This document shows positions 1 through 64,000 of a stretch of DNA of 64,000 bases, in pieces. The position numbers and the translations under genes are program-made. Positions within the stretch are counted from its first letter, which is position 1. Every line of letters begins with the position of its first letter. Location of the stretch: contig NZ_CP115920.1 of NCBI RefSeq assembly GCF_040412085.2, positions 1,116,001-1,180,000 of the forward strand, written 5' to 3'. Source of the DNA: Vibrio sp. CB1-14 (GTDB lineage: Bacteria; Pseudomonadota; Gammaproteobacteria; Enterobacterales; Vibrionaceae). The notes under the pieces are model-generated. The model had not been told where the DNA came from. It was given only the letters and a program-made list of their open reading frames with translations, and did no database searches.

Positions 1-1607
1 CCTTCAGGGAAGATACAAACAATTTCGCCAGCCGCGAGTGCTTGCTCAATCTCCACAAAGGCGCGGCGAATCGTGCCTTTGCGTTTGGCTGAAATTGGGA
101 TCACGCCTGCACGTTTTAGGAAGCGACGCACTGGTTTGAAGTTTGCGTAGTCCTCTTCCATAACAAAGCGGATTAAGCGCGGACTTGCCGCACTCATGAC
201 CAACGCATCCATGTAACTCACATGATTACAGACAATCAGCGCGCCGCCTTTCTCTGGAAGGTGATGCAGGTTTTTGTGGCTGATGCGATACATGATGTTC
301 GTAAGAATCCAAATCAGAAAACGCACTACGAAGACTGGTGCTTGCAAAAACAGGTAAGTAGCCATCAAAAAGTTAAGTGCTGAAAGCAGGATAAACAGCT
401 CAACAATAGAAAGTCCCAGCACTGAAAGGCCAACAATACCCAGTACTGCACTACCAACCATAAATAAAGAGTTGTAGATATTGAGAGCGGCAATGACACG
501 GGCGCGCTCTGTCGGTTTCGCCTGCTGCTGCATTAACGCATACAAAGGAACGATAAACAGACCACCGGAGGCACCAAGAGCAAGCAGATAGCCGAACACG
601 GGCCACAGTGCTGTGTGCGAAACAAACTCGCTAAACGATGCAAACTGCGGAAGCTCTTCGGGTACGGCAAACGCCATCAATGCACCAAAGATAGTGATAC
701 CAATGCTACCAATTGGCACAATGCCGACATCAATACGGTTTTTCGACATTTTGTCACAGAGCATAGAGCCAAGGGCAATACCGACAGAGAATAACGCCAA
801 TAGGAAAGAGACTGCGGCCTCATTGCCCATCAAATGGATCTTAGTGAAGTTCGGGAATTGCGTTAAGTAAGCCGCGCCCAAAAACCAAAACCAGCTAATC
901 GCCATGATGCATTGGAACACCACTCGATCTTGGTGAGCGATCTTGAGCGTTTCTTTGGTTTGCTTAACTGGTTGCCAGCGGAATTTAAGATCTGGATCCG
1001 CCGCGGGTGCATTGGGGATTGAACGACTCGATATATAGCCAGCCAATGCGAACACAATCACACTGGCTGCCGCCACATATTTAGCGCTCTCAGAGGAGGC
1101 AATAATGCCCGCACCCAAAGTACCCAATAGAATCGCGAGAAAAGTCCCTGTTTCTACCAACGCGTTGCCCGATAGGAGTTCGTTTGGTTTGAGTTGCTGT
1201 GGCAGTAGCGCGTATTTTACCGGGCCAAAAAAAGCAGACTGGGTACCCATCAAAAATAGCAACAGTAGCAGAATACCATAGCTTTCGGTGACAAAACCAA
1301 TGGCGCCAAGGCACATGATACCAATCTCCGCTAGCTTAACTTTGCGGATGAACCACGACTTCTCGTATTTGTCAGCCAGGACACCTGCGGAAGCAGAGAA
1401 CAAGAAGAAAGGCAGAATAAACAACCCTGCAGCAAGGTTGATGAACAAGTTGCTCGAAATAGGTAGTACTTGTGGGCCAGCGAACGCAACAAAAAGGAGT
1501 AGAACGTTTTTAAAAATGTTGTCGTTGAATGCGCCGAAAAACTGAGTAACAAAGTAGGGCATAAAGCGTCTTTCGGTAAGTAAAGACGCAGTTTTGGTGT
1601 TAGGCAT
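1..1607 (-). CDS. MFS (LplT-like) / PlsC-like acyltransferase fusion protein, 3' end outside window
   Basis: About 535 residues are visible; the gene runs off the left edge. The first ~400 residues form a polytopic membrane domain of the major facilitator type (early motif FFGAFNDNIFKN, many hydrophobic segments), resembling the lysophospholipid flippase LplT. A PlsC-type acyltransferase domain follows, with the HX4D catalytic box in NHVSYMDA and the downstream FPEG motif near the window edge. In related bacteria this pair is often fused to an AMP-binding acyl-ACP ligase (Aas), and that part, if present, lies outside. The likely role is import and re-acylation of lysophospholipid at the inner membrane. 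The ATG at 1607 is preceded by AAAGG, and the gene starts 15 bp after the TetR gene, so the two form an operon. Confidence 0.8.
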   Translation of the reverse strand, partial: MPNTKTASLLTERRFMPYFVTQFFGAFNDNIFKNVLLLFVAFAGPQVLPISSNLFINLAAGLFILPFFLFSASAGVLADKYEKSWFIRKVKLAEIGIMCLGAIGFVTESYGILLLLLFLMGTQSAFFGPVKYALLPQQLKPNELLSGNALVETGTFLAILLGTLGAGIIASSESAKYVAAASVIVFALAGYISSRSIPNAPAADPDLKFRWQPVKQTKETLKIAHQDRVVFQCIMAISWFWFLGAAYLTQFPNFTKIHLMGNEAAVSFLLALFSVGIALGSMLCDKMSKNRIDVGIVPIGSIGITIFGALMAFAVPEELPQFASFSEFVSHTALWPVFGYLLALGASGGLFIVPLYALMQQQAKPTERARVIAALNIYNSLFMVGSAVLGIVGLSVLGLSIVELFILLSALNFLMATYLFLQAPVFVVRFLIWILTNIMYRISHKNLHHLPEKGGALIVCNHVSYMDALVMSAASPRLIRFVMEEDYANFKPVRRFLKRAGVIPISAKRKGTIRRAFVEIEQALAAGEIVCIFPE

Positions 1608-1622
1608 TACCTTTCCTTTTAA

Positions 1623-2213
1623 TTACCAGCTTTTGAGGTAATTTGAGATGAGATCTTTGATGAGCACACTGCCATCAATAGGTTCTGAGGTGAAAAACTT
1701 GTCATCGACACTGAGTAGCGTGATACCGTGCACGCCAGCCCAAAGTACACGACTAGCCTTCATGACGTCAGTCGGTAAACGTTCTGGGCGAAGCTCAGAC
1801 AATAAATGCTCCAACATACCAGTCATACCGTCGATGCGCTGCGACTGCCACTCTGGAAGTTGGTCACCATTCATGTTGTGCTCAAATATTAATTGCCAAC
1901 GATACGGGTACTTCTTTGCAAAATCATGATAGCAAATAGCCAGCGCATACAAGGCTTGCTCAGCGTTGTCCGTTTTTTCGATGACTAGTTTCGATTCTTG
2001 GGACAACTCGTCTACGGTGCGAGCAACGGCATGAAGTAACAGTAAATTGTAACTGCCGAAAATATTCACCAAGGTGCTAGGAACATACCCTATAAGCGTG
2101 GCTATCTTGCGAAGACTCAGCGAGTGATAGGAGTTCTCGTTGAGGTAATCCCTGACAGTAGTCAGCGTCAGGTCGATAAGTTCTTCCCGGGTATGATCGT
2201 TTCTGCGAGCCAT
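1623..2213 (-). CDS. TetR/AcrR family transcriptional regulator
   Basis: This is a 196-residue protein with an N-terminal TetR helix-turn-helix (residues ~8-55, including LSLRKIATLIGYVPSTLVN) and a helical C-terminal ligand domain, the usual length for the family. It lies immediately upstream of and co-directional with the LplT/PlsC fusion, so it probably senses a lipid-like molecule and controls that operon and itself. A strong sigma-70 promoter with an internal inverted repeat sits just upstream at 2246-2275. The ligand is not known. Confidence 0.85.
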   Translation of the reverse strand: MARRNDHTREELIDLTLTTVRDYLNENSYHSLSLRKIATLIGYVPSTLVNIFGSYNLLLLHAVARTVDELSQESKLVIEKTDNAEQALYALAICYHDFAKKYPYRWQLIFEHNMNGDQLPEWQSQRIDGMTGMLEHLLSELRPERLPTDVMKASRVLWAGVHGITLLSVDDKFFTSEPIDGSVLIKDLISNYLKSW

Positions 2214-2245
2214 TGTGATGGATTCTTAATTGAACACGGTTCGTT

Positions 2246-2275
2246 ATTTTAGTGTTGAGACAGGTTAGCGTCAAC
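2246..2275 (-). promoter_or_regulatory. sigma-70 promoter of the TetR operon with overlapping operator candidate
   Basis: On the minus strand a -35 TTGACG (2269-2274) is separated by exactly 17 bp from a -10 TAAAAT (2246-2251). An imperfect inverted repeat, GTTGA-N12-TCAAC (2254-2275), occupies the spacer and the -35, the normal place for an autorepressing TetR operator. The promoter is seen directly; the operator role is inferred. Confidence 0.6.
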
Positions 2276-2505
2276 AAATGAAGCCAGTGATTGCAAGGTT
2301 GCAACGCACTTTTGAGATAGTTGTCGGTATCACAGTGTGTTCTTGAAACAATGTCATTGTTGGTGTGTATACCGTAACAAACGTGCAATATTCTGAAACA
2401 AGTCCGAGCATCTAAAGCGTTTCTTTAATGCTAAGCTCAGTATATGATGCGTAGTAAGTCGTAATAGGACTTACGATGTAATGTGACAATAACGAAAGGT
2501 TGAGA

Positions 2506-3387
2506 ATGAAACGTTTATTTTCTTTCGTCGCACTGCTAGTACTGGCAGTGGCGGTGAATCCGGTAGCCGAAGCAAAGAAATTCGGTGGCGGTAAATCATT
2601 TGGTAAGAGCTTTAAAACGGCTCCGGCTCCAAAGCAGCAACAACAAAATACCAATAACATCAGTCGCCAAGATCAGAATAAAGCTGGAAGCAGCAAGAAA
2701 GGTCTGATGGGCGGTATTTTAGGTGGTTTGCTTGCTGGTGGCCTTTTAGCTGCCTTCTTTGGTGGTGCTTTCGAAGGCATCAACTTCATGGATATCTTGA
2801 TTTTTGGTTTGATTGCTTTTGTGATCTTCAAACTGATGCGCGGTATGCTGGGGGCAAAGCAGGGTAGTATGAATCAGCAGGGGCAGCAGCCGGCGTTTGG
2901 CGGTCACTCTCGTCAACAGTTCGAGCAGCCTTCAAACTTCCAGAACTTTGAACAGCCAGCATCAACGGCTTCAACAGGTGGCTTTGGTGCAGCTGGACAC
3001 AGCGAAGTGCCTCATAACTACCCACCGGGCTTTGATCAAGCTGCATTCCTAAATGGTGCTCGCGAGCACTACCGTATTCTTCAAGGTGCGTGGAATCATA
3101 ACGAACTACACACGATCGAAGAGTATGTATCAGCAAGCTTGCTGCAAGATCTTATCAGCGAACGAGCTAAGCTTGAAGGCGAGCAGCACACTGACGTGAT
3201 GTATGTTGACGCTGAGGTTGTTCGTGCCGATTACGACGCCAACAAAGCACAGTTGAGTCTTCAATTCTCTGGTCGTTACCGCGATACAGTTGAAAACATC
3301 GAAGAAGACATCGAAGATATCTGGCACCTTGAGCGTGATTTGACCCAGCCAAATGCGCCATGGCTAATCGTTGGTATTCAAGGTTAA
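2506..3387 (+). CDS. Tim44-like domain membrane protein
   Basis: The protein has 293 residues from the ATG at 2506, chosen because GAAAGG lies 6 bp upstream; a TTG two codons earlier is less likely. It starts with a signal sequence (LFSFVALLVLAVAV) followed by a Lys/Gly/Gln-rich linker and a glycine-rich membrane segment (residues ~70-115). A Gln/Phe-rich linker then leads to a C-terminal domain (residues ~175-293) resembling the bacterial Tim44/MRPL45 fold, with AEVVRADYDANKAQLSLQF and DIWHLERDL. Bacterial members are membrane-associated with no firmly assigned role. It is monocistronic, with a terminator further downstream. Confidence 0.75.
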   Translation: MKRLFSFVALLVLAVAVNPVAEAKKFGGGKSFGKSFKTAPAPKQQQQNTNNISRQDQNKAGSSKKGLMGGILGGLLAGGLLAAFFGGAFEGINFMDILIFGLIAFVIFKLMRGMLGAKQGSMNQQGQQPAFGGHSRQQFEQPSNFQNFEQPASTASTGGFGAAGHSEVPHNYPPGFDQAAFLNGAREHYRILQGAWNHNELHTIEEYVSASLLQDLISERAKLEGEQHTDVMYVDAEVVRADYDANKAQLSLQFSGRYRDTVENIEEDIEDIWHLERDLTQPNAPWLIVGIQG

Positions 3388-3451
3388 GGCTTTGCTGTTA
3401 TGGCGGCAGGTTATAATGGGCCGCATATTTGGTATGTGCCAACAGAAAAGT

Positions 3452-3549
3452 TTCGTCATCCCTGCGAAGGCAGGGATCTACTCATAGCGCACACCAAGCC
3501 TTAACCTAGATTCCTGCCTGCGTAGGCGCACGGCCAGTGGAATGACGAA
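3452..3549. repeat. 98-bp palindromic repeat element (MITE-like)
   Basis: The ends are inverted repeats: TTCGTCATCCC at 3452 and GGAATGACGAA ending at 3549. Inside, each half carries its own hairpin (CCTGC-GAAG-GCAGG on the left, a CCTGCCTGCGTAGG-type hairpin on the right) flanked by GGATCTA/TAGATTCC. This is the architecture of small non-autonomous repeats common in Vibrio intergenic regions. No ORF is carried. Confidence 0.65.
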
Positions 3550-3573
3550 TGATACAAAAGGCGAGTTACGATT

Positions 3574-3606
3574 AAAAAACTGCAGAGTAAAATCTGCAGT
3601 TTTTTT
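3574..3606. terminator. bidirectional intrinsic terminator
   Basis: The arms AACTGCAGA and TCTGCAGTT are flanked by an A-run on the left and a T-run on the right, so it can work in both directions. It lies between the Tim44-domain gene and the outer membrane protein gene. Confidence 0.7.
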
Positions 3607-3680
3607 ACATTTGAATCGCCGCAATCTGGCGTTTTTCCTCTATAATCCTGCCTTTGCTATCAACCCCATTATTCCCAATC

Positions 3681-4850
3681 ATGCGAACCTTATTTGCTCA
3701 AACTACATTGTTGCTGACATGCAGTGCAGCTACCTCTCTTTCGTTGGCTGACGATCATATTGTGCCCCTTGTTGAGCACACTCCAAACCCAACCACAGAG
3801 AAGCTTGATCGCTTTTTAGGTGTGTTTGGTGCGGAGTCGGAATACGATGCAGATAAAGGTCTCAACTCAAGTTATATTCCTGCGGTGTTTTACAAGCCAG
3901 AGCAAGGCTTGGGGCTTGGACTCTTGTATGTGGGGTTATATGGTGACCCGAGTGATGGTGCTGGTCAGCCTTCTTCTATGGTGATCAACCCGTATGCGTC
4001 ATCGAATGGCTCTATGGGTATTACGTTCAGTAATAAGCACTTTTACAATGGCGGTGATAACCGCGTTTACACCGATATTAAAGTGTTTGATGACGCAGCG
4101 GTTTATTATGGTCAGGGCTACGAAAACGGGCAGCAAGACGGCAATAAGGTTGATTTCAAAGAGCAAGTGATCGATGTAAAACCAACGTGGCTGACTCGAG
4201 TTTCTGGTGACTACTTCTTGGGCTTGGGTGCCAATGTGAAATCGGTGCGCCCTCACGATAAGACGTTTGAAAATCAAAACCTTGATACCATTGCTAATGA
4301 GCTCACCGATAACACCAGCTATGGTGTGTTTGTCTCTAACGTGTTTGATACCCGAGATAACGTAACCAACGCGACTAAAGGTACCTTATTGCAAGCCGAT
4401 TTGGGTTTGTATCACGATGCCACTAACTCAGAGAACTTTGGTAAGTATTCGCTTAAGGCTTCTCAATATCACTCGTTGGCGCCGGTGCCGGGATTATTTG
4501 CATGGCAAGTGCAAGCTAACTTAACCTCAGGCAACGTCCCTTGGAATCAACTGCCAGATCTTGGCGGTGCAGATGCGATGCGAGGCTATATCCTTGGTCG
4601 CTATCGTGATAACCAAATGATGATGGGACAGGTAGAATACCGTTTACCAGTGTACTGGCGAGTCGGTGTCGTTTTCTGGGGCGCGGCGGGTACGGTATCA
4701 GAAAATGTATCCGGGCTGTGGGATAAAACGTTAGCGAGTGCTGGTACTGGCTTTCGATTCAAAATCAAAGACAAGGTCAATGTGCGCGCGGATATCGGTT
4801 ACGGTGAGCATGGTGGCACCTTCTACTTCCACGTCAATGAAGTGTTCTAG
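3681..4850 (+). CDS. BamA/TamA-family outer membrane protein (bacterial surface antigen domain)
   Basis: The protein has 389 residues from the ATG at 3681, the first start that leaves a clean signal peptide (LLLTCSAATSLSLADD). The rest is a predicted outer-membrane beta-barrel of the Omp85 C-terminal type: repeated amphipathic strands, GGADAMRGYILGRYRDNQM as the conserved region before the last strands, and a C-terminal strand ending in phenylalanine (FYFHVNEVF). POTRA domains are missing, so it is a short surface-antigen-type barrel rather than BamA or TamA. A TATAAT at 3641-3646 gives a short leader with no clear ribosome binding site. Substrate and partner are unknown. Confidence 0.75.
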   Translation: MRTLFAQTTLLLTCSAATSLSLADDHIVPLVEHTPNPTTEKLDRFLGVFGAESEYDADKGLNSSYIPAVFYKPEQGLGLGLLYVGLYGDPSDGAGQPSSMVINPYASSNGSMGITFSNKHFYNGGDNRVYTDIKVFDDAAVYYGQGYENGQQDGNKVDFKEQVIDVKPTWLTRVSGDYFLGLGANVKSVRPHDKTFENQNLDTIANELTDNTSYGVFVSNVFDTRDNVTNATKGTLLQADLGLYHDATNSENFGKYSLKASQYHSLAPVPGLFAWQVQANLTSGNVPWNQLPDLGGADAMRGYILGRYRDNQMMMGQVEYRLPVYWRVGVVFWGAAGTVSENVSGLWDKTLASAGTGFRFKIKDKVNVRADIGYGEHGGTFYFHVNEVF

Positions 4851-4876
4851 TTTGCTCTCATCAAACCTCAAATACT

Positions 4877-4903
4877 AAAAAGCCTCCATTCGGAGGCTTT
4901 TTT
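4877..4903. terminator. bidirectional intrinsic terminator between outer membrane protein gene and pta
   Basis: The stem AGCCTCC/GGAGGCT with an ATTC loop has an A-run before and a T-run after. It separates two convergent genes. Confidence 0.85.
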
Positions 4904-4921
4904 CATTCAGCTAGAACAAAA

Positions 4922-7066
4922 TTACTCTTGCTCTTGACCCGATTGAATCGCAGTAAGTGCAACTGTGTAAACGATGTCGTCTACTAGCGCGCCACGAGAT
5001 AGGTCGTTAACTGGCTTGCGCATACCTTGCAGCATTGGACCGATAGACACTAGATCTGCCGAGCGCTGTACCGCTTTGTATGTTGTGTTACCCGTGTTTA
5101 GATCTGGGAATACAAATACTGTCGCTTTACCAGCGACTGGAGAGTTAGGTGCTTTAGAAGCTGCTACGTTCTCCATGATTGCCGCATCGTACTGTAGAGG
5201 ACCGTCGATGATGAGATCAGGACGCTTCTCTTGAGCCAGTTTCGTTGCTTCACGTACTTTATCTACGTCAGCACCTTTACCAGACTCACCAGTCGAGTAA
5301 GAGATCATTGCAACGCGAGGTTCGATACCGAATGCTGCAGCAGAATCTGCAGATTGGATAGCGATTTCAGCAAGTTGCTCAGCTGTTGGATCTGGGTTGA
5401 TCGCACAGTCACCGTATACCAATACTTGATCAGGCAGAAGCATGAAGAAGATTGACGATACGATAGACGTACCAGGAGCAGTCTTGATGATTTGGAACGG
5501 AGGAACGATAGTGTTCGCTGTTGTGTGAACAGCGCCAGATACTAGGCCGTCAACTTCGTTCGCTTCAAGCATCATAGTGCCTAGGTATACAGAATCTTGT
5601 AGCTTCTCACGAGCCACAACTTCAGTCATACCTTTCGCGCCACGCAGTTCAACCAAGCGAGCAACGTAGTCTTCACGTACAGCATCAGAATCGATGATAG
5701 TTACGCCAGCACCTAGCTCAACGCCTTGCTGTGCTGCAACACGTTTGATCTCTTCTGGGTTACCAAGAAGTACACATTCCGCGATACCGCGCTCAGCACA
5801 GATAGCCGCAGCTTTAACTGTACGTGGCTCGTCACCTTCAGGAAGAACAATACGCTTGCCAGCACGGCGAGCAAGTTCAGTTAGCTGGTAACGGAATGCT
5901 GGTGGACTTAGCTTACGAGTACCAACAGTACCCTCTAGTAGAGAGTCGATCCAAGGGCCGTCAATATGACCAGCAACGTGCTCGTTTACGAACTCGATAC
6001 GCTCTTTATCATCTGCAGGAACTTCTAAGCTGAAGCTCTGTAGGTTCAGAGAAGTCTGCCAAGTGTTACCTTGTGCTTTAAAGATTGGAAGACCAGTCTC
6101 AAGCGCAGGCTTGATAAGGTCAGCAATCTCAGCAGGAACGTCGTAGCCGCCTGTTAGTAGGATAGCGCCGATTTCCACACCGTTCATTGCTGCTAGCGCC
6201 GCTGCAACGATTACGTCTGGTCGGTCAGCAGAAGTCACAAGTAGAGAGCCTGGTTTGAAGTGCTCAATCATGTTTGGCAGTGAACGTGCACAGAACGTAA
6301 TGCTCTTGACACGACGTTTTGCGATGTCACCTTCGTTGATGATTTCAGCGTTTAGGTGCTCAGCCATGTCGACTGCACGTGTTGCGATCAAGTCGATCTT
6401 CCAAGGCACACAACCTAGAACACGAATTGGGCTAGTGTTGAAGATTTGCATCACTTCAAGGTTAGCTTGCTGCGCTGTGTCTGCATCGTCGAAGATTTCA
6501 GAAAGATCTGGACGTGTACGACCTGCTTCATCAACCGGTGCATTTAGCTTGTTGATGATAACACCAGAGATCTTCTTGTTCTTGGTGCCACCATAGTTAG
6601 AACATGCAACTTCGATACGCTCTTTAAGCTGGCTCGGGTTGTCTGTACCTGGAGTCGCAACGAATACGATTTCAGCGCCAAGTGTCTTCGCGATTTCTTC
6701 GTTGATTGCGTTTGCAAACGGGTGCTTACGAGTTGGTACAAGACCTTCGATAAGTGTTACGTCCGCATCTTTGTTGATTTGGTTGTAGCGCTCAACGATT
6801 GTTTCTAGAAGCACGTCTAGCTTCTCGTTACCAATCAGGGCTTCTGCTTCTGACATAGGAAGTGGTTGACCCACTTTCATGTCGCTGCTGTTACCTACGA
6901 TAGAAGAAGTTAGATCTGGCTGATCGCCACCGTGGCGAGGTTGAGCAACAGGTTTGTAGAACGATACGTTTACACCCTTACGCTCCATTGCACGCAGGAC
7001 ACCCATGCTAACACTGGTAAGACCGACACCAGCGCTAGTAGGTACAAGCATAATAGTACGGGACAT
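4922..7066 (-). CDS. pta: phosphate acetyltransferase
   Basis: At 714 residues it has exactly the length of the E. coli enzyme. It interconverts acetyl-CoA and acetyl phosphate in the Pta-AckA pathway in the cytoplasm. The N-terminal P-loop-like/DRTGG region ([17 protein letters not shown]) is followed by the C-terminal PTA_PTB catalytic domain (residues ~390-710) with [19 protein letters not shown] and [19 protein letters not shown]. It lies downstream of ackA on the same strand, separated by 131 bp that hold a perfect palindrome. Acetyl phosphate made here also feeds response-regulator phosphorylation and protein acetylation. Confidence 0.97.
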
Positions 7067-7164
7067 TCTTTGAGTACCTCAAACTATATATATGGGGGAA
7101 GAAACTCTGTGATTCGATGAGTTGCAAACAAGCGCAAGCAAGTGTTTCACTGAGCCCTATAAGA

Positions 7165-7192
7165 AAACTGGCTAACCTAGGTTAGCCAGTTT
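7165..7192. terminator. 28-bp perfect palindrome between ackA and pta (possible attenuator)
   Basis: A perfectly self-complementary 28-bp sequence starts 5 bp after the ackA stop codon, with half-site AAACTGGCTAACCT. Read from ackA it is followed by TTTTCTTAT, a weak U-tract, so it may act as a partial terminator or RNA-stabilising hairpin that sets the ackA:pta ratio. Confidence 0.5.
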
Positions 7193-7197
7193 GAACA

Positions 7198-8394
7198 TTA
7201 AAGACCTGCTAGGCGTGCAGTGTCTTCAGCGATGACTAGCTCTTCGTTAGTAGAGATAACCATTGCCGGGATACGGCTGCTTGCTGCAGTGATAGTACCT
7301 TCGCCGCCGAAACGAGCTTTAAGGTTAGCTTCACCGTCAACTTCGATGCCGAATACGCCTAGACGGTTTAGAACCATTTCACGGATTGGTGCAGAGTTTT
7401 CACCGATACCACCAGTGAACACGATAGCATCTAGACGACCGTCAAGAGACGCAGTGTAGCCAGCTACGTATTTCGCTAGGCGGTGGCAGAACACGTCCAT
7501 TGCACGTGTTGCTTCTTCTTTCTCACCGTAGTTGTCTTCAACGAAACGGCAGTCAGAAGTCACTTCAGTTAGACCCAGAAGGCCAGACTCTTTAGTTAGC
7601 ATGTTGTTGATTTGCTCAACAGAGTAACCTAGTGCGTCGTGCAGGTGGAAGATGATCGCAGGATCGATGTCACCACAACGAGTACCCATTACAAGACCTT
7701 CAAGAGGAGTTAGACCCATTGAAGTATCTACAGATTCACCGTTTTTGATAGCACAAACAGAAGCACCGTTGCCTAGGTGGCAGTTGATGATGTTCAGTTC
7801 GTTAGCTGGCTTACCAAGTAGCTCAGCTGCTTCACGTGCGATGAATAGGTGAGAAGTACCGTGCATGCCGTAGCGACGGATGCCGTGCTCTTTGTACAGG
7901 TTGTACGGTAGAGCGTATAGGTAAGACTCTTGAGGCATAGTTTGGTGGAACGCAGTGTCAAATACCGCTACGTTCTTAAGCTCTGGGAAGTTGTGCTTCG
8001 CCGCTTCGATGCCGATGATGTGAGCAGGGTTGTGAAGAGGTGCAAATGTTGCAGAGTCTTCGATACCTTTAAGTACATCGTCTGTGATTAGCGCAGAAGA
8101 TGTGAATTGCTCGCCACCGTGAACGATACGGTGACCGATAGCGCCTAGGTTTGCTTTTAGCTCAGGCTTAGAAGCAAGGATAGTCTCTACCATGAACGCT
8201 AATGCTTCTTCGTGAGCAGCGCCGTTACCTAGTTGAGCTTCGTGTTTACCATCAAGTTTCCACTTGATACGAGCTTCTGGAAGGTGAAGACATTCTGCAA
8301 GACCTGTTAGGTGCTCATCACCGTTTTCTGCATCAACGATGGCGAACTTAAGAGAAGAACTGCCGCAGTTTAAAACTAAAACCAGCTTAGACAT
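7198..8394 (-). CDS. ackA: acetate kinase
   Basis: The 398-residue protein makes ATP and acetate from acetyl phosphate and ADP. It contains the ASKHA-family signatures [15 protein letters not shown] at the N-terminus, [20 protein letters not shown] in the middle, and [16 protein letters not shown] near the C-terminus, with length as in the family. It is the first gene of an ackA-pta operon; its start is set by the conserved N-terminus. Confidence 0.97.
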
Positions 8395-8729
8395 TAGAGG
8401 TTACCTGTATTTTATCTGATCGGGGATCAAGGATGTAAACGTATCTCAAGACTGAGAGGCAGCAAAAAATGCCTATCACTCTTGGTCATAAAATCATCAA
8501 TTGCCGTATAATAATATGCGATTTTTCCAAGAAAACCACATTAGCGTCCTTGCGACGGTCATCTCGACGGTTGCCTATTTTGTAAATAAAGACAACAATG
8601 AGATTGAGGATTCGCAAAGAATAACGATAATGGCAGAAGATAACAAAATAAATTTGAAAGAATCTTAACTTCCGTCAATATTTTGCTGATTTAGTTGAAT
8701 AGTTCAACTTTTTTTTAGTGAGGTTAGCT
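8395..8729. other. intergenic region, divergent ackA and yfbV promoters
   Basis: This is an AT-rich 335-bp region between two divergent genes. It must hold the ackA and yfbV promoters, and several TATAAT-like hexamers (for example around 8508-8516) are present, but no unique -35/-10 pair or named operator could be assigned. No ORF of note was seen. Confidence 0.5.
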
Positions 8730-9182
8730 ATGAGCGAGAGAGCAAGTCTGACTCAGAGTTTAAAAAATGGTCAAAAGTACATGGAACTTTGGCCGATGCG
8801 TAAGGAGCTAACGCCCCTGTTTCCAGAGCAGCGCATCATTAAAGCGACGCGATTTGGCATTAAAGTGATGCCTGCGGTTGCAGCCATTAGTGTGTTAACG
8901 CAAATGGCCTTTAACAACGCTCATGCGTTGCCACAGTCGATTGTGATTGCGTTGTTTGCGATTAGTATGCCTCTACAGGGGATGTGGTGGTTGGGAAATC
9001 GCTACAACACACAGTTGCCTCCAGCTTTGGCGTCTTGGTACCGTGAGCTGCACCAAAAGATTATTGAATCGGGCGGTGCGATGGAACCAGTAAAAGCGAA
9101 ACCTAAATACAAAGAGCTTGCCATTACGTTGAACCGTGCTTTTAGGCAGCTTGACAGAAGCGACTTCGATCGCTGGTTTTAG
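8730..9182 (+). CDS. yfbV: UPF0208 membrane protein YfbV (terminus macrodomain insulation protein)
   Basis: The protein has 150 residues from the ATG at 8730, preceded by TGAGG 7 bp upstream; an earlier in-frame GTG overlaps that ribosome binding site. Features are a conserved N-terminus ([21 protein letters not shown]), two central membrane segments (residues ~50-90) and a C-terminus ending [13 protein letters not shown]. In E. coli YfbV helps insulate the Ter macrodomain. The position next to ackA-pta is the same as in enterics. Confidence 0.9.
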
Positions 9183-9205
9183 TAACAATTGATTAATATG
9201 TAAAC

Positions 9206-9244
9206 ACAAGCCCCGCTCGCAAACGAGTGGGGCTTGTTCGTTTT
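9206..9244 (+). terminator. intrinsic terminator of yfbV
   Basis: A 14-bp stem (9206-9219 with 9224-9237, one G-U pair) with a CAAA loop is followed by a short T-rich stretch, 23 bp after the yfbV stop codon. Confidence 0.75.
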
Positions 9245-9340
9245 AGCAACGATGGTCGTGCAGTTGTAACACCTTTGTATAGAGTGTTGGCTTAATGTTG
9301 TCACTACTATCGCGGTCATTTAGCCGTTATTGGACTGTCG

Positions 9341-10435
9341 TTATTGGAACTGGCGACTAATCCTATAAATCGCGCCACTATCAGTGCTAAACCATACGTG
9401 ACCGGCCGAATCGGTGGTGATATCTCGTACTCTCTCTCCAAGCTCTTCGTAGTAGCGTCTTTCTTCTAATACTTGGCCTGCTTCGTTGATATCTAGGATG
9501 TTGATGTGCGTGAGTTTCAGCGCTCCTATTAGCAAGATGCCATTGAGCCTTGGAAACTCCTCGCCCTCATACAAATGCAGCGACCCTGGTGCAATGGAAG
9601 GAATGTAAACTTTGCTTGGTGGTTCAATGCCTTCTTTTTCTTGCGCCTCTCCAGCATTGATGGGCTCCCAATACTCTTTACCGTGTGAAGTAATTGGCCA
9701 GCCATAGTTAAGACCCGCTTTAACTAAGTTGAGCTCATCACCGCCTCTTGGGCCGTGCTCTATCGTCCACAATTGAGCTCGTTTGCTATCAAACACCAAC
9801 CCTTGTGGATTGCGGTGGCCGTAAGAGTATATCTCTGGAGCAAAATCTTGGTTGTCGACAAACGGATTGTCTTTTGGAATTGATCCATCTTGATTGAGGC
9901 GAACGATGCTACCGGCGTGGTTATCGGTCTGCTGAGCATTATCCCTGTCACCTGCATCACCTATGGTCATATAGACCAAACCTTCCTCATCAAAAGCGAT
10001 TCGGCTGCCAAAGTGGCGACCAGAGGTGACCGGCACATTACTGGTGAATAGATCTTGCCAGTTTGTGAGTTTGTTGCCATTGAGAGTCGCTTTCGCAAGA
10101 GTGGGGGCTCCCCCTTTATCGACAGGTTTCGCGTAGGTGAAATAATAAACGTTGGCTTCGGATGGGCTTGGGTGAATGTCCATCAGGCCACCTTGGCCAG
10201 AGGCATAAATCGCAGGTAGCCCACTTATCGATGTTTGCTTGCTACTTTTTGTATCGACAAGCAGCATTTGACCTTCCCTTAACGTCACCAATAGTTCCGA
10301 GTCACCTACAGTCAGAATTGACCAAGGAACCCCATTCACTGTGGTCACTTTTTCTAACTGACTGCCTTCAAACTCTCGGGCTATCGAGGGCATTGCCAAT
10401 AGAAAAATCAGAGGTAAAAGAAGTAATGGACGCAT
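9341..10435 (-). CDS. PQQ-dependent aldose sugar dehydrogenase family, periplasmic
   Basis: The protein has 364 residues from the ATG at 10435, chosen because GAGGGAA lies upstream and a signal peptide starts there (LLLLPLIFLLAMPSIA). It is a six-bladed beta-propeller of the soluble glucose dehydrogenase family (E. coli YliI/Asd type). Key signatures are GSRIAFDEEGLVYMTIGD, YGHRNPQGLVFD and EHGPRGGDELNLVKAGLNYGWP, which carries PQQ- and calcium-binding residues in the family. It would oxidise aldose sugars in the periplasm if PQQ is available. No PQQ synthesis gene is in the window. It stands alone. Confidence 0.85.
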   Translation of the reverse strand: MRPLLLLPLIFLLAMPSIAREFEGSQLEKVTTVNGVPWSILTVGDSELLVTLREGQMLLVDTKSSKQTSISGLPAIYASGQGGLMDIHPSPSEANVYYFTYAKPVDKGGAPTLAKATLNGNKLTNWQDLFTSNVPVTSGRHFGSRIAFDEEGLVYMTIGDAGDRDNAQQTDNHAGSIVRLNQDGSIPKDNPFVDNQDFAPEIYSYGHRNPQGLVFDSKRAQLWTIEHGPRGGDELNLVKAGLNYGWPITSHGKEYWEPINAGEAQEKEGIEPPSKVYIPSIAPGSLHLYEGEEFPRLNGILLIGALKLTHINILDINEAGQVLEERRYYEELGERVRDITTDSAGHVWFSTDSGAIYRISRQFQ

Positions 10436-10816
10436 GCTAAAAGTTCCCTCGCGACTGGGTGTGAACAACTCGTTGACGATTACGCTATCTGTATGAATAT
10501 AGACATCTTTCACAGAATTGCATTCACAAAGCTTCACTTTTGTCAAAAATGGATTACGCTGATTTTTGAGTAAATATTAGTCGCATGTATCGCTGTATGT
10601 ACGCATTTGTTTAAATGTTGGTTGCGAAAGCACATGGATAGCACGTTTATCTAATGTGAATGTTAATAATACCTTTCAATTTGGTTGTCTTGCTGGTAGA
10701 AGTAGCAGGGAGTCAAAAAATAATTCACGAAGTGTAAATTAAATAATACACACTCATTCCCCATTAGTGAGTAGAGTGCCTCTGCTCATTCTGGGTTGCT
10801 TAATCAAGGAGTTAAG

Positions 10817-11782
10817 ATGAAAGCAAGCAAGATCATTGTCACTGCAGCATTAACAGGTGTGGCGTTGCTGTCTTCAGCCAGCATCATGGCAAAAACAGCA
10901 AAAGTCGCGGTATCGCAAATTGTTGAACACCCTGCGCTCGATGCGACACGCCAAGGTTTGGTCGACGGTCTTAAAGAAAAAGGCTACGAGCAAGGTAAAA
11001 ACCTCGAGTTTGATTATAAAACTGCGCAAGGTAACCCAGCGATTGCAGTGCAAATTGCTCGCCAATACGTGGGTGAGCGCCCAGACGTGTTAGTGGGTAT
11101 CGCGACACCAACAGCTCAAGCATTGGTTTCTGCGACACGTGATATTCCAGTAGTGTTTACCGCCGTTACTGATCCTGTGGGTGCGAAACTGGTGAAAAAG
11201 CTTGAACAGCCAGGTAAGAACGTGACAGGTCTATCGGATCTATCACCCGTCGATCAGCACGTTGAGCTTATCCAAGAGATCATGCCAAATGTGAAGAGCA
11301 TTGGTGTGGTTTACAACCCAGGCGAAGCGAACGCAGTGAGCTTAATGAAGCTATTGAAAGAGAGCACAGACAAACGTGGTATTGAGCTAGTGGAAGCTAC
11401 AGCGCTTAAAAGTGCCGATGTCCAAACCGCGACTCAAGCTATTTCAGCGAAATCAGACATCATCTACGCGCTTATCGATAACACGGTAGCGAGTGCTATC
11501 GAAGGCATGATTGTATCGGCTAACCAAGCGAAGACGCCGGTTTTTGGTGCGGCAACGTCGTATGTTGAGCGTGGCGCTGTGGCGAGTCTTGGTTTTGATT
11601 ACTACCAAATCGGCGTGCAGACAGCAGACTACGTAGCGCAAATTCTTGAAGGTACTGAGCCAGGTAAAATCGATGTCAAAGTGGCAAAAGGTTCGGATTT
11701 GGTGATCAACGCAACGGCTGCGAAAAAATTGGGTCTTTCTATCCCTCAAACGGTGATGGATCGAGCAACAAGCGTTAAGTAA
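10817..11782 (+). CDS. ABC transporter substrate-binding protein (COG2984 type)
   Basis: The protein has 321 residues from the ATG at 10817, with AAGGAG 7 bp upstream. A signal peptide (TAALTGVALLSSASIMA) precedes a two-lobed binding protein of the ABC_sub_bind type: KVAVSQIVEHPALDATRQG at the N-terminus, then DVLVGIATPTAQALVSATRD and IPVVFTAVTDPVGAKLV. Some Gram-positive relatives bind tryptophan, but the ligand here is unproven. Permease and ATPase genes follow on the same strand after a terminator hairpin, completing an importer. Confidence 0.85.
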   Translation: MKASKIIVTAALTGVALLSSASIMAKTAKVAVSQIVEHPALDATRQGLVDGLKEKGYEQGKNLEFDYKTAQGNPAIAVQIARQYVGERPDVLVGIATPTAQALVSATRDIPVVFTAVTDPVGAKLVKKLEQPGKNVTGLSDLSPVDQHVELIQEIMPNVKSIGVVYNPGEANAVSLMKLLKESTDKRGIELVEATALKSADVQTATQAISAKSDIIYALIDNTVASAIEGMIVSANQAKTPVFGAATSYVERGAVASLGFDYYQIGVQTADYVAQILEGTEPGKIDVKVAKGSDLVINATAAKKLGLSIPQTVMDRATSVK

Positions 11783-11798
11783 GTCTTGCATTGAGATG

Positions 11799-11826
11799 AA
11801 GCTGGATCTTCGGATCCAGCTTTTTT
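11799..11826 (+). terminator. intrinsic terminator/attenuator after the binding-protein gene
   Basis: A perfect 10-bp stem AAGCTGGATC/GATCCAGCTT closed by a TTCG tetraloop is followed by T residues, 17 bp after the binding-protein stop and 50 bp before the permease start. It probably reduces readthrough so that the binding protein is made in excess. Confidence 0.75.
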
Positions 11827-11876
11827 GTTAAGTCTTCTTTTTTAAACAGCAGTTGTTAAACAGCAGTGGAGTAGTT

Positions 11877-12818
11877 ATGTCTGCTTTTGCATTTTTTGGA
11901 GCTCTTGAAATTGGTCTTATTTACGGACTGGTTGCACTGGGTGTCTATCTTACTTTTCGCGTTCTCGACTTTCCTGATCTGAGTGTTGATGGCAGCTTTC
12001 CTATGGGAGCCGCTGTGGCAGCTACCGCGATTGTTGCCGGTATTAACCCTTGGGTAGCAACAGGGATGGCGATTATTGCCGGAGCTGCAACGGGCTGGGT
12101 GACCGCCTTTCTTGCAGTGCGCTGCGGTATCCTTCACTTGCTTGCGTCTATCCTCACGATGATTGCGGCATTCTCGATCAATATTCGTATCATGGGTCGA
12201 CCAAACATGGCCTTGCTTGGCGAAGACACCATTTTGACTCCGTTCGAAATGATGGGTGATGCCATATATGTTCGCCCGCTGGTGGTTGGCGTGTTAGTGC
12301 TGATTTCAGCTTGGTTTGTGGTACGACTGCTGAACAGCGACTTTGGTTTGGGTCTTCGTGCCACAGGCGTAAATGCACGCATGGTTAAGGCTCAAGGGGC
12401 AAGTACCTCATTTTACACCTATTTCTGCTTAGCACTATCAAACGGCTTTGTCGGCTTTGCTGGTGCACTTTTCGCACAAACCAACAGTTTCGCTGATGTC
12501 ACATCCGGCGTGGGTACTATTGTTGTGGGTCTGGCTGCGGTCATTTTAGGTCAAACGCTTATTCCTGGTCGTAAGATTTGGGTTGCTGTAACTGCAGTCA
12601 TTGTTGGCTCTGTTCTGTATCGTTTGGCCGTCGCCTTTGCCTTGAGTTCGGGCATGTTTGGCCTGCAAGCATCCGACCTAAACTTGGTCACCGCCGTGCT
12701 GGTGGCAGCTGCGCTGATTGCGCCAAAGATAAAAGGAAACCTAAAAGCAAAAAAGGTCGTAAAGCCTGCTAAGAGTAAAGCGGTCTCTCAACCAGGCAAC
12801 ACGGGGAATGCAGCATGA
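11877..12818 (+). CDS. ABC transporter permease (COG4120 type)
   Basis: The protein has 313 residues from the ATG at 11877 (GTGGAG upstream) and about eight to ten hydrophobic segments. It belongs to the branched-chain/ribose-like permease superfamily: LIYGLVALGVYLTFRVLDFPDLSVDGSF at the N-terminus and a cytoplasmic loop with GLRATGVNARMVKAQGAS. The C-terminus is Lys-rich. It overlaps the ATPase gene by 4 bp (ATGA), so the two are translationally coupled. Confidence 0.85.
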   Translation: MSAFAFFGALEIGLIYGLVALGVYLTFRVLDFPDLSVDGSFPMGAAVAATAIVAGINPWVATGMAIIAGAATGWVTAFLAVRCGILHLLASILTMIAAFSINIRIMGRPNMALLGEDTILTPFEMMGDAIYVRPLVVGVLVLISAWFVVRLLNSDFGLGLRATGVNARMVKAQGASTSFYTYFCLALSNGFVGFAGALFAQTNSFADVTSGVGTIVVGLAAVILGQTLIPGRKIWVAVTAVIVGSVLYRLAVAFALSSGMFGLQASDLNLVTAVLVAAALIAPKIKGNLKAKKVVKPAKSKAVSQPGNTGNAA

Positions 12819-13609
12819 TTCGACTAGAAGATATTCAAGTTACCTTTAATCCAGGGACGGTTTTGGAAAATCGTGCACTGAAAGGGGTGAACCTAGAGGT
12901 GCCAGAGCACCAGTTTTTGACGGTCATTGGCTCTAACGGTGCTGGTAAATCAACCTTGCTAGGTGCGGTTACGGGTGAAACGCCGATGGTCGGTGGGCGT
13001 GTTCTCATTGATGATATGGATGTGACTCGCCAAACCGTCGATCAACGTGCTAATCAATGTGCACGAGTGTTTCAAGATCCTTTAGCCGGTACTTGTGGTG
13101 ATCTCTCTATCGAAGAGAACATGGCACTGGCCTACATGCGTGGCAAAAAGCGTGGCTGGAGCTTGTCGCTGTCGAGTAAACGTCGCAAGCTGTTCCAAGA
13201 GCGCATCAGCATTCTAGGACTTGGACTTGAAGACAGGCTCGGGGACAACATTGGATTGCTATCTGGTGGTCAGCGTCAGGCGGTAAGCCTAGTTATGGCA
13301 ACATTGTCAGACAGTAAGTTGCTGCTATTGGATGAACACACTGCGGCACTCGATCCACGCATGGCGGCGTTCGTTATTGATCTCACCAAAAAGGTTATTC
13401 AAGAGTTTAACCTCACGGTAATGATGGTGACGCACTCAATGAAAGATGCACTCGCTTGTGGCGATCGAACCGTGATGCTGCACCAAGGCGAAATTGTCCT
13501 CGATGTAGAAGGCGATCAGCGTGCCAATATGCAAGTGCCAGACTTATTGGAAATGTTCTCCAAAGTACGTGGTGAAGAGCTCGCTGACGACAGTTTGTTG
13601 CTCAGCTAA
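12815..13609 (+). CDS. ABC transporter ATP-binding protein (COG1101 type)
   Basis: The 264-residue ATPase has Walker A GSNGAGKST (residues ~38-46), Q-loop VFQDPLAGTC, signature LLSGGQRQAVSL, Walker B LLLLDEHTAALD and switch histidine VTHSM. It pairs with the permease and binding protein upstream in a three-gene importer with no recognised enzyme gene beside it to hint at the substrate. Confidence 0.9.
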   Translation: MIRLEDIQVTFNPGTVLENRALKGVNLEVPEHQFLTVIGSNGAGKSTLLGAVTGETPMVGGRVLIDDMDVTRQTVDQRANQCARVFQDPLAGTCGDLSIEENMALAYMRGKKRGWSLSLSSKRRKLFQERISILGLGLEDRLGDNIGLLSGGQRQAVSLVMATLSDSKLLLLDEHTAALDPRMAAFVIDLTKKVIQEFNLTVMMVTHSMKDALACGDRTVMLHQGEIVLDVEGDQRANMQVPDLLEMFSKVRGEELADDSLLLS

Positions 13610-13746
13610 TCATCATTGTTTAAAGGTCTCAGCCTCCCGAGCTAAGCCTACAATCTGTGATCCCTCTTCAATTTGAAGGGGGAATTTTTCTTCAGCCGAT
13701 TCTTCTACAATTATCCTACCTCGTTCCCTATAACAGAAGAATCATA

Positions 13747-15579
13747 ATGAATCAGCCATTTTTATATCATCCGCAAACCCAAGATGGGTTAGTGCGAGAA
13801 GGTGATAAACTCACTATTCGTCTATTTGCTGAGCAAGATAAATTTGAGTCAATAAAGCTTCGTCATGAGCCGGACAATGAAGAATATCTAGTCGAGCTTA
13901 GTAAAGTTGGTACCAAAGGTCAGCTAGACATCTGGCAAGCAGCATTGCCTCTGAGTGCCGATAAAGATGTGACTTACTATGTGTTTAAGGCACTGACTGC
14001 GACGGGCCAATATTGGCTCGATGCGCGCGGCACTCACAGCCGTATGCCGGGGCGAGAGTATCATTTCAAATATAACCGCGCAGATCAGCCACCAAGTTGG
14101 GTTGCAGAGCAGGTGTTCTACCAGATCTTCCCAGATCGCTTCTGTAATGGCGACCCGAGTATTGGCGTTGAGACTGGCGAGTACCAATACCCAAATCGCA
14201 ATCGTGAGTCAGTGAAGAAACAGTGGGGAGAGCCAGTAGGCAATCATGGCAGTTCGGGCGCGGTTGAGTTTTATGGTGGCGACCTAGCTGGTATCGAATC
14301 TAAGTTGGACTATCTGCAAGATCTCGGGATAACCACCTTGTACCTCAATCCGATTTTCACCTCATACAGTAACCATAAGTACGACACGGTGGACTACTAT
14401 TCGATCGATCCTAAGTTTGGTACTAATCAACAATTTGCCGAACTTGCAGACAATTTGCATCAAAGAGGCATGAAAGTGGTGCTCGATGCAGTTCTCAATC
14501 ACACCTCGGTCGCTCACCCATGGTTTGACGTGTTAGAGGCGAGTAACGGTGCTTACACCTCTGCAGACAGTCCCTACCGAGACTACTACTTCTTTAATGG
14601 TGACTCTAAACAGTATGTGGGTTGGAAAGGAATCGATACGCTACCGGTTCTAAACTTCCACAATGAAGAAGTACGCGATCATATCTATCGTAGTAAAGAC
14701 TCTGTGATCAAACATTGGTTGAAACCACCGTACAATATAGACGGCTGGCGTTTTGATGTGATTCATATGCTGGGTGAGGGCGAGGGCGCAGCAAACAACG
14801 CCCATTATGTGAGGGCGTTTCGTGAATCGATGAAGTCGGTGAATCCTGACTCCTACATGCTGGGTGAGCATTTCTTTGAAGCAACTCAGTGGCTACAGGG
14901 CGATCAAGAAGATGGCGCCATGAACTACTATGGTTTTGCCCATCCACTGCGCGCGCTTCTCGCTGGCAAAGATATTGCGTTTGATCCTATCAACATCGAC
15001 TGCCACGAGTTTTTAAGCTGGCTTCAAGAGGCAAGTGCTAAAGTGCCATGGAGCAACCAGCTATCTCAGTTAAACCAACTCGATAGTCATGATACGGAAC
15101 GTTTTATTACTACCTTGGCTGGCAATGACAATCGTCTTGCCATCGCCTTACAGCTTCTGATGACCTACGTAGGCACTCCGTGCTTATACTACGGTGTGGA
15201 AGTCGGGCTTGAGGGGACGCATGATCCCGATAATCGTCGCTGCTTCCCATGGGAGCGAGTGGAGACAAGTTCGTGGCTACCGTATTGCAAGCAATTGATT
15301 TCGCTTCGTAAAGCATCAAAAGCACTGCAGCGAGGTAGTTTTGTCCCGCTTTATGTTGATGAGTTTAGCTTGGTGTTCGCCCGTCAACTGGACGATGAAG
15401 TGGTGATTAGTGGCTTTAATCTAGGGACAGACGCTGTGCAGTTTTCGCTGCCGGTTTGGAAGCTAGGGCTTGAGAGTGCCCGTTTTGAATGTGCATCGAC
15501 GGGCAGCAAATCTGAATCAATTGATGGTGTGTTAGACGTCACTATCGCAGCAGAGGGCTCTCTGCTGCTGACACACTAA
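13747..15579 (+). CDS. malZ: maltodextrin glucosidase (GH13)
   Basis: The 610-residue enzyme is collinear with E. coli MalZ (605 residues). An N-terminal carbohydrate-binding-like domain (1-120) precedes a GH13 barrel. Conserved regions are DAVLNHTS, GWRFDVIHMLGEG with the nucleophile Asp, LGEHFFE with the acid Glu, and NQLDSHDTERF with the third Asp. It releases glucose from the reducing end of maltodextrins in the cytoplasm; no signal peptide is seen. The start at 13747 matches the E. coli N-terminus. No other mal gene is adjacent. Confidence 0.9.
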   Translation: MNQPFLYHPQTQDGLVREGDKLTIRLFAEQDKFESIKLRHEPDNEEYLVELSKVGTKGQLDIWQAALPLSADKDVTYYVFKALTATGQYWLDARGTHSRMPGREYHFKYNRADQPPSWVAEQVFYQIFPDRFCNGDPSIGVETGEYQYPNRNRESVKKQWGEPVGNHGSSGAVEFYGGDLAGIESKLDYLQDLGITTLYLNPIFTSYSNHKYDTVDYYSIDPKFGTNQQFAELADNLHQRGMKVVLDAVLNHTSVAHPWFDVLEASNGAYTSADSPYRDYYFFNGDSKQYVGWKGIDTLPVLNFHNEEVRDHIYRSKDSVIKHWLKPPYNIDGWRFDVIHMLGEGEGAANNAHYVRAFRESMKSVNPDSYMLGEHFFEATQWLQGDQEDGAMNYYGFAHPLRALLAGKDIAFDPINIDCHEFLSWLQEASAKVPWSNQLSQLNQLDSHDTERFITTLAGNDNRLAIALQLLMTYVGTPCLYYGVEVGLEGTHDPDNRRCFPWERVETSSWLPYCKQLISLRKASKALQRGSFVPLYVDEFSLVFARQLDDEVVISGFNLGTDAVQFSLPVWKLGLESARFECASTGSKSESIDGVLDVTIAAEGSLLLTH

Positions 15580-15602
15580 CTAGATTGACTGCGGCAAGGT
15601 GA

Positions 15603-16565
15603 TTACTGCGATAAGGCCGCAAGCATCTTGTCGCGGTATTGCTGGATGTGCTCGACAATCGGTGCCGCTTTGTTAAAGGTGCGGATCTCACGAAATAGCT
15701 CAGCGGCTTCTGGGTATTGCTGACGAAGATACGAGAACCACTGCTTAACGCGGTTTGGATAGTAAAGCCCTTTATCGCCTTTGATTTCATAGGTTGAATA
15801 GACCAAAAGCAGCTCAACCACTTCATGCCAAGGCATCACTGTATGGTTGTGTTTGACCACGTTACCGAGGTTCGGCACATTGAACGCGCCGCGGCAGACC
15901 ATCAAAGAATCCACGCCTGTAGTTTCAATGCATCGCTGTCCATCGGCGTAGTTCCAAATCTCACCATTCGCGATAAGAGGCAAGTTGGTTTTGCTGCGAA
16001 TCGCGTTGATGTATTCCCATTTGATCTCGCTAGCTTTATATCCGCCAGTTTTGGTGCGTGCATGTACGGTAAGTTCATTGGCGCCTGCTTGTTCAATCGC
16101 ATCAACAATCTCAAAGCAGTCATCTGGATTTTCCCAGCCTAAGCGAATCTTAGCAGTAACGGGAATAGAGGGGTCTACCGCATCTCGGCATGCTTTAACT
16201 ACGCTATGGATAAGCTCTGGGTGCTGCAGTAACGCCGCGCCGCCTTTGCTCTTGTTGACCAGTTTTGCAGGGCAGCCAAAGTTGAGATCAATCCCTTTCG
16301 CGCCAAGTGACGCTGCTTTAACGGCGTTTTCCGCCATCCAACGGGGATCTTGGCCGAGAAGCTGAATATGAACAGGTGTACCGGATTTGGTCATGGAACC
16401 TTGAGCCAGTTCAGGACACAGGCGATAGAACACGTGATCAGGCAAAGCTTGGTCAACAACGCGAACAAATTCAGTCACACAAAGATCGTAGTCGTTGATC
16501 TCGGTAAGAATTTCTCGCATTAAATGATCTAACACACCCTCCATCGGGCCCAAAACAACACGCAT
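15603..16565 (-). CDS. dusC: tRNA-dihydrouridine(16) synthase DusC
   Basis: About 320 residues from the ATG at 16565, which matches the E. coli N-terminus (MRVVLGPMEGVLDHLMRE); ATGs at 16577 and 16580 are alternatives and none has a strong ribosome binding site. This FMN enzyme reduces U16 of tRNAs. Signatures are DLCVTEFVRVVDQ, the catalytic Cys in DLNFGCPAKLVNKSKGGAALL (K and S flanking), and LIANGEIWNYADGQ. It is a single gene converging on malZ. Confidence 0.92.
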   Translation of the reverse strand: MRVVLGPMEGVLDHLMREILTEINDYDLCVTEFVRVVDQALPDHVFYRLCPELAQGSMTKSGTPVHIQLLGQDPRWMAENAVKAASLGAKGIDLNFGCPAKLVNKSKGGAALLQHPELIHSVVKACRDAVDPSIPVTAKIRLGWENPDDCFEIVDAIEQAGANELTVHARTKTGGYKASEIKWEYINAIRSKTNLPLIANGEIWNYADGQRCIETTGVDSLMVCRGAFNVPNLGNVVKHNHTVMPWHEVVELLLVYSTYEIKGDKGLYYPNRVKQWFSYLRQQYPEAAELFREIRTFNKAAPIVEHIQQYRDKMLAALSQ

Positions 16566-16687
16566 ACCAGTTCTCATCATATTCAGGGAGCGGGGATTCT
16601 ACCCGTTATAGAACAAAGAATCGACCATTGTGTTTCTAGGGCGAGGTAAATATACTTGCCGAAAATTTTGATTGGTGTAGTGAACAA

Positions 16688-17290
16688 ATGAAATTCATCG
16701 AGCTTCCTGTCGACTGGACAGGCGAATCTAGCGCGTTTATTGAAGGCGCAATCCTAGCCGCTAACTTTGCTGCTGAGCCGCTAAAACCAGAGGCTTGGTT
16801 ATCTTCAGTCATCGGCGATTTTACATCAGAGCAAGAGACTTGGGTCGTTGAACACCTGCATGCTCAATATGCGCTTCTAAAAACCAATCAATACGCATTG
16901 CTGGCTTTGCTTGATGACAACCAAGAGCAAGCGGCAGACTTTGCTGAGGGCTTCATGACGGTTTGGCCGGTTGTTGAGACGCAATGGCAAGGTAAAACGC
17001 TATCTGATGGCACAGAGCGCATGCTTCAAGCTCTGTTGACGACTTTGATGTTAGCAATGGACGAAGAGCAAACGCATGCTCAAATGCGTGAAGCGGGCTT
17101 TGAGCAACTGCCAACCTATGCAGACTTGGCGCCGCAACTGGATGCGATGGTGAATGAAGTCGCAATGGCGGCGGATGAGATGATGGTTGGGCATCAGTCT
17201 CAAACGGTGAACCCGTTTAAAGGGGTTGGGCGCAATGATGCTTGTCCTTGTGGTAGTGGCAACAAGTTTAAGAAGTGTTGCGGTAAGTAA
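16688..17290 (+). CDS. UPF0149/YecA-family protein with C-terminal SEC-C zinc motif
   Basis: The 200-residue protein has a helical UPF0149-type domain (residues 1-160) and ends with a SEC-C metal-binding tail, GRNDACPCGSGNKFKKCCGK, the CxC...CC pattern that binds zinc and in SecA contacts SecB or ribosomes. E. coli YecA has the same layout. The function is not established. It is followed by the 225-bp repeat array. Confidence 0.8.
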   Translation: MKFIELPVDWTGESSAFIEGAILAANFAAEPLKPEAWLSSVIGDFTSEQETWVVEHLHAQYALLKTNQYALLALLDDNQEQAADFAEGFMTVWPVVETQWQGKTLSDGTERMLQALLTTLMLAMDEEQTHAQMREAGFEQLPTYADLAPQLDAMVNEVAMAADEMMVGHQSQTVNPFKGVGRNDACPCGSGNKFKKCCGK

Positions 17291-17514
17291 TTAAGCGATG
17301 CGCAGCGAGCCAGTAGTTCCTCCCTTTAATAAGGGGAGGCTAGGAGGGGTAAATGCGTAGGATTCGAAGCGTTCAGAGGGTCAGCTTGGGTAAAGAGCAC
17401 AGGTGACAAATCTGAATTGTTACTTGTCGCGACTCCGCCGCAGAGACCCCCTCTAGCTCCCCCTATCTTAGGGGGAGAACCGCAGGCTAGCTCCTATCGT
17501 CGCACCGCCTTTTG
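17290..17514. repeat. 225-bp repeat element, copy 1 of 3
   Basis: The first of three head-to-tail copies. It starts at ATTAAGCGA (overlapping the end of the upstream gene) and ends at GCACCGCCTTTTG. It differs from copy 2 at only a handful of positions, mostly in the first 40 bp. It contains two ~36-nt arms that are inverted repeats of each other and are each self-complementary. Confidence 0.85.
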
Positions 17515-17739
17515 ATTAAGCGACGCGCAAGCGAGCCTTGGTTCCTCCCTTTTATAAGGGGAGGCTAGGAGGGGTAAATGCGTAGGATTCGAAGCGTTCA
17601 GAGGGTCAGCTTGGGTAAAGAGCTCAGGTGACAAATCTGAATTGTTACTTGTCGCGACTCCGCCGCAGAGACCCCCTCTAGCTCCCCCTATATTAGGGGG
17701 AGAACCATGGGCTAGCTCCTATCGTCGCACCGCCTTTTG
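17515..17739. repeat. 225-bp repeat element, copy 2 of 3
   Basis: The central copy of the array. The left arm (17540-17575, beginning GGTTCCTCCC) and the right arm (17671-17706, ending GGGGGAGAACC) form an imperfect long inverted repeat enclosing ~95 bp. No ORF is supported. Confidence 0.85.
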
Positions 17740-17963
17740 ATTAAGCGACGCGCAAGCGAGCCTTGGTTCCTCCCTTTTATAAGGGGAGGCTAGGAGGGGT
17801 AAATACGCAGGCCTAGAAGCGTTCAGAGGATCAGATTGGGTAAAAAACTCAGGTGACAACTTTGAATTTTTACTTGTCGTAACTTCACCGCAGATACCCC
17901 CTCTAGCTCCCCCCTATATTAGGGGGAGAACCATAGGCTAGCTCCTATCGTCGCATCGCCGTT
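17740..17963. repeat. 225-bp repeat element, copy 3 of 3 (diverged)
   Basis: The third copy, with clearly more substitutions than copies 1 and 2 (for example in the middle third) but with both inverted arms preserved. It ends at the dsbB stop codon, so the array fills the whole convergent gap between two genes. Confidence 0.8.
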
Positions 17964-18506
17964 TTATTGAAACCCACGATGTCTAGCCGATGGCACTTTC
18001 GCACCCTGCGAAATTACAACAATCGCCAACGCAACCAAGTTACCCGCAAAGATAACAACCAGCCACTGAGGCATAGAGAGCGACAAGAACTGCCACACCA
18101 CTTTTGAACAATCGCCATAAGCTTCAAACAACCATGGTGCCCATTCGTTTAATGGTGCCCAATCTGGGAACGTCACAAACAAATCACAGGTCTTAAATGG
18201 GGAAGGGTTGAACTGATAGTCCACGTGCTCAAGTGATAGTGTTAGACCTTTGATAGAAGATGCTCCCCACGCGCCTAACCCAAGCCATCTCAGCAAGGTA
18301 TTATTGGGGTTAATCAGGCCAATTAACGCAGCACCGCCGATGCCAAACATCGCAACGCGTTCGTAGATACACATGACACAAGGGGCGAGTTGCATTACAT
18401 GCTGGAAGAAAAGAGCGCAGATTTCGAAAAAGATAATCGCTAGAAGCAGCAATCCCCAAGACCATCGCGTCTTTGAAAATGCCTTAATGTTCGCTAGAAG
18501 TGTCAC
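17964..18506 (-). CDS. dsbB: disulfide bond formation protein B
   Basis: The protein has 180 residues from a GTG at 18506, preferred to the GTG at 18512 because AAGGA lies 7 bp upstream of it. This four-helix inner membrane protein re-oxidises DsbA and passes electrons to quinone. The first redox pair is CVMC (residues ~43-46) in LAPCVMCIYERVAMFG; the second pair is in FKTCDLF and YGDCSK, and the motif MPQWLVVIFAGNL follows. It is downstream of nhaB on the same strand with a terminator between, the same order as in E. coli. Confidence 0.93.
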   Translation of the reverse strand: MTLLANIKAFSKTRWSWGLLLLAIIFFEICALFFQHVMQLAPCVMCIYERVAMFGIGGAALIGLINPNNTLLRWLGLGAWGASSIKGLTLSLEHVDYQFNPSPFKTCDLFVTFPDWAPLNEWAPWLFEAYGDCSKVVWQFLSLSMPQWLVVIFAGNLVALAIVVISQGAKVPSARHRGFQ

Positions 18507-18525
18507 TGTCACGTCCTTGATAAAT

Positions 18526-18555
18526 AAAAAAAGCTCTGAATACTCAGAGCTTTTT
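18526..18555. terminator. intrinsic terminator between nhaB and dsbB
   Basis: The stem AAAAAGCTCTGA/TCAGAGCTTTTT can act in either direction. It follows the nhaB stop by about 30 bp and lies in the dsbB leader. Confidence 0.75.
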
Positions 18556-18586
18556 AACGTGGAATAGTTTCACAATCAACTAAAAA

Positions 18587-20179
18587 TTAGTGTCCAGATG
18601 AGATAGCGCTCTCAACTACTGCACCAGTGTGCTCAACAATCCAACCTGCTTCATAGAACCATGCAGTCATTGGCTCAACCAGGTAGATGATGCCAAGAAG
18701 ACCCACAATCGATAGGACGATGGTGTATGGCAGTGCCATGATAACCATACGACCGTAAGAAAGGCGGATAAGCGGTGCTAACGCTGAAGTAAGTAGGAAT
18801 AGGAACGCTGCTTGACCGTTTGGCGTTGCAACAGATGGTAGGTTCGTACCTGTGTTGATTGCAACACCCAGTAGGTCGAACTGGTCACGAGTGATCACGC
18901 CATCAATCAGCGCTGTTTTCACTTCGTTGATGTAAACAGTACCGACGAATACGTTATCGGATACCATCGACAATAAACCGTTAGCAACATAGAACAGTGC
19001 AAGCTGAGTGCCTTTGTCTTCGATGTGAAGAACGGCGTCAATGATTGGTTTAAATAGACCTTGGTCAACAATCACAGCAACGATGGAGAAGAATACAGCA
19101 AGTAGTGCAGTAAACGGCAGCGCCTCTTCAAAGGCTTTACCCATTGAGTGCTCTTCAATCACGCCGGTAAACGCCGTTGCTAGAACGATAACTGATAGAC
19201 CGATAAGACCAACTGCTGCTAGGTGCATTGCCAGAGCGACAATCAGCCATACTGCAATTGCGCCTTGGATCCAAAGTTTCGCCACATCTTGCTTGGTACG
19301 CGATTTACGTTCTTCACGATCGAATTCAACTAAGATGTTACGCACGTTATCAGGCAATTCTGCGCCGTAACCAAACACACCGATTTTCTCTACAATGAAA
19401 CAGGTAGCAAGGCCACAGATAAGTACAGGCCCCGTAACAGGTAGCATGCGAATAATGAACTCACCAAACTCCCAGCCTGCTTGACCGGCAATGATAAGGT
19501 TTTGAGGCTCACCAACCATAGTCATAACGCCACCTAGTGCTGTACCCACACCGGCATGCATCAATAGTGAACGTAGGAATGCACGGTAATCTTCTAGATC
19601 GTCACGAGTCAGATCGGTGATTTCACCGTCATGAGTGTGGTCGTGAGACGAGCCGTAGTTCTTACCTGAAGCCACTTTATGGTAGATGGAGTAGAAACCA
19701 ACTGACACGCTGATAACAACCGCAATGACCGTTAGTGCATCTAGGAATGCAGATAGGAAAGCCGCAGCAAAACAGAAGGCCAAAGACAACACAGCCTTCG
19801 AGCGAATGCCAAGCAATATCTTAGTAAAGATGAACAGCAGGAGCTGTTTCATAAAGTAGATACCAGCAACCATGAAGACCAGAAGCAATAATACTTCTAT
19901 GTTGTTGATCAGTTCATGCATAACCATGTCGGAGCTTGTCATGCCAATTGCGACAGCTTCTATGGCGAGTAAACCACCAGGTTGTAGCGGGTAGCACTTA
20001 AGTGCCATAGCAAGAGTGAAAATGAATTCCACAACAAGCAGCCAACCTGCAACGAACGGGTCAACGAGGAAGAAAACAATAGGGTTGATGATTAGGAAAG
20101 CGATGATCGCTAGTTTATACCAATCGGGTGCCTTACCAAGAAAGTTCTTGATAAATGCATTTCCAAGGGACATCGGCAT
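18587..20179 (-). CDS. nhaB: Na+/H+ antiporter NhaB
   Basis: The 530-residue inner membrane antiporter has about 12 membrane segments and a start ([20 protein letters not shown]) typical of Vibrio NhaB. Recognisable regions are [38 protein letters not shown] and [15 protein letters not shown]. It exports sodium in exchange for protons, important for marine species. An unusually long upstream region (690 bp to fadR) contains a possible structured leader at 20312-20384. Confidence 0.95.
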
Positions 20180-20869
20180 GGGAATACTCTTATGTTGTTA
20201 TTAATCGACAGTAGCAAAGGGTACGAAGAGTATTTGAGTGGGCTTCCAAATAAATCGGCAGAATTAAAAAACTTAGAAAACGAACAAAAATCACGCACTG
20301 CATAAACGGAGTGGGGAGTATGTTCACTTGCCAAGTCCCTCAGCTGCTAAGCACTCCTTGCTTCGCCCGAAAAGATACTCCTCGGTAAGATTTAGTCAAC
20401 AAAAATTACCTTTAGACATAATGAAAAAGGCACTTTTTGCCAAAAACGCGATCTATACGAAATAAGCTAGGTATAGCTGCAGTCAATGGTTGATTTTTTT
20501 CTTTGTTGACCGTGTTCTGAATGAAACACTGCTCTAGGATGATATGACAATCACAGCTGTCAAAAAAGCATGTTTTTTAGGCGAATTCTTACCAATTCAT
20601 CGGAAATATCTTATTGATTGATCAGGCGAATGAAGTTCACTAACATCATGCAATTCAGGAGTTTGTAATATTAATAAAAAGTAAATACTCATGTAATATT
20701 CATGCTTCGTACCCATAAATGGATATAGCTGTCTAAATGTCAAAATAGAGTTATTACTCCATTTTGTTATTGTTACATAGATAAGTAGTGTAGGTTTACC
20801 AAAATCTGGAAGTAGTGGTATGATGAGTTTCATGTAACGATAAATACAATAGATTGGAAACACCCCATA
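20180..20869. other. long divergent intergenic region between nhaB and fadR
   Basis: 690 bp without a convincing gene. The nhaB side has a possible minus-strand promoter (TTGGCA, 17 bp, TATGTC around 20415-20445) and a stem-closed element at 20312-20384. The fadR side is very AT-rich with TACAAT at 20845-20850 as a candidate -10. Short ORFs here lack ribosome binding sites and recognisable content. Confidence 0.5.
20312..20384 (-). ncRNA. possible structured nhaB 5' leader (riboswitch candidate)
   Basis: In the nhaB transcript GGAGTAT (20375-20381) pairs perfectly with ATACTCC (20315-20321), extendable to 10 bp with wobbles. It encloses ~53 nt with three small potential hairpins (for example ACTT-GGC-AAGT at 20326-20336 and TGC-TTA-GCA at 20345-20353). 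The element lies about 135 nt before the start codon. No known class was recognised with confidence, and the inner hairpins are weak. Confidence 0.3.
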
Positions 20870-21709
20870 ATGGTAATTAAGGCGAAGAGCCCAGCAGGGT
20901 TCGCTGAAAAGTATATTATTGAGAGTATCTGGAACGGCCGTTTCCCACCAGGCTCAATTCTCCCAGCTGAGCGAGAGCTGTCAGAACTAATTGGGGTCAC
21001 ACGAACTACGCTGCGTGAAGTGTTGCAGCGACTAGCCCGTGATGGCTGGCTAACTATCCAACATGGTAAGCCAACCAAAGTAAACCAATTCATGGAGACC
21101 TCGGGTCTGCATATTCTTGATACGCTCATGACGCTTGATGCGGATAATGCGACATCGATCGTTGAAGACCTGCTTGCGGCTCGCACTAACATCAGCCCAA
21201 TTTTCATGCGCTATGCATTTAAAGCGAACAAAGAAAATGCTGAACGCACTATCGAAGGTATCATTGAGTCTTGCGAAAGCTTGCTGAATGCAGAGTCTTG
21301 GGACGCGTTCATTGCGTCGTCACCGTATGCCGATAAACTCAAGGCGCACGTAAAAGATGACGGCGATAAAGATGAAGCGGCACGCCAGGCATCGCTCATC
21401 GCTCAAACCTTTAATTTCTACGACTACTCGTTGTTCCAGCGTTTGGCGTTCCATTCTGGAAACCAAATCTATGGTTTGATCTTCAATGGTCTTAAGAAGC
21501 TGTATGACCGTGTTGGCTCGTACTACTTTTCAAACCCAGAAGCACGTACTTTGGCACTTAATTTCTATAAAGAGCTGTTAGAGGTATGCCGCACGGGAGA
21601 TCGTGACAGACTGCCTAACGCTATTCGTCAATACGGTATGGAAAGTGGCCAAATCTGGACTCAGATGAAGACCACACTGCCGAGCAACTTTACAGAAGAC
21701 GACAGTTAA
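20870..21709 (+). CDS. fadR: fatty acid metabolism regulator FadR (Vibrio type)
   Basis: The 279-residue GntR-family regulator has a winged helix at residues ~1-75 ([30 protein letters not shown]) and a helical acyl-CoA-binding domain. It is about 40 residues longer than E. coli FadR; the extra part (roughly residues 138-177) corresponds to the insertion known in Vibrio FadR, reported to form a second ligand pocket. It represses fad genes and activates fab genes, and long-chain acyl-CoA releases it from DNA. A candidate target box lies before fadH at 60319 in this window. Confidence 0.95.
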
Positions 21710-21729
21710 TAGACGTTGATTACGAATAG

Positions 21730-21756
21730 AAAAAACCGCCGATTGGCGGTTTTTTT
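21730..21756. terminator. bidirectional intrinsic terminator after fadR
   Basis: The stem AACCGCC/GGCGGTT with a GATT loop is flanked by A- and T-runs. It also overlaps the stop codon of the convergent gene. Confidence 0.85.
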
Positions 21757-22543
21757 ATGCCACTGCAATTTTCGGCAGTGTTGAGTAAATCGACTGTGCC
21801 ACCGTCGTGACCGAGCGGTCATAGCAGTGAAAAATAAGCTCCGACAATTGTGAAGTTATGCGGTATAGACGCTGCTTAAACTCATCAGCTGAGCTGTCTG
21901 CGTCGACATCGGCAATGCGCGCCAGTAAATCCTCATGCAGATGCTGCTGCAAGCTTAAATCTTGGCTGATGTGCAGCGCACTGAGCTGGTGGCTTAATTG
22001 CTTAATCAGACTACGGATTGCGTTCTGACTGTCTTTTTTTCCCAGCGTTTCAATGTGCAACCGTAATGTGGTGAGCGTGTCCATGTAGGGCACAATGGCC
22101 TGCCAGCTTTTGCGCTGAGTAGGCAGCAGGTGAGTTTGGCCATCTGCTTTTGCCCAAGTGGAGATGGTACTTTGAACCAAAATCAGCGCATCTCGAATCA
22201 ATTGACTATGCACCAGTTGATTGTCTCGCACAGTTTGCTGTTGCCAGTGTTGAAGTTGCTGCGTGACACACGCCTTAATGTCGCTAAATCCATCTAGGTG
22301 ATGCAGAGCACGGCTCTCTAGCAGTAGCTGAAGTTGGACACGTGCACTAGTTTGCTGCCTTTGGTTATTGTGTCCGAACAATAAGCTGTAATGGGTCGCT
22401 TCTCGGTGCATTCTCAGTAAGGCGATTAGCTTTCTCAGATCTGCTAAACGTCGATAGTAGCATTCGTGACTCACGCCACCTTCTGGCGTCAAGCTGAACA
22501 TGCGGCGAACCGCGCTGGATGTTTTTCCTAGAGAATATGTCAT
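21755..22543 (-). CDS. uncharacterised all-helical protein, paralogue of the next upstream gene
   Basis: The protein has 262 residues from the ATG at 22543, with GGAGG 6 bp upstream. No family was recognised. It aligns along its length with the protein at 22665-23471: LRKLIALLRMHREATHYSLLF matches LRDLITLIRQHRTATHYQLMF, then NQLVHSQLIRDALILVQSTIS and a C-terminal SELIFHCYDRSVTTVAQSIY. The paralogue begins with a membrane helix; this copy lacks one. The HR-ATHY region faintly recalls nitrate/nitrite-sensing (NIT) helical domains, but that is a guess. Confidence 0.65.
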   Translation of the reverse strand: MTYSLGKTSSAVRRMFSLTPEGGVSHECYYRRLADLRKLIALLRMHREATHYSLLFGHNNQRQQTSARVQLQLLLESRALHHLDGFSDIKACVTQQLQHWQQQTVRDNQLVHSQLIRDALILVQSTISTWAKADGQTHLLPTQRKSWQAIVPYMDTLTTLRLHIETLGKKDSQNAIRSLIKQLSHQLSALHISQDLSLQQHLHEDLLARIADVDADSSADEFKQRLYRITSQLSELIFHCYDRSVTTVAQSIYSTLPKIAVA

Positions 22544-22664
22544 TGTCGCCTCCATGCGAACGGGGTTAACCCAAGGTTGTGCTTTCATCGAGACCTATTG
22601 AAATGGTGCCTTGGGTTATATCCTTAATAGCCTACTTCTTGATTATGAAAGGTAAGTGACAAAC

Positions 22665-23471
22665 TCAGACCGTCATTATGTTCGGCACTGGTTGATAGAG
22701 ATCACTCGCAATTTCACTGACCAGTCCGTCATAACTAGAGAAGATGAGCTCTGACAACTCGGCTGTAAGTTGGTACATAAATTCTTTGTCCAGTGGCGTA
22801 TCTGGATTTTCAATTAAGGCTTCAATTTTACTGACCGTGGTGCTGTACATAGGTGATGGAACGCTCAATGGTCCAACAAGGCTAAGGTGATTTACTTTGC
22901 GGTGCATTTGCTTACAGTAGTGAAGAATGCGCTGCCTGCCGAGTTCAGAGTCTGTGCCATCAATACAAATACGTAGCTGAGTCAAACAGTCCAATGAATC
23001 GATCACGCCTTGCCAAACATTACGATATTCCTGTTCTAGTTCCTCTCGCTCTGAATCTATTAGCCAAGCGGTGAAAATTTCGTCAACCAAGAAAAGGGTT
23101 TGACGGATCAGTTTGCCGTGGACAATTTGGTTCTTACTGACAGTGTGTTTCTTCCATGAGCGAGAAAGCAGTTTGACGTTGCTGTGTAGCACTCGATAGA
23201 GCGGTTTGTTGTCAAAGTGGGCAATGTTGATCAGTTTGAGACAGCATTCTTCCATCGCCATTTCAATTTTTTCCAGGTGTTTGATCTTCTTCTGATCAAA
23301 CATTAATTGATAGTGAGTCGCGGTGCGATGCTGGCGAATTAGGGTGATGAGATCACGCAGTTGCACGACCAATTGATATTTACGCTCTACCTTGGCCTCG
23401 GTGATTTTTGCATAGCGATAAATCGCAGCCAAAATAGCCACGGATAAGACTAGAGATATCAATACAAACAT
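22665..23471 (-). CDS. uncharacterised membrane-anchored helical protein, paralogue of the next gene
   Basis: The protein has 268 residues from the ATG at 23471, with AGGAGG 5 bp upstream; an upstream in-frame extension lacks a ribosome binding site. A single N-terminal membrane segment (VLISLVLSVAILAAIYRYA) is followed by a helical domain with RQHRTATHYQLMFD, NQIVHGKLIRQTLFLVDEI and a C-terminal SELIFSSYDGLVSEIASDLY. It lies 121 bp upstream of its paralogue on the same strand, probably as a duplicated pair. No function can be assigned. Confidence 0.65.
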   Translation of the reverse strand: MFVLISLVLSVAILAAIYRYAKITEAKVERKYQLVVQLRDLITLIRQHRTATHYQLMFDQKKIKHLEKIEMAMEECCLKLINIAHFDNKPLYRVLHSNVKLLSRSWKKHTVSKNQIVHGKLIRQTLFLVDEIFTAWLIDSEREELEQEYRNVWQGVIDSLDCLTQLRICIDGTDSELGRQRILHYCKQMHRKVNHLSLVGPLSVPSPMYSTTVSKIEALIENPDTPLDKEFMYQLTAELSELIFSSYDGLVSEIASDLYQPVPNIMTV

Positions 23472-23627
23472 AACGACCTCCTTTATGTCGTCTAATGTCT
23501 TCAAGAGATATAGAGCAAAGGGAGTGCCAAGATGGAATATTGATATAAAACAGTAACTTAATACTTTTGGGGTAGGGAGAGGTGCTGCGTTTTGGTGCAA
23601 TTGCACATTATCTGTGAATTAAGTCAC

Positions 23628-23655
23628 AAAAAAAGCCAGCAAGAATGCTGGCTTT
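23628..23655 (-). terminator. intrinsic terminator of metG
   Basis: On the minus strand the stem AGCCAGCA/TGCTGGCT is followed by a T-run. It lies about 20 bp after the metG stop codon. Confidence 0.8.
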
Positions 23656-23675
23656 AGTCTAGCGATATTAACGTG

Positions 23676-25736
23676 TTACATCACACGCATGCCTGGCTGA
23701 GCACCTTCGTGTGGCTCAAGGATCCATAAGTCGCTACCACCAGGGCCTGCGGCTAGGATCATGCCTTCAGACATACCAAACTTCATCTTGCGAGGCTTCA
23801 GGTTTGCTACCATAACAGTTAGCTTGCCTTCTAGTTCTTCTGGTTTGTATGCCGACTTAATACCAGAGAATACTTGGCGAGTTTCTCCGCCAATATCTAG
23901 CTGGAACTTAAGTAGCTTGTTCGCTTTTGGCACTTCTTCACAAGAAATGATGCGAGCAATACGCATGTCCACTTTGGCAAAGTCGTCAAACTCGATCTCA
24001 TCAGCGATAGGATCTTTATCAAGCTCAGTTTGGCTTGCTTTGTTCTTCTCTGCTTCCGCTTTTTCTTTCGCCGCAACTTCTGCTGCCGCGTCTTCTTTAG
24101 AAGCTTCAATCATCGCTTCTACTTTCTTAGGATCGATGCGGTTAAACAGGGCTTTGAACTTAGTGATTTCGTGACCAGTAAGCGGCGCGGCAATACCTTC
24201 CCATGTTAGCGTTTCGTTTAGGAATGCTTCTGTACGCGCTGCCAAATCTGGCATAACTGGCTTCAGGTACGTCATCAGAACGCGGAATAGGTTAATACCC
24301 ACTGAACAGATGTCTTGAAGCTCTTGGTCTTTGCCTTCTTCTTTAGCAACAACCCAAGGTGCTTTCTCGTCAACGTACTGGTTTGCTTTGTCAGCTAATG
24401 CCGTGATTTCACGGATTGCACGACCAAACTCGCGAGACTCGTAAAGCTCTGCGATGCGGTCAGCGGCTGCAACGAATTCGTTGTATAGCTCAGGCTCAGC
24501 AAAGTTGTCAGAAAGCTTGCCTTCGAAACGTTTGCTGATGAAGCCAGCGTTACGAGAAGCTAGGTTAACAATCTTGTTGACGACGTCAGCGTTAACACGT
24601 TGCGTGAAGTCTTCCAGGTTAAGGTCTAGATCGTCAATACGGCTGTTTAGCTTAGCAGCGTAGTAGTAACGTAGACACTCAGGATCCAAGTGGTTTAGGT
24701 ACGTTGCCGCCTTGATGAAGGTGCCTTTCGACTTAGACATCTTAGCGCCGTTTACCGTCACGTAGCCGTGAACGAAAACGTTATTTGGCTTACGGAAGCC
24801 ACTGCCTTCGAGCATTGCTGGCCAGAATAGGCTGTGGAAGTAAACAATGTCTTTACCGATGAAGTGGTAGAGCTCAGTCGAGCTGTCTTTTTTCCAGTAC
24901 TCATCGAAATCGAGGTCGTCACGTTTGCCACAAAGGTTTTTGAATGACGCCATGTAGCCAACAGGGGCATCTAGCCAAACGTAGAAGAACTTGTTCTTTT
25001 CGCCTGGGATTTCGAAACCGAAGTAAGGTGCATCGCGAGAAATATCCCACTGCTGCAGACCTGACTCGAACCACTCTTGCATCTTGTTCGCTGTTTCAGA
25101 TTGAAGCGAGCCAGAGCGAGTCCACTCTTTTAACATGCTTTCAAACTGAGGCAGGTCGAAGAAGAAGTGCTCAGAGTCTTTCATGACTGGTGTCGCGCCA
25201 GACACGGCTGATTTAGGATTAATCAGTTCAGTTGGGCTGTAGGTTTCGCCACAGTTATCACAGTTGTCGCCGTATTGATCTTCCGACTTACATTTCGGGC
25301 AAGTACCTTTAACGAAGCGATCCGGTAGGAACATCTCTTTTTCTGGGTCAAACAGCTGAGAAATAGTGCGGCTAGAAATGAAGCCATTCTTCTTCAGCTC
25401 AAGGTAAATATGAGATGCCAACTCGCGGTTCTCGTCTGAGTGCGTGCTGTGGTAGTTGTCAAAACTGATATCAAAGCCAGCGAAGTCTTTCTGGTGCTCT
25501 TCACTAACTGCTGCGATCATTTCTTCCGGCGTGATCCCCATCTGCTGAGCTTTCAGCATGATTGGTGTGCCGTGAGCGTCATCAGCACAAATGAAGTTTA
25601 CTACGTTGCCACGTAGACGTTGGTAGCGCACCCAAATATCCGCTTGGATATGCTCAAGCATATGACCTAGGTGGATAGAGCCGTTAGCGTACGGAAGTGC
25701 ACAAGTGACCAACAGTTTTCTTGGATCGGTTGCCAT
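23676..25736 (-). CDS. metG: methionyl-tRNA synthetase
   Basis: The 686-residue class I synthetase has the HIGH motif in [14 protein letters not shown] (residues ~16-29), a zinc-binding knuckle CPKC...CDNCG (~146-162) and KMSKS in [11 protein letters not shown] (~335). A C-terminal EMAP/OB-fold tRNA-binding domain (residues ~585-686, with [20 protein letters not shown]) follows, after a charged Ala/Lys/Glu-rich linker. It charges tRNA-Met. It is transcribed divergently from apbC, as in enterics. Confidence 0.97.
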
Positions 25737-25910
25737 ACTTAGTTTCGCTTTCTTTATTCAGAGTAAAAATATTGGCTAATACTACATGATGCGTGGCATG
25801 ACTCCAAGGTATCCGACATCAATCTCCCCAACTTTTTTAGGGTTCTGGTTCGGCCAAGTGAGTGCTAATCTTAGGAAGATTAGCAAAAGACTAACAATAA
25901 TAAGGAATGC

Positions 25911-26990
25911 ATGATGCGCACGTTCGAATCGAAACAAGATTTTTGCCAATGGCTAGGGGAGTTCAGCCACTCAAACCTCAAGCTGGGATGGAGTGAAGTC
26001 CCTGATGTGGTTAAGGTTGCAGCCTCGGGTGAGTTTCAAATTGCTCTGCCGTTTGCCAACCTCTCTGCGCGAGAGGCGTTAGCTCGCTGGATTGAGGGCA
26101 AGCAAGCCTCTGGCAAAGTTGCTAAGTTTCCTTTCTCCGTATCCGCCAGTACCAAAGCACTAGAAACCACGGTCGCGACGGAAATCAAAGGCGTGAAAAA
26201 CGTCATTGCGGTAACTTCGGCAAAAGGTGGCGTGGGTAAATCGACGACGGCGGTCAATCTAGCATTGGCAATCAGTCAGTTGGGAGCAAAAGTCGGTATT
26301 TTAGATGCCGATGTATACGTCCCTTCTATCCCTATCATGCTTGGTCAAATCGATGCGCATCCAGAGGTGCGTGAAGGCAAATGGATGCAACCAGTGCCGG
26401 CACATGGTATTTACACGCAATCTATTGGGTACCTGATGAGCACTGACGATGCAGCAATTTGGCGTGGCCCTATGGCGTCTAAAGCATTAGCTCAGCTTCT
26501 TAATGAAACGGAGTGGCCAGATTTGGATTACTTGGTTATCGATATGCCACCGGGCACAGGGGATATTCAGCTGACCTTATCTCAGCAAATACCGGTAACG
26601 GGCGCACTTATCGTTACTACGCCGCAAGATCTTGCTTTGGCGGACGCGATTAAAGGCGCAGCTATGTTCGAGAAGGTTTCGGTACCTGTGGTCGGTATTG
26701 TAGAGAACATGAGCTATCACATCTGTAGCCAATGTGGCTCTAAAGAGCACATTTTTGGGGCTGGCGGTGCAGAGTGGATGGCGGCTAAATTCGGTTTGAA
26801 TCTTCTTGGTCAGGTACCACTTCATATCGATATTCGCGAGTCGATTGATAATGGTGCGCCAACGGTAGTTTCACAGCCAGAAAGTGAGCATGCAACCATC
26901 TATCGAGAGCTTGCTGAAAGAGTCTGCTCGGATCTATTTTGGAGTGGCAAACCGAAACCAGACTCAATCTTGTTTAAGATGGTCGAATAA
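25911..26990 (+). CDS. apbC: iron-sulfur cluster carrier protein ApbC/Mrp
   Basis: The 359-residue P-loop ATPase has an N-terminal ~85-residue domain, then the deviant Walker A SAKGGVGKSTTAVNLA (residues ~103-118), DYLVIDMPPGTGDIQL and the paired cysteines CSQCG (~270) that carry a bridging Fe-S cluster between subunits. It delivers Fe-S clusters to apo-proteins. Two adjacent ATGs (25911, 25914) are possible starts behind AAGGA. Confidence 0.93.
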   Translation: MMRTFESKQDFCQWLGEFSHSNLKLGWSEVPDVVKVAASGEFQIALPFANLSAREALARWIEGKQASGKVAKFPFSVSASTKALETTVATEIKGVKNVIAVTSAKGGVGKSTTAVNLALAISQLGAKVGILDADVYVPSIPIMLGQIDAHPEVREGKWMQPVPAHGIYTQSIGYLMSTDDAAIWRGPMASKALAQLLNETEWPDLDYLVIDMPPGTGDIQLTLSQQIPVTGALIVTTPQDLALADAIKGAAMFEKVSVPVVGIVENMSYHICSQCGSKEHIFGAGGAEWMAAKFGLNLLGQVPLHIDIRESIDNGAPTVVSQPESEHATIYRELAERVCSDLFWSGKPKPDSILFKMVE

Positions 26991-27179
26991 CTCGATATGA
27001 ATTTGATTGGTTATTAAGCAAACAGTGCGTTGGTGGGTAATCGATTGCATTTTTTCATTCTTCGATCTGAGACAAAATTGAACGTCAAATAAGTGAGATA
27101 TCGACTAGTATCTATTGAATGATGTCCATATAATTACGCGGTTTTGTCCTCACCACCATATATGTACTAGGTGCAAAGA

Positions 27180-27821
27180 ATGTCTGATAATAATCAATGT
27201 GTCATCGTCGGTATCGCTGGCGCTTCTGCTTCTGGAAAAAGCCTCATCGCGAGCACTATCTATAATGAACTTCGCGAGAAGGTTGGCGATCATCAAATCG
27301 GTGTCATCACGGAAGATTGTTACTACAACGATCAAAGTCACTTGAGCATGGAAGAGCGTGTTAAAACCAACTACGACCACCCAAATGCTCTTGACCACGA
27401 TCTACTTTGTGATCACCTAGAGCAGTTGATCAATGGTGAAGCGGTTGAAGTACCAGAGTACAGCTACACTGAGCACACACGCACTGAAAATAGCACCTCT
27501 ATGACACCAAAGAAAGTGATCATCCTTGAAGGTATTCTACTGCTGACAGATCCTCGTCTACGTAAACTCATGCACGCGACAGTGTTCATGGATACACCAC
27601 TTGATATCTGTCTACTGCGCCGCGTTAAACGTGACGTTGAAGAACGTGGTCGTACAATGGAATCTGTTTTAAAACAGTACCAATCGACAGTTCGTCCTAT
27701 GTTTATGCAGTTTATTGAACCGTCAAAGCAACACGCGGACATTATTGTTCCACGTGGCGGTAAAAACCGTATTGCAATCGACGTGTTAAAAGCGCACATC
27801 GCTAAACTACTTCGTGCATAA
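27180..27821 (+). CDS. udk: uridine kinase
   Basis: At 213 residues from the ATG at 27180 it has the same length as E. coli Udk. It phosphorylates uridine and cytidine in pyrimidine salvage. The P-loop is [11 protein letters not shown] near the N-terminus, followed by [32 protein letters not shown] and [19 protein letters not shown]. The in-frame GTG at 27171 is less likely. A terminator follows, then asmA. Confidence 0.96.
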
Positions 27822-27926
27822 TCCTGACTCAGTTCGGATTGAAAACGCACAATGAACGCGGTGAGAATGTCCTATAATAAATGGGTGCTTGAACGGCGTT
27901 TAAATTGCTTTATTTTTTAACTAATT

Positions 27927-27956
27927 AGTGGCACTTTATGTGCCACTTTTTGTTTT
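27927..27956 (+). terminator. intrinsic terminator between udk and asmA
   Basis: A perfect 8-bp stem AGTGGCAC/GTGCCACT with a TTTAT loop is followed by TTTTTGTTTTT, about 105 bp after udk. Confidence 0.85.
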
Positions 27957-27986
27957 TAGGTTTTCAGCCTTGCAAGGAAGTTGCTA

Positions 27987-30086
27987 ATGAAAAAACTCCT
28001 CCTCATTCTCGCCATCCCAGTGCTGGTGATCGTGTTGGGTGTCGCCGCACTGGTGATGTTCGTCAACCCTAATCAGTTCAAACCTATGCTCGCTGAGCAA
28101 GTGAAAAACCAAACCGGTCTAGAGCTTGAAATCAGCGGTGACATCAGCTGGCAGTTCTTTCCGTCGGTAGGCCTAGAGCTCGGCCAAACTAGCCTTAAAA
28201 ACCCACAAGGTTTTCAAAACCCAAATCTATTTAGTGTAAGCCAAGTCGGCGTCAGTGTGGCTGTGATGCCGCTACTCGATAAAACGTTGGAGATTGGCTC
28301 GATAACGTTAGATGGCGCGCAGGTTTATTTAGAAACCCTTAAAGATGGCAGCTCAAATCTTGATGCCTTGACGGCAGCGCCGCAAACAGAGACGGTTGCA
28401 GATCCTGCTGCGACCAGCGATGCGCCAGCGGAAGCGTCCACATCAGCCGCCGATGGATGGCAGATTTCTCTATCTGGTGTCACAGTGTCAAATGCGCTGC
28501 TTGAGGTATCAAACGCGCAAACAGGGACTTTCACTAAGCTTTATGATGTGGGCTTGAATGTGACCGAGTTCGCAGTCGACCAATGGACGACGGCGAACTT
28601 TGAGCTTAAAGGCCAAAATAACGATCAGCAGTTCACAGCAAAAGGTATCGCTGACTTTAAATTGGCGCAGGGCTTTGCTGAGTATGCACTTAAGAATATT
28701 GAGTTTGATGCAACCTACAAGGATGCGGCAAACCAGATTCAGCAAGCGCAGTTAAAACTGGCGACGTTTGAATTTGATAAGCCAAATGCCATCGATTTCT
28801 CAATGAAAGGCAATGCTGCTGATCTCACCTTTGATGCGAAAGGCGGTACTACGTTTACCGTTGATAAAGCCATCTCACTGGTTAAGCTGAGCGGTTTATC
28901 ATTGGATTCGACCTTAAACGGTGCTGCGTTGCCGCAGTCGCCTATGAAAATCACCATGGCTTCGGATCTCAGCTTTGACTTGAATAAAAGCTTCCTTGAT
29001 TTTGTATTGCAGAAATTGACCGTCAATAAGATTGAGCTGGATGGTAAAGCAACGGTGCAGTTGGCGGACATCCCTAAAGTGCGCTTCTCACTGCATAGCC
29101 CAAATATCGATTTAGATGAGTTTTTGGGCTTGAACCAAACAGCTGCTAGCACTGACTCTAAAGGTGGTGAATCTGGAACGGGTGATTCGGGAACGAGTGC
29201 GCCTGCACAAGAGGTTGAACCTGATTTAACGGCGCTTAGCGGTTTGGATGTTCAAGGTAAGATCACTATCGATAAATTCAAAGCGGGCAATGCTCATATG
29301 CAGCAAGTGAAGACCGATTTTGCTGTGAATCGCGGCGTGGCTACGCTGAACTCTTTCAGCTCGCAGCTTTACGGTGGTTCCATTACGGCAACTGGCAAGC
29401 TGGATGCGCGCAAGTCACCAGCATCATACAGCGCAGTGAAACGTATCAAAGGCGTCAAAGTGCAGCCATTGCTGGTTGATGTGGCAAACAACGATATGTT
29501 GGAAGGCACGGGCAATATTGATGTTAATGTCAAAGGTAAAGGTCTTGCACCCACTGCGATGAAGAAGAACTTGTCGGGTACGGTGAAAATCAACTTTGCC
29601 GATGGCGCAGTTAATGGTATCAATGTGGCGCAGCTTATTCGTGAAAACTACGCTCGCTTTAAAGGCCAGTCTTTGGATGGAGAAAAAGGCCCTAAGAAAA
29701 CCGACTTTAGTGCGATGAAAGCAACACTCAAGCTCGCCAATGGTGTGGTGTCGACTAATGATATGACGGCGGAATCGCCGCTACTGCGTGTGAAAGGTGA
29801 TGGCTCTGCTAATTATATTAATGAGACGGCTGACTTTGTCGTGAGCACTTCGGTTGTTGGTACCCTTGAAGGGCAGGGCGGCCAGAATATCGATGAGCTG
29901 AGAGATGTCACGATTCCAATTCGAATCACCGGTGCGTGGACGGATCCGAAATTTGCGTTGGTGTTTGACGATGTGCTCAAAGAGAAAGCTAAAAAAGAAG
30001 TCGAGCGTGCCACTGAGCGATTAGGCATTAAAGATGAAAAGACGAAAAAAGCAGTAGATAGCCTGCTGAAAGGTCTCTTTAACTAA
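27987..30086 (+). CDS. asmA: AsmA family protein
   Basis: The protein has 699 residues from the ATG at 27987 (AAGGA 9 bp upstream). An N-terminal membrane anchor (LLILAIPVLVIVLGVAALVMF) is followed by a long periplasmic domain of the AsmA/chorein-like beta-rich type. The C-terminal AsmA_2 region (residues ~440-690) contains GGSITATGKLDARKSPASY and a conserved NYINETADFVVSTSVVG-type segment. AsmA-like proteins affect outer membrane assembly, probably through phospholipid transport. A low-complexity Thr/Ala/Ser linker is present near residues 125-150 and another near 385-410. Confidence 0.9.
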   Translation: MKKLLLILAIPVLVIVLGVAALVMFVNPNQFKPMLAEQVKNQTGLELEISGDISWQFFPSVGLELGQTSLKNPQGFQNPNLFSVSQVGVSVAVMPLLDKTLEIGSITLDGAQVYLETLKDGSSNLDALTAAPQTETVADPAATSDAPAEASTSAADGWQISLSGVTVSNALLEVSNAQTGTFTKLYDVGLNVTEFAVDQWTTANFELKGQNNDQQFTAKGIADFKLAQGFAEYALKNIEFDATYKDAANQIQQAQLKLATFEFDKPNAIDFSMKGNAADLTFDAKGGTTFTVDKAISLVKLSGLSLDSTLNGAALPQSPMKITMASDLSFDLNKSFLDFVLQKLTVNKIELDGKATVQLADIPKVRFSLHSPNIDLDEFLGLNQTAASTDSKGGESGTGDSGTSAPAQEVEPDLTALSGLDVQGKITIDKFKAGNAHMQQVKTDFAVNRGVATLNSFSSQLYGGSITATGKLDARKSPASYSAVKRIKGVKVQPLLVDVANNDMLEGTGNIDVNVKGKGLAPTAMKKNLSGTVKINFADGAVNGINVAQLIRENYARFKGQSLDGEKGPKKTDFSAMKATLKLANGVVSTNDMTAESPLLRVKGDGSANYINETADFVVSTSVVGTLEGQGGQNIDELRDVTIPIRITGAWTDPKFALVFDDVLKEKAKKEVERATERLGIKDEKTKKAVDSLLKGLFN

Positions 30087-30101
30087 CCTATCTTTTTAAA
30101 C

Positions 30102-30134
30102 AAAAAATGCCAGCCTTTCGAGGCTGGCATTTTT
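30102..30134. terminator. bidirectional intrinsic terminator after asmA
   Basis: The stem AAATGCCAGCC/GGCTGGCATTT is flanked by A- and T-runs between convergent genes. Confidence 0.85.
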
Positions 30135-30149
30135 CTTATCGGTATGTGG

Positions 30150-30416
30150 TTACCAGTGTAGGTCGAGATCTTGTTCTGTCTCGACGATGGTTTCCCATTG
30201 GGTAATCAACTCAGCAACTGTTGCCATGTCGACCATTTTGCTATCGATCGCACCATCGGGTCTGCGAATGGTTAGCGATATGCTTGATGGCTCTGTGCTG
30301 GGTTCAACGTCGTCCCAACACTCTGTGGAGTCCTGCATGCTTTGTATTGGTCCCCATCCTAGGACAAACTGATGCTCGCTCGTATGCATCCAAAGGGTCA
30401 GAGTACAACTTTCCAT
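30150..30416 (-). CDS. small uncharacterised protein
   Basis: The protein has 88 residues from the ATG at 30416 (GGAGAG upstream); an upstream in-frame ATG at 30446 has no comparable site. It is acidic and soluble, with tryptophans spread through it (TLTLWMHTSE, VLGWGPIQSM) and a C-terminus AELITQWETIVETEQDLDLHW. No family was recognised. It lies downstream of the btuR gene on the same strand with its own ribosome binding site. Confidence 0.55.
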   Translation of the reverse strand: MESCTLTLWMHTSEHQFVLGWGPIQSMQDSTECWDDVEPSTEPSSISLTIRRPDGAIDSKMVDMATVAELITQWETIVETEQDLDLHW

Positions 30417-30516
30417 AAAACTCTCCGTGTTAATGTTATGTTGCATTTGTGTTTAATTTAAACGAAATGCAAACCATTGTCATGCACGAATTATCCTATT
30501 TTGTACCCCATATGAG

Positions 30517-31125
30517 TTACCAATCAACACCTTTAAGTGCTTTCACACCAGATTCAAAGGCGTGTTTAACGTTTTTCACTTCGGAAACGGTGTCCGCCAT
30601 TTCAATCAGTGTTCGATGCGCGGCGCGTCCGGTGATAATGACTGACTGCATAGCAGGGCGCTTATTAAGTGCCTCGACGACTTCATCAAGCTCAATATAA
30701 CCATAACTCACCATGTAGGTCAGTTCGTCAAATAGGACGACATCAATAGACTCATCTTGCAGCATACGCTTGCACTCTTGCCAGACGCCTTGAGCCGCTT
30801 CAGTATCCGCAGCTTTGTTTTGGGTTTCCCAAGTAAAGCCCGTCGCCATCACCTGAAATTCAACACCAAGCTTTTCGAGTAGGTTACGCTCACCGTTGTC
30901 CCATGTCCCTTTGATAAACTGTGCCACTGCACACTTTTTGCCGTGTCCAACGGCGCGTGCGACTGTGCCAAACCCTGATGTCGATTTTCCTTTACCGTTT
31001 CCGGTGATGATCAGTAGCAGGCCTTTCTCAATTTGAGCATTGGCGATTTTCTGATCGACATTCTCTTTGACTTTCTGTTGGCGCTCTTTATGACGCTGCT
31101 GCTTAGACTCTTCCGACATTGACAT
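30517..31125 (-). CDS. btuR: cob(I)yrinic acid a,c-diamide adenosyltransferase (CobO/BtuR)
   Basis: The 202-residue enzyme transfers adenosyl from ATP to cob(I)alamin or corrinoid. It has the P-loop GNGKGKSTSGFGTVARAVGH (residues ~42-61), FIKGTWDNGERNLLEKL, VVLFDELTYMVSYGYIELD and ITGRAAHRTLIEMADTVSE. The charged N-terminal helix is typical. No other cobalamin gene is near, consistent with a salvage role. Confidence 0.93.
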   Translation of the reverse strand: MSMSEESKQQRHKERQQKVKENVDQKIANAQIEKGLLLIITGNGKGKSTSGFGTVARAVGHGKKCAVAQFIKGTWDNGERNLLEKLGVEFQVMATGFTWETQNKAADTEAAQGVWQECKRMLQDESIDVVLFDELTYMVSYGYIELDEVVEALNKRPAMQSVIITGRAAHRTLIEMADTVSEVKNVKHAFESGVKALKGVDW

Positions 31126-31174
31126 AGGGGTTCCTCAAATTTGTTGTGTCTAAGCTCCATCATAAAGCAAACCC

Positions 31175-31215
31175 AAAAAAAAACGGGATAAATCCTAAGG
31201 GATTATCCCGTTTTA
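31175..31215. terminator. intrinsic terminator upstream of argR end
   Basis: A long imperfect hairpin (arms ACGGGATAAATCC and GGGATTATCCCGT) is flanked by an A-run and TTTTA. It lies between the btuR start and the end of argR, so on the minus strand it would end the arc-argR transcript. Confidence 0.65.
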
Positions 31216-31284
31216 TGTACTGGTTTGATTTTGCGTTTTGCCTTTTATCCTTTGTCTTTTCCCCTTTGCTTCTTAGTAAAGGTG

Positions 31285-31767
31285 CTATGCACCTAATCGC
31301 GCTCGCACGACTTGCTCACAGCGATCGACATCTTTGACATGTTTTGGCACCACTAAAATGGTGTCGTTGCCTCCGATAGTTGCGAGGATGTCGGCGTGTG
31401 GGTCGATATCGATGAGTCTCGCTATCAATTGTGCACTACCAGGGTGGGTCTTGATCACCACCAACGATTGATTGTTAGTGATGAGTTCGATTTGAGAAGA
31501 GATAGAAGAATCAACGCGAACCGAGCTGCTTTCTGAGGTTAAGCAGTACGCTTTTTTGCCACAAGCATTTTGCATTTTGACAACGCCAAGCTGGGCAAGA
31601 AGGCGTGAGACTGTAGATTGGCTGATCCCATGGTAGCCAAGAGCGACAAGGGCTTGCCTAAGTTTGTTCTGGGTTGTGAAGCTTTGTTGTTGCAGCAGAT
31701 TTTTGCACACTTCGGTGAGTTTTTTCTCATCGACAGTAGGGTTGTCTAAATCAGGAGTGTCGTACAT
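31285..31767 (-). CDS. argR: arginine repressor linked to the arginine deiminase locus
   Basis: The 160-residue ArgR-family protein has an N-terminal winged helix (residues ~1-75, GYHGISQSTVSRLLAQLGVVK) and a C-terminal oligomerisation/arginine-binding domain (THPGSAQLIARLIDI, ATIGGNDTILVVP). In E. coli ArgR the last motif reads GDDT; here the first of the two aspartates is asparagine. It is the last gene of the arc cluster and is probably a dedicated regulator, with a second copy elsewhere controlling biosynthesis (inferred from Vibrio generally). Confidence 0.88.
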   Translation of the reverse strand: MYDTPDLDNPTVDEKKLTEVCKNLLQQQSFTTQNKLRQALVALGYHGISQSTVSRLLAQLGVVKMQNACGKKAYCLTSESSSVRVDSSISSQIELITNNQSLVVIKTHPGSAQLIARLIDIDPHADILATIGGNDTILVVPKHVKDVDRCEQVVRARLGA

Positions 31768-31785
31768 GTTTCACCTACTAAATAG

Positions 31786-31836
31786 TAAAACTCATCCTTG
31801 AGGTGGTTTTATGTGTTGTTATTTATTATTAATAGC
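31786..31836 (-). promoter_or_regulatory. argR leader homologous to the arcA leader
   Basis: The plus-strand blocks TAAAACTCATC, GAG, TTTTATGT and TATTTATTATTA appear here in the same order as in front of arcA at 35252-35291, with only small spacer differences. This suggests the two genes share a promoter and operator. The classical ARG box is not obvious. Confidence 0.5.
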
Positions 31837-31966
31837 AACTCATACACTATCAAATTGTGAAAAAGTAAAATATATGCCCATTTCTCATTTTGACTGCAGG
31901 TTATTGTTTAATCACTCAAAAGCGAGAGAAACCCCTCGCTTTTGTTCGTGCTATAGAATAAGTGGA

Positions 31967-32977
31967 TTATTGACCTAATGTCGCCACCATAACGGCTTTG
32001 ATGGTGTGCATTCGATTCTCTGCTTCATCAAACACGATAGAGTATGGAGACTCAACCACTTCATCGGTCACTTCACACCCTTGTGATAGCTCTGGGTAGT
32101 CAGCGGCTAGGCCTTTACCCACGATGGTATCTTCACCATGGAAGGCTGGTAGACAGTGCATAAACTTCACGTTTGGATTGCCCGTCGCCTTAATCACATC
32201 CATATTGACTTGGTAAGGCAGCATTAGCTTGATGCGCTCTGCCCAAGCCTCTTTGGCTTCACCCATGGACACCCATACGTCGGTGTACAGGAAGTCACAG
32301 CCTTGCACGCCTTCTTGCACGTCTTCGGTTAGGACAATCTTCGCCCCTGTGTCTGCTGCGATGGTTTGGCATTGCTCAATCAGAGACGCTTCAGGCCAGA
32401 ATGCTTTTGGCGCTACAAGGCGGATTTCCATACCCATTTTTGCCGCACCTACCATGAGTGAGTTACCCATGTTATTGCGCGCATCACCAAGGTACGCGAA
32501 GGTAATCGCACTTAGTGGTTTGTTCGGAGAATGCTCCATCATAGTCATAAAGTCAGCCAGAATTTGAGTTGGGTGGAACTCATCGGTTAGGCCATTCCAA
32601 ACAGGCACGCCAGCGTACTGACCTAATTCTTCAACGATTGATTGACCATACCCGCGATACTCGATGCCGTCGTACATTCTGCCCAATACACGAGCGGTAT
32701 CTTTCATCGATTCTTTGTGGCCAATCTGAGAACCGGTAGGACCAAGATAGGAGACTTGCGCGCCTTGATCGAATGCTGCAACTTCAAACGCGCAGCGGGT
32801 GCGAGTCGACGTTTTTTCGAAGATAAGCGCGATGTTTTTACCTTTAAGGCGTGGCTGCTCATATCCGTTGTACTTGGCTTTTTTTAGCTCAATGGACAGC
32901 TCTAACAAATGACCGATTTCGCGAGGCGTGAAATCAAGGAGTTTTAGGAAGTTACGATTACGAAGATTGAAAGCCAT
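31967..32977 (-). CDS. arcB: ornithine carbamoyltransferase (catabolic, ArcB role)
   Basis: The 336-residue enzyme has the carbamoyl-phosphate site STRTR in [30 protein letters not shown], the ornithine site SMGE and the HCLP motif in [13 protein letters not shown]. Position between arcC and argR in the arginine deiminase cluster points to the catabolic direction: citrulline plus phosphate to ornithine and carbamoyl phosphate. Sequence alone does not separate it from ArgF. Confidence 0.9.
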
Positions 32978-33059
32978 AATAGTGTCCTTTTCTGTCTTAG
33001 CGGTGGCTCATACCGCTTAAATTGAGCCAGCGCGTCATATCATTGTGATGGAATGTGAA

Positions 33060-33971
33060 TTAACGTTTGGTAATAACTGTGCCTGCATTGCCTTCTAGGA
33101 TGCGAAGGCCGTCTTCTAATGAGCCAATGCCAACCATTTTTCCGCCTTGCTGAATGAACTCACAAGAGGCGTCAATTTTTGGCCCCATTGAGCCAGCATC
33201 AAACTGATACTGGGAAAGCTCTGCTGGTGTCGTGGCGTGCAGTGGACGCTGCGTTGGTTGACCCCAATCGAGGTACACCGCATCGGCGTCAGTCAAAATC
33301 AACAGACGATCTGCGTTGAGCTGCTTCGCTAGGAAGGCAGCTGACATGTCCTTGTCTATCACCGCTTCTACGCCAACCAACTTGCCCTCTTTGCGCGTAA
33401 CCGGAATACCGCCGCCGCCAGTACAGATTACTAAGTGACCTTGTTCTATCAACGAAGTAATCGCTTCATGTTCAATAATGCCTGTTGGCTGAGGGCTTGG
33501 TACCACACGTCGGAAATGCTGTCCGTCTGGTTTAATCGTCCAGTGATATTTCTCAGCGAGTTCGCAAGCTTCTTGCTTCTCATAGATCGGACCAATCGGC
33601 TTAGTCGGATTTTGAAACGCGGGGTCTTTCGGATCGACCGTCATTTGAGTCAGCATGCAGGTGACGTTTCTATCCGGCATTTGGTTTTTGAACTCTTGCA
33701 TCAACATGTAGCCGATCATGCCTTGCGTTTCGCTGCCAAGTACGTCGAGTGGGTACGGGTTGACCTTTTTGTACTCCAGTCCTTGCAGCGCCAGTAAACC
33801 AACTTGAGGGCCATTTCCATGCACCAATACGACATTATATTGCTCAGCAATTTTAGCGATGGTGTTAACCGCGACTTCAATATTGTGTCTTTGTACTTCC
33901 GCTTCGAGTGGCTCGCCTCTTTTTAGCAGTGCGTTACCGCCAAGAGCGACGACAATGGTTTGTTTTTTCAT
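33060..33971 (-). CDS. arcC: carbamate kinase
   Basis: The protein has 303 residues from the ATG at 33971, where MKKQTIVVALGGNALL matches the family N-terminus. Other signatures are VLVHGNGPQVGLLALQ, LVICTGGGGIPV and the DKDMSAAFLA nucleotide region. It makes ATP from carbamoyl phosphate, the energy-yielding step of arginine fermentation. It sits 36 bp after arcA and 82 bp before arcB, all on the minus strand. Confidence 0.94.
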   Translation of the reverse strand: MKKQTIVVALGGNALLKRGEPLEAEVQRHNIEVAVNTIAKIAEQYNVVLVHGNGPQVGLLALQGLEYKKVNPYPLDVLGSETQGMIGYMLMQEFKNQMPDRNVTCMLTQMTVDPKDPAFQNPTKPIGPIYEKQEACELAEKYHWTIKPDGQHFRRVVPSPQPTGIIEHEAITSLIEQGHLVICTGGGGIPVTRKEGKLVGVEAVIDKDMSAAFLAKQLNADRLLILTDADAVYLDWGQPTQRPLHATTPAELSQYQFDAGSMGPKIDASCEFIQQGGKMVGIGSLEDGLRILEGNAGTVITKR

Positions 33972-34007
33972 AGTCTTTATCCAGAGCATTTGAGTCTTTG
34001 GGAATGG

Positions 34008-35228
34008 TTAAATACCATCACGTTCAATAGGACAGCTCATGCAGCGAGCGCCGCCACGGCCACGGCCAAGTTCATCACCTGGGATGGGCAGTACAGTGAT
34101 ACCGGCTTTGTCGTATTTCTCATTGGTGTAGGTATTGCGCTCGTAGCCAATGACCACACCTGGCTTCACGGTAAGTACATTGTTGGCATCGTTCCACTGC
34201 TCCCGTTCGGCTTCAAAGTTATCGCCACCGGTAGTAATAAGATTGAGCTTGTCGACTTGCAGCGCTTTTTCGATAGTTGAGATGTACGAGCTTTGCTGAG
34301 CGGCTTTGACGCGACCAGATTCATCACCGGTTAAACTCCAGCACTTCACATCATCTGGAATCACATTCGGATAGACCGAGAAAGTATCTTCACGCATGTG
34401 TGTCATCACGGTATCGAGATGCATGCAAGAGCGATCTTTTGGAAGCTCTAATGCGATCACTTGTTTTGCCTCGCCATGTCTAAACAGACTAGACGCTAAG
34501 TGCTCAACGCCCTGCGGAGTGGTGCGTTCAGACATACCAATCAGAACGGCGCCTTTACCAATGACCAGCACATCACCTCCTTCGATAGTCGAGTGGTCAT
34601 ACGCCAAAGGTTCATCACCGAAGTACTTAATAAAATCTTGACAAGCGAACGTTGGATGCCAGCGGTAAATTGCACGAAGATGGTTGGTTTCGCGTTGACG
34701 GGCGACTTTCGCCATCGGGTTAATTGACACGCCGCCATATACCCAGCATGAGGTATCGCGGGTAAACAGATGGTTCGGTAGTGGGTCGATAATGAAGTCG
34801 TTCTTTTTGTACAGTGATTGCAGCATTGAAGATGATTCAAGTGACATTTCACCGAAAGACAGACCGCCAGTAAGCACTTTCGCGAGCTCAAGGTTTGGCA
34901 GGTCGCCTAAGTAGCATCTCACATCATTCGCGAAGGTTGCGCCATAGCGAAAATCGGATACTTGGGTGTTTAGCAGCCAATCTTTCGCCTCTGGAATCGC
35001 TAGTGTTTCTGCGAGCAAGTGAGTCAGTAGTAAGACCTCAACGCCCTGGGATTCTAGCGTTTTTGCAAACACGTCATGTTCTTCGCCGGCTTTCTCGACA
35101 GCAAGCACATCATCGAAAAGGAGCTGGTGGCAGTTTGATGGAGTTAAGTGTGTGAGAGCACGGCGTGGACGGTGAATTAACACGCGACGTAGCTGACCAA
35201 CTTCAGAACCAACATAGAGTTTATTCAT
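34008..35228 (-). CDS. arcA: arginine deiminase
   Basis: At 406 residues from the ATG at 35228 it has the typical length. It hydrolyses arginine to citrulline and ammonia. Guanidino-group-modifying signatures include [37 protein letters not shown] and the catalytic cysteine in [15 protein letters not shown] at the C-terminus. It is the first gene of the arc transcript behind a 540-bp region with a palindromic leader. Confidence 0.95.
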
Positions 35229-35251
35229 AATCAAGTCTCTCTAATATTTAT

Positions 35252-35291
35252 TAAAACTCATCGAGTTTTATGTAGGGTATTTATTATTAGC
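35252..35291 (-). promoter_or_regulatory. arcA leader palindrome and conserved block
   Basis: A perfect inverted repeat TAAAACTC-ATC-GAGTTTTA (35252-35270) lies 24 bp upstream of the arcA start codon and is followed by TGT..TATTTATTATTAGC. The same blocks recur before argR at 31786-31836. It is a candidate operator for the local ArgR, or an RNA hairpin near the ribosome binding site. Confidence 0.5.
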
Positions 35292-35626
35292 TTCGCTGTG
35301 GTGGTTATAATATGAAGCAAAATATTCAAGCCGTATTAGATCACGATCACACATATTATCGCTGCAAACTATTGTTATTTGAGGGTGCTGTTAACAATAT
35401 CTATTCGGAATAAGTTGAATAGACAATGGGTTAAAATAGGACTTTTATGGGAATAATATGCAGGCTTTCTTGCCAAGATAGTGAATTGTTCAAGGATGGA
35501 AGAAATTCAATTCGCATTAGTTTATTTAATGGTGGTGGCTAATGCGACAAAATATGCATCGCCCTCTACTAGTTAGTGGTTTTTCTCACGTCAAAACGCC
35601 ATTTGTTAACAGGATTTCAATCAAAT

Positions 35627-35643
35627 ATGTGATTCATATCACT
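35627..35643. promoter_or_regulatory. CRP-like site upstream of arcA
   Basis: ATGTGATTCATATCACT fits the TGTGA-N6-TCACA pattern with one mismatch. It lies about 400 bp upstream of arcA, far for direct activation, so the role is uncertain. Confidence 0.4.
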
Positions 35644-35654
35644 GTTTAGTCTCA

Positions 35655-35682
35655 ACCCAAGACCCAAGACCCAAGACCCAAG
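35655..35682. repeat. four perfect copies of the heptamer ACCCAAG
   Basis: A short tandem repeat of 7 bp x 4 with a degenerate fifth unit, in non-coding sequence downstream of yfcC. It may vary in copy number by slippage. Confidence 0.7.
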
Positions 35683-35718
35683 ACCCCAGAGCCTAGAACC
35701 TTGAGCCGGGTTTAATAC

Positions 35719-35745
35719 AAAAAAGCCCGCTGACAGGCAGCGGGC
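35719..35745 (-). terminator. intrinsic terminator of yfcC
   Basis: On the minus strand the stem GCCCGCTG/CAGCGGGC is followed by TTTTTTGT, 25 bp after the yfcC stop codon. Confidence 0.85.
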
Positions 35746-35770
35746 AACACATTGGGGTAATTGAGTTTAG

Positions 35771-37222
35771 TTAGCCGAGTAGGGTACCTAGGCTTAACAT
35801 GACGACGCAGAACACGGTTAGAATTGCCATAAGCGGTGCGACCCACTTGAGCCATCGCGCATAAGGAACTCGCGCTATCGCGAGGCCTCCCATGACCACT
35901 GCCGAGGTTGGGGTGATGAGATTGACCAGCCCAGACGCCGATTGATAGGCAGTAATAACCAGATCTCGTCCAACACCTGCAAAGTCACCCAGTGGCGCCA
36001 TAATTGGCATGGTGAGTACCGCAAGCCCTGACGTTGACGGCACCAAGAAGGACAATAGAATTTCTAAGAAGAACATGACGTTAATAAACACCACGGATGA
36101 GAGCCCGGTAACGATATGTTCGGCGGAGTTCAGTATGGTATCGGTGATCATGCCTCTATCCATCACCACTACAATACCTCGCGCAATACCGATAATCAGT
36201 GCCACGCCCAACAAATCGCGTGCTCCTTCAATGAAGTTATCGATAAAGGATTCTTCACTCATCTTAGCGACGAGACCCACCAAAATTGATGCGGCCAGGA
36301 ACATGGCTGAAATTTCGGCCATCCACCATCCAGCAACCGATACGCCATAAATCATCACAGCAAATGAGCCACCGAAAATGGTGAGAATGACTTTACGGGT
36401 AGCGGTGAACTCTAGCGATTCATCGCCTTTATTGCCAAGGAAGTGTGCTTTATTTTCTTCGTACTTATCGTAAACAATCGATTTGGTTGGATCGGCTTTG
36501 ACCATCTTGGCATAGCGCATCACATAAGCAACGCAAATTACCCAGCCAACAACCAACATCGCCAGACGCAACATAATGCCCTCAGTAAAAGGTATGCCGG
36601 AGGCGTTAGCTGCGATGACCGTTGCGAATGGATTAATGGTTGAGCCCAGAACGCCGATACCAGCGCCAAGCAAAATAGTCGCTGCGGCTACTAAGGGGTC
36701 AAATCGCGCAGCCATCATGACCGGCACCAGCAAGGTATAAAATGGCAGCGACTCTTCCGCCATGCCATACACAGTACCGCCAGCGGCAAACAGCGCCATG
36801 AGGATGGGGATCATTAACTCTTCTCGCCCTTCAAGGCGGCGAGTAACGCGTTCGATACCGGCATCAATCGCGCCGGTTGCGGTGACAAGACCTAAGAAAC
36901 CACCAATGACGAGCACAAATAGCGATACATCGATAGCACCAGCTTCATAGCTGTTGTGGTCGTAAAAGCCGTCAATCGGTGCAAGTAGCACATCAATAGG
37001 GGTTTGTGGATTGCTTTCTACACTGGCGTAGGTGCCAGCAACTGGGACTTCTCGACCTAGGTCTTCATTCATTTCCCGCTCATATTGGCCGGCAGGAATG
37101 ATCCAGGTCATCAGTGCCACGATGGCGATCAGCGCAAATAATATGGTGTAGGCAGAAGGGAACTTGAAACGAGTAAAAAAGCCGCCAGACTTTTTCGGTT
37201 CTTGGACGACGTGGGCGGTCAT
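35771..37222 (-). CDS. yfcC: YfcC-family putative basic amino acid antiporter (arginine/ornithine exchange candidate)
   Basis: The 483-residue membrane protein of the YfcC/DcuC-like superfamily has about 12 hydrophobic segments. It contains WIIPAGQYE near the N-terminus, GGTVYGMAEESLPFYTLLVP, GSTINPFATVIAANASGIPF and PSTSGLAVLTMPIMAPLGD. Its place just upstream of arcA on the same strand suggests it provides the arginine-in/ornithine-out exchange normally done by ArcD. That substrate assignment rests on context. The gene has its own terminator before arcA. Confidence 0.85.
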   Translation of the reverse strand: MTAHVVQEPKKSGGFFTRFKFPSAYTILFALIAIVALMTWIIPAGQYEREMNEDLGREVPVAGTYASVESNPQTPIDVLLAPIDGFYDHNSYEAGAIDVSLFVLVIGGFLGLVTATGAIDAGIERVTRRLEGREELMIPILMALFAAGGTVYGMAEESLPFYTLLVPVMMAARFDPLVAAATILLGAGIGVLGSTINPFATVIAANASGIPFTEGIMLRLAMLVVGWVICVAYVMRYAKMVKADPTKSIVYDKYEENKAHFLGNKGDESLEFTATRKVILTIFGGSFAVMIYGVSVAGWWMAEISAMFLAASILVGLVAKMSEESFIDNFIEGARDLLGVALIIGIARGIVVVMDRGMITDTILNSAEHIVTGLSSVVFINVMFFLEILLSFLVPSTSGLAVLTMPIMAPLGDFAGVGRDLVITAYQSASGLVNLITPTSAVVMGGLAIARVPYARWLKWVAPLMAILTVFCVVMLSLGTLLG

Positions 37223-37583
37223 AGCATTCTCCTTAGCAGGAAGTGCTTTCTTCCCGCTTAGCTGTACGTTTAACGTTCAATTACCACATTGAAGCTATAA
37301 GAATTACTAATCTAAGTAGTGGCTAAAAAGTACTATGGATAGGCGGAAATAACTTTAGACTTGCTCACAAAAAACCATCGGTAAAAATAACGACAGTTTT
37401 TGTGGGGATATTAAATTCGAAGGGATGAAAAAATATGGGGTGACGTAGTTGATAGACTATTACGTCACCCATTAATACGGATATTTATGCAAGAAATCGA
37501 TATTTATGCAAATTGTTAATTTGTTGATGTTGGTCAATAAATAACTCGGTTTAGAATATTCACTATATCGACCATTAATGCGT
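37223..37583. other. intergenic region between yfcC and the GST gene
   Basis: 361 bp with no gene. It contains the yfcC promoter region (unassigned), a 10-bp-arm hairpin at 37438-37470, and a direct repeat GATATTTATGCAA separated by about 8 bp near 37480-37512. Confidence 0.5.
37438..37470 (-). terminator. hairpin, probable terminator of the GST gene
   Basis: Perfect 10-bp arms GGGTGACGTA/TACGTCACCC enclose 13 nt; on the minus strand a T-run follows 4-5 bp later. It is 114 bp after the GST stop codon. Confidence 0.5.
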
Positions 37584-38213
37584 TTAAGCGCTTGATTTGT
37601 CGTATTGAGCTTCAAGCTCTGCGGCTTTTTGCGCGGCAGGACGCTGTTGAAGCGTCGCGAGATAAGCGGCCAATGCAGGATAGTCGCCAAGAAGCTCTAG
37701 CTGAGCAGCCACCTCGACAATCCAAGACAACAGAATATCAGCTGCGGTAAATTGCCTGCCAACCAACCAAGTATTGGCTGTTAGGTGATCGTTGAGGTAC
37801 CTCAAGATCAGCGCCAACTCTTGTTTACTGTAGCCATCGAGAAAGCGTGTTTCAGTGCCGTCAATCTTTAGGAAGTAGTGGAGTAAAAGCGGCAACGCAG
37901 CTGAGCTTTCTGCGAAGTGCAGCCACTGTAAGTAAAGCGGATACTCCGCTGAATCTTGCGCTGGTGCAAGAGAGGCGGAAGAAAAACGCTGCGCCAAATA
38001 CTCGGTAATGGCACCGGATTCCGCCAACACTTGGCCATTTTCTTCGATAACCGGTGACTTACCCAGCGGATGAATCGCTTTGAGCTCTGCTGGTGCTAAA
38101 TTGGTCACCGCGTCACGTTGGTACGCTTTTACTTGGTAAGGAACATTAAGTTCTTCAAGTAGCCAGATAATACGTTTAGAGCGTGATTTGTTGAGGTGAT
38201 GGAGAGTAATCAT
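37584..38213 (-). CDS. glutathione S-transferase family protein
   Basis: The 209-residue protein has an N-terminal thioredoxin-like domain (ITLHHLNKSRSKRIIWLLEE, then HPLGKSPVIEENGQVLAESGAITEYLAQ with the glutathione gamma-Glu contacts) and a C-terminal helical domain (residues ~85-205, WLVGRQFTAADILLSWIVEVA). It is probably a cytoplasmic detoxification enzyme; the substrate is unknown. It is divergent from the Nik-like operon. Confidence 0.88.
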   Translation of the reverse strand: MITLHHLNKSRSKRIIWLLEELNVPYQVKAYQRDAVTNLAPAELKAIHPLGKSPVIEENGQVLAESGAITEYLAQRFSSASLAPAQDSAEYPLYLQWLHFAESSAALPLLLHYFLKIDGTETRFLDGYSKQELALILRYLNDHLTANTWLVGRQFTAADILLSWIVEVAAQLELLGDYPALAAYLATLQQRPAAQKAAELEAQYDKSSA

Positions 38214-38643
38214 GAGTCGCTAACCTCTTGCGTTATGAGTTTGTGTATCCGTTTGTTTACGTAGCACACTAGCAATCTGGAAGTTAAATTGTGAACAATT
38301 TAATTGTGAGCAATTATTGCTGCTGAGTGCTTGCATGACTTTATGGTGATGAGCTCTTTCGCATCATTGATTTCTGATTTATCGATAAAAAAAATGTTGC
38401 AGTTGTGACTGCTAAGCGCAAGTTATGTATTGCAGATGCAAATCGTTTTCAATTACCTTCTCATTAAGGTTAACTTGATCCAGATTAAAAAATTAGACTA
38501 AGCGTGCTGTAAAATTTGTATGTAAGTAGACACATCGTGTCGCCAATACTTTGCATCTTAGAACGCCGAGAATACCGTCATTTCAAATCTCTTGGATGCG
38601 ACAAGATAGCCCTGTTACAACATTAGGACTTAAGGTTTCGTTT
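38214..38643. other. divergent regulatory region, GST gene and Nik-like operon
   Basis: 430 bp with no convincing gene. A Fur-like 15-mer lies at 38437-38451. No NikR-type GTATGA-N16-TCATAC operator was found. Confidence 0.5.
38437..38451. promoter_or_regulatory. Fur-like box upstream of the Nik-like operon
   Basis: The minus-strand sequence TGAAAACGATTTGCA matches the 7-1-7 Fur consensus TGATAAT-N-ATTATCA at 11 of 14 positions. It is about 190 bp before the binding-protein start codon. It suggests iron control of the operon. Confidence 0.45.
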
Positions 38644-40230
38644 ATGCCATTAAAAAAATTTATCACCGTTAGCGCGGTCGTCATATCCGCCATTCTCCCG
38701 ATTCAAAGTACGCATGCTCAGGAAAGCACTCTGACGCTGGCAAACTATCGAGATATTCGTGACCTTAACCCACATCTGTACGGTGGTGAGATTTTCGCGC
38801 AAAACCTGATTTTTGAGGGTTTGGTTCACCTCGGTGAAAATGGTGTCTTAGAGCCATGGTTGGCGACAAGCTGGAGTACGTCCGAAGACGGCAAAATCTA
38901 TACCTTTAAACTACGAGACGACGTGACGTTTTCTGACGGTACTAAGTTTGATGCTAGTGTTGTTAAAGCAAACTTTGATGCTTTGCTGGATAACGCAAAC
39001 CGTCACACTTGGTTGGAATCTATCCGCCTGATGGTAGAAGTTGAAAAGTCTGGTAAAGAGAGTGTTCGCATCGTTGACAGCAACACGGTTGAAGTTGAGT
39101 TTGCTGAGTCCTACTACCCATTTCTCGTTGAACTCGGTGTGACACGTCCGTTCCGTTTTCTTTCTCCGAAATGCTTCAAAGATGGCGCGACGAAAAACGG
39201 AACTAGCTGTTATGTGGGAACAGGTAGCTACGTCCTAACAGATAACGTGGTCGATCAGCGTGCGACGTTTGAACGCAACGCAAATTACTGGGGTCAGATA
39301 CCTCAAGTTGACAAGATCATCGCGAAAGTGATTCCTGACAACCAATCACGCTTGCTGTCACTGCGCAGTGGGGAAGTGGATATGGTTTACGGCCTGCAAT
39401 TAATCAGCGCGCAATCATTCAAGCAATTTGAGAAAGATCCGCGCTTTGGTACGACGCTTTCAGAGCCTGTTTCGACCCGAATGCTGATTCTGAATTCGAC
39501 CAGAGAAAATCTAAGTGATACCCGAGTACGTCAAGCGCTTACTCATCTAACCAACAAAGCGATCATTGCCGAACGTATCATGCTAGGTTTGGAAAAGCCG
39601 GCCGACACGCTATTGGCAAACAACGTTCCTTACGCAGATATCGACTTGACACCGTATCAGTATGACGTTGCACAAGCCGAGAAGCTGTTGGATGAAGCTG
39701 GTTGGAAGAAAGATGGCAAAGTACGCAAGCTAAACGGCAAGCCTTTCGAGATTACACTTTCCTACGACAGTGACAAAGTTGTGGAACGCACGATTGCACA
39801 GTATTTGCAAAGTGAATGGTCTAAAGTGGGCTTGAAAATGAAACTCGTTGGTGAGGAAGAGCAGGCTCACCGTGATCGTTTGAAACATGGTGACTTTGAT
39901 CTTTCGTTCAATATCTCTTGGGGTACCCCTTATGATCCGCAGTCTTTTCTTGGCGGTATGCGTAAACCCGTTTACGGTGACTATGAAGCGCAACAAGGTA
40001 TCCCTGAGAAACAAGAGATCGATAGTCGCATCCTTGAAGCACTAGAGTCAATTGACGAGACAGAACGTCAATCCCATTACAGCTACGTACTAAAAACGCT
40101 GCATGAGCAAGCAATCTACATTCCAATCAGTTATGAACAAAACCGCACCATTTTCAACAAACGTGTAGAAGGCGTCAGCTTTAATCCGTCTCAGTTTGAG
40201 ATTCCGTTACAACGCATGTCTGTTAAGTAA
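38644..40230 (+). CDS. NikA-like periplasmic binding protein of a peptide/nickel-family ABC importer
   Basis: The protein has 528 residues from the ATG at 38644, which gives a clean signal peptide (SAVVISAILPIQSTHAQ). It is an SBP_bac_5 protein clearly related to E. coli NikA: LTLANYRDIRDLNPHLYGGE, SWGTPYDPQSFLGGMRKP and LHEQAIYIPISYE. The tryptophan region of NikA is kept (SWGTPYDP), but the position of its nickel-binding His416 (SHAD, recalled from E. coli) appears to be Tyr (VYGD). The ligand may therefore be a different metal complex. First gene of a six-gene operon; a terminator hairpin follows. Confidence 0.82.
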   Translation: MPLKKFITVSAVVISAILPIQSTHAQESTLTLANYRDIRDLNPHLYGGEIFAQNLIFEGLVHLGENGVLEPWLATSWSTSEDGKIYTFKLRDDVTFSDGTKFDASVVKANFDALLDNANRHTWLESIRLMVEVEKSGKESVRIVDSNTVEVEFAESYYPFLVELGVTRPFRFLSPKCFKDGATKNGTSCYVGTGSYVLTDNVVDQRATFERNANYWGQIPQVDKIIAKVIPDNQSRLLSLRSGEVDMVYGLQLISAQSFKQFEKDPRFGTTLSEPVSTRMLILNSTRENLSDTRVRQALTHLTNKAIIAERIMLGLEKPADTLLANNVPYADIDLTPYQYDVAQAEKLLDEAGWKKDGKVRKLNGKPFEITLSYDSDKVVERTIAQYLQSEWSKVGLKMKLVGEEEQAHRDRLKHGDFDLSFNISWGTPYDPQSFLGGMRKPVYGDYEAQQGIPEKQEIDSRILEALESIDETERQSHYSYVLKTLHEQAIYIPISYEQNRTIFNKRVEGVSFNPSQFEIPLQRMSVK

Positions 40231-40270
40231 CCTTATTGCTAAAGCGACTTAACCCGTTACACCTGTGACG

Positions 40271-40303
40271 ACTGACACTCAGATTTGAGTGTCAGTCTTT
40301 TTG
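40271..40303 (+). terminator. intrinsic terminator/attenuator after the NikA-like gene
   Basis: A perfect 11-bp stem ACTGACACTCA/TGAGTGTCAGT is followed by CTTTTTGTTTT, between the binding-protein and permease genes. It would let the binding protein be made in excess over the membrane parts. Confidence 0.8.
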
Positions 40304-40337
40304 TTTTCTGATTAACCAAAGTCGAGAAAGTATCTGC

Positions 40338-41282
40338 ATGGCAAAATACATATTAAAGCGGCTACTAAGTGCAATTGTGACACTTTTCTTTGTCTCGTTT
40401 ATCGCGTTTGCTTTAGTCAATATCATCCCCGCAGACCCTGCGGAAGTCGCATTGCGAGTGAATGATACGACACCAAGTCCTGAAGCGATTGAAGAAATTC
40501 GCTTAGAGCTTGGCTTGGATAAACCCTTTCTAGTTCGTTATGTAAATTGGTTAGGGGCATCATTACAAGGCGATTTTGGCGCATCCTACACCAATACTAA
40601 CCGTTTAGTTTCTGACGAACTCGCTCGTAGCTTTCCACACACGTTAAAGCTAGCTGGACTGTCATTGATCTTGTTGGTGTGTGTGAGTATTCCAATGGGT
40701 GTGCTAAGTGCTGTTTACAAAGACCATTGGTTTGATCGTATTGTACGTGTGTTCATTTTTGCCAGCACAGCAATGCCAAACTTTTGGCTTGCATTCATTT
40801 TGATTTGGTTGTTCTCGATTTACATGTACTGGCTACCCAGTAGCGGTGCGTCGACATTTAGTCATTTTATTTTACCTTCGATTACCTTGTGTATGGCGTA
40901 TGTGGCGACGTATATCCGCCTAATCCGAAATTCAATGTTGGATTCAATGAATCACAACTATGTGGTCTACGCACGAGCCCGAGGGATTGCTGAGTATCGT
41001 GTAGTTTGGAAGCATCTTCTCAAAAATTCTTTGCAAACCTCTATGACGGCACTGGGTATCGGAGTCGTACGACTTATCGCCGGGACAGTGGTGATAGAGA
41101 GTATTTTTGCGATTCCCGGCTTGGGCAGGCTTGCGTTAGCCGCCATTTTTAATCGTGATTATCCAATTATTCAGGCGTACATATTAGCGATGGGTAGCTT
41201 ATTTGTTGTCTCTAATTTGCTCATCGATATATTACATACCGTCGTAGACCCTCGTTTGAAGTCAGGAGGTAAACACCAATGA
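40338..41282 (+). CDS. NikB-like ABC permease
   Basis: The 314-residue permease of the DppB/NikB family has six membrane segments, FVSFIAFALVNIIPADPAEVAL near the N-terminus and the EAA-type loop with YVVYARARGIAEYRVVWKH. It ends in TVVDPRLKSG, typical of the family. It overlaps the next permease by 4 bp. Confidence 0.88.
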   Translation: MAKYILKRLLSAIVTLFFVSFIAFALVNIIPADPAEVALRVNDTTPSPEAIEEIRLELGLDKPFLVRYVNWLGASLQGDFGASYTNTNRLVSDELARSFPHTLKLAGLSLILLVCVSIPMGVLSAVYKDHWFDRIVRVFIFASTAMPNFWLAFILIWLFSIYMYWLPSSGASTFSHFILPSITLCMAYVATYIRLIRNSMLDSMNHNYVVYARARGIAEYRVVWKHLLKNSLQTSMTALGIGVVRLIAGTVVIESIFAIPGLGRLALAAIFNRDYPIIQAYILAMGSLFVVSNLLIDILHTVVDPRLKSGGKHQ

Positions 41283-42103
41283 TGCAACGTCTCTTGGGCA
41301 ACAAGACGGTGATCGTTTGTTTGCTTATTCTCTCCGTCATTTGTTTGATGGGGGCATTTGCGCCGTTTATTGCACCGCATGACCCAAACTTAGCGGATGT
41401 CATTAATACACTCATGCCTATGTCGGCAGAGTATCCGCTTGGTACCGACCATCTAGGTCGCTGTGTTTACTCACGTCTACTGTTTGGTGTGCGTACGACC
41501 CTTTATTACTCCTTATTAACCATGATTATCACGGCATTTGTCGGTGGTTTCATTGGCGTTGTTTCGGGGTATGTTCGAGGAAAGGTCGATGCAGTCATCA
41601 TGCGCGGCTGTGAAGTTATGCTGTCGTTTCCGTATGAAATTATCGTATTGAGCATTGTTGGTATTATGGGACCCGGCATTACCAACATCATTGTAGCGAA
41701 CTTCATTGCCAAAATTGCATGGTATGTGCGCATCGTTCGCAGCTCAGTCATCTCATTCAACCATCAAAATTACATTCTGTATTCGAGAACGGTAAAAACA
41801 CCGCAAAGCTTTGTTTTCCGTAAGCACTTAGCACCTAACGTTGCTGCTGAAGTCATCATTCTTGCAACCTTGGATCTAGGGTGGATCATTTTAAGTATTT
41901 CAACCCTGTCTTTCTTGGGGCTTGGTATTCAGCCACCAACACCAGAATGGGGAGCGATGCTTAGTGATGCAAAAGAGGTTTTGTTCTCAAACCCCGAGCA
42001 AATGCTGATTCCCGGCGCAGCGATTATGGTGGTGGTTGCGTGTTGTAACTTGCTGGGGGACTCGCTTAGAGACGTGTTAGACCCAAAAACGGAGCAGCGT
42101 TGA
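41279..42103 (+). CDS. NikC-like ABC permease
   Basis: The 274-residue DppC/NikC-type permease has FAPFIAPHDPNLADV and YPLGTDHLGRCVYSRLLFGVRT as family signatures, an EAA-like loop, and SFLGLGIQPPTPEWGAMLSDAK near the C-terminus. AGGAGG lies upstream of the ATG at 41279. It overlaps the previous gene by 4 bp and the next by 1 bp. Confidence 0.88.
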   Translation: MMQRLLGNKTVIVCLLILSVICLMGAFAPFIAPHDPNLADVINTLMPMSAEYPLGTDHLGRCVYSRLLFGVRTTLYYSLLTMIITAFVGGFIGVVSGYVRGKVDAVIMRGCEVMLSFPYEIIVLSIVGIMGPGITNIIVANFIAKIAWYVRIVRSSVISFNHQNYILYSRTVKTPQSFVFRKHLAPNVAAEVIILATLDLGWIILSISTLSFLGLGIQPPTPEWGAMLSDAKEVLFSNPEQMLIPGAAIMVVVACCNLLGDSLRDVLDPKTEQR

Positions 42104-42912
42104 TGTTAGAACTAAACAATCTTACCGTCGCAATTGAGAGACCAGTACATCGAGAGTTGGTTTCCAATGTGAGTTTTACCCTCAAAGAAGATCAGTGCTT
42201 AGGTATTTTAGGTGAGTCAGGTAGTGGCAAGAGTCTAACCTGCAACGCGATTAACGGCTTGTTGGGTGAGCAGTTCTCTATTGCTGGTGAAGCAAAATTT
42301 GATGACCAAGATCTATTCACCATGACACCAAAACAGCGTCGTCAAATGCGTGGAGAGACAATTTCGATGATCATGCAAAGTCCAATGACGGCCTTCAATC
42401 CACTATTCACCATCGGCAATCAGGCGATTGAGACGATTCAGCAGCATTCGGCTATGAGTCGTAAAGAAGCTACGGAGTTGTTCTGCGATGTGTTAACTCG
42501 AGTGAACCTAAAGTCTGTTCAATCTTTGCTGAAAAAGTATCCCCATGAGCTCAGTGGCGGAATGTTGCAACGTATCATGGTAGCGCTTGCCTTAGTGTTA
42601 AAACCTAAGTTGATCATTGCCGATGAACCGACAACGGCCATTGACTACATTTCTCAACGTGAAGTGATCAAAGAGTTGCAATTTGTTCGTGAACAATTTG
42701 GTACCAGCCTCATTTTTGTCAGTCATGATTTGAGTTTAGTGTCGCACATCGCTGATAACGTTATGGTGATGAATCAAGGAAGAGTGGTGGAGTATGGTGA
42801 TACTAAGCAAGTATTTACTCACCCACAAAGTGAGCATACTCGTTACTTAGTTGATACGCGCATGGCATTAATTAATCGCTTTAAGTCAGTAATGGAGAGT
42901 CAGCCATGTTGA
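42103..42912 (+). CDS. NikD-like ABC ATP-binding protein
   Basis: The protein has 269 residues from the ATG at 42103 (TGATG overlap with the upstream stop; GGAG upstream). Walker A is GESGSGKS, signature LSGGMLQRIMVALAL, Walker B LIIADEPTTAID, switch VSHD. It is the first of two ATPases in the importer, as in NikD/DppD, and overlaps the next gene by 7 bp. Confidence 0.9.
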   Translation: MLELNNLTVAIERPVHRELVSNVSFTLKEDQCLGILGESGSGKSLTCNAINGLLGEQFSIAGEAKFDDQDLFTMTPKQRRQMRGETISMIMQSPMTAFNPLFTIGNQAIETIQQHSAMSRKEATELFCDVLTRVNLKSVQSLLKKYPHELSGGMLQRIMVALALVLKPKLIIADEPTTAIDYISQREVIKELQFVREQFGTSLIFVSHDLSLVSHIADNVMVMNQGRVVEYGDTKQVFTHPQSEHTRYLVDTRMALINRFKSVMESQPC

Positions 42913-43688
42913 TTGATGTTCAAAATGTCACCAAGGCTTTTAAAAGCGATGATAGTTGGTTGTTCTCGAGTTATCAGCAGGTGCTTAACGGCGTCTCGAT
43001 CACGGTGAATGAAGGGGAATGTGTTGGTATAGTCGGTGAGTCGGGCAGTGGGAAAAGTACGCTAGGTAAAGTCCTTCTGGGCTTGGAAATAGCGGACAGT
43101 GGTGAGGTAGTGTTGGGGCAAGCCATTGAAGGCTTGCCAACCCACAAAGCCATCAGTGTGGTTTTTCAAGATTACAATACGTCAGTGAATCCGCGCTTGA
43201 CGGTTCGGGAAATCATTAATGAACCCCTAATAACAGAGAGCATAAGCAAAGCACAGCGCGAAGCTATGCTCGTGGAACTCCTCGAAGAAGTCGGGCTTAA
43301 GCCTGAAATGCTAGACCGTTATCCTCATCAGCTTAGTGGCGGGCAACTGCAACGAGTGTGTATTGCTCGCGCTATTGCACCCAATCCAAAGTTTATCTTA
43401 CTCGATGAGGCGGTAAGTTCGCTTGACGTTTCCGTCCAGGTTCAAATACTCGATCTTCTACAGAAGCTAAAGAAACAACGCAATATTTCCTATTTGTTTA
43501 TTACCCACGATATTGCTGTCGCGAGCTTTCTATGTGATCGCCTGATGTTTTTTAAAGGTGGACGAATTGTTGAGCATGTTGAGGACATGCGTGACTTAAA
43601 ACACGTTCGAGACCCCTACACCAAAGAATTACTGGAAGCGGCAGGATATCTAGAGATCCCTTTTGAAGCTGAGATGAATCAACAATGA
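42906..43688 (+). CDS. NikE-like ABC ATP-binding protein
   Basis: The 260-residue second ATPase has Walker A GESGSGKST, Q-loop VVFQDYNTSVNPRLTVREII, signature LSGGQLQRVCIARAI, Walker B FILLDEAVSSLD and switch ITHD. Its last four bases overlap the start codon of the MATE gene, so the exporter is translationally coupled to the importer. Confidence 0.9.
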   Translation: MLIDVQNVTKAFKSDDSWLFSSYQQVLNGVSITVNEGECVGIVGESGSGKSTLGKVLLGLEIADSGEVVLGQAIEGLPTHKAISVVFQDYNTSVNPRLTVREIINEPLITESISKAQREAMLVELLEEVGLKPEMLDRYPHQLSGGQLQRVCIARAIAPNPKFILLDEAVSSLDVSVQVQILDLLQKLKKQRNISYLFITHDIAVASFLCDRLMFFKGGRIVEHVEDMRDLKHVRDPYTKELLEAAGYLEIPFEAEMNQQ

Positions 43689-44989
43689 ATTTGACACATA
43701 AAGACTATTTTAAGATTGCATTCCCATTTATTGTGTCGACGGTCACCCAGCCTCTATTGGGAGCGGTTGATACAGCGGTCATTGGTAAGTTAGGTGTTGC
43801 AGAGCTTATTGGTGGCGTAGCCATCGGAACGGTCATCATGAACACGTTATATTGGTTGTTTGGTTTTTTCCGAGTGAGTACGACAGGTCAAAGCGCTATT
43901 GCTCTGGGCAAAAACAATCAAACAGAGCAAGCTAGCAGTTTATTACGTCCCTTGGTGCTCGCATTATTTGTGGGTTTGAGCTTTGTTTTTATGCAGTCTT
44001 TGATTTGGCTCGGGGCTGAGTGGGTCATTTCCCCAGAGCCGGTCGTTGGAGAGAATGCCAAGATCTATTTTGACATTATGATCTACGGCGCTCCTTTCGT
44101 TCTGCTTAACTACACCATCATCGGATGGTTAATGGGTCAGGCGAAAGCGAAGGAGACCTTGTTCACCCAAGTATTTGGCAACGTGCTAAACATTATTTTA
44201 GATCTGGTGTTTGTACTCTACTTTGATATGGGGATAGCGGGAGTCGCTATTGCCACTCTTATTGCTCAAATCACCACCTTTGTTATTGGTGCTGTCCTCG
44301 TTCTCAAAACGTGCCAGTTCTCGCTGCTTGACTACGTTCGCACCACAAAAATGTCGCGTAAGGATCTGAGTGTCATTGTTTTCTCAAACCTTGATTTGTT
44401 GCTCCGCACGGTCTGCATACTGGTGTTTTTTAACATGATGGCTCGTGTTGGTTCACAGTTGGGAGCCGATGTACTGGCAGCGAATGCAATATTGATGCAA
44501 GTCACCTTCATTGCCAGCTACTTGTTTGACGGCGTGGCGAATGCATCCAGTGTTTTTGCCGGCAAGTCTGTGGGACAAAAAAATCCCCAACTGCTTAGCC
44601 GTGTTATCAAACTGAATGTCCAGTGGACTACTGGCTTTGTCATTGTATTATCGCTACTTTTGGTCGTGTTTAAACAGCAGTTGGTGATGCTCTTCACCAC
44701 TCTACCAGAACTAGTTGAGATCTATTCAACAATGAGCCCGTGGCTCATTGTGTTCCCGCTGGTGGCAGGCTACGGACTGACTTTTTATGGCATTTTCACT
44801 GGAACAGGGACGACTAGACCGGTGCGCAATTCAACTTTCGCGACACTGTTGGTCTTTTTAATTGTTCAGTTTGTTGGTGTTCGGTACTGGGGCAATCACG
44901 GACTATGGCTGGCTTTTACACTGTTTTATTTGGGACGCTTCATTTTTCTCTATCCATATATGAATCAAGTAAAACAAAAGTGCCAATAA
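43685..44989 (+). CDS. MATE family efflux transporter (DinF-like), coupled to the Nik-like importer
   Basis: The 434-residue membrane protein has 12 predicted segments in two MATE halves: PFIVSTVTQPLLGAVDTAVIGKLG at the N-terminus and FDGVANASSVFAGKSVGQKN in the middle match the family. MATE proteins export organic cations, drugs or metabolites using H+ or Na+. An ATGA overlap ties it to the ATPase gene upstream. The context suggests it exports something linked to the imported ligand, for example a metal chelator, but no biosynthetic gene is present nearby. Confidence 0.85.
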   Translation: MNLTHKDYFKIAFPFIVSTVTQPLLGAVDTAVIGKLGVAELIGGVAIGTVIMNTLYWLFGFFRVSTTGQSAIALGKNNQTEQASSLLRPLVLALFVGLSFVFMQSLIWLGAEWVISPEPVVGENAKIYFDIMIYGAPFVLLNYTIIGWLMGQAKAKETLFTQVFGNVLNIILDLVFVLYFDMGIAGVAIATLIAQITTFVIGAVLVLKTCQFSLLDYVRTTKMSRKDLSVIVFSNLDLLLRTVCILVFFNMMARVGSQLGADVLAANAILMQVTFIASYLFDGVANASSVFAGKSVGQKNPQLLSRVIKLNVQWTTGFVIVLSLLLVVFKQQLVMLFTTLPELVEIYSTMSPWLIVFPLVAGYGLTFYGIFTGTGTTRPVRNSTFATLLVFLIVQFVGVRYWGNHGLWLAFTLFYLGRFIFLYPYMNQVKQKCQ

Positions 44990-44999
44990 TCTGTTGAGA

Positions 45000-45032
45000 C
45001 GTTCAAATATGCCCCTTGGGCATATTTGAACG
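45000..45032. terminator. long hairpin between convergent operons
   Basis: A perfect 15-bp stem (45000-45014 with 45018-45032, arm CGTTCAAATATGCCC) with a 3-nt loop. It follows the MATE gene by 11 bp. The T-run is weak, so it may protect the 3' end or terminate inefficiently. Confidence 0.6.
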
Positions 45033-45144
45033 TGTTCCCTTAAAGTAAAAATTTATACTGTGACTGTTCTTTTAGTAGACGTTGAATTCTAAATCAGACT
45101 CTTATCAAAATTAACTGCACACATTTCATGGTAGATGCAAAGAA

Positions 45145-46815
45145 TTATCGCTCTCTGTGTCGAGATTCTATTACCTTTAAGCCAGCCAGCATGGATACCG
45201 TTACAGAAACGACCACTAATGCCATCGCCATTGCTAAGCTGGTGTTGCCCTGGTCAAACTCACTAAAAATAAAGGTTGCGCTGGTTTCAAAGCCGGGCGG
45301 TTTCACCATGAGAGAGCCAACCAATTCACGTTGACCGATGATAAAACTCATTGCCCAGCCTGCTATTACCCCGGGTAGAATTAGTGGCAGTGTAACTCGA
45401 CTAAATCGATAGAATTCAGAAGCACCTGATACCTTAGCAGCATCGTCAAGACTGCTGCTGATTTGCTCTGCAGCCGACTTTACATACTGCACTGTATAGG
45501 GAAGGAACAGAACAACATACGTGATGATCAGCATCCCTTTGGTGTTGTAAAGAGGAAAGGGGTTACTTGGTGAGTTCCAGAATAGAATCAAACCAAAGAC
45601 AACAACGATCCCCGGCACCGTATTGGACAATAAGCTCGCAAAGTCGATGACTTTCGTTAGGTGGGATTGTCCACACACCACCGTCAATCCATACCAAATC
45701 CCGAGTGCAGTACAGATGGTCGCGGCATATAGACTAAGCTGAATACTATTTAGCAACGCGGAAAACGCCTCGCTGTCGAAGCTAAAGACTTGCGCGAAGT
45801 GTCTAAAGGTTAAGTTATCCCAGCTAAGTCCAAATCCCGCTAAATCGATGAGTGCGGTGGCGGTTATTGAGAAATAGGGAATACCAATTGATAACGCAAG
45901 TATAAAAGCGATGACCAACCAACAAGCGCTGCGTTGCCAAGGCGATAACGCAATAATTCTTAGTTTGTTCCCCTTGCCCGAAATGAGCTGGTATTGGTAA
46001 TTGTTCGAGATATAGAGCTGTCCCATCCACATCAACATACTTGTTGTTAGCAAGACCAAAGAGAGCACCGATGCTTTTACGAAATCTATCGGCCAAGTCG
46101 AGGTAAAGCGGTGGATTTCCGTTGTCAGCACGTAATAGCCTATCTGCTTACCCAAAGTTGCTGGCGTGCCGAATTCTGAAATTGTTTTGACGAATACCAG
46201 TAATGCCCCCATTAGGTAGCCTGAAATCAACAGCGGCAAGAAAACTTTGACCAGGATTCTTAGCTTGGATGCACCATATATGATTGCCGCTTCTTCAACA
46301 CTAGCATTGATTCTCAACAAGCTATTTTTGATAACTAAGTACATGAATGGGAAAAGCGACAGGCTCATTATTAACACCATGCCAGCCAATGAGAAGAAGC
46401 CAGTCTGTAATCCCGCCAAGCCAGGTAATAACTGCTCTAGATAACCCCTCGGGCGCATAAAAATCATCCACCCCATAGAGTCGATAAACGGTGGAGTCAT
46501 GAATGGGATCAAGATGACGATATCTAGCCATTTATGGTGACCGATCTCTGTTTTAGCTGTAATCCATGCCAAAGGGGCTGCAAACAATGTTGCAACGATG
46601 GTGACTAAAAAAGCGAGTTGAATAGAGTTCCAAAGCACACCGAGTGTGTAGCTATCAACAAGTTGTCGAAATAAAGATGTCAGGTGCCAATGCCCATCTT
46701 GGTAGGCGCTATTGATAAGAATCGTACCCATTGGCATTAGCACTAAGATAATGAGGCTTAGCAACGCCAATAACGTGGGTTTATTGAATGTATCTTGGGA
46801 TTGGAGTGTGTTCAT
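45145..46815 (-). CDS. Fe3+-type ABC transporter permease, fused double permease (FbpB/SfuB family)
   Basis: The 556-residue protein has about 12 membrane segments in two homologous permease halves, each with an EAA-type loop (EEAAIYGASKLRILVKVFLPLL in the first, LDDAAKVSGASEFYRFSRVTLP in the second). This double layout is shared by ferric iron, AEP-phosphonate and some polyamine-like systems. It is last in a three-gene operon behind an attenuator hairpin. Confidence 0.85.
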   Translation of the reverse strand: MNTLQSQDTFNKPTLLALLSLIILVLMPMGTILINSAYQDGHWHLTSLFRQLVDSYTLGVLWNSIQLAFLVTIVATLFAAPLAWITAKTEIGHHKWLDIVILIPFMTPPFIDSMGWMIFMRPRGYLEQLLPGLAGLQTGFFSLAGMVLIMSLSLFPFMYLVIKNSLLRINASVEEAAIIYGASKLRILVKVFLPLLISGYLMGALLVFVKTISEFGTPATLGKQIGYYVLTTEIHRFTSTWPIDFVKASVLSLVLLTTSMLMWMGQLYISNNYQYQLISGKGNKLRIIALSPWQRSACWLVIAFILALSIGIPYFSITATALIDLAGFGLSWDNLTFRHFAQVFSFDSEAFSALLNSIQLSLYAATICTALGIWYGLTVVCGQSHLTKVIDFASLLSNTVPGIVVVFGLILFWNSPSNPFPLYNTKGMLIITYVVLFLPYTVQYVKSAAEQISSSLDDAAKVSGASEFYRFSRVTLPLILPGVIAGWAMSFIIGQRELVGSLMVKPPGFETSATFIFSEFDQGNTSLAMAMALVVVSVTVSMLAGLKVIESRHRER

Positions 46816-46844
46816 AGAGATCTGATATAAAGCGAGGCGGCGGT

Positions 46845-46869
46845 AAAAGAGGAGAGGTTAACCCTCTCC
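46845..46869 (-). terminator. intrinsic terminator/attenuator after the iron-type binding protein gene
   Basis: The stem GGAGAGG/CCTCTCC (46851-46869) is followed on the minus strand by TCTTTT. It sits between the binding-protein stop and the permease start, as in the other two ABC operons of this window. Confidence 0.6.
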
Positions 46870-46879
46870 TTGAGGTGGG

Positions 46880-47842
46880 TTAGCGAAACATCGCGCTAAA
46901 CTTCTTAGTGACGTTTGCTTGATTTTCAAACATCCAATTCCAGTCATAATCCAGTTGCTTAATCTCAGCGTAGTCTGGGCGAGATGGATCCGCTTTTACA
47001 TCACTACGACCAGGTAGCAGCAAGTTCTTAGCAACAATGTTCTGTGCACGTTCAGTCAGCAGGTAGTTAACAAATACCTCTGCTTGTGGTTTATTTTCGC
47101 TAGATTCAAGCACCATGACTGGTCTTGGTGCGATTACAGTGCCCTCAGCCGGGTAGATAACCTGGATTGGATTTCCTTTGGCCTTTTCGCCGTATCCCAT
47201 GTAATCGACGCCAGCCAGTACGACACTTTTCGAGCCATTAACCACTTGGTTCAGTGCCGGACGGTTTGCACCATTAACATCGATATCGTTTTCTTGCCAT
47301 GCATTGAATAGTGTCCATGCTTTGTCCGCATCATTAGCTATGACACCAGAGATAAAATCCAAAGCAGAGCCTGATTCAGTTGGGTCAGGAATAACGACTT
47401 GTCCTGCCCAGTTGTCTTCAGTGTAAGTTGTGAGTGATGCTGGGGCATCTTTCACCAGACGGGTATTGTAGGTAATCCCTAAAGCCGAGCCTGAATACGC
47501 GAACAGCTGATTGTTACCATTCCATCCATCATGCAGTTTATCTGCGTTTTCTGGAGTAAAGGTATGTAAAAGCCCTTCGCTCTGAAGACCCATTGCCGCT
47601 GGCCAAGAGGCTAAAATAACCACATCTGCGACCGGGCGAGCTTCTTCCGCTTTTAATCGTCCCAAGATTCGTCCAGTCGTTGCTTGGTAGACTTGAACTT
47701 TGTTGCCCGAGACTTTTTCAAAGTCTTTTATTAGCTGGTTTGCTAGTCCTTTAGGGCCTGCGGTATAGAGCGTGAGATCTGCAGCGGCAACCGCGCCCGA
47801 CACAAGTCCAAGGGCGAGAGCTAGTACGGATAGGTTTTTCAT
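46880..47842 (-). CDS. Fe3+-type ABC transporter substrate-binding protein
   Basis: The protein has 320 residues from the third of three consecutive ATGs (47842), the one best spaced from AAGG. A signal peptide (SVLALALGLVSGAVAAA) is followed by LTLYTAGPKGLANQLIKDFE, the FbpA/thiamine-type SBP fold, then VQVYQATTGRILGRLKAEEA and GVDYMGYGEKAKGNPIQVIYPAEG. The tandem Tyr-Tyr iron pair of FbpA is not present in the same form (VDYMGY here), so the ligand could be ferric iron or another small anion complex. Confidence 0.8.
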   Translation of the reverse strand: MKNLSVLALALGLVSGAVAAADLTLYTAGPKGLANQLIKDFEKVSGNKVQVYQATTGRILGRLKAEEARPVADVVILASWPAAMGLQSEGLLHTFTPENADKLHDGWNGNNQLFAYSGSALGITYNTRLVKDAPASLTTYTEDNWAGQVVIPDPTESGSALDFISGVIANDADKAWTLFNAWQENDIDVNGANRPALNQVVNGSKSVVLAGVDYMGYGEKAKGNPIQVIYPAEGTVIAPRPVMVLESSENKPQAEVFVNYLLTERAQNIVAKNLLLPGRSDVKADPSRPDYAEIKQLDYDWNWMFENQANVTKKFSAMFR

Positions 47843-47852
47843 CATCATTTCC

Positions 47853-48827
47853 TTATAAGTGAATTCTTTGAATATCTTCAGGGGCGCAATAAAGAGATAT
47901 TACTTCTCCAGGGGTCGGTCGCTGTGATGCGAAGAAGTGCCACTTCTCTCCTGCAACATTGGCCTCAACGAGATAGTGCTGCCCTTGGAATCGAGCGTTG
48001 ATAATCGAACCTTCAAACTGCAAATCATTGTCATTGGCAGCAGCATGAGGTTTCAGCTTTTCCATGCGGATAAAGGCATGGCCTTGAGGGCTAGGAAGAC
48101 GATTGCTCTTCCCTATAAACTGAGCGACAAATTCTGACTTAGGATGGTGATAAATCGCCTCCGGTGAGTCGAACTGTTCAACTTGACCAGCATTCATGAT
48201 GACCACTTTATCTGCCATAGACATAGCCTCTGCCTGGTCGTGTGTGACATAGACAGCGGTCAATTGGTTATCTTTGAGGATTTGTAGCAATAGGTGCTGA
48301 ATCTGATCTTTAAGAACTGCATCAAGCGCTGAAAGTGGTTCATCAAGCAGAATCAGTTGTGGTTTGGTAACTATGGCTCTCGCGATAGAAACGCGCTGTT
48401 GCTGACCGCCAGAGAGCTGGCTTGGAAATCGTTTAGCGAACGAGGCTAACTGAACTTGTGCCAGTGCATCGTTTACTCGCTTATCCAGATCTTTGGTGTC
48501 TTTTCGTGCACGTAGGCCAAATGCAATATTCTCATAGACAGTAAGGTGTGGCCAAAGCGCGAAGTCTTGAAACACCATTCCAAGCTTTCGATCTTGAATA
48601 GCGATAGATTCATTCAACTCACCGTCGAAAACACTACGCTCATTGATTTTAATTTGTCCTGAAGAAGGGTGCTCTAATCCTGCTATGGATCGGAGTAATG
48701 TCGTTTTTCCGCATCCAGACGGCCCAACGAGTGCGGCCAATTCACCTTGATTTAAAGATAGATTGATGTCGCGAAGCGCACTAACGTCACCGAAGCTTTT
48801 ATTGAGGTTTTTAATCGAAAGGCTCAT
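47853..48827 (-). CDS. Fe3+-type ABC transporter ATP-binding protein (FbpC/PotA family)
   Basis: The 324-residue ATPase has Walker A GPSGCGKTT, Q-loop GMVFQDFALWPHLTVYENIAFG, signature LSGGQQQRVSIARAI, Walker B LILLDEPLSALD and switch THD, plus a C-terminal TOBE-like domain (residues ~235-324). It is first in the operon, 10 bp before the binding-protein gene. A weak Fur-like sequence lies 23 bp upstream of the start codon. Confidence 0.88.
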   Translation of the reverse strand: MSLSIKNLNKSFGDVSALRDINLSLNQGELAALVGPSGCGKTTLLRSIAGLEHPSSGQIKINERSVFDGELNESIAIQDRKLGMVFQDFALWPHLTVYENIAFGLRARKDTKDLDKRVNDALAQVQLASFAKRFPSQLSGGQQQRVSIARAIVTKPQLILLDEPLSALDAVLKDQIQHLLLQILKDNQLTAVYVTHDQAEAMSMADKVVIMNAGQVEQFDSPEAIYHHPKSEFVAQFIGKSNRLPSPQGHAFIRMEKLKPHAAANDNDLQFEGSIINARFQGQHYLVEANVAGEKWHFFASQRPTPGEVISLYCAPEDIQRIHL

Positions 48828-49255
48828 GCCATGTCACCATAATTCCGTTTGATGACAATCATTCATGAGTTTTATTAATTAATGACTCAAATTACGTGAA
48901 GCTTTTGTTTCGTTTCAGTCCCTATCTCAATGAACTTGCGTACTAGAGCGTGAGTTATGGGGTTGATGTGCCTAATTTTTAAGAGAAAAGTCATATTCCT
49001 TTAATCATTGTTGGCACACCATATTCTATCCGTCAGTATTGGGGGGCTGGCTTGTTCAAGGTATGCTCCCTCTCTGGTCTTGCGTGTAGATCCGAATCTT
49101 GTGAGTAAAAATCGAGCACTCATGCTCACACCCAGTTGTATTTACTGTATTGTAAGTCAATATATTGGATACTATACCGAAGTGACTCAACATAACCCTG
49201 CATCTTGAAGTCACTTTGGTGTATGACAATAGTGCATTATTGAAGGAAGTATGTA
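48828..49255. other. divergent region between the iron-type ABC operon and the LacI gene
   Basis: 428 bp without a supported gene. A weak Fur-like site lies at 48850-48868; AT-rich promoter-like sequence fills the rest. A direct repeat GAAGTnACT occurs near 49180 and 49208. Confidence 0.5.
48850..48868. promoter_or_regulatory. weak Fur-like site
   Basis: TGATGACAATCATTCATGA matches about 9 of 14 positions of the 7-1-7 Fur consensus, directly upstream of the ATPase gene. The position is right for iron repression but the match is weak. Confidence 0.35.
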
Positions 49256-50221
49256 ATGAGTAAAAAGATGACAATGGCTGCGATTTCAAGACAGCTTGGA
49301 ATTTCAACAATGACTGTGTCACGTTACTTTAATGGCGGTTATGTTTCGGCTGAGAACCGCCTTAAAATTGAAGCTATCGTCAAAGATAGTCATTACACAC
49401 CTAATATATTTGCTCGCTCTATTCGTAGCCAATCCAATATTATTGGTTTCGTCGCGCCTCGTATCGAGTCATATACGACGAGTTTAGTGATTAAAGGGGC
49501 GCTGGCTGCTGCCAACGAATCACAAGTACGAATGCTGTTTCATTCCACAGGGTTTAATCATGAGTCAGAATGCCAAGCTGTGAGAGAGTTTAACGGCTTA
49601 AATGCACTTGGCACGATTATTATCGCTTCAAAACACAGTGTTGAAGAGACTTTTTATCGAACCTTAGATAATGTGTTATTTATTGGCAAAAACTCTCCCC
49701 ATCATTGTTGTTTATATTACCCCGATCACGCTGCTATTAAAGCACTCGTCTCCCAAACCATTACTCAACTAAAACAGCAGCAAGCACCGCTGGTAGCCGT
49801 AAATTATATTTACGATGAGCGTATGCTTTCTAGCCGAACTAAGTTGATGCAAACCACCATTACCGATACCGTACCCGAGTTAAATTTTTCACTGCAAGCC
49901 TTAGCCAACTCTGAGGAAAAAACCGACTACCAGGCAGTTCAATTACAGCCCAATCATGTCTACTTTTGCGCCACCGATAATATTGCCATTCGTTTATATC
50001 GTCGCGCCAAAGAACAGCAACTCAAGATTGGTCATAACGTATGGATTGTAGGCATGGGCGACTATGATTACAGCGATCTGTTAGTCCCGAGTCTGACTAC
50101 TGTGGCTTTTAACTACTATCAAGTGGGCTATCAAGCTGTCAAAAAATTGATAAAGCGCGATTTCAGTTCCGTCGAAGGCACATTTGACCTAAAAATGAGA
50201 GAAAGCTCACAGTTCTCTTGA
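49256..50221 (+). CDS. LacI family transcriptional regulator of the glucoside cassette
   Basis: The 321-residue regulator has an N-terminal helix-turn-helix and hinge (MAAISRQLGISTMTVSRYFN, then YTPNIFARSIRSQSNIIGFV) and a periplasmic-binding-like effector domain. It precedes a glucosidase and a PTS transporter on the same strand, so the inducer is probably a glucoside or its phosphate. A perfect 20-bp palindrome with a central CG, as expected for a LacI-type operator, lies downstream before the glucosidase. GGAAG precedes the ATG. Confidence 0.88.
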   Translation: MSKKMTMAAISRQLGISTMTVSRYFNGGYVSAENRLKIEAIVKDSHYTPNIFARSIRSQSNIIGFVAPRIESYTTSLVIKGALAAANESQVRMLFHSTGFNHESECQAVREFNGLNALGTIIIASKHSVEETFYRTLDNVLFIGKNSPHHCCLYYPDHAAIKALVSQTITQLKQQQAPLVAVNYIYDERMLSSRTKLMQTTITDTVPELNFSLQALANSEEKTDYQAVQLQPNHVYFCATDNIAIRLYRRAKEQQLKIGHNVWIVGMGDYDYSDLLVPSLTTVAFNYYQVGYQAVKKLIKRDFSSVEGTFDLKMRESSQFS

Positions 50222-50288
50222 GGTTATGAGGGCTACCTCACAGTTTGTCTGAAATTATATTGAGTCTAAACGCAATCCATTTAACCTC

Positions 50289-50308
50289 ATGTGTTATCGA
50301 TAACACAT
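50289..50308. promoter_or_regulatory. perfect 20-bp palindrome, LacI-type operator candidate
   Basis: ATGTGTTATCGATAACACAT is fully self-complementary with the central CpG typical of LacI/GalR operators. It is 25 bp upstream of the glucosidase ATG and 68 bp after the regulator gene. Confidence 0.7.
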
Positions 50309-50332
50309 AGCATAACACAAAGCATAACATTG

Positions 50333-52066
50333 ATGATTTGCGCCAATAACAGACATTCAAGCCCACTCGAGTGGTGGAAAAAAGCGACCGCCTACCAAAT
50401 TTATCCCCGTAGCTTTTATGATACGAACCAAGACGGTATTGGTGATATCAATGGAATCATTACTAAGCTGGATTACCTAGCTGATTTGGGCATTGATTTA
50501 ATATGGATTTGCCCATTCTATGCATCACCGAATGATGATAACGGTTACGATATTAGCGACTACCAAGCGATTCATCCTGACTTTGGAACCCTGGAGGATG
50601 TGGATACACTGATCGCTGCTGCTCATACGCGTGGCATTCGCATCATTATGGATTTGGTGATCAACCATACTAGTGATGAACATCCATGGTTCATCGAATC
50701 TCGAGATAACAAAAATAGCCCTAAGCGTGATTGGTATATTTGGCGTGATGGTTGTGAGCCTACCGATGAAAAACTGACTTGCGATCCAAACAACTGGGAA
50801 AGTATCTTTCATGGCAGTGTATGGGAATATGATAAAAAAACGGCGCAGTACTACTTGCACCTATTTTCCAAAAAACAACCGGATCTGAATTGGGAAAACC
50901 CTGAAGTTAAGCAAGCACTATTTAAAATGATTCATTGGTGGTTGGAGCGCGGTATTGATGGTTTCCGTGTTGATGCAATTAGCCATATTCAGAAACAACC
51001 AGATTTACCGTCTTTACCCAATCCAAAGGGTGAAAAGTATGTCTCCTCGTTTGATTATCATATGAATGTGGCAGGTATTGAAAAGCATCTGCATGAGTTA
51101 AAACTGCAGGCGTTTGATCCCTTTGGCATTGTGACAGTTGGTGAGGCCAATGGGGTTACTGCCGATAACGCATTACCGTGGGTTGCCGAAGCGACCGAGC
51201 AGGATCAAGGTGGCGTTTTCAACATGATTTTTCAGTTTGAACACATGAAGCTATGGTCGGAAGAACAAAGCAACGAGCGTTTAGATTTGGTGGAGTTCAA
51301 ACGCATTTTATCGCGTTGGCAAGATGCATTAGAAGGTAAAGGTTGGAATGCGCTTTATTTAGAAAACCATGATCAAGCACGTAGTATTGATACTTTTGCC
51401 GACCCTAATTCTAGGTATGCCAGTGCTACCGCATTAGCGAGTTGTTATTTCTTGATGAAAGGGACTCCGTTTATTTATCAGGGCCAAGAGATTGGTATGG
51501 TAAATCATCAGTTTACGTCTCTTGACGAATTTAATGATGTGTCTGCTAGAAATTTAATTCAAAAACTATCTCAACAAGGTCAAAGTGACGCAGACATCTT
51601 AGCTTTGTTAAATCAGGTATCTCGCGACCACAGTCGCTTGCCAATGCAATGGAATGACCAGAATTTTGGCGGTTTTTCTGAGGTGCAACCTTGGTTCTGG
51701 GTCAATCAACAGCACGCAGATATCAATGTTGAGCAACAACAGAAAGATCCAAATTCGATTTTGAGTTTCTATAAGAAACTGATCGCTCTGCGTAAGTCAA
51801 ATGTAAGTTTAGTGGTTGGCCGCTATCAATTGCTGCTAGCTAGCGATCCCAATATCTATGCTTATCAACGTGTTGGTCAAGATATGACATGGACCATTAT
51901 TACCAATTTAAGTCCACAAGAGAGCATCGTTGATATCGACTGCACGCAATTAGGCGAATTAGTGCTTGATAATCAGAATATCAAAAACGAACACGTTCGC
52001 TCTGATTTTATAGCGACGCAAATTGTCCCGGCTTATGCAGCGTATATATTTGCAAGAAAACACTAA
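50333..52066 (+). CDS. GH13 alpha-glucosidase (oligo-glucosidase family)
   Basis: The protein has 577 residues from the ATG at 50333; an upstream in-frame GTG lies inside the operator palindrome and is unlikely. Signatures are WWKKATAYQIYPRSFYDTNQ, DLVINHTSDEHPWF, the nucleophile Asp in GIDGFRVDAISHI, the acid Glu in VTVGEANG and LENHDQAR. The residue after the nucleophile is Ala, which in this family goes with alpha-1,4 or related glucosides; alpha-1,6-specific enzymes usually have Val. It is cytoplasmic and probably acts on sugars or sugar phosphates brought in by the PTS gene that follows. Confidence 0.85.
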   Translation: MICANNRHSSPLEWWKKATAYQIYPRSFYDTNQDGIGDINGIITKLDYLADLGIDLIWICPFYASPNDDNGYDISDYQAIHPDFGTLEDVDTLIAAAHTRGIRIIMDLVINHTSDEHPWFIESRDNKNSPKRDWYIWRDGCEPTDEKLTCDPNNWESIFHGSVWEYDKKTAQYYLHLFSKKQPDLNWENPEVKQALFKMIHWWLERGIDGFRVDAISHIQKQPDLPSLPNPKGEKYVSSFDYHMNVAGIEKHLHELKLQAFDPFGIVTVGEANGVTADNALPWVAEATEQDQGGVFNMIFQFEHMKLWSEEQSNERLDLVEFKRILSRWQDALEGKGWNALYLENHDQARSIDTFADPNSRYASATALASCYFLMKGTPFIYQGQEIGMVNHQFTSLDEFNDVSARNLIQKLSQQGQSDADILALLNQVSRDHSRLPMQWNDQNFGGFSEVQPWFWVNQQHADINVEQQQKDPNSILSFYKKLIALRKSNVSLVVGRYQLLLASDPNIYAYQRVGQDMTWTIITNLSPQESIVDIDCTQLGELVLDNQNIKNEHVRSDFIATQIVPAYAAYIFARKH

Positions 52067-52125
52067 TTTATATTTATCGCAGGGCATTTATAAAGCTACC
52101 CTGTATTTAAAACAAGGAATCATTT

Positions 52126-53754
52126 ATGAGTAAGTTACTGTCGTTTGATTTTTGGCAACGATTTGGGAAATCCCTTATCGTTGTTATCGCGGTGATGCCA
52201 GCCGCGGGTATCATGATATCACTCGGTAAAGTTGTCGCAATGTATGCCGGTGGTATTGGCGCTATTGAAACACTAGGCGCTATTATGGAAAACATAGGTT
52301 GGGGGGTTATAGTTAACCTTCACCTATTATTTGCTGTCGCTATCGGTGGTTCATGGGCTAAAGAAAGAGCAGGAGGCGCATTTGCTGCTCTGATTGCCTT
52401 CATCTTAATCAACCGCATCACCGGGGTTATATTGGGCGTGGACAACGCTATGCTCAGTGATCCAGAGGCGGTTGTGATGAGCCTATTTGGTTCTGAGTTA
52501 CCTGTCTCTCAATTCTTCACTAATATTTTGGGTGCTCCTGCTCTAAATATGGGTGTGTTTATCGGTATTATGTCTGGTTATTTAGGTGCCAACTTATTTA
52601 ACCGCTATCATGACTTCTCTCGCTTACCTCAAGCATTAGCATTTTTCAACGGTAAGCGTTTTGTACCTTTTGTAGTTATTTTCTATTCGATGATTATTGC
52701 GTTTGCTTTATCAATCGTATGGCCTTTAATTCAAGGTGCACTTAATGATTTTGGTCAATGGATTGCAACCTCTAAAGACACAGCACCGATCACTGCTCCT
52801 TTCCTATATGGTACGTTAGAGCGTTTATTACTGCCATTTGGCTTACACCACACTTTAACTATTCCGATGAATTACACTGAGTTGGGTGGTACTTATGAGC
52901 TTTTGACTGGTACGAATGCGGGCTCTAGTGTTTATGGTCAAGATCCATTATGGCTTGCTTGGGTTAGCGATCTAAATAATCTTAAATTAAGCGATCCGAC
53001 AGCTTACCAACATCTACTAGATACAGTACATCCTGCACGTTTTAAGGCAGGTCAAGTTATTATCGCAGCGTCTTCATTGATTGGTATTGGGCTTGCCATG
53101 TATCACTGTGTTGATGGTGACAAGCGCGCACAATACAAGCCAATGTTTTTATCTGCGTGTCTTGCAGTGTTATTAACAGGTGTAACAGAGCCTATTGAAT
53201 TCATGTTTATGTTTATTGCTCCTGTTTTGTATGTTGCGCATGCGGTGTTAACAGGGGTTGCATTTGCGTTGGTCGATGTTATGGACCTACGTGTACATGC
53301 CTTTGGCTTGATAGAATTAGTCACTCGTATACCTATGATGGCTTCAGCGGGCATCGGTGGTGATTTGGTTCGCTTCGCATTAGTCTCTATTGTTTTCTTT
53401 GGTGTTAACTATGGATTATTCCGTGTGCTTATTGTCAAATTTAAATTGCCAACACCGGGACGCATGGGTAACTACCTCGATGACAGTTCGGAATCCATGT
53501 CAGAAGATGAGAAGATGGAAACTATTATTAAGAATTTAGGTGGCCGTACCAATATTGCTGAAATTGATGCTTGTATGACACGCTTGCGCGTTACAGTTAA
53601 TGATCCGCAGTTGGTTGCCGAATATGAGTTATGGAAGCCAACAGGAGCACTTGGCGCTGTGATTAAAGAGCAAGGAGTACAAGTTATTTATGGTCCTGGA
53701 GTGGATGTCATTAAATCTAGATTAGTTGCGAAGTTTTCAGCACAACCAGCGTAA
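52126..53754 (+). CDS. PTS EIICB transporter, glucose/alpha-glucoside (MalX/AglA-like) family
   Basis: The 542-residue protein has an N-terminal EIIC membrane domain (residues ~1-440; MPAAGIMISLGKV, ERLLLPFGLHHTLTIPMNY, GVTEPIEFMFMFIAPVLYV) and a C-terminal EIIB domain with the phosphorylated cysteine in IDACMTRLRVTV (~485). No EIIA domain is present, so phosphate probably comes from the general glucose EIIA. It lies 59 bp after the glucosidase gene and is followed by a terminator. Confidence 0.88.
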   Translation: MSKLLSFDFWQRFGKSLIVVIAVMPAAGIMISLGKVVAMYAGGIGAIETLGAIMENIGWGVIVNLHLLFAVAIGGSWAKERAGGAFAALIAFILINRITGVILGVDNAMLSDPEAVVMSLFGSELPVSQFFTNILGAPALNMGVFIGIMSGYLGANLFNRYHDFSRLPQALAFFNGKRFVPFVVIFYSMIIAFALSIVWPLIQGALNDFGQWIATSKDTAPITAPFLYGTLERLLLPFGLHHTLTIPMNYTELGGTYELLTGTNAGSSVYGQDPLWLAWVSDLNNLKLSDPTAYQHLLDTVHPARFKAGQVIIAASSLIGIGLAMYHCVDGDKRAQYKPMFLSACLAVLLTGVTEPIEFMFMFIAPVLYVAHAVLTGVAFALVDVMDLRVHAFGLIELVTRIPMMASAGIGGDLVRFALVSIVFFGVNYGLFRVLIVKFKLPTPGRMGNYLDDSSESMSEDEKMETIIKNLGGRTNIAEIDACMTRLRVTVNDPQLVAEYELWKPTGALGAVIKEQGVQVIYGPGVDVIKSRLVAKFSAQPA

Positions 53755-53786
53755 TTATTTCTCTATTTAGATAGAGTAACATCGAA

Positions 53787-53809
53787 AAACGCAGCCTTGC
53801 GCTGCGTTT
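53787..53809 (+). terminator. hairpin after the PTS gene
   Basis: The stem AAACGCAGC/GCTGCGTTT with a CTTGC loop lies 32 bp after the PTS stop codon. The T-run is short. Confidence 0.55.
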
Positions 53810-53839
53810 AACTCACGACAATCAATAAGTGAATAATAA

Positions 53840-54646
53840 ATGAAGTTAATGACGTTAAATACCCATAGTTGGCAAGAAGAGAAACAGCTAGAAAAGTTGG
53901 ATGTGGTAGCGCAAGCCATAATCGAGCAAGGGTGCGATGTCGTTGCATTACAGGAAGTGAATCAACATCAAGACAGCCCGGCTGTTGATGCCAATATATT
54001 AACGAATCACACTGTGTTCGCTGATAACTATGGTTATTTGTTACAGAAAAAGCTCATGGAATACGGTTGTCACTACCAACTTACATGGGATTTCGTTCAT
54101 CAAAGTTATGACGTATATCAAGAGGGACTGGCATTCTTGACGCGACTGCCGATTATCGAACATGAGGTCATTGACCTAAGTGATAATTATGATGTGAACT
54201 ACTGGAAACATAGGCGAGCAGTGCGTATTAAGGTTACTTCTCAACAAGGCGATTTCAATCTTTATAATTGTCATTGCGGCTGGTGGAATGACTCAGAGAA
54301 CTCATTTGAGGATCAGTTCAACCAAATAAGTGCGACATTATCAACGGAATTGAACTTTCTATTAGGCGATTTCAACAACCCAAGCCATATGCGTAATGAA
54401 GGTTATGATTATGTTTTACAGCGCGGTTTGATAGATTGTTATGAAATAGCAGAAATAAAAGATACTGGAACCACTGTAATTAAAAATATTGATGGTTGGG
54501 AACAAAATATCCAAGCGCTTCGGATTGATCTGGTTTTTAGTAATCAACCAGTGGTGGTAAGGCAGCATCAGGTGATTTTTAATAATGACTTTTATCCGGT
54601 TGTATCGGATCACTTTGGGGTTCTGGTGGAAGTAGACATTACTTAA
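53840..54646 (+). CDS. endonuclease/exonuclease/phosphatase family protein
   Basis: The 268-residue protein has the EEP fold signatures: MTLNTHSWQ at the start, VVALQEVNQH with the metal-binding Glu, LYNCHCGWW, LLGDFNNPSH with the catalytic Asp/Asn, and SDHFGVLVEV with the terminal His. It has no signal peptide and could be a phosphodiesterase or sugar-phosphate phosphatase. Its place at the end of the glucoside cassette suggests a link to sugar metabolism, but the substrate is unknown. It is noticeably AT-rich like its neighbours. Confidence 0.8.
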   Translation: MKLMTLNTHSWQEEKQLEKLDVVAQAIIEQGCDVVALQEVNQHQDSPAVDANILTNHTVFADNYGYLLQKKLMEYGCHYQLTWDFVHQSYDVYQEGLAFLTRLPIIEHEVIDLSDNYDVNYWKHRRAVRIKVTSQQGDFNLYNCHCGWWNDSENSFEDQFNQISATLSTELNFLLGDFNNPSHMRNEGYDYVLQRGLIDCYEIAEIKDTGTTVIKNIDGWEQNIQALRIDLVFSNQPVVVRQHQVIFNNDFYPVVSDHFGVLVEVDIT

Positions 54647-54922
54647 TGTTTATTAACTTGTCGCATTCCGTTTGGTGATTGCTTTTTGCTCTTTATGATA
54701 AATAAAACTGACAAGCAGCCTTTGAACGCATCGAAAGTTATAATATATCTATTTTTCAATTGGTTATTTGAAATTGAGTTTACGGGGATAACTTTTACTT
54801 TGATACGAAGTGGTAGTTTTGAGGGCAAAATCCCTCCAAAACTATTCACAAGCACCTGATTTATCAACTAAAATTTTTTGTATCTTTGACGTGAAAATTG
54901 GCCGAAATTAGGTGTTAACTCT

Positions 54923-55390
54923 ATGAATAATAAAAAGAAACCATCAATCCTAGTAGTATGCATGGGCAACATTTGCCGCTCTCCTACTGGTGAAGCAGTT
55001 CTTCGTGCGCGCGCTGAGCAAAGTGGCGTAGCTGTGACAATAGATTCAGCAGGTACGATTGGGTATCACCAAGGAAATACGCCAGACCCAAGGTCTAGAC
55101 AAGCGGGGGAGGCGAGGGGCTACTCGTTTGCTGGTATTCGAGCACGGCAGGTCACGGATGATGACTTTGAAGCGTTTGATATGATTTTGGCGGCGGATAG
55201 AGATAACTTGGCGGATCTTAAACAGCTTTGCCCGGCGCATTTGCAATATAAGTTATCGCTGTTTCTGAGCTATGGTTCATCGAGTCATACTGAGATACCC
55301 GATCCCTATTATGGTGGTGACCAAGGGTTTGAACTGGTGTTGGATTTGATTGAGGACGCATCGGATAGCGTATTGGCGAAGTTTGCATAG
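54923..55390 (+). CDS. low molecular weight protein tyrosine phosphatase
   Basis: The 155-residue protein has the CX5R active site in VVCMGNICRSPTGEAVLRA at the N-terminus and the general acid Asp in IPDPYYGG near residue 125. It resembles Wzb/Etp-type phosphatases, but no polysaccharide or kinase gene is adjacent, so it may act on other phosphoproteins. It stands alone. Confidence 0.9.
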   Translation: MNNKKKPSILVVCMGNICRSPTGEAVLRARAEQSGVAVTIDSAGTIGYHQGNTPDPRSRQAGEARGYSFAGIRARQVTDDDFEAFDMILAADRDNLADLKQLCPAHLQYKLSLFLSYGSSSHTEIPDPYYGGDQGFELVLDLIEDASDSVLAKFA

Positions 55391-55480
55391 CGTTTGACGC
55401 GCCACGCATTACCAAGCGGGGAACTGACACCTTATTTGAGCTTGAGGTATCAGCTCCCCTGGTTGTACGTTAGCTAAGCT

Positions 55481-56692
55481 TTACAGCACAAAGAATAGAC
55501 CAGCAAGGCAAGCACTCATTAGGTTAGCGAGTGTGCCGGCTAGAACGGCTTTAATGCCAAGGCTTGCAACATCAGAGCGGCGTTCTGGTGCCATGGACGC
55601 GATCGCGCCAATTTGAATTGCGATAGAGGCGATGTTGGCAAAGCCACAAAGAGCAAAGGTGATGATGACCTGAGTTTTGTCAGACAGCATGGCTTTTGCT
55701 TCCACAAAGTCGATGAAGGCAACAAACTCATTTAAAATCACTTTCTGACCGATAAATGAACCTGCTGTCAGTACTTCACTAGAGTCCACACCGATTAGCC
55801 AAGCAACAGGCGCAAACACGAAGCCAAACAGCAGCTCCAATGTCATACCTTTGCCACCAAACCAGCCAGTGATAGATTCAATAGCAGCGTTTAGCATTGC
55901 AATCACACTGATGAAAGCAACAAGCATCGTACCAACCGCAACAGCGACTCTCATGCCGTTCATTGCGCCAGCAGCGAGCGCGTCAATGATGTTGCTTTGT
56001 TTGCTGTCATCGAGTTCAATATTGCTATAGTCAGACGGAGTTTGTTGCTCTGGTACAAGCAGCTTAGCCATCATCAACGAGCCTGGCGCGGCCATGAAGC
56101 TTGCGGCGATGAGGTACTTGAGTTCAACACCAAGTCCTGCATAACCGCCAAGCACGCTTCCCGCGACCGATGCCATACCGCCGGCCATTACGGCAAATAG
56201 CTCTGAGCGTGTCATTGTGCCTAGAAATGGGCGAATAAGTAGCGGTGATTCACTTTGCGATAAGAAAATGTTGCCAGTAGCTACCAGCGATTCAGCTTTG
56301 CTGGTGCCAAGGAATCTTTGCAGGCCGCCACCGATAATGCGAATGGCCAGTTGCATGATGCCAAGGTGATAGAGCGCCGCAATCAGTGCACTGATGACCA
56401 CGATAATTGGCAGTACGCGAATGGCAAACACGAAGCCGTTTGTAGCTAAGTCGCCAAACAAGAACTGAATACCACGGTCTGAGAAGCTAAGAATGGTGGC
56501 TACGCCGCTGCTCATGGCGCCGAGAATATCTTTGCCAAGTGGAAATGCGAGGACAAACGCTGCGACTAGCGATTGTAGAAGTAGGGCGCGAAGTACGGTG
56601 TTCCAATTGATTGCTGAACGTTTTTCAGAGAATAGGTACGCGATAGCAATAAGCGAAACGATGCCAAGGAGGCTAGAAAGAATAGCGATCAT
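55481..56692 (-). CDS. nupC: NupC/CNT family nucleoside transporter
   Basis: The protein has 403 residues from the ATG at 56692 (GGAGGT 8 bp upstream). It is a concentrative nucleoside transporter with about ten membrane segments; signatures are GNIFLSQSESPLLIRPFL, SVAGSVLGGYAGLGVELKYLI and ALCGFANIASIAIQIGAIASM. It takes up nucleosides with Na+ or H+. Its start codon overlaps the stop of a 38-residue upstream ORF, and a strongly folded leader precedes both. Confidence 0.9.
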   Translation of the reverse strand: MIAILSSLLGIVSLIAIAYLFSEKRSAINWNTVLRALLLQSLVAAFVLAFPLGKDILGAMSSGVATILSFSDRGIQFLFGDLATNGFVFAIRVLPIIVVISALIAALYHLGIMQLAIRIIGGGLQRFLGTSKAESLVATGNIFLSQSESPLLIRPFLGTMTRSELFAVMAGGMASVAGSVLGGYAGLGVELKYLIAASFMAAPGSLMMAKLLVPEQQTPSDYSNIELDDSKQSNIIDALAAGAMNGMRVAVAVGTMLVAFISVIAMLNAAIESITGWFGGKGMTLELLFGFVFAPVAWLIGVDSSEVLTAGSFIGQKVILNEFVAFIDFVEAKAMLSDKTQVIITFALCGFANIASIAIQIGAIASMAPERRSDVASLGIKAVLAGTLANLMSACLAGLFFVL

Positions 56693-56805
56693 TGAGCAGC
56701 ACCTCCAAACAGTTGAATGGTCGATGTGCCAAAGTGATACCAAGAAGCCGCCAGTGATGGACGCGGAAACCACATAGTGTGGTAGGAATTGAATAAAGTT
56801 GTCAT
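56689..56805 (-). CDS. 38-residue leader ORF overlapping the nupC start
   Basis: This ORF begins at the ATG at 56805 (AAAGG about 8 bp upstream), encodes 38 residues starting MTTLFNSYHTMWFPRPSLAA, and ends with a TGA that shares two bases with the nupC ATG. The nupC ribosome binding site lies inside it, so translating the leader could open or regulate nupC translation. The peptide is rich in aromatic residues and has no recognised family. Confidence 0.5.
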   Translation of the reverse strand: MTTLFNSYHTMWFPRPSLAASWYHFGTSTIQLFGGAAQ

Positions 56806-56818
56806 TGAGTAACCTTTA

Positions 56819-56910
56819 CAAGCTGTGAAATAAGCTGGTCCGATTCCTTGGGGTCATTCACAGATCCGTGGTGACGGCTTGTATTGGTTGTGTTCAGGCT
56901 TTCACCTGAC
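56819..56910 (-). ncRNA. structured nupC 5' leader
   Basis: In the transcript a hairpin TCAGG-TGAAAG-CCTGA (56894-56909) comes first. Then CAAG pairs with CTTG (56878-56881 with 56819-56822) and CTGTGAA with TTCACAG (56857-56863 with 56823-56829), with an embedded hairpin CCGT-CACC-ACGG (56866-56877). Such nested pairing is unlikely by chance. No known riboswitch class was recognised. Confidence 0.45.
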
Positions 56911-57040
56911 AAACGGCGCGGGAGTATATAGAAATAAATGAAGAATGCACGTGCTAAGCGTGAGTTGTATGTCTGTTTGACTAAAAGGCCACCAGTTCGC
57001 CGGCTTTTAGTAACGGTTAGGCTATGATTAAGAGTATATA

Positions 57041-57070
57041 AAAAAGCCGCAGTGATACTTCACTGCGGCT
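57041..57070 (-). terminator. intrinsic terminator of ansA
   Basis: On the minus strand the perfect 10-bp stem AGCCGCAGTG/CACTGCGGCT is followed by TTTTTTATA, 22 bp after the ansA stop codon. Confidence 0.85.
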
Positions 57071-57092
57071 ATAAAGATGGGCGAAAGAGAGA

Positions 57093-58106
57093 TTACTTAC
57101 TCATTTCACCGCGCAGTACTTCCAGCATTTGCGCTTTAATCTGCTCATAACTCAGGTTTTGACTAAGCAGATAGTGAAGCTTGGCAAGCGCTGCTTCTGG
57201 CGTCATATCGAAACCGCTGATAACGCCGGCATCAGCCAGAGCACAGCCTGTCGCATAACCGCCCATGTTCACTTTACCCGCCAAACACTGAGTTAAGTTG
57301 ACTACCAATACGCCACGCTCTGACGCTTCTTTCAGGTGCGCCAAAAGCTCTGGATTTTGCGGTGCATTGCCCACTCCAAACGTCAGCAAAATCATTGCAT
57401 TAACAGGTTGCAGCAAGGTATTGCGGATCACTTCGTGTGAAATACCCGGGTACATAGTGATAACGCCAATAGGCTGTGGCGTGATGTCATGTACCTTGAA
57501 TTTACCTTCCGGCTGTTTGTTGATTTCCACACCACTGCTTAGCTGGATATTAATCCCTGCTTCTAAAAGAGGTTGCAGGTTTGGTGAGGTAAAGGCATTA
57601 AAGCCATCAGCGTGTGATTTTGTGCTGCGGTTACCGCGCATCAGCTGGTTATTGAAAAACAGCGTCACTTCGTTGATTGGATAATTGGCTGCGATGTGAA
57701 GCGCGTTCAGCAGGTTTGCTTGGCCATCTGAGCGAAGCTCTGCCAGTGGGATCTGCGAGCCAGTAACTATCACAGGCTTGCCAAGATTTTCCAGCATGAA
57801 CGACAATGCCGAAGCGGTGTACGCCATGGTGTCGGTGCCGTGGAGGATCACAAAGCCATCGTAGTTGTCGTAGTTGTCACGAATGTCGTCGGCGATCTGT
57901 TGCCAGTCAGCAGGCGTCATGTCTGAAGAGTCGATGAGCGGCTCATATTCATGAATAGTGAACTCTGGCATCTCTGGACGATGGAATTCTGGCATGCTCG
58001 CCAGTTGCTTTTCCATAAAGCCCGCGACAGGAATGTAACCATGATCGGACTTTTGCATGCCGATAGTGCCGCCAGTATAGGCGATGTAGATGTGTTTACG
58101 CGTCAT
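57093..58106 (-). CDS. ansA: L-asparaginase I (cytoplasmic)
   Basis: The protein has 337 residues from the ATG at 58106, which matches the E. coli AnsA N-terminus; an ATG at 58115 is an alternative. It hydrolyses asparagine to aspartate and ammonia. Active-site threonines are in IAYTGGTIGMQ and VILHGTDTMAYTASALSFML; QIPLAELRSDGQANLLNAL is also conserved. No signal peptide is seen, consistent with type I. It lies downstream of sppA on the same strand, with a hairpin between. Confidence 0.93.
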   Translation of the reverse strand: MTRKHIYIAYTGGTIGMQKSDHGYIPVAGFMEKQLASMPEFHRPEMPEFTIHEYEPLIDSSDMTPADWQQIADDIRDNYDNYDGFVILHGTDTMAYTASALSFMLENLGKPVIVTGSQIPLAELRSDGQANLLNALHIAANYPINEVTLFFNNQLMRGNRSTKSHADGFNAFTSPNLQPLLEAGINIQLSSGVEINKQPEGKFKVHDITPQPIGVITMYPGISHEVIRNTLLQPVNAMILLTFGVGNAPQNPELLAHLKEASERGVLVVNLTQCLAGKVNMGGYATGCALADAGVISGFDMTPEAALAKLHYLLSQNLSYEQIKAQMLEVLRGEMSK

Positions 58107-58159
58107 GACAGACATTACTTTGAAACTGGGAACAGGTGGGGCGATTATAACCAAATCAA

Positions 58160-58186
58160 ACAAAAGAGCCACCGATTGGTGGCTCT
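58160..58186 (-). terminator. intrinsic terminator between sppA and ansA
   Basis: On the minus strand the 9-bp stem AGAGCCACC/GGTGGCTCT is followed by TTTGTTTG, 27 bp after the sppA stop codon. Confidence 0.7.
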
Positions 58187-58212
58187 AAAGTAAGGTTTAG
58201 CAGAGTTATCCG

Positions 58213-60069
58213 CTATTGGACATTACAGGTCAAACAGAGAACGTAGTAGCCTTTTGGATCGTTAAAGCTTTCCATGAGACTTGCGTGCTGCTGAAGCTCT
58301 GTTGCAACTGGCAATAGGCTTTGTGGAACCCAAGCTGAAATATCAAGCCCTAAGCTGACTTTCACCTGCTTCATGAGATCCTGTACAAACTGCTGTGCAG
58401 GACTCAGTGGCTCTTCTACCCAGTACACGTCATATGCTTCTAAGTTAGCCAGCTCTGCGGCGCGAGCGATAGCATCATCAAAGTCACCAATTCGGTCAAC
58501 AAGGCCGTGGTCTAGCGCATCTTGGCCTGTCCATACACGACCTTGAGCGACGCTGTCTACTTCTGTCTGGCTCATATTACGGTTATCAGACACTAGAGTG
58601 ATAAAGCGTTTATAACCGTGCTCAATACCCATCTGGAATGCAGCCGATGCGCCTTCGTTGAGGCCACGCGTCACACCCACACCCGAGAACGGTGAAGTGC
58701 CAACGCCATCTGTGTTGACGCCAATGTTGTTGAGCCCTTTTTCAAATGTAGTGATAACGCTAAAGATACCAATTGAGCCGGTGATGGTTGTTGGCTGAGC
58801 CATGATCTCATTCGCGCTCATTGAAATCCAATAGCCGCCAGATGCAGCAACGCTCGACATAGATACCACAACAGGCTTGCCTGCATCTTTCAGTGCTTGA
58901 ACTTCATTGCGAATAACTTCCGAAGCAAAAGCGCTACCGCCCGGGCTGTCTACACGTAGCACAACCGATTTTACGCTGTCATCTTCGCGAGCTTGTTTAA
59001 GCAGCGATGCAATGGTGTCACCACCAATCGTGCCTCGTGGCTGTTCGCCATCCATGATTGATCCGCTTGCCACAACAACGGCAATTTGGTTGTCAGGCTC
59101 TGTTGGCAAATCAAACGGCACGCTTGCTAGATACTCGTAGTAGCTCACGGCATTAAAGCCACCGTCACCATCGCTGCCAAAGGCTTCGATCATGGCTTCA
59201 TTGACTTGCGGTTTAGTCACCAGTTCGTCAACTAACCCTAGCTTTTTAGATAGAGCGGCAAGGTCACCATCGACGTTTTTCAGCGACGCTAAGAAATCAT
59301 CCATACTTGGCGTGAGCACGCTTGGCTCGATTTCGCGGTTTGTTGCAACATCATCAACATAAGCGCCCCACAACTGAGTCACCCAGCGAGTTGCGTTGGC
59401 TTTTGCGTCTTCTGACATGTCGTCACGAAGGAATGGCTCGACCGCGGATTTGTAGGTACCCACGCGGAACACGTGTGTAGTGACGTCGAGTTTTTCAAGC
59501 AAGGTTTTGAAGTACATTGAGTAGGCACTGTAGCCACGGATCAACACTGCACCATCAGGGGCAAGGTAGACTTTGTCGGCGTAGCTGGCGAGGTAGTATT
59601 GGCTTTGATTGTAAAACGCGCCATAGGCATAAACCGGTTTGCCTGTTGCTTTGAACTCGTTGATGGCTTTCGCGATGTAACGCAGTTTGGTTAAGCTGGT
59701 TTCCGGCATTTCTCGCAGCGAGAGAACCAGTCCTGTGACTTTGTCATCTTGAGAGGCATGGCGAATGGTGTCGACAATATCAAAAACAACGTTCTCTTTT
59801 GGAAGCTCTTGGCCAAACAGTGAGCCAGTGAACGAGTCCATCGGGTTGACGTAAGTGCTTTGTTCGACAATGGGGCCTGAAAGGTTCATGACCAATGCGG
59901 TGTCTTTCTTCTCGACCGCTGGTGGTGCATCACTTTGGGTGAAGGCAAAATACACCATGGCGATCACAGCAAAGAAAAATAGATTCACTATGGCGAGGCG
60001 AGTGAAGTTAATCAGCTTCCAAATGCCTTTGAAAATCATACCTATAAAACGAAATACTTTTTTCATCAT
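58213..60069 (-). CDS. sppA: signal peptide peptidase SppA, 67K type
   Basis: The 618-residue inner membrane protease has one N-terminal anchor (residues ~25-45) and two tandem SppA domains. The catalytic lysine is in FRVGTYKSAVEPFLRDDMSE (first domain) and the serine in SMSSVAASGGYWISMSANEI (second domain), the long-form arrangement of E. coli. It degrades cleaved signal peptides. The start could be either of two adjacent ATGs (MMKK). Confidence 0.94.
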   Translation of the reverse strand: MMKKVFRFIGMIFKGIWKLINFTRLAIVNLFFFAVIAMVYFAFTQSDAPPAVEKKDTALVMNLSGPIVEQSTYVNPMDSFTGSLFGQELPKENVVFDIVDTIRHASQDDKVTGLVLSLREMPETSLTKLRYIAKAINEFKATGKPVYAYGAFYNQSQYYLASYADKVYLAPDGAVLIRGYSAYSMYFKTLLEKLDVTTHVFRVGTYKSAVEPFLRDDMSEDAKANATRWVTQLWGAYVDDVATNREIEPSVLTPSMDDFLASLKNVDGDLAALSKKLGLVDELVTKPQVNEAMIEAFGSDGDGGFNAVSYYEYLASVPFDLPTEPDNQIAVVVASGSIMDGEQPRGTIGGDTIASLLKQAREDDSVKSVVLRVDSPGGSAFASEVIRNEVQALKDAGKPVVVSMSSVAASGGYWISMSANEIMAQPTTITGSIGIFSVITTFEKGLNNIGVNTDGVGTSPFSGVGVTRGLNEGASAAFQMGIEHGYKRFITLVSDNRNMSQTEVDSVAQGRVWTGQDALDHGLVDRIGDFDDAIARAAELANLEAYDVYWVEEPLSPAQQFVQDLMKQVKVSLGLDISAWVPQSLLPVATELQQHASLMESFNDPKGYYVLCLTCNVQ

Positions 60070-60316
60070 CTCTCCACATCACAAATGTGAGTGTTTATGT
60101 CCTTTAACATCAATTACTAGTGTAGCGCTGAGGTTAACAATTCGCAGTATCAATTATGTAATTGTACGTATGTGACGCTGACTTCTATCAGCTTGAGGGT
60201 TAACTGAATATAAATTAGAGACTTACCATACTAGATGAAGTTCAAAGAATCAGAAAGTTTTTCTGTTTATGTTGTAAGAATGTAAACGCTAGTTTGATTT
60301 TTTAACCTTTACATAA

Positions 60317-62359
<2,043 letters not shown>

Positions 62360-62521
62360 GCAAACTAACACAGTCCGAACCAAAACTTCTGGGCTGACGT
62401 GCTTGCTGCTGCACAACTGGCACGTCAATCCAGAGCCACTAAATGAGATCGGTTCTCATTGTTGGTGCGTAAAGGTTAACGTTTTGTTATTATGGCGAAA
62501 CGATAATAAGAGGTATGTGTT

Positions 62522-63070
62522 ATGGATGCTTTAGACCTGTTGCTTAACCGACGCTCAATAGCCAAACTTTCCGACCCCGCACCAGAAGGGGTTGCACTAG
62601 AAAATATCATTAAAGCGGGACTACGAGCTCCCGATCATGCTGGATTGACGCCTTGGAGATTTGTTCTCGCTCAAGGAGACGGTCGCCAGAAACTCGCTGA
62701 TATACTTGCTAACGCCGCTACTCTTGCGGGAAGTGACACCGCTGTTATAGAAAAAGCACAGAAAGCGCCGTTTCGCGCCCCACTGGTGATCACGGTTATC
62801 GCCAAGGTGACGCCGCATGAGAAAGTGCCTGCGTTTGAGCAACACCTATCAGCAGGCTGCGCGGTACAAGCGATGCAAATGGCCGCGGTAGCACAAGGTT
62901 TTCAAGCGTTTTGGCGTTCAGGAAAATGGATGTTTGATGACACTGTCCGCCAGGCGTTTGAGCTTGAAGGTGACGATCAAATTGTTGGTTTTCTCTATGT
63001 CGGCACCCCTGGATGCACGCCAATGAAAGTGCCAGAGCGAGAGCTTGGCAAATTTGTGCAGTTTTTATAA
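62522..63070 (+). CDS. nitroreductase family protein, YdjA type
   Basis: The 182-residue FMN enzyme begins LDLLLNRRSIAKLSDPAPEG, the short YdjA subfamily pattern, with APDHAGLTPWRFVLAQG and the flavin-binding AGCAVQAMQMAAVAQGFQAFWRSG. It reduces nitro or quinone compounds with NAD(P)H, as a dimer. The physiological substrate is not known. A strong terminator follows. Confidence 0.88.
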   Translation: MDALDLLLNRRSIAKLSDPAPEGVALENIIKAGLRAPDHAGLTPWRFVLAQGDGRQKLADILANAATLAGSDTAVIEKAQKAPFRAPLVITVIAKVTPHEKVPAFEQHLSAGCAVQAMQMAAVAQGFQAFWRSGKWMFDDTVRQAFELEGDDQIVGFLYVGTPGCTPMKVPERELGKFVQFL

Positions 63071-63148
63071 CAGCGGCTTTTTATAGCAGCCGTTTTTTGT
63101 AACCGAGATGGATTAACTGGCTATTTATACAGTTTTTTCTTGATTCGC

Positions 63149-63182
63149 AAAGGTAAGCTTAGTTAAGCTTACCTTTATTTTT
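63149..63182 (+). terminator. intrinsic terminator of the nitroreductase gene
   Basis: The perfect 12-bp stem AAAGGTAAGCTT/AAGCTTACCTTT with an AGTT loop is followed by ATTTTTTC, just before topB. Confidence 0.85.
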
Positions 63183-63199
63183 TCGACTCATTTCATTTT

Positions 63200-64000
63200 A
63201 TGACGCGTCTCTTCATTGCAGAAAAACCCAGCCTTGGCAGAGCGATTGCCGCCGCCTTACCTAACCCTCAGAAAAAAGGGGATGGGTTTATTCAATGTGG
63301 GAACGGCGATGTCGTTACTTGGTGTATTGGACACTTGTTGGAGCAAGTTGAGCCAGACGTTTATGACGAGCGCTACAAAAAATGGAATCTCGCCGATCTT
63401 CCGATTGTGCCCGACCAGTGGCAGTTAAGACCGAGAAAAAGCGCCTCCAAGCAGCTTACAGCGGTTAAGAAGTTACTTAAAACCGCGACGCAAATCGTCA
63501 ACGCCGGTGACCCAGATAGAGAAGGGCAACTGCTGGTGGATGAAGTCATCGATTACTGCAAAGTCCCTAAGTCTAAGAAGGAGACCGCTCAGCGCCTGCT
63601 GATCAGCGACCTTAACTTACCTGCGGTAAAAAAAGCGCTCAATAATATGCGCATGAACCGCGAGTTTGTGCCTTTGTCAGTTTCTGCATTGGCGCGTTCA
63701 CGTGCTGATTGGCTCTATGGCATGAACATGTCCCGCGCTTATACTTTGCTTGGTCAAAAGGCTGGTTATCAGGGCGTACTGTCAGTTGGACGTGTGCAAA
63801 CGCCGGTATTGGGATTGGTCGTTCGCCGAGATGAAGAGATTGAGAACTTTGTACCTCGTGATTATTTTACTTTGCACGCCTTGATCCCATACCAAGACAA
63901 TGGCCCCGCATTCGATATTCGCGCCAAATGGCGACCGAGTGAAGCGTGTAAGCCATGGCAAGATGAAGAAGGGCGTGTTCTTAATCGTAAACTGGTCGAG
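63200..64000 (+). CDS. topB: DNA topoisomerase III, N-terminal part (gene runs off window)
   Basis: 267 codons are visible from the ATG at 63200, which gives the family N-terminus [20 protein letters not shown]. The Toprim metal site is seen in AEKPS and [17 protein letters not shown], and the topoisomerase IA core begins with [20 protein letters not shown] and [17 protein letters not shown]. The active-site tyrosine lies outside the window. The enzyme decatenates DNA as a type IA topoisomerase. Confidence 0.94.

Follow-up and report, generated by a model that had tools for sequence, protein, structure and literature searches.

MbnE is the family-5 binding protein of methanobactin import. For E. 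coli NikA, the extract of PMC11091072 used here describes a bound tricarboxylate and, for its own case, possible fates of the ligand after entry of the chelate; the pocket contacts compared below are taken from the same extract. In the C. difficile study PMC6311696, the portion used numbers the MATE gene CD630_28740 next to fhuCGBD and describes it as iron- and fur-responsive, with log2 changes of 2.42 (low iron) and 4.12 (fur mutant), the columns being assigned by a cut table head. A passage of PMC5511505 names a 'nickel transporter' gene group induced in a fur mutant. The literature that we searched, with most subscription journals outside the search, held no description of a nikABCDE–MATE unit.

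We analysed such a unit in a 64,000-nt stretch of Vibrio sp. CB1-14 (contig NZ_CP115920.1), referred to as the window. Six genes run head to tail in the order nikA, nikB, nikC, nikD, nikE, MATE (38644..44989, +; Table 1), which we read, with a probability of a little under one half (about 0.48), as a unit for metal-chelate import and ligand disposal, the metal most likely being ferric iron. The gene run and its overlaps of 4 bp (nikB/nikC), 1 bp (nikC/nikD), 7 bp (nikD/nikE) and 4 bp (nikE/MATE) are as given in the initial annotation. The translational coupling proposed there fits the overlaps from nikB through MATE; nikA is not coupled to the rest, because the 107 bp gap between nikA and nikB holds a strong terminator-like hairpin (−20.6 kcal/mol, z −4.28; as stable in 0/200 shuffles). 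NikA of the window matches PF00496, the family-5 binding protein model, and passes TIGR02294, NCBI's NikA model (593.9 bits, cut-off 393). The nikD product scores 332 bits with the CntF and CntD models and 288 bits with the NikD model, in each case below the cut-off.

Table 1 Features of the operon and its upstream region in the window
Feature	Coordinates	Strand	Remarks
Fur-like site of the initial annotation (TGCAAATCGTTTTCA)	38437..38451	+	10/14 positions of 7-1-7 consensus
nikA-like family-5 binding protein	38644..40230	+	528 aa from ATG 38644; signal peptide by eye
Terminator-like hairpin between nikA and nikB	40270..40297	+	12 pairs, then TTTTTG
nikB-like permease	40338..41282	+	NF045469, 415.9 bits, cut-off 380
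nikC-like permease	41279..42103	+	NF045473, 358.2 bits, cut-off 350
nikD-like ATPase	42103..42912	+	start ATG 42103; program's frame begins at TTG 42100
nikE-like ATPase	42906..43688	+	TIGR02769, 262.6 bits, below cut-off 332.55
MATE exporter	43685..44989	+	434 aa; PF01554; TIGR00797, 218.6 bits, cut-off 147.4

The binding protein is NikA-like and carries the SWGTPYDP motif, as first described. An ungapped alignment to solved NikA pairs PSHADF of E. coli with PVYGDY of the window and, with the numbering checked, puts Tyr444 at the position of His416, which supports the proposed loss of the His ligand. A second pocket switch, Tyr382 (E. coli numbering) to Arg, had been missed earlier. Both switches mark a clade of 74 sampled NikA proteins (SH-aLRT 100), in which residue 416 is Tyr in 70 rows, Trp in 1 and His in 3; Arg382 is found in 72/74 clade rows vs 0/23 rows outside, and Arg97, Trp100, Arg137, Trp398 and Tyr402 (E. 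coli numbering) are kept in 74/74. The tree was built by a short search, carries a long-branch warning and leaves out 12 of 109 rows (L211, L213, L110_15, L075_5 and eight Gilliamella rows, all eight of which are Tyr416/Arg382). Gilliamella wkB178 (L072) has the MATE gene yet combines His416 with Ser382. An even draw of 274 Gammaproteobacteria genomes gave no further NikA residues, because NikA scored over the cut-off only in the window's own genome (G000). PDB 9pl3 was considered as a solved member of the clade and rejected; it scores below NikA of 4oer, and a search for this code turned up only unrelated papers.

The exporter had been called DinF-like. Its MATE assignment stands (TIGR00797, PF01554), and DinF orthology is not supported: DinF is the closest NCBIfam model (NF007690), with 249.3 of the 409 bits needed, and the MATE tree, which omits eleven loci and carries a long-branch warning, places 12 DinF rows in a group of their own (SH-aLRT 99), apart from the 37 importer-side MATE rows (SH-aLRT 92). 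The Bacilli MATE rows L210 and L211 belong to neither group. With the MATE alignment as query, 8000 candidate proteins were scored, and names were obtained for the best 120, gene context not included.

Conservation of the MATE gene beside the importer, on which the initial annotation was staked, was found in related genomes: by clustering, the window-type MATE is present in 30/85 loci on 29 contigs (L040 and L075 being one), and record titles assign the loci in which it comes after nikE to six phyla. The locus sample, the best 80 of 116 loci matching two peptide patterns of the NikA clade, is not an even one. The pairing also occurs on plasmids of Bacilli; among the plasmid matches, those examined were 19 of the 32 from the NikA search and 3 of the 30 from the MATE search (H16 and H42 are one plasmid). 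In a MATE-centred draw of 100 genomes including the window's own, 19 loci had at least 64% identity, 3 of them beside nikABCDE; of the other 16, 14 directly adjoin a different family-5 importer, 1 has such an importer within 3 kb and 1 stands alone. A 245-genome draw round Geosporobacter gave the MATE in 3 genomes (the centre and two others), each time in a family-5 importer operon. Where nikABCDE is absent, the window-type MATE of relatives usually sits within another family-5 ABC importer operon. The importer lacks a MATE gene behind it in V. cincinnatiensis, Brenneria, Pectobacterium, Samsonia and others. In relatives from gut anaerobes, LysR regulation together with an AstE/AspA deacylase is a frequent alternative. 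Neither MATE nor AspA was scored in 12/77 loci, L066 among these although its MATE was seen, and on the NikA tree the presence of MATE must have changed 12 times or more. In the residue, NikA-tree and promoter counts, the labels MATE, AspA and LysR refer to genes at any position within the locus.

The initial annotation placed an 11/14 Fur-consensus match at the operon start; on recount the site reaches only 10/14. As a 19-mer it scores 12/19, a level equalled by 107/200 shuffles and thus no better than chance, and it is absent from the window's five Fur-consensus matches with ≤3 mismatches. The idea of iron control, to which the window's own site lends no support, is backed by relatives with near-perfect Fur boxes: scores of 16–18/19, with no shuffle as good, were obtained for G005, G021, Agarivorans, V. 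cincinnatiensis, Geosporobacter and four Gilliamella loci. A first test took 36 chosen nikA promoters, a later one all nikA promoters with 200 bp upstream. A Fur 19-mer of at least 15/19 precedes nikA in 16/28 promoters of MATE loci without LysR or AspA and in 1/34 promoters of LysR loci; the other 12/28 stay below 15/19, including G064 (12/19, 184/200 shuffles as good). Among promoters of other MATE operons, only 2/16 reach this level. Because of the Fur boxes in relatives, we consider ferric iron the most likely metal. In Agarivorans, the operon adjoins a hydroxamate-type NIS siderophore cluster, which we take as iron context only, since the cluster has its own receptor, FhuCDB-like and MFS genes. 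No dedicated synthase was seen by eye next to the operon, be it that of the window, of G005 or of G021, in agreement with the earlier statement that no biosynthetic gene lies nearby, and no outer-membrane receptor was seen by eye beside the Vibrio operons. PF10100 (opine metallophore synthesis) had 0 matches in the window's genome, a result that the control genomes likewise gave.

Since the window's genome encodes urease, nickel is retained as a candidate metal. The operon could be an ordinary nickel importer that takes up Ni-chelates such as Ni-(L-His)2 for urease, with Tyr replacing His at no change of metal and the MATE gene a multidrug pump co-transcribed by chance. The TIGR02294 score speaks for this, as do the urease genes (182–193 bits) in 5/16 genomes tested (the window's genome, G005, G021, G064 and Agarivorans; for Gilliamella, urease was sought in a genome other than those with the best Fur boxes). 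Nevertheless, we judge it unlikely, given the loss of His416 and the gain of Arg. NikR has no match in the window's genome (profile cut-off 175 bits) and exceeds the cut-off in 0/16 genomes, with matches below it in G375 (161 bits) and G374 (93 bits), but G049, which has more E. coli-like NikAs, is likewise without NikR. The earlier statement that a NikR operator is absent agrees with this: operator-like matches in the window are near chance (33 vs 24.5 expected, a level reached by 4 shuffles), one of them, with 3 mismatches, lying upstream of nikA at 38333-38360. Further against a nickel importer, locus sequences were examined for 11 NikA rows that have His416 and lie outside the clade, and in 10 of these the examined stretch contains no MATE (L041, L212, L215, L216, L218, L219, L221, L223, L225, L227); the remaining one (L073_3) immediately precedes a separate nik–MATE operon. 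V. cincinnatiensis and Pectobacterium, both without a MATE gene behind the importer, have strong Fur boxes and no urease match in their genomes, and a HupE/UreJ-like gene was seen by eye in 4/5 urease clusters, with none seen in that of G064.

Alternatively, the MATE protein might export an endogenous chelator such as citrate, whose ferric complex NikABCDE would retrieve. Such a shuttle needs no synthase and would suit both the Arg-rich pocket and the tricarboxylate bound by E. coli NikA; the best solved relative of the window MATE is barley HvAACT1 (E 3.5e-18), a citrate exporter. This relation is distant, however, with other MATEs close behind, and the AspA-type hydrolases of relatives are ill-suited to citrate, so that we regard a shuttle as distinctly improbable. 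Equally hard to favour is a non-metal system that imports an organic nutrient (peptide-, opine- or N-acyl-like) and exports a product: the LysR and AstE/AspA deacylase genes of relatives look catabolic and family-5 binding proteins include many peptide binders, but the MATE branch has Fur boxes and the metal-chelate pocket of NikA is kept.

For the preferred reading, chelate import with ligand disposal, we infer the following course. Periplasmic NikA would bind a polycarboxylate-type metal chelate, with Arg97, Arg137, the newly acquired Arg382 and an aromatic wall of Trp100, Trp398 and Tyr402 holding its carboxylates; the metal would face Tyr, or no ligand at all, in place of the His416 of E. 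coli NikA. After import of the complex by NikBCDE, the metal would come free in the cytoplasm. The co-translated MATE protein would then export the emptied ligand, which is thereby recycled or kept from accumulating; in relatives, the stripped ligand may be removed by hydrolysis instead. The ligand probably does not derive from dedicated linked genes; it may be a foreign chelator or an ordinary metabolite. Against this reading we count the MATE cargo, which is not readable from sequence, the chance-level Fur site of the window, the promoters of MATE loci and of other MATE operons that stay below 15/19, the urease genes (with no HupE/UreJ-like gene seen by eye in the G064 cluster), the importers without MATE, L072, the repeated changes in MATE presence and the Vibrio operons beside which no outer-membrane receptor was seen.

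A broader reading, which we advance as a doubtful generalization, would make import–strip–dispose units a widespread class, in which NikA-like importers that have lost His and acquired Arg come with one disposal route or with two: export by a dedicated MATE, frequently accompanied by Fur boxes, and hydrolysis by an AstE/AspA-type deacylase, in most cases accompanied by LysR. A single MATE subfamily would serve three or more architectures of family-5 importer. The window's strain, which is without IucA/IucC siderophore synthetase, would then use the chelators of others and send them out again. Model-based annotation would name the window's NikA a nickel transporter; if iron chelates are what the clade transports, those names would be wrong, and so would any nickel requirement deduced from them. 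The fate of the ligand after metal-chelate entry becomes directly testable through the co-translated exporter, or through the hydrolase in relatives.

Compared with E. coli NikABCDE, the operon keeps the nikABCDE order, the TIGR02294 match and Arg97, Trp100, Arg137, Trp398 and Tyr402, but differs in His416 to Tyr, Tyr382 to Arg, the lack of a NikR match in the genome, the appended MATE gene and relatives with Fur boxes. The likeness to metallophore systems noted initially extends to an importer and exporter in one operon, as in staphylopine CntA-F/CntE, and to position 416, where CntA likewise has a residue other than His (the S. epidermidis row L224 has Thr). It does not extend to kinship: Cnt has cntKLM and an MFS gene beside cntA and a different pocket, and a Cnt-type system was rejected because the window reaches 485.9 of the 800 bits needed for the CntA model, also misses the CntC cut-off and has a MATE in place of the MFS exporter CntE. 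The exporter class is indeed different, but MATE precedents exist. The methanobactin system likewise joins a family-5 binding protein to a MATE exporter (MbnM, so named by NCBIfam), whose model NF045578 the window MATE matches with only 22.1 bits (cut-off 285). In C. difficile, the importer beside CD630_28740 is not of family 5, and the likeness noted is one of gene context: by its number, a MATE gene stands next to a ferric-siderophore ABC importer.

The genome of the window comprises three contigs with 5.54 Mb in total. Its nikA, nikB, nikC, nikD, nikE and MATE genes run head to tail, with overlaps of 4, 1, 7 and 4 bp between successive genes from nikB to the MATE gene, in line with the initial annotation. 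nikA and nikB are spaced by 107 bp, and the strong terminator-like hairpin inside this gap may lead to a surplus of binding protein over the other components. An ABC importer (fused permease, binding protein, ATPase) neighbouring the operon looks, by eye, like a ferric-iron or 2-aminoethylphosphonate type. Matches resembling a NikR operator, such as the one listed, occur at approximately chance rate in the window.

Features of the operon and its surroundings (positions in the window)
Feature	Position	Context	Property
nikA	38644-40230	first of six head-to-tail genes	
terminator-like hairpin	40270-40297	nikA/nikB gap	-20.6 kcal/mol, z -4.28
MATE gene	43685-44989	last of six head-to-tail genes, after nikB, nikC, nikD, nikE	
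NikR-operator-like match	38333-38360	upstream of nikA	3 mismatches
ABC importer	45145-48827 (-)	convergent with MATE gene	

Of the 60 other genomes drawn from the genus, two have a close nikA (G005, 88%; G021, 81%). G064, from another family, carries one nikA (51%), and G049 carries two more distant ones (39–40%) without MATE. The six-gene order is repeated in G005, G021 and G064 between differing flanks. Clustering revealed the window-type MATE in 30 of 85 loci (29 contigs); beyond the genomes just named, these show 68% identity in Agarivorans and 40–48% in Gilliamella, Campylobacterales, Solidesulfovibrio, Geosporobacter, Anaerovirgula, a Clostridiaceae MAG, Cetobacterium, a Leptotrichiaceae MAG, C. 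citroniae and Brachyspira. The nikE–MATE spacing ranges from an overlap to a gap of 42 bases in the loci measured. Four Clostridia loci (L070, L073, L076, L077) carry genes for a sensor histidine kinase and an AraC-type response regulator after the operon (families checked in L070). In two Brenneria loci with the MATE missing (L051, L060), a Cache-domain chemoreceptor gene follows (family checked in one), and in L051 a further chemoreceptor gene precedes the operon.

With 593.9 bits, the window NikA passes the cut-off of the NCBI NikA model (393), and it stays below the cut-off of the CntA model (485.9 of 800 bits). According to PMC11091072, the E. coli NikA pocket around Ni-AMA contains Tyr22, Met27, Trp100, Tyr382, Trp398 and Tyr402, while Arg97, Arg137 and Ser415 bond the carboxylates and His416 bonds the metal. 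The window protein retains Tyr22, Arg97, Trp100, Arg137, Trp398 and Tyr402 and replaces His416 by Tyr, Tyr382 by Arg, Met27 by Ile and Ser415 by Val. The loss of His416 noticed initially is borne out by the alignment to solved NikA, ungapped around the site, which places Tyr444 at this position. Fe-EDTA is held in NikA through Arg97, Arg137 and Trp398 (PMC7312458) and does not engage His416 (PMC11091072), so that the residues kept here can hold a His-independent chelate.

We calculated a NikA tree by a short search from 97 of 109 rows, with NikAs of plasmid records added; the underlying contig scan used four NikA sequences, retained the best 80 of 116 loci and is uneven in sampling, as two clade motifs were used to draw the loci. 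The window NikA falls within a 74-row clade (SH-aLRT 100), in which Tyr22, Arg97, Trp100, Arg137, Trp398 and Tyr402 are each present in 74/74 rows and position 416 holds Tyr in 70 rows, Trp in 1 and His in 3 (L045, L067, L072). Arg382 occurs in 72/74 clade rows compared to 0/23 rows outside, where 13/23 have His at 416. Two of the three His416 clade rows also lack Arg382 (Thr and Ser instead), a hint from sequence that the changes at 416 and 382 may be a coupled switch; the third, L045, retains Arg382. By record titles, the clade spans Vibrio, Agarivorans, Gilliamella, Brenneria, Pectobacterium, Campylobacterales, Clostridia, Fusobacteriota, Brachyspira, Synergistaceae, Sutterella and a SAR324 MAG; the Solidesulfovibrio MAG locus (L066) is absent from the tree. 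In Gilliamella sp. Pra-s52 (L050 8221-11545), a tandem pair of nikA precedes nikB, one with Trp at 416.

For 10 of the 11 His416 NikA rows outside the clade that have locus sequence, no MATE lies in the fetched stretch; the eleventh (L073_3) is just upstream of a separate nik–MATE operon. In several such loci, nikR or a TonB receptor adjoins. Within the clade, L072 combines His416 with MATE. The tandem nik operons of Anaerovirgula multivorans (L073 4651-16218) comprise one with a His416 NikA without its own MATE, followed by one with a Tyr416 NikA and MATE. Plasmids of Peribacillus, Priestia and Cytobacillus show the nikABCDE–MATE order with another NikA pocket, in which 416 is Phe or Tyr and Arg97 is lost.

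We further determined the partners of the MATE itself. In a draw of 100 genomes including the window's, 19 loci with at least 64% identity were obtained: nikABCDE is beside 3 and another family-5 importer directly beside 14, in 13 of which the permease is fused or present as pieces of the fusion; of the remaining two, G008 has an importer within 3 kb and G007 none in 18 kb. Among 245 genomes drawn round Geosporobacter (E 1e-40), the MATE occurs in 3 (the centre and two others), in each case within a family-5 importer operon; among 369 Gammaproteobacteria (E 1e-85), it occurs in no genome but the window's own. The MATE tree separates a group of 12 DinF rows (SH-aLRT 99) from one of 37 importer-linked rows (SH-aLRT 92); two Bacilli rows fall outside both, and importer partners are intermixed within Vibrio. 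Context counts and mixed partners together indicate that the MATE swaps importers and is seldom seen without one. The second MATE operon of the window's genome (L163, G000:C1:1274100-1280476) lies ~113 kb away; besides the MATE, it encodes two ATPases, a lipoprotein of family 5 and a 578-aa permease resembling NikB fused to NikC. The same layout is seen again in the Vibrio genomes examined, in two of which the MATE frame is split into two pieces (L177, G059 C41; L178, G039 C92). Two Clostridia loci (L241, L242) show a third architecture of MATE, NikB-like and NikC-like proteins, a family-5 binding protein and two ATPases.

In related loci, clustering identified an AstE/AspA-type protein in 35 and a LysR gene in 34. 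These deacylases match PF24827 (two proteins run against Pfam), and their only NCBIfam match is DoeB, far under cut-off (three proteins run). The 77 loci with sufficient downstream sequence divide into MATE only (28, including L066 and, with another MATE type, L101), AspA only (26), both (11) and neither (12). Among the 11 with both, seven carry an other-clade MATE after AspA (one partial), one a third type and three the window type. The repeated recruitment of MATEs and hydrolase next to the same importer suggests one common need, the removal of something imported. We favour import of a metal chelate by NikABCDE, the emptied ligand of which would be removed by the MATE or, in relatives, by the hydrolase.

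The Fur-like box proposed at the operon start in the window matches at chance level. All nikA promoters with 200 bp upstream were scored by the same method, and 15/19 or more was reached by 16/28 in loci that have MATE but neither LysR nor AspA, 5/15 in loci lacking all three (one a NikA outside the clade), 1/6 with AspA alone, 0/2 with MATE and AspA, and 1/34 with LysR. The top score, 18/19 in Gilliamella, was equalled by 0/300 shuffles (four loci tested); further Gilliamella nikA promoters have weaker matches. As a control, 5/170 other ORF starts in ten of the scored loci reach 15: by position, two in nikA's own intergenic stretch, two at Agarivorans siderophore genes and one within a nik operon. 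In the other MATE operons, 2/16 promoters and 1/196 control starts reach this score. From these counts by locus class, there seem to be two regulatory regimes, MATE with Fur boxes and deacylase with LysR.

As the candidate metal, iron is ahead of nickel. Iron is favoured by the Fur boxes, by Tyr416, Tyr being a common ferric ligand, and by Agarivorans, where nikABCDE–MATE adjoins a hydroxamate-type siderophore cluster that has IucA/IucC and a receptor and, judged by eye, genes resembling FhuCDB and an N-hydroxylase. In Agarivorans sp. Toyoura001 (L043, L236), this NIS cluster includes a 914-aa protein that seems, by eye, to be an IucA/IucC synthetase fused to an acetyltransferase. For nickel count urease matches of 182–193 bits in G000, G005, G021, G064 and Agarivorans among 16 genomes tested; three Clostridia gave weak matches (24–28 bits). 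By eye, 4/5 clear urease clusters contain a HupE/UreJ-like gene, that of G064 being without one; the clusters L248, L249, L250 and L252, in genomes that also have nikABCDE–MATE, combine such a gene with a urea-type ABC importer. Against nickel count NikR, above cut-off in 0/16 genomes with two matches under it, and urease, without match in the tested genomes of V. cincinnatiensis, Gilliamella mensalis (a genome other than those with the top Fur boxes), Campylobacterales, Brenneria, Pectobacterium, Cetobacterium and Brachyspira.

IucA/IucC gave no match in the window's genome; the staphylopine dehydrogenase search gave none there and none in its own controls. As initially noted, no dedicated synthase is seen by eye beside the operon. 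On the simplest reading, the ligand is made by other organisms or is a common metabolite. The literature searches brought up no description of this NikA clade or of the nikABCDE–MATE pairing. PMC2667541 bases its NikA prediction on His416 and other residues and lists ten organisms that have nickel transporters, in most cases NikABCDE, yet no known nickel proteins. PMC6311696 reports a C. difficile MATE gene that responds to iron and fur and is numbered beside a siderophore importer. The likeness to metallophore systems drawn in the initial annotation would concern function and not membership: compared to the Cnt and methanobactin systems, the operon would work like a metallophore import/export unit and is, by the tests made, a member of neither.
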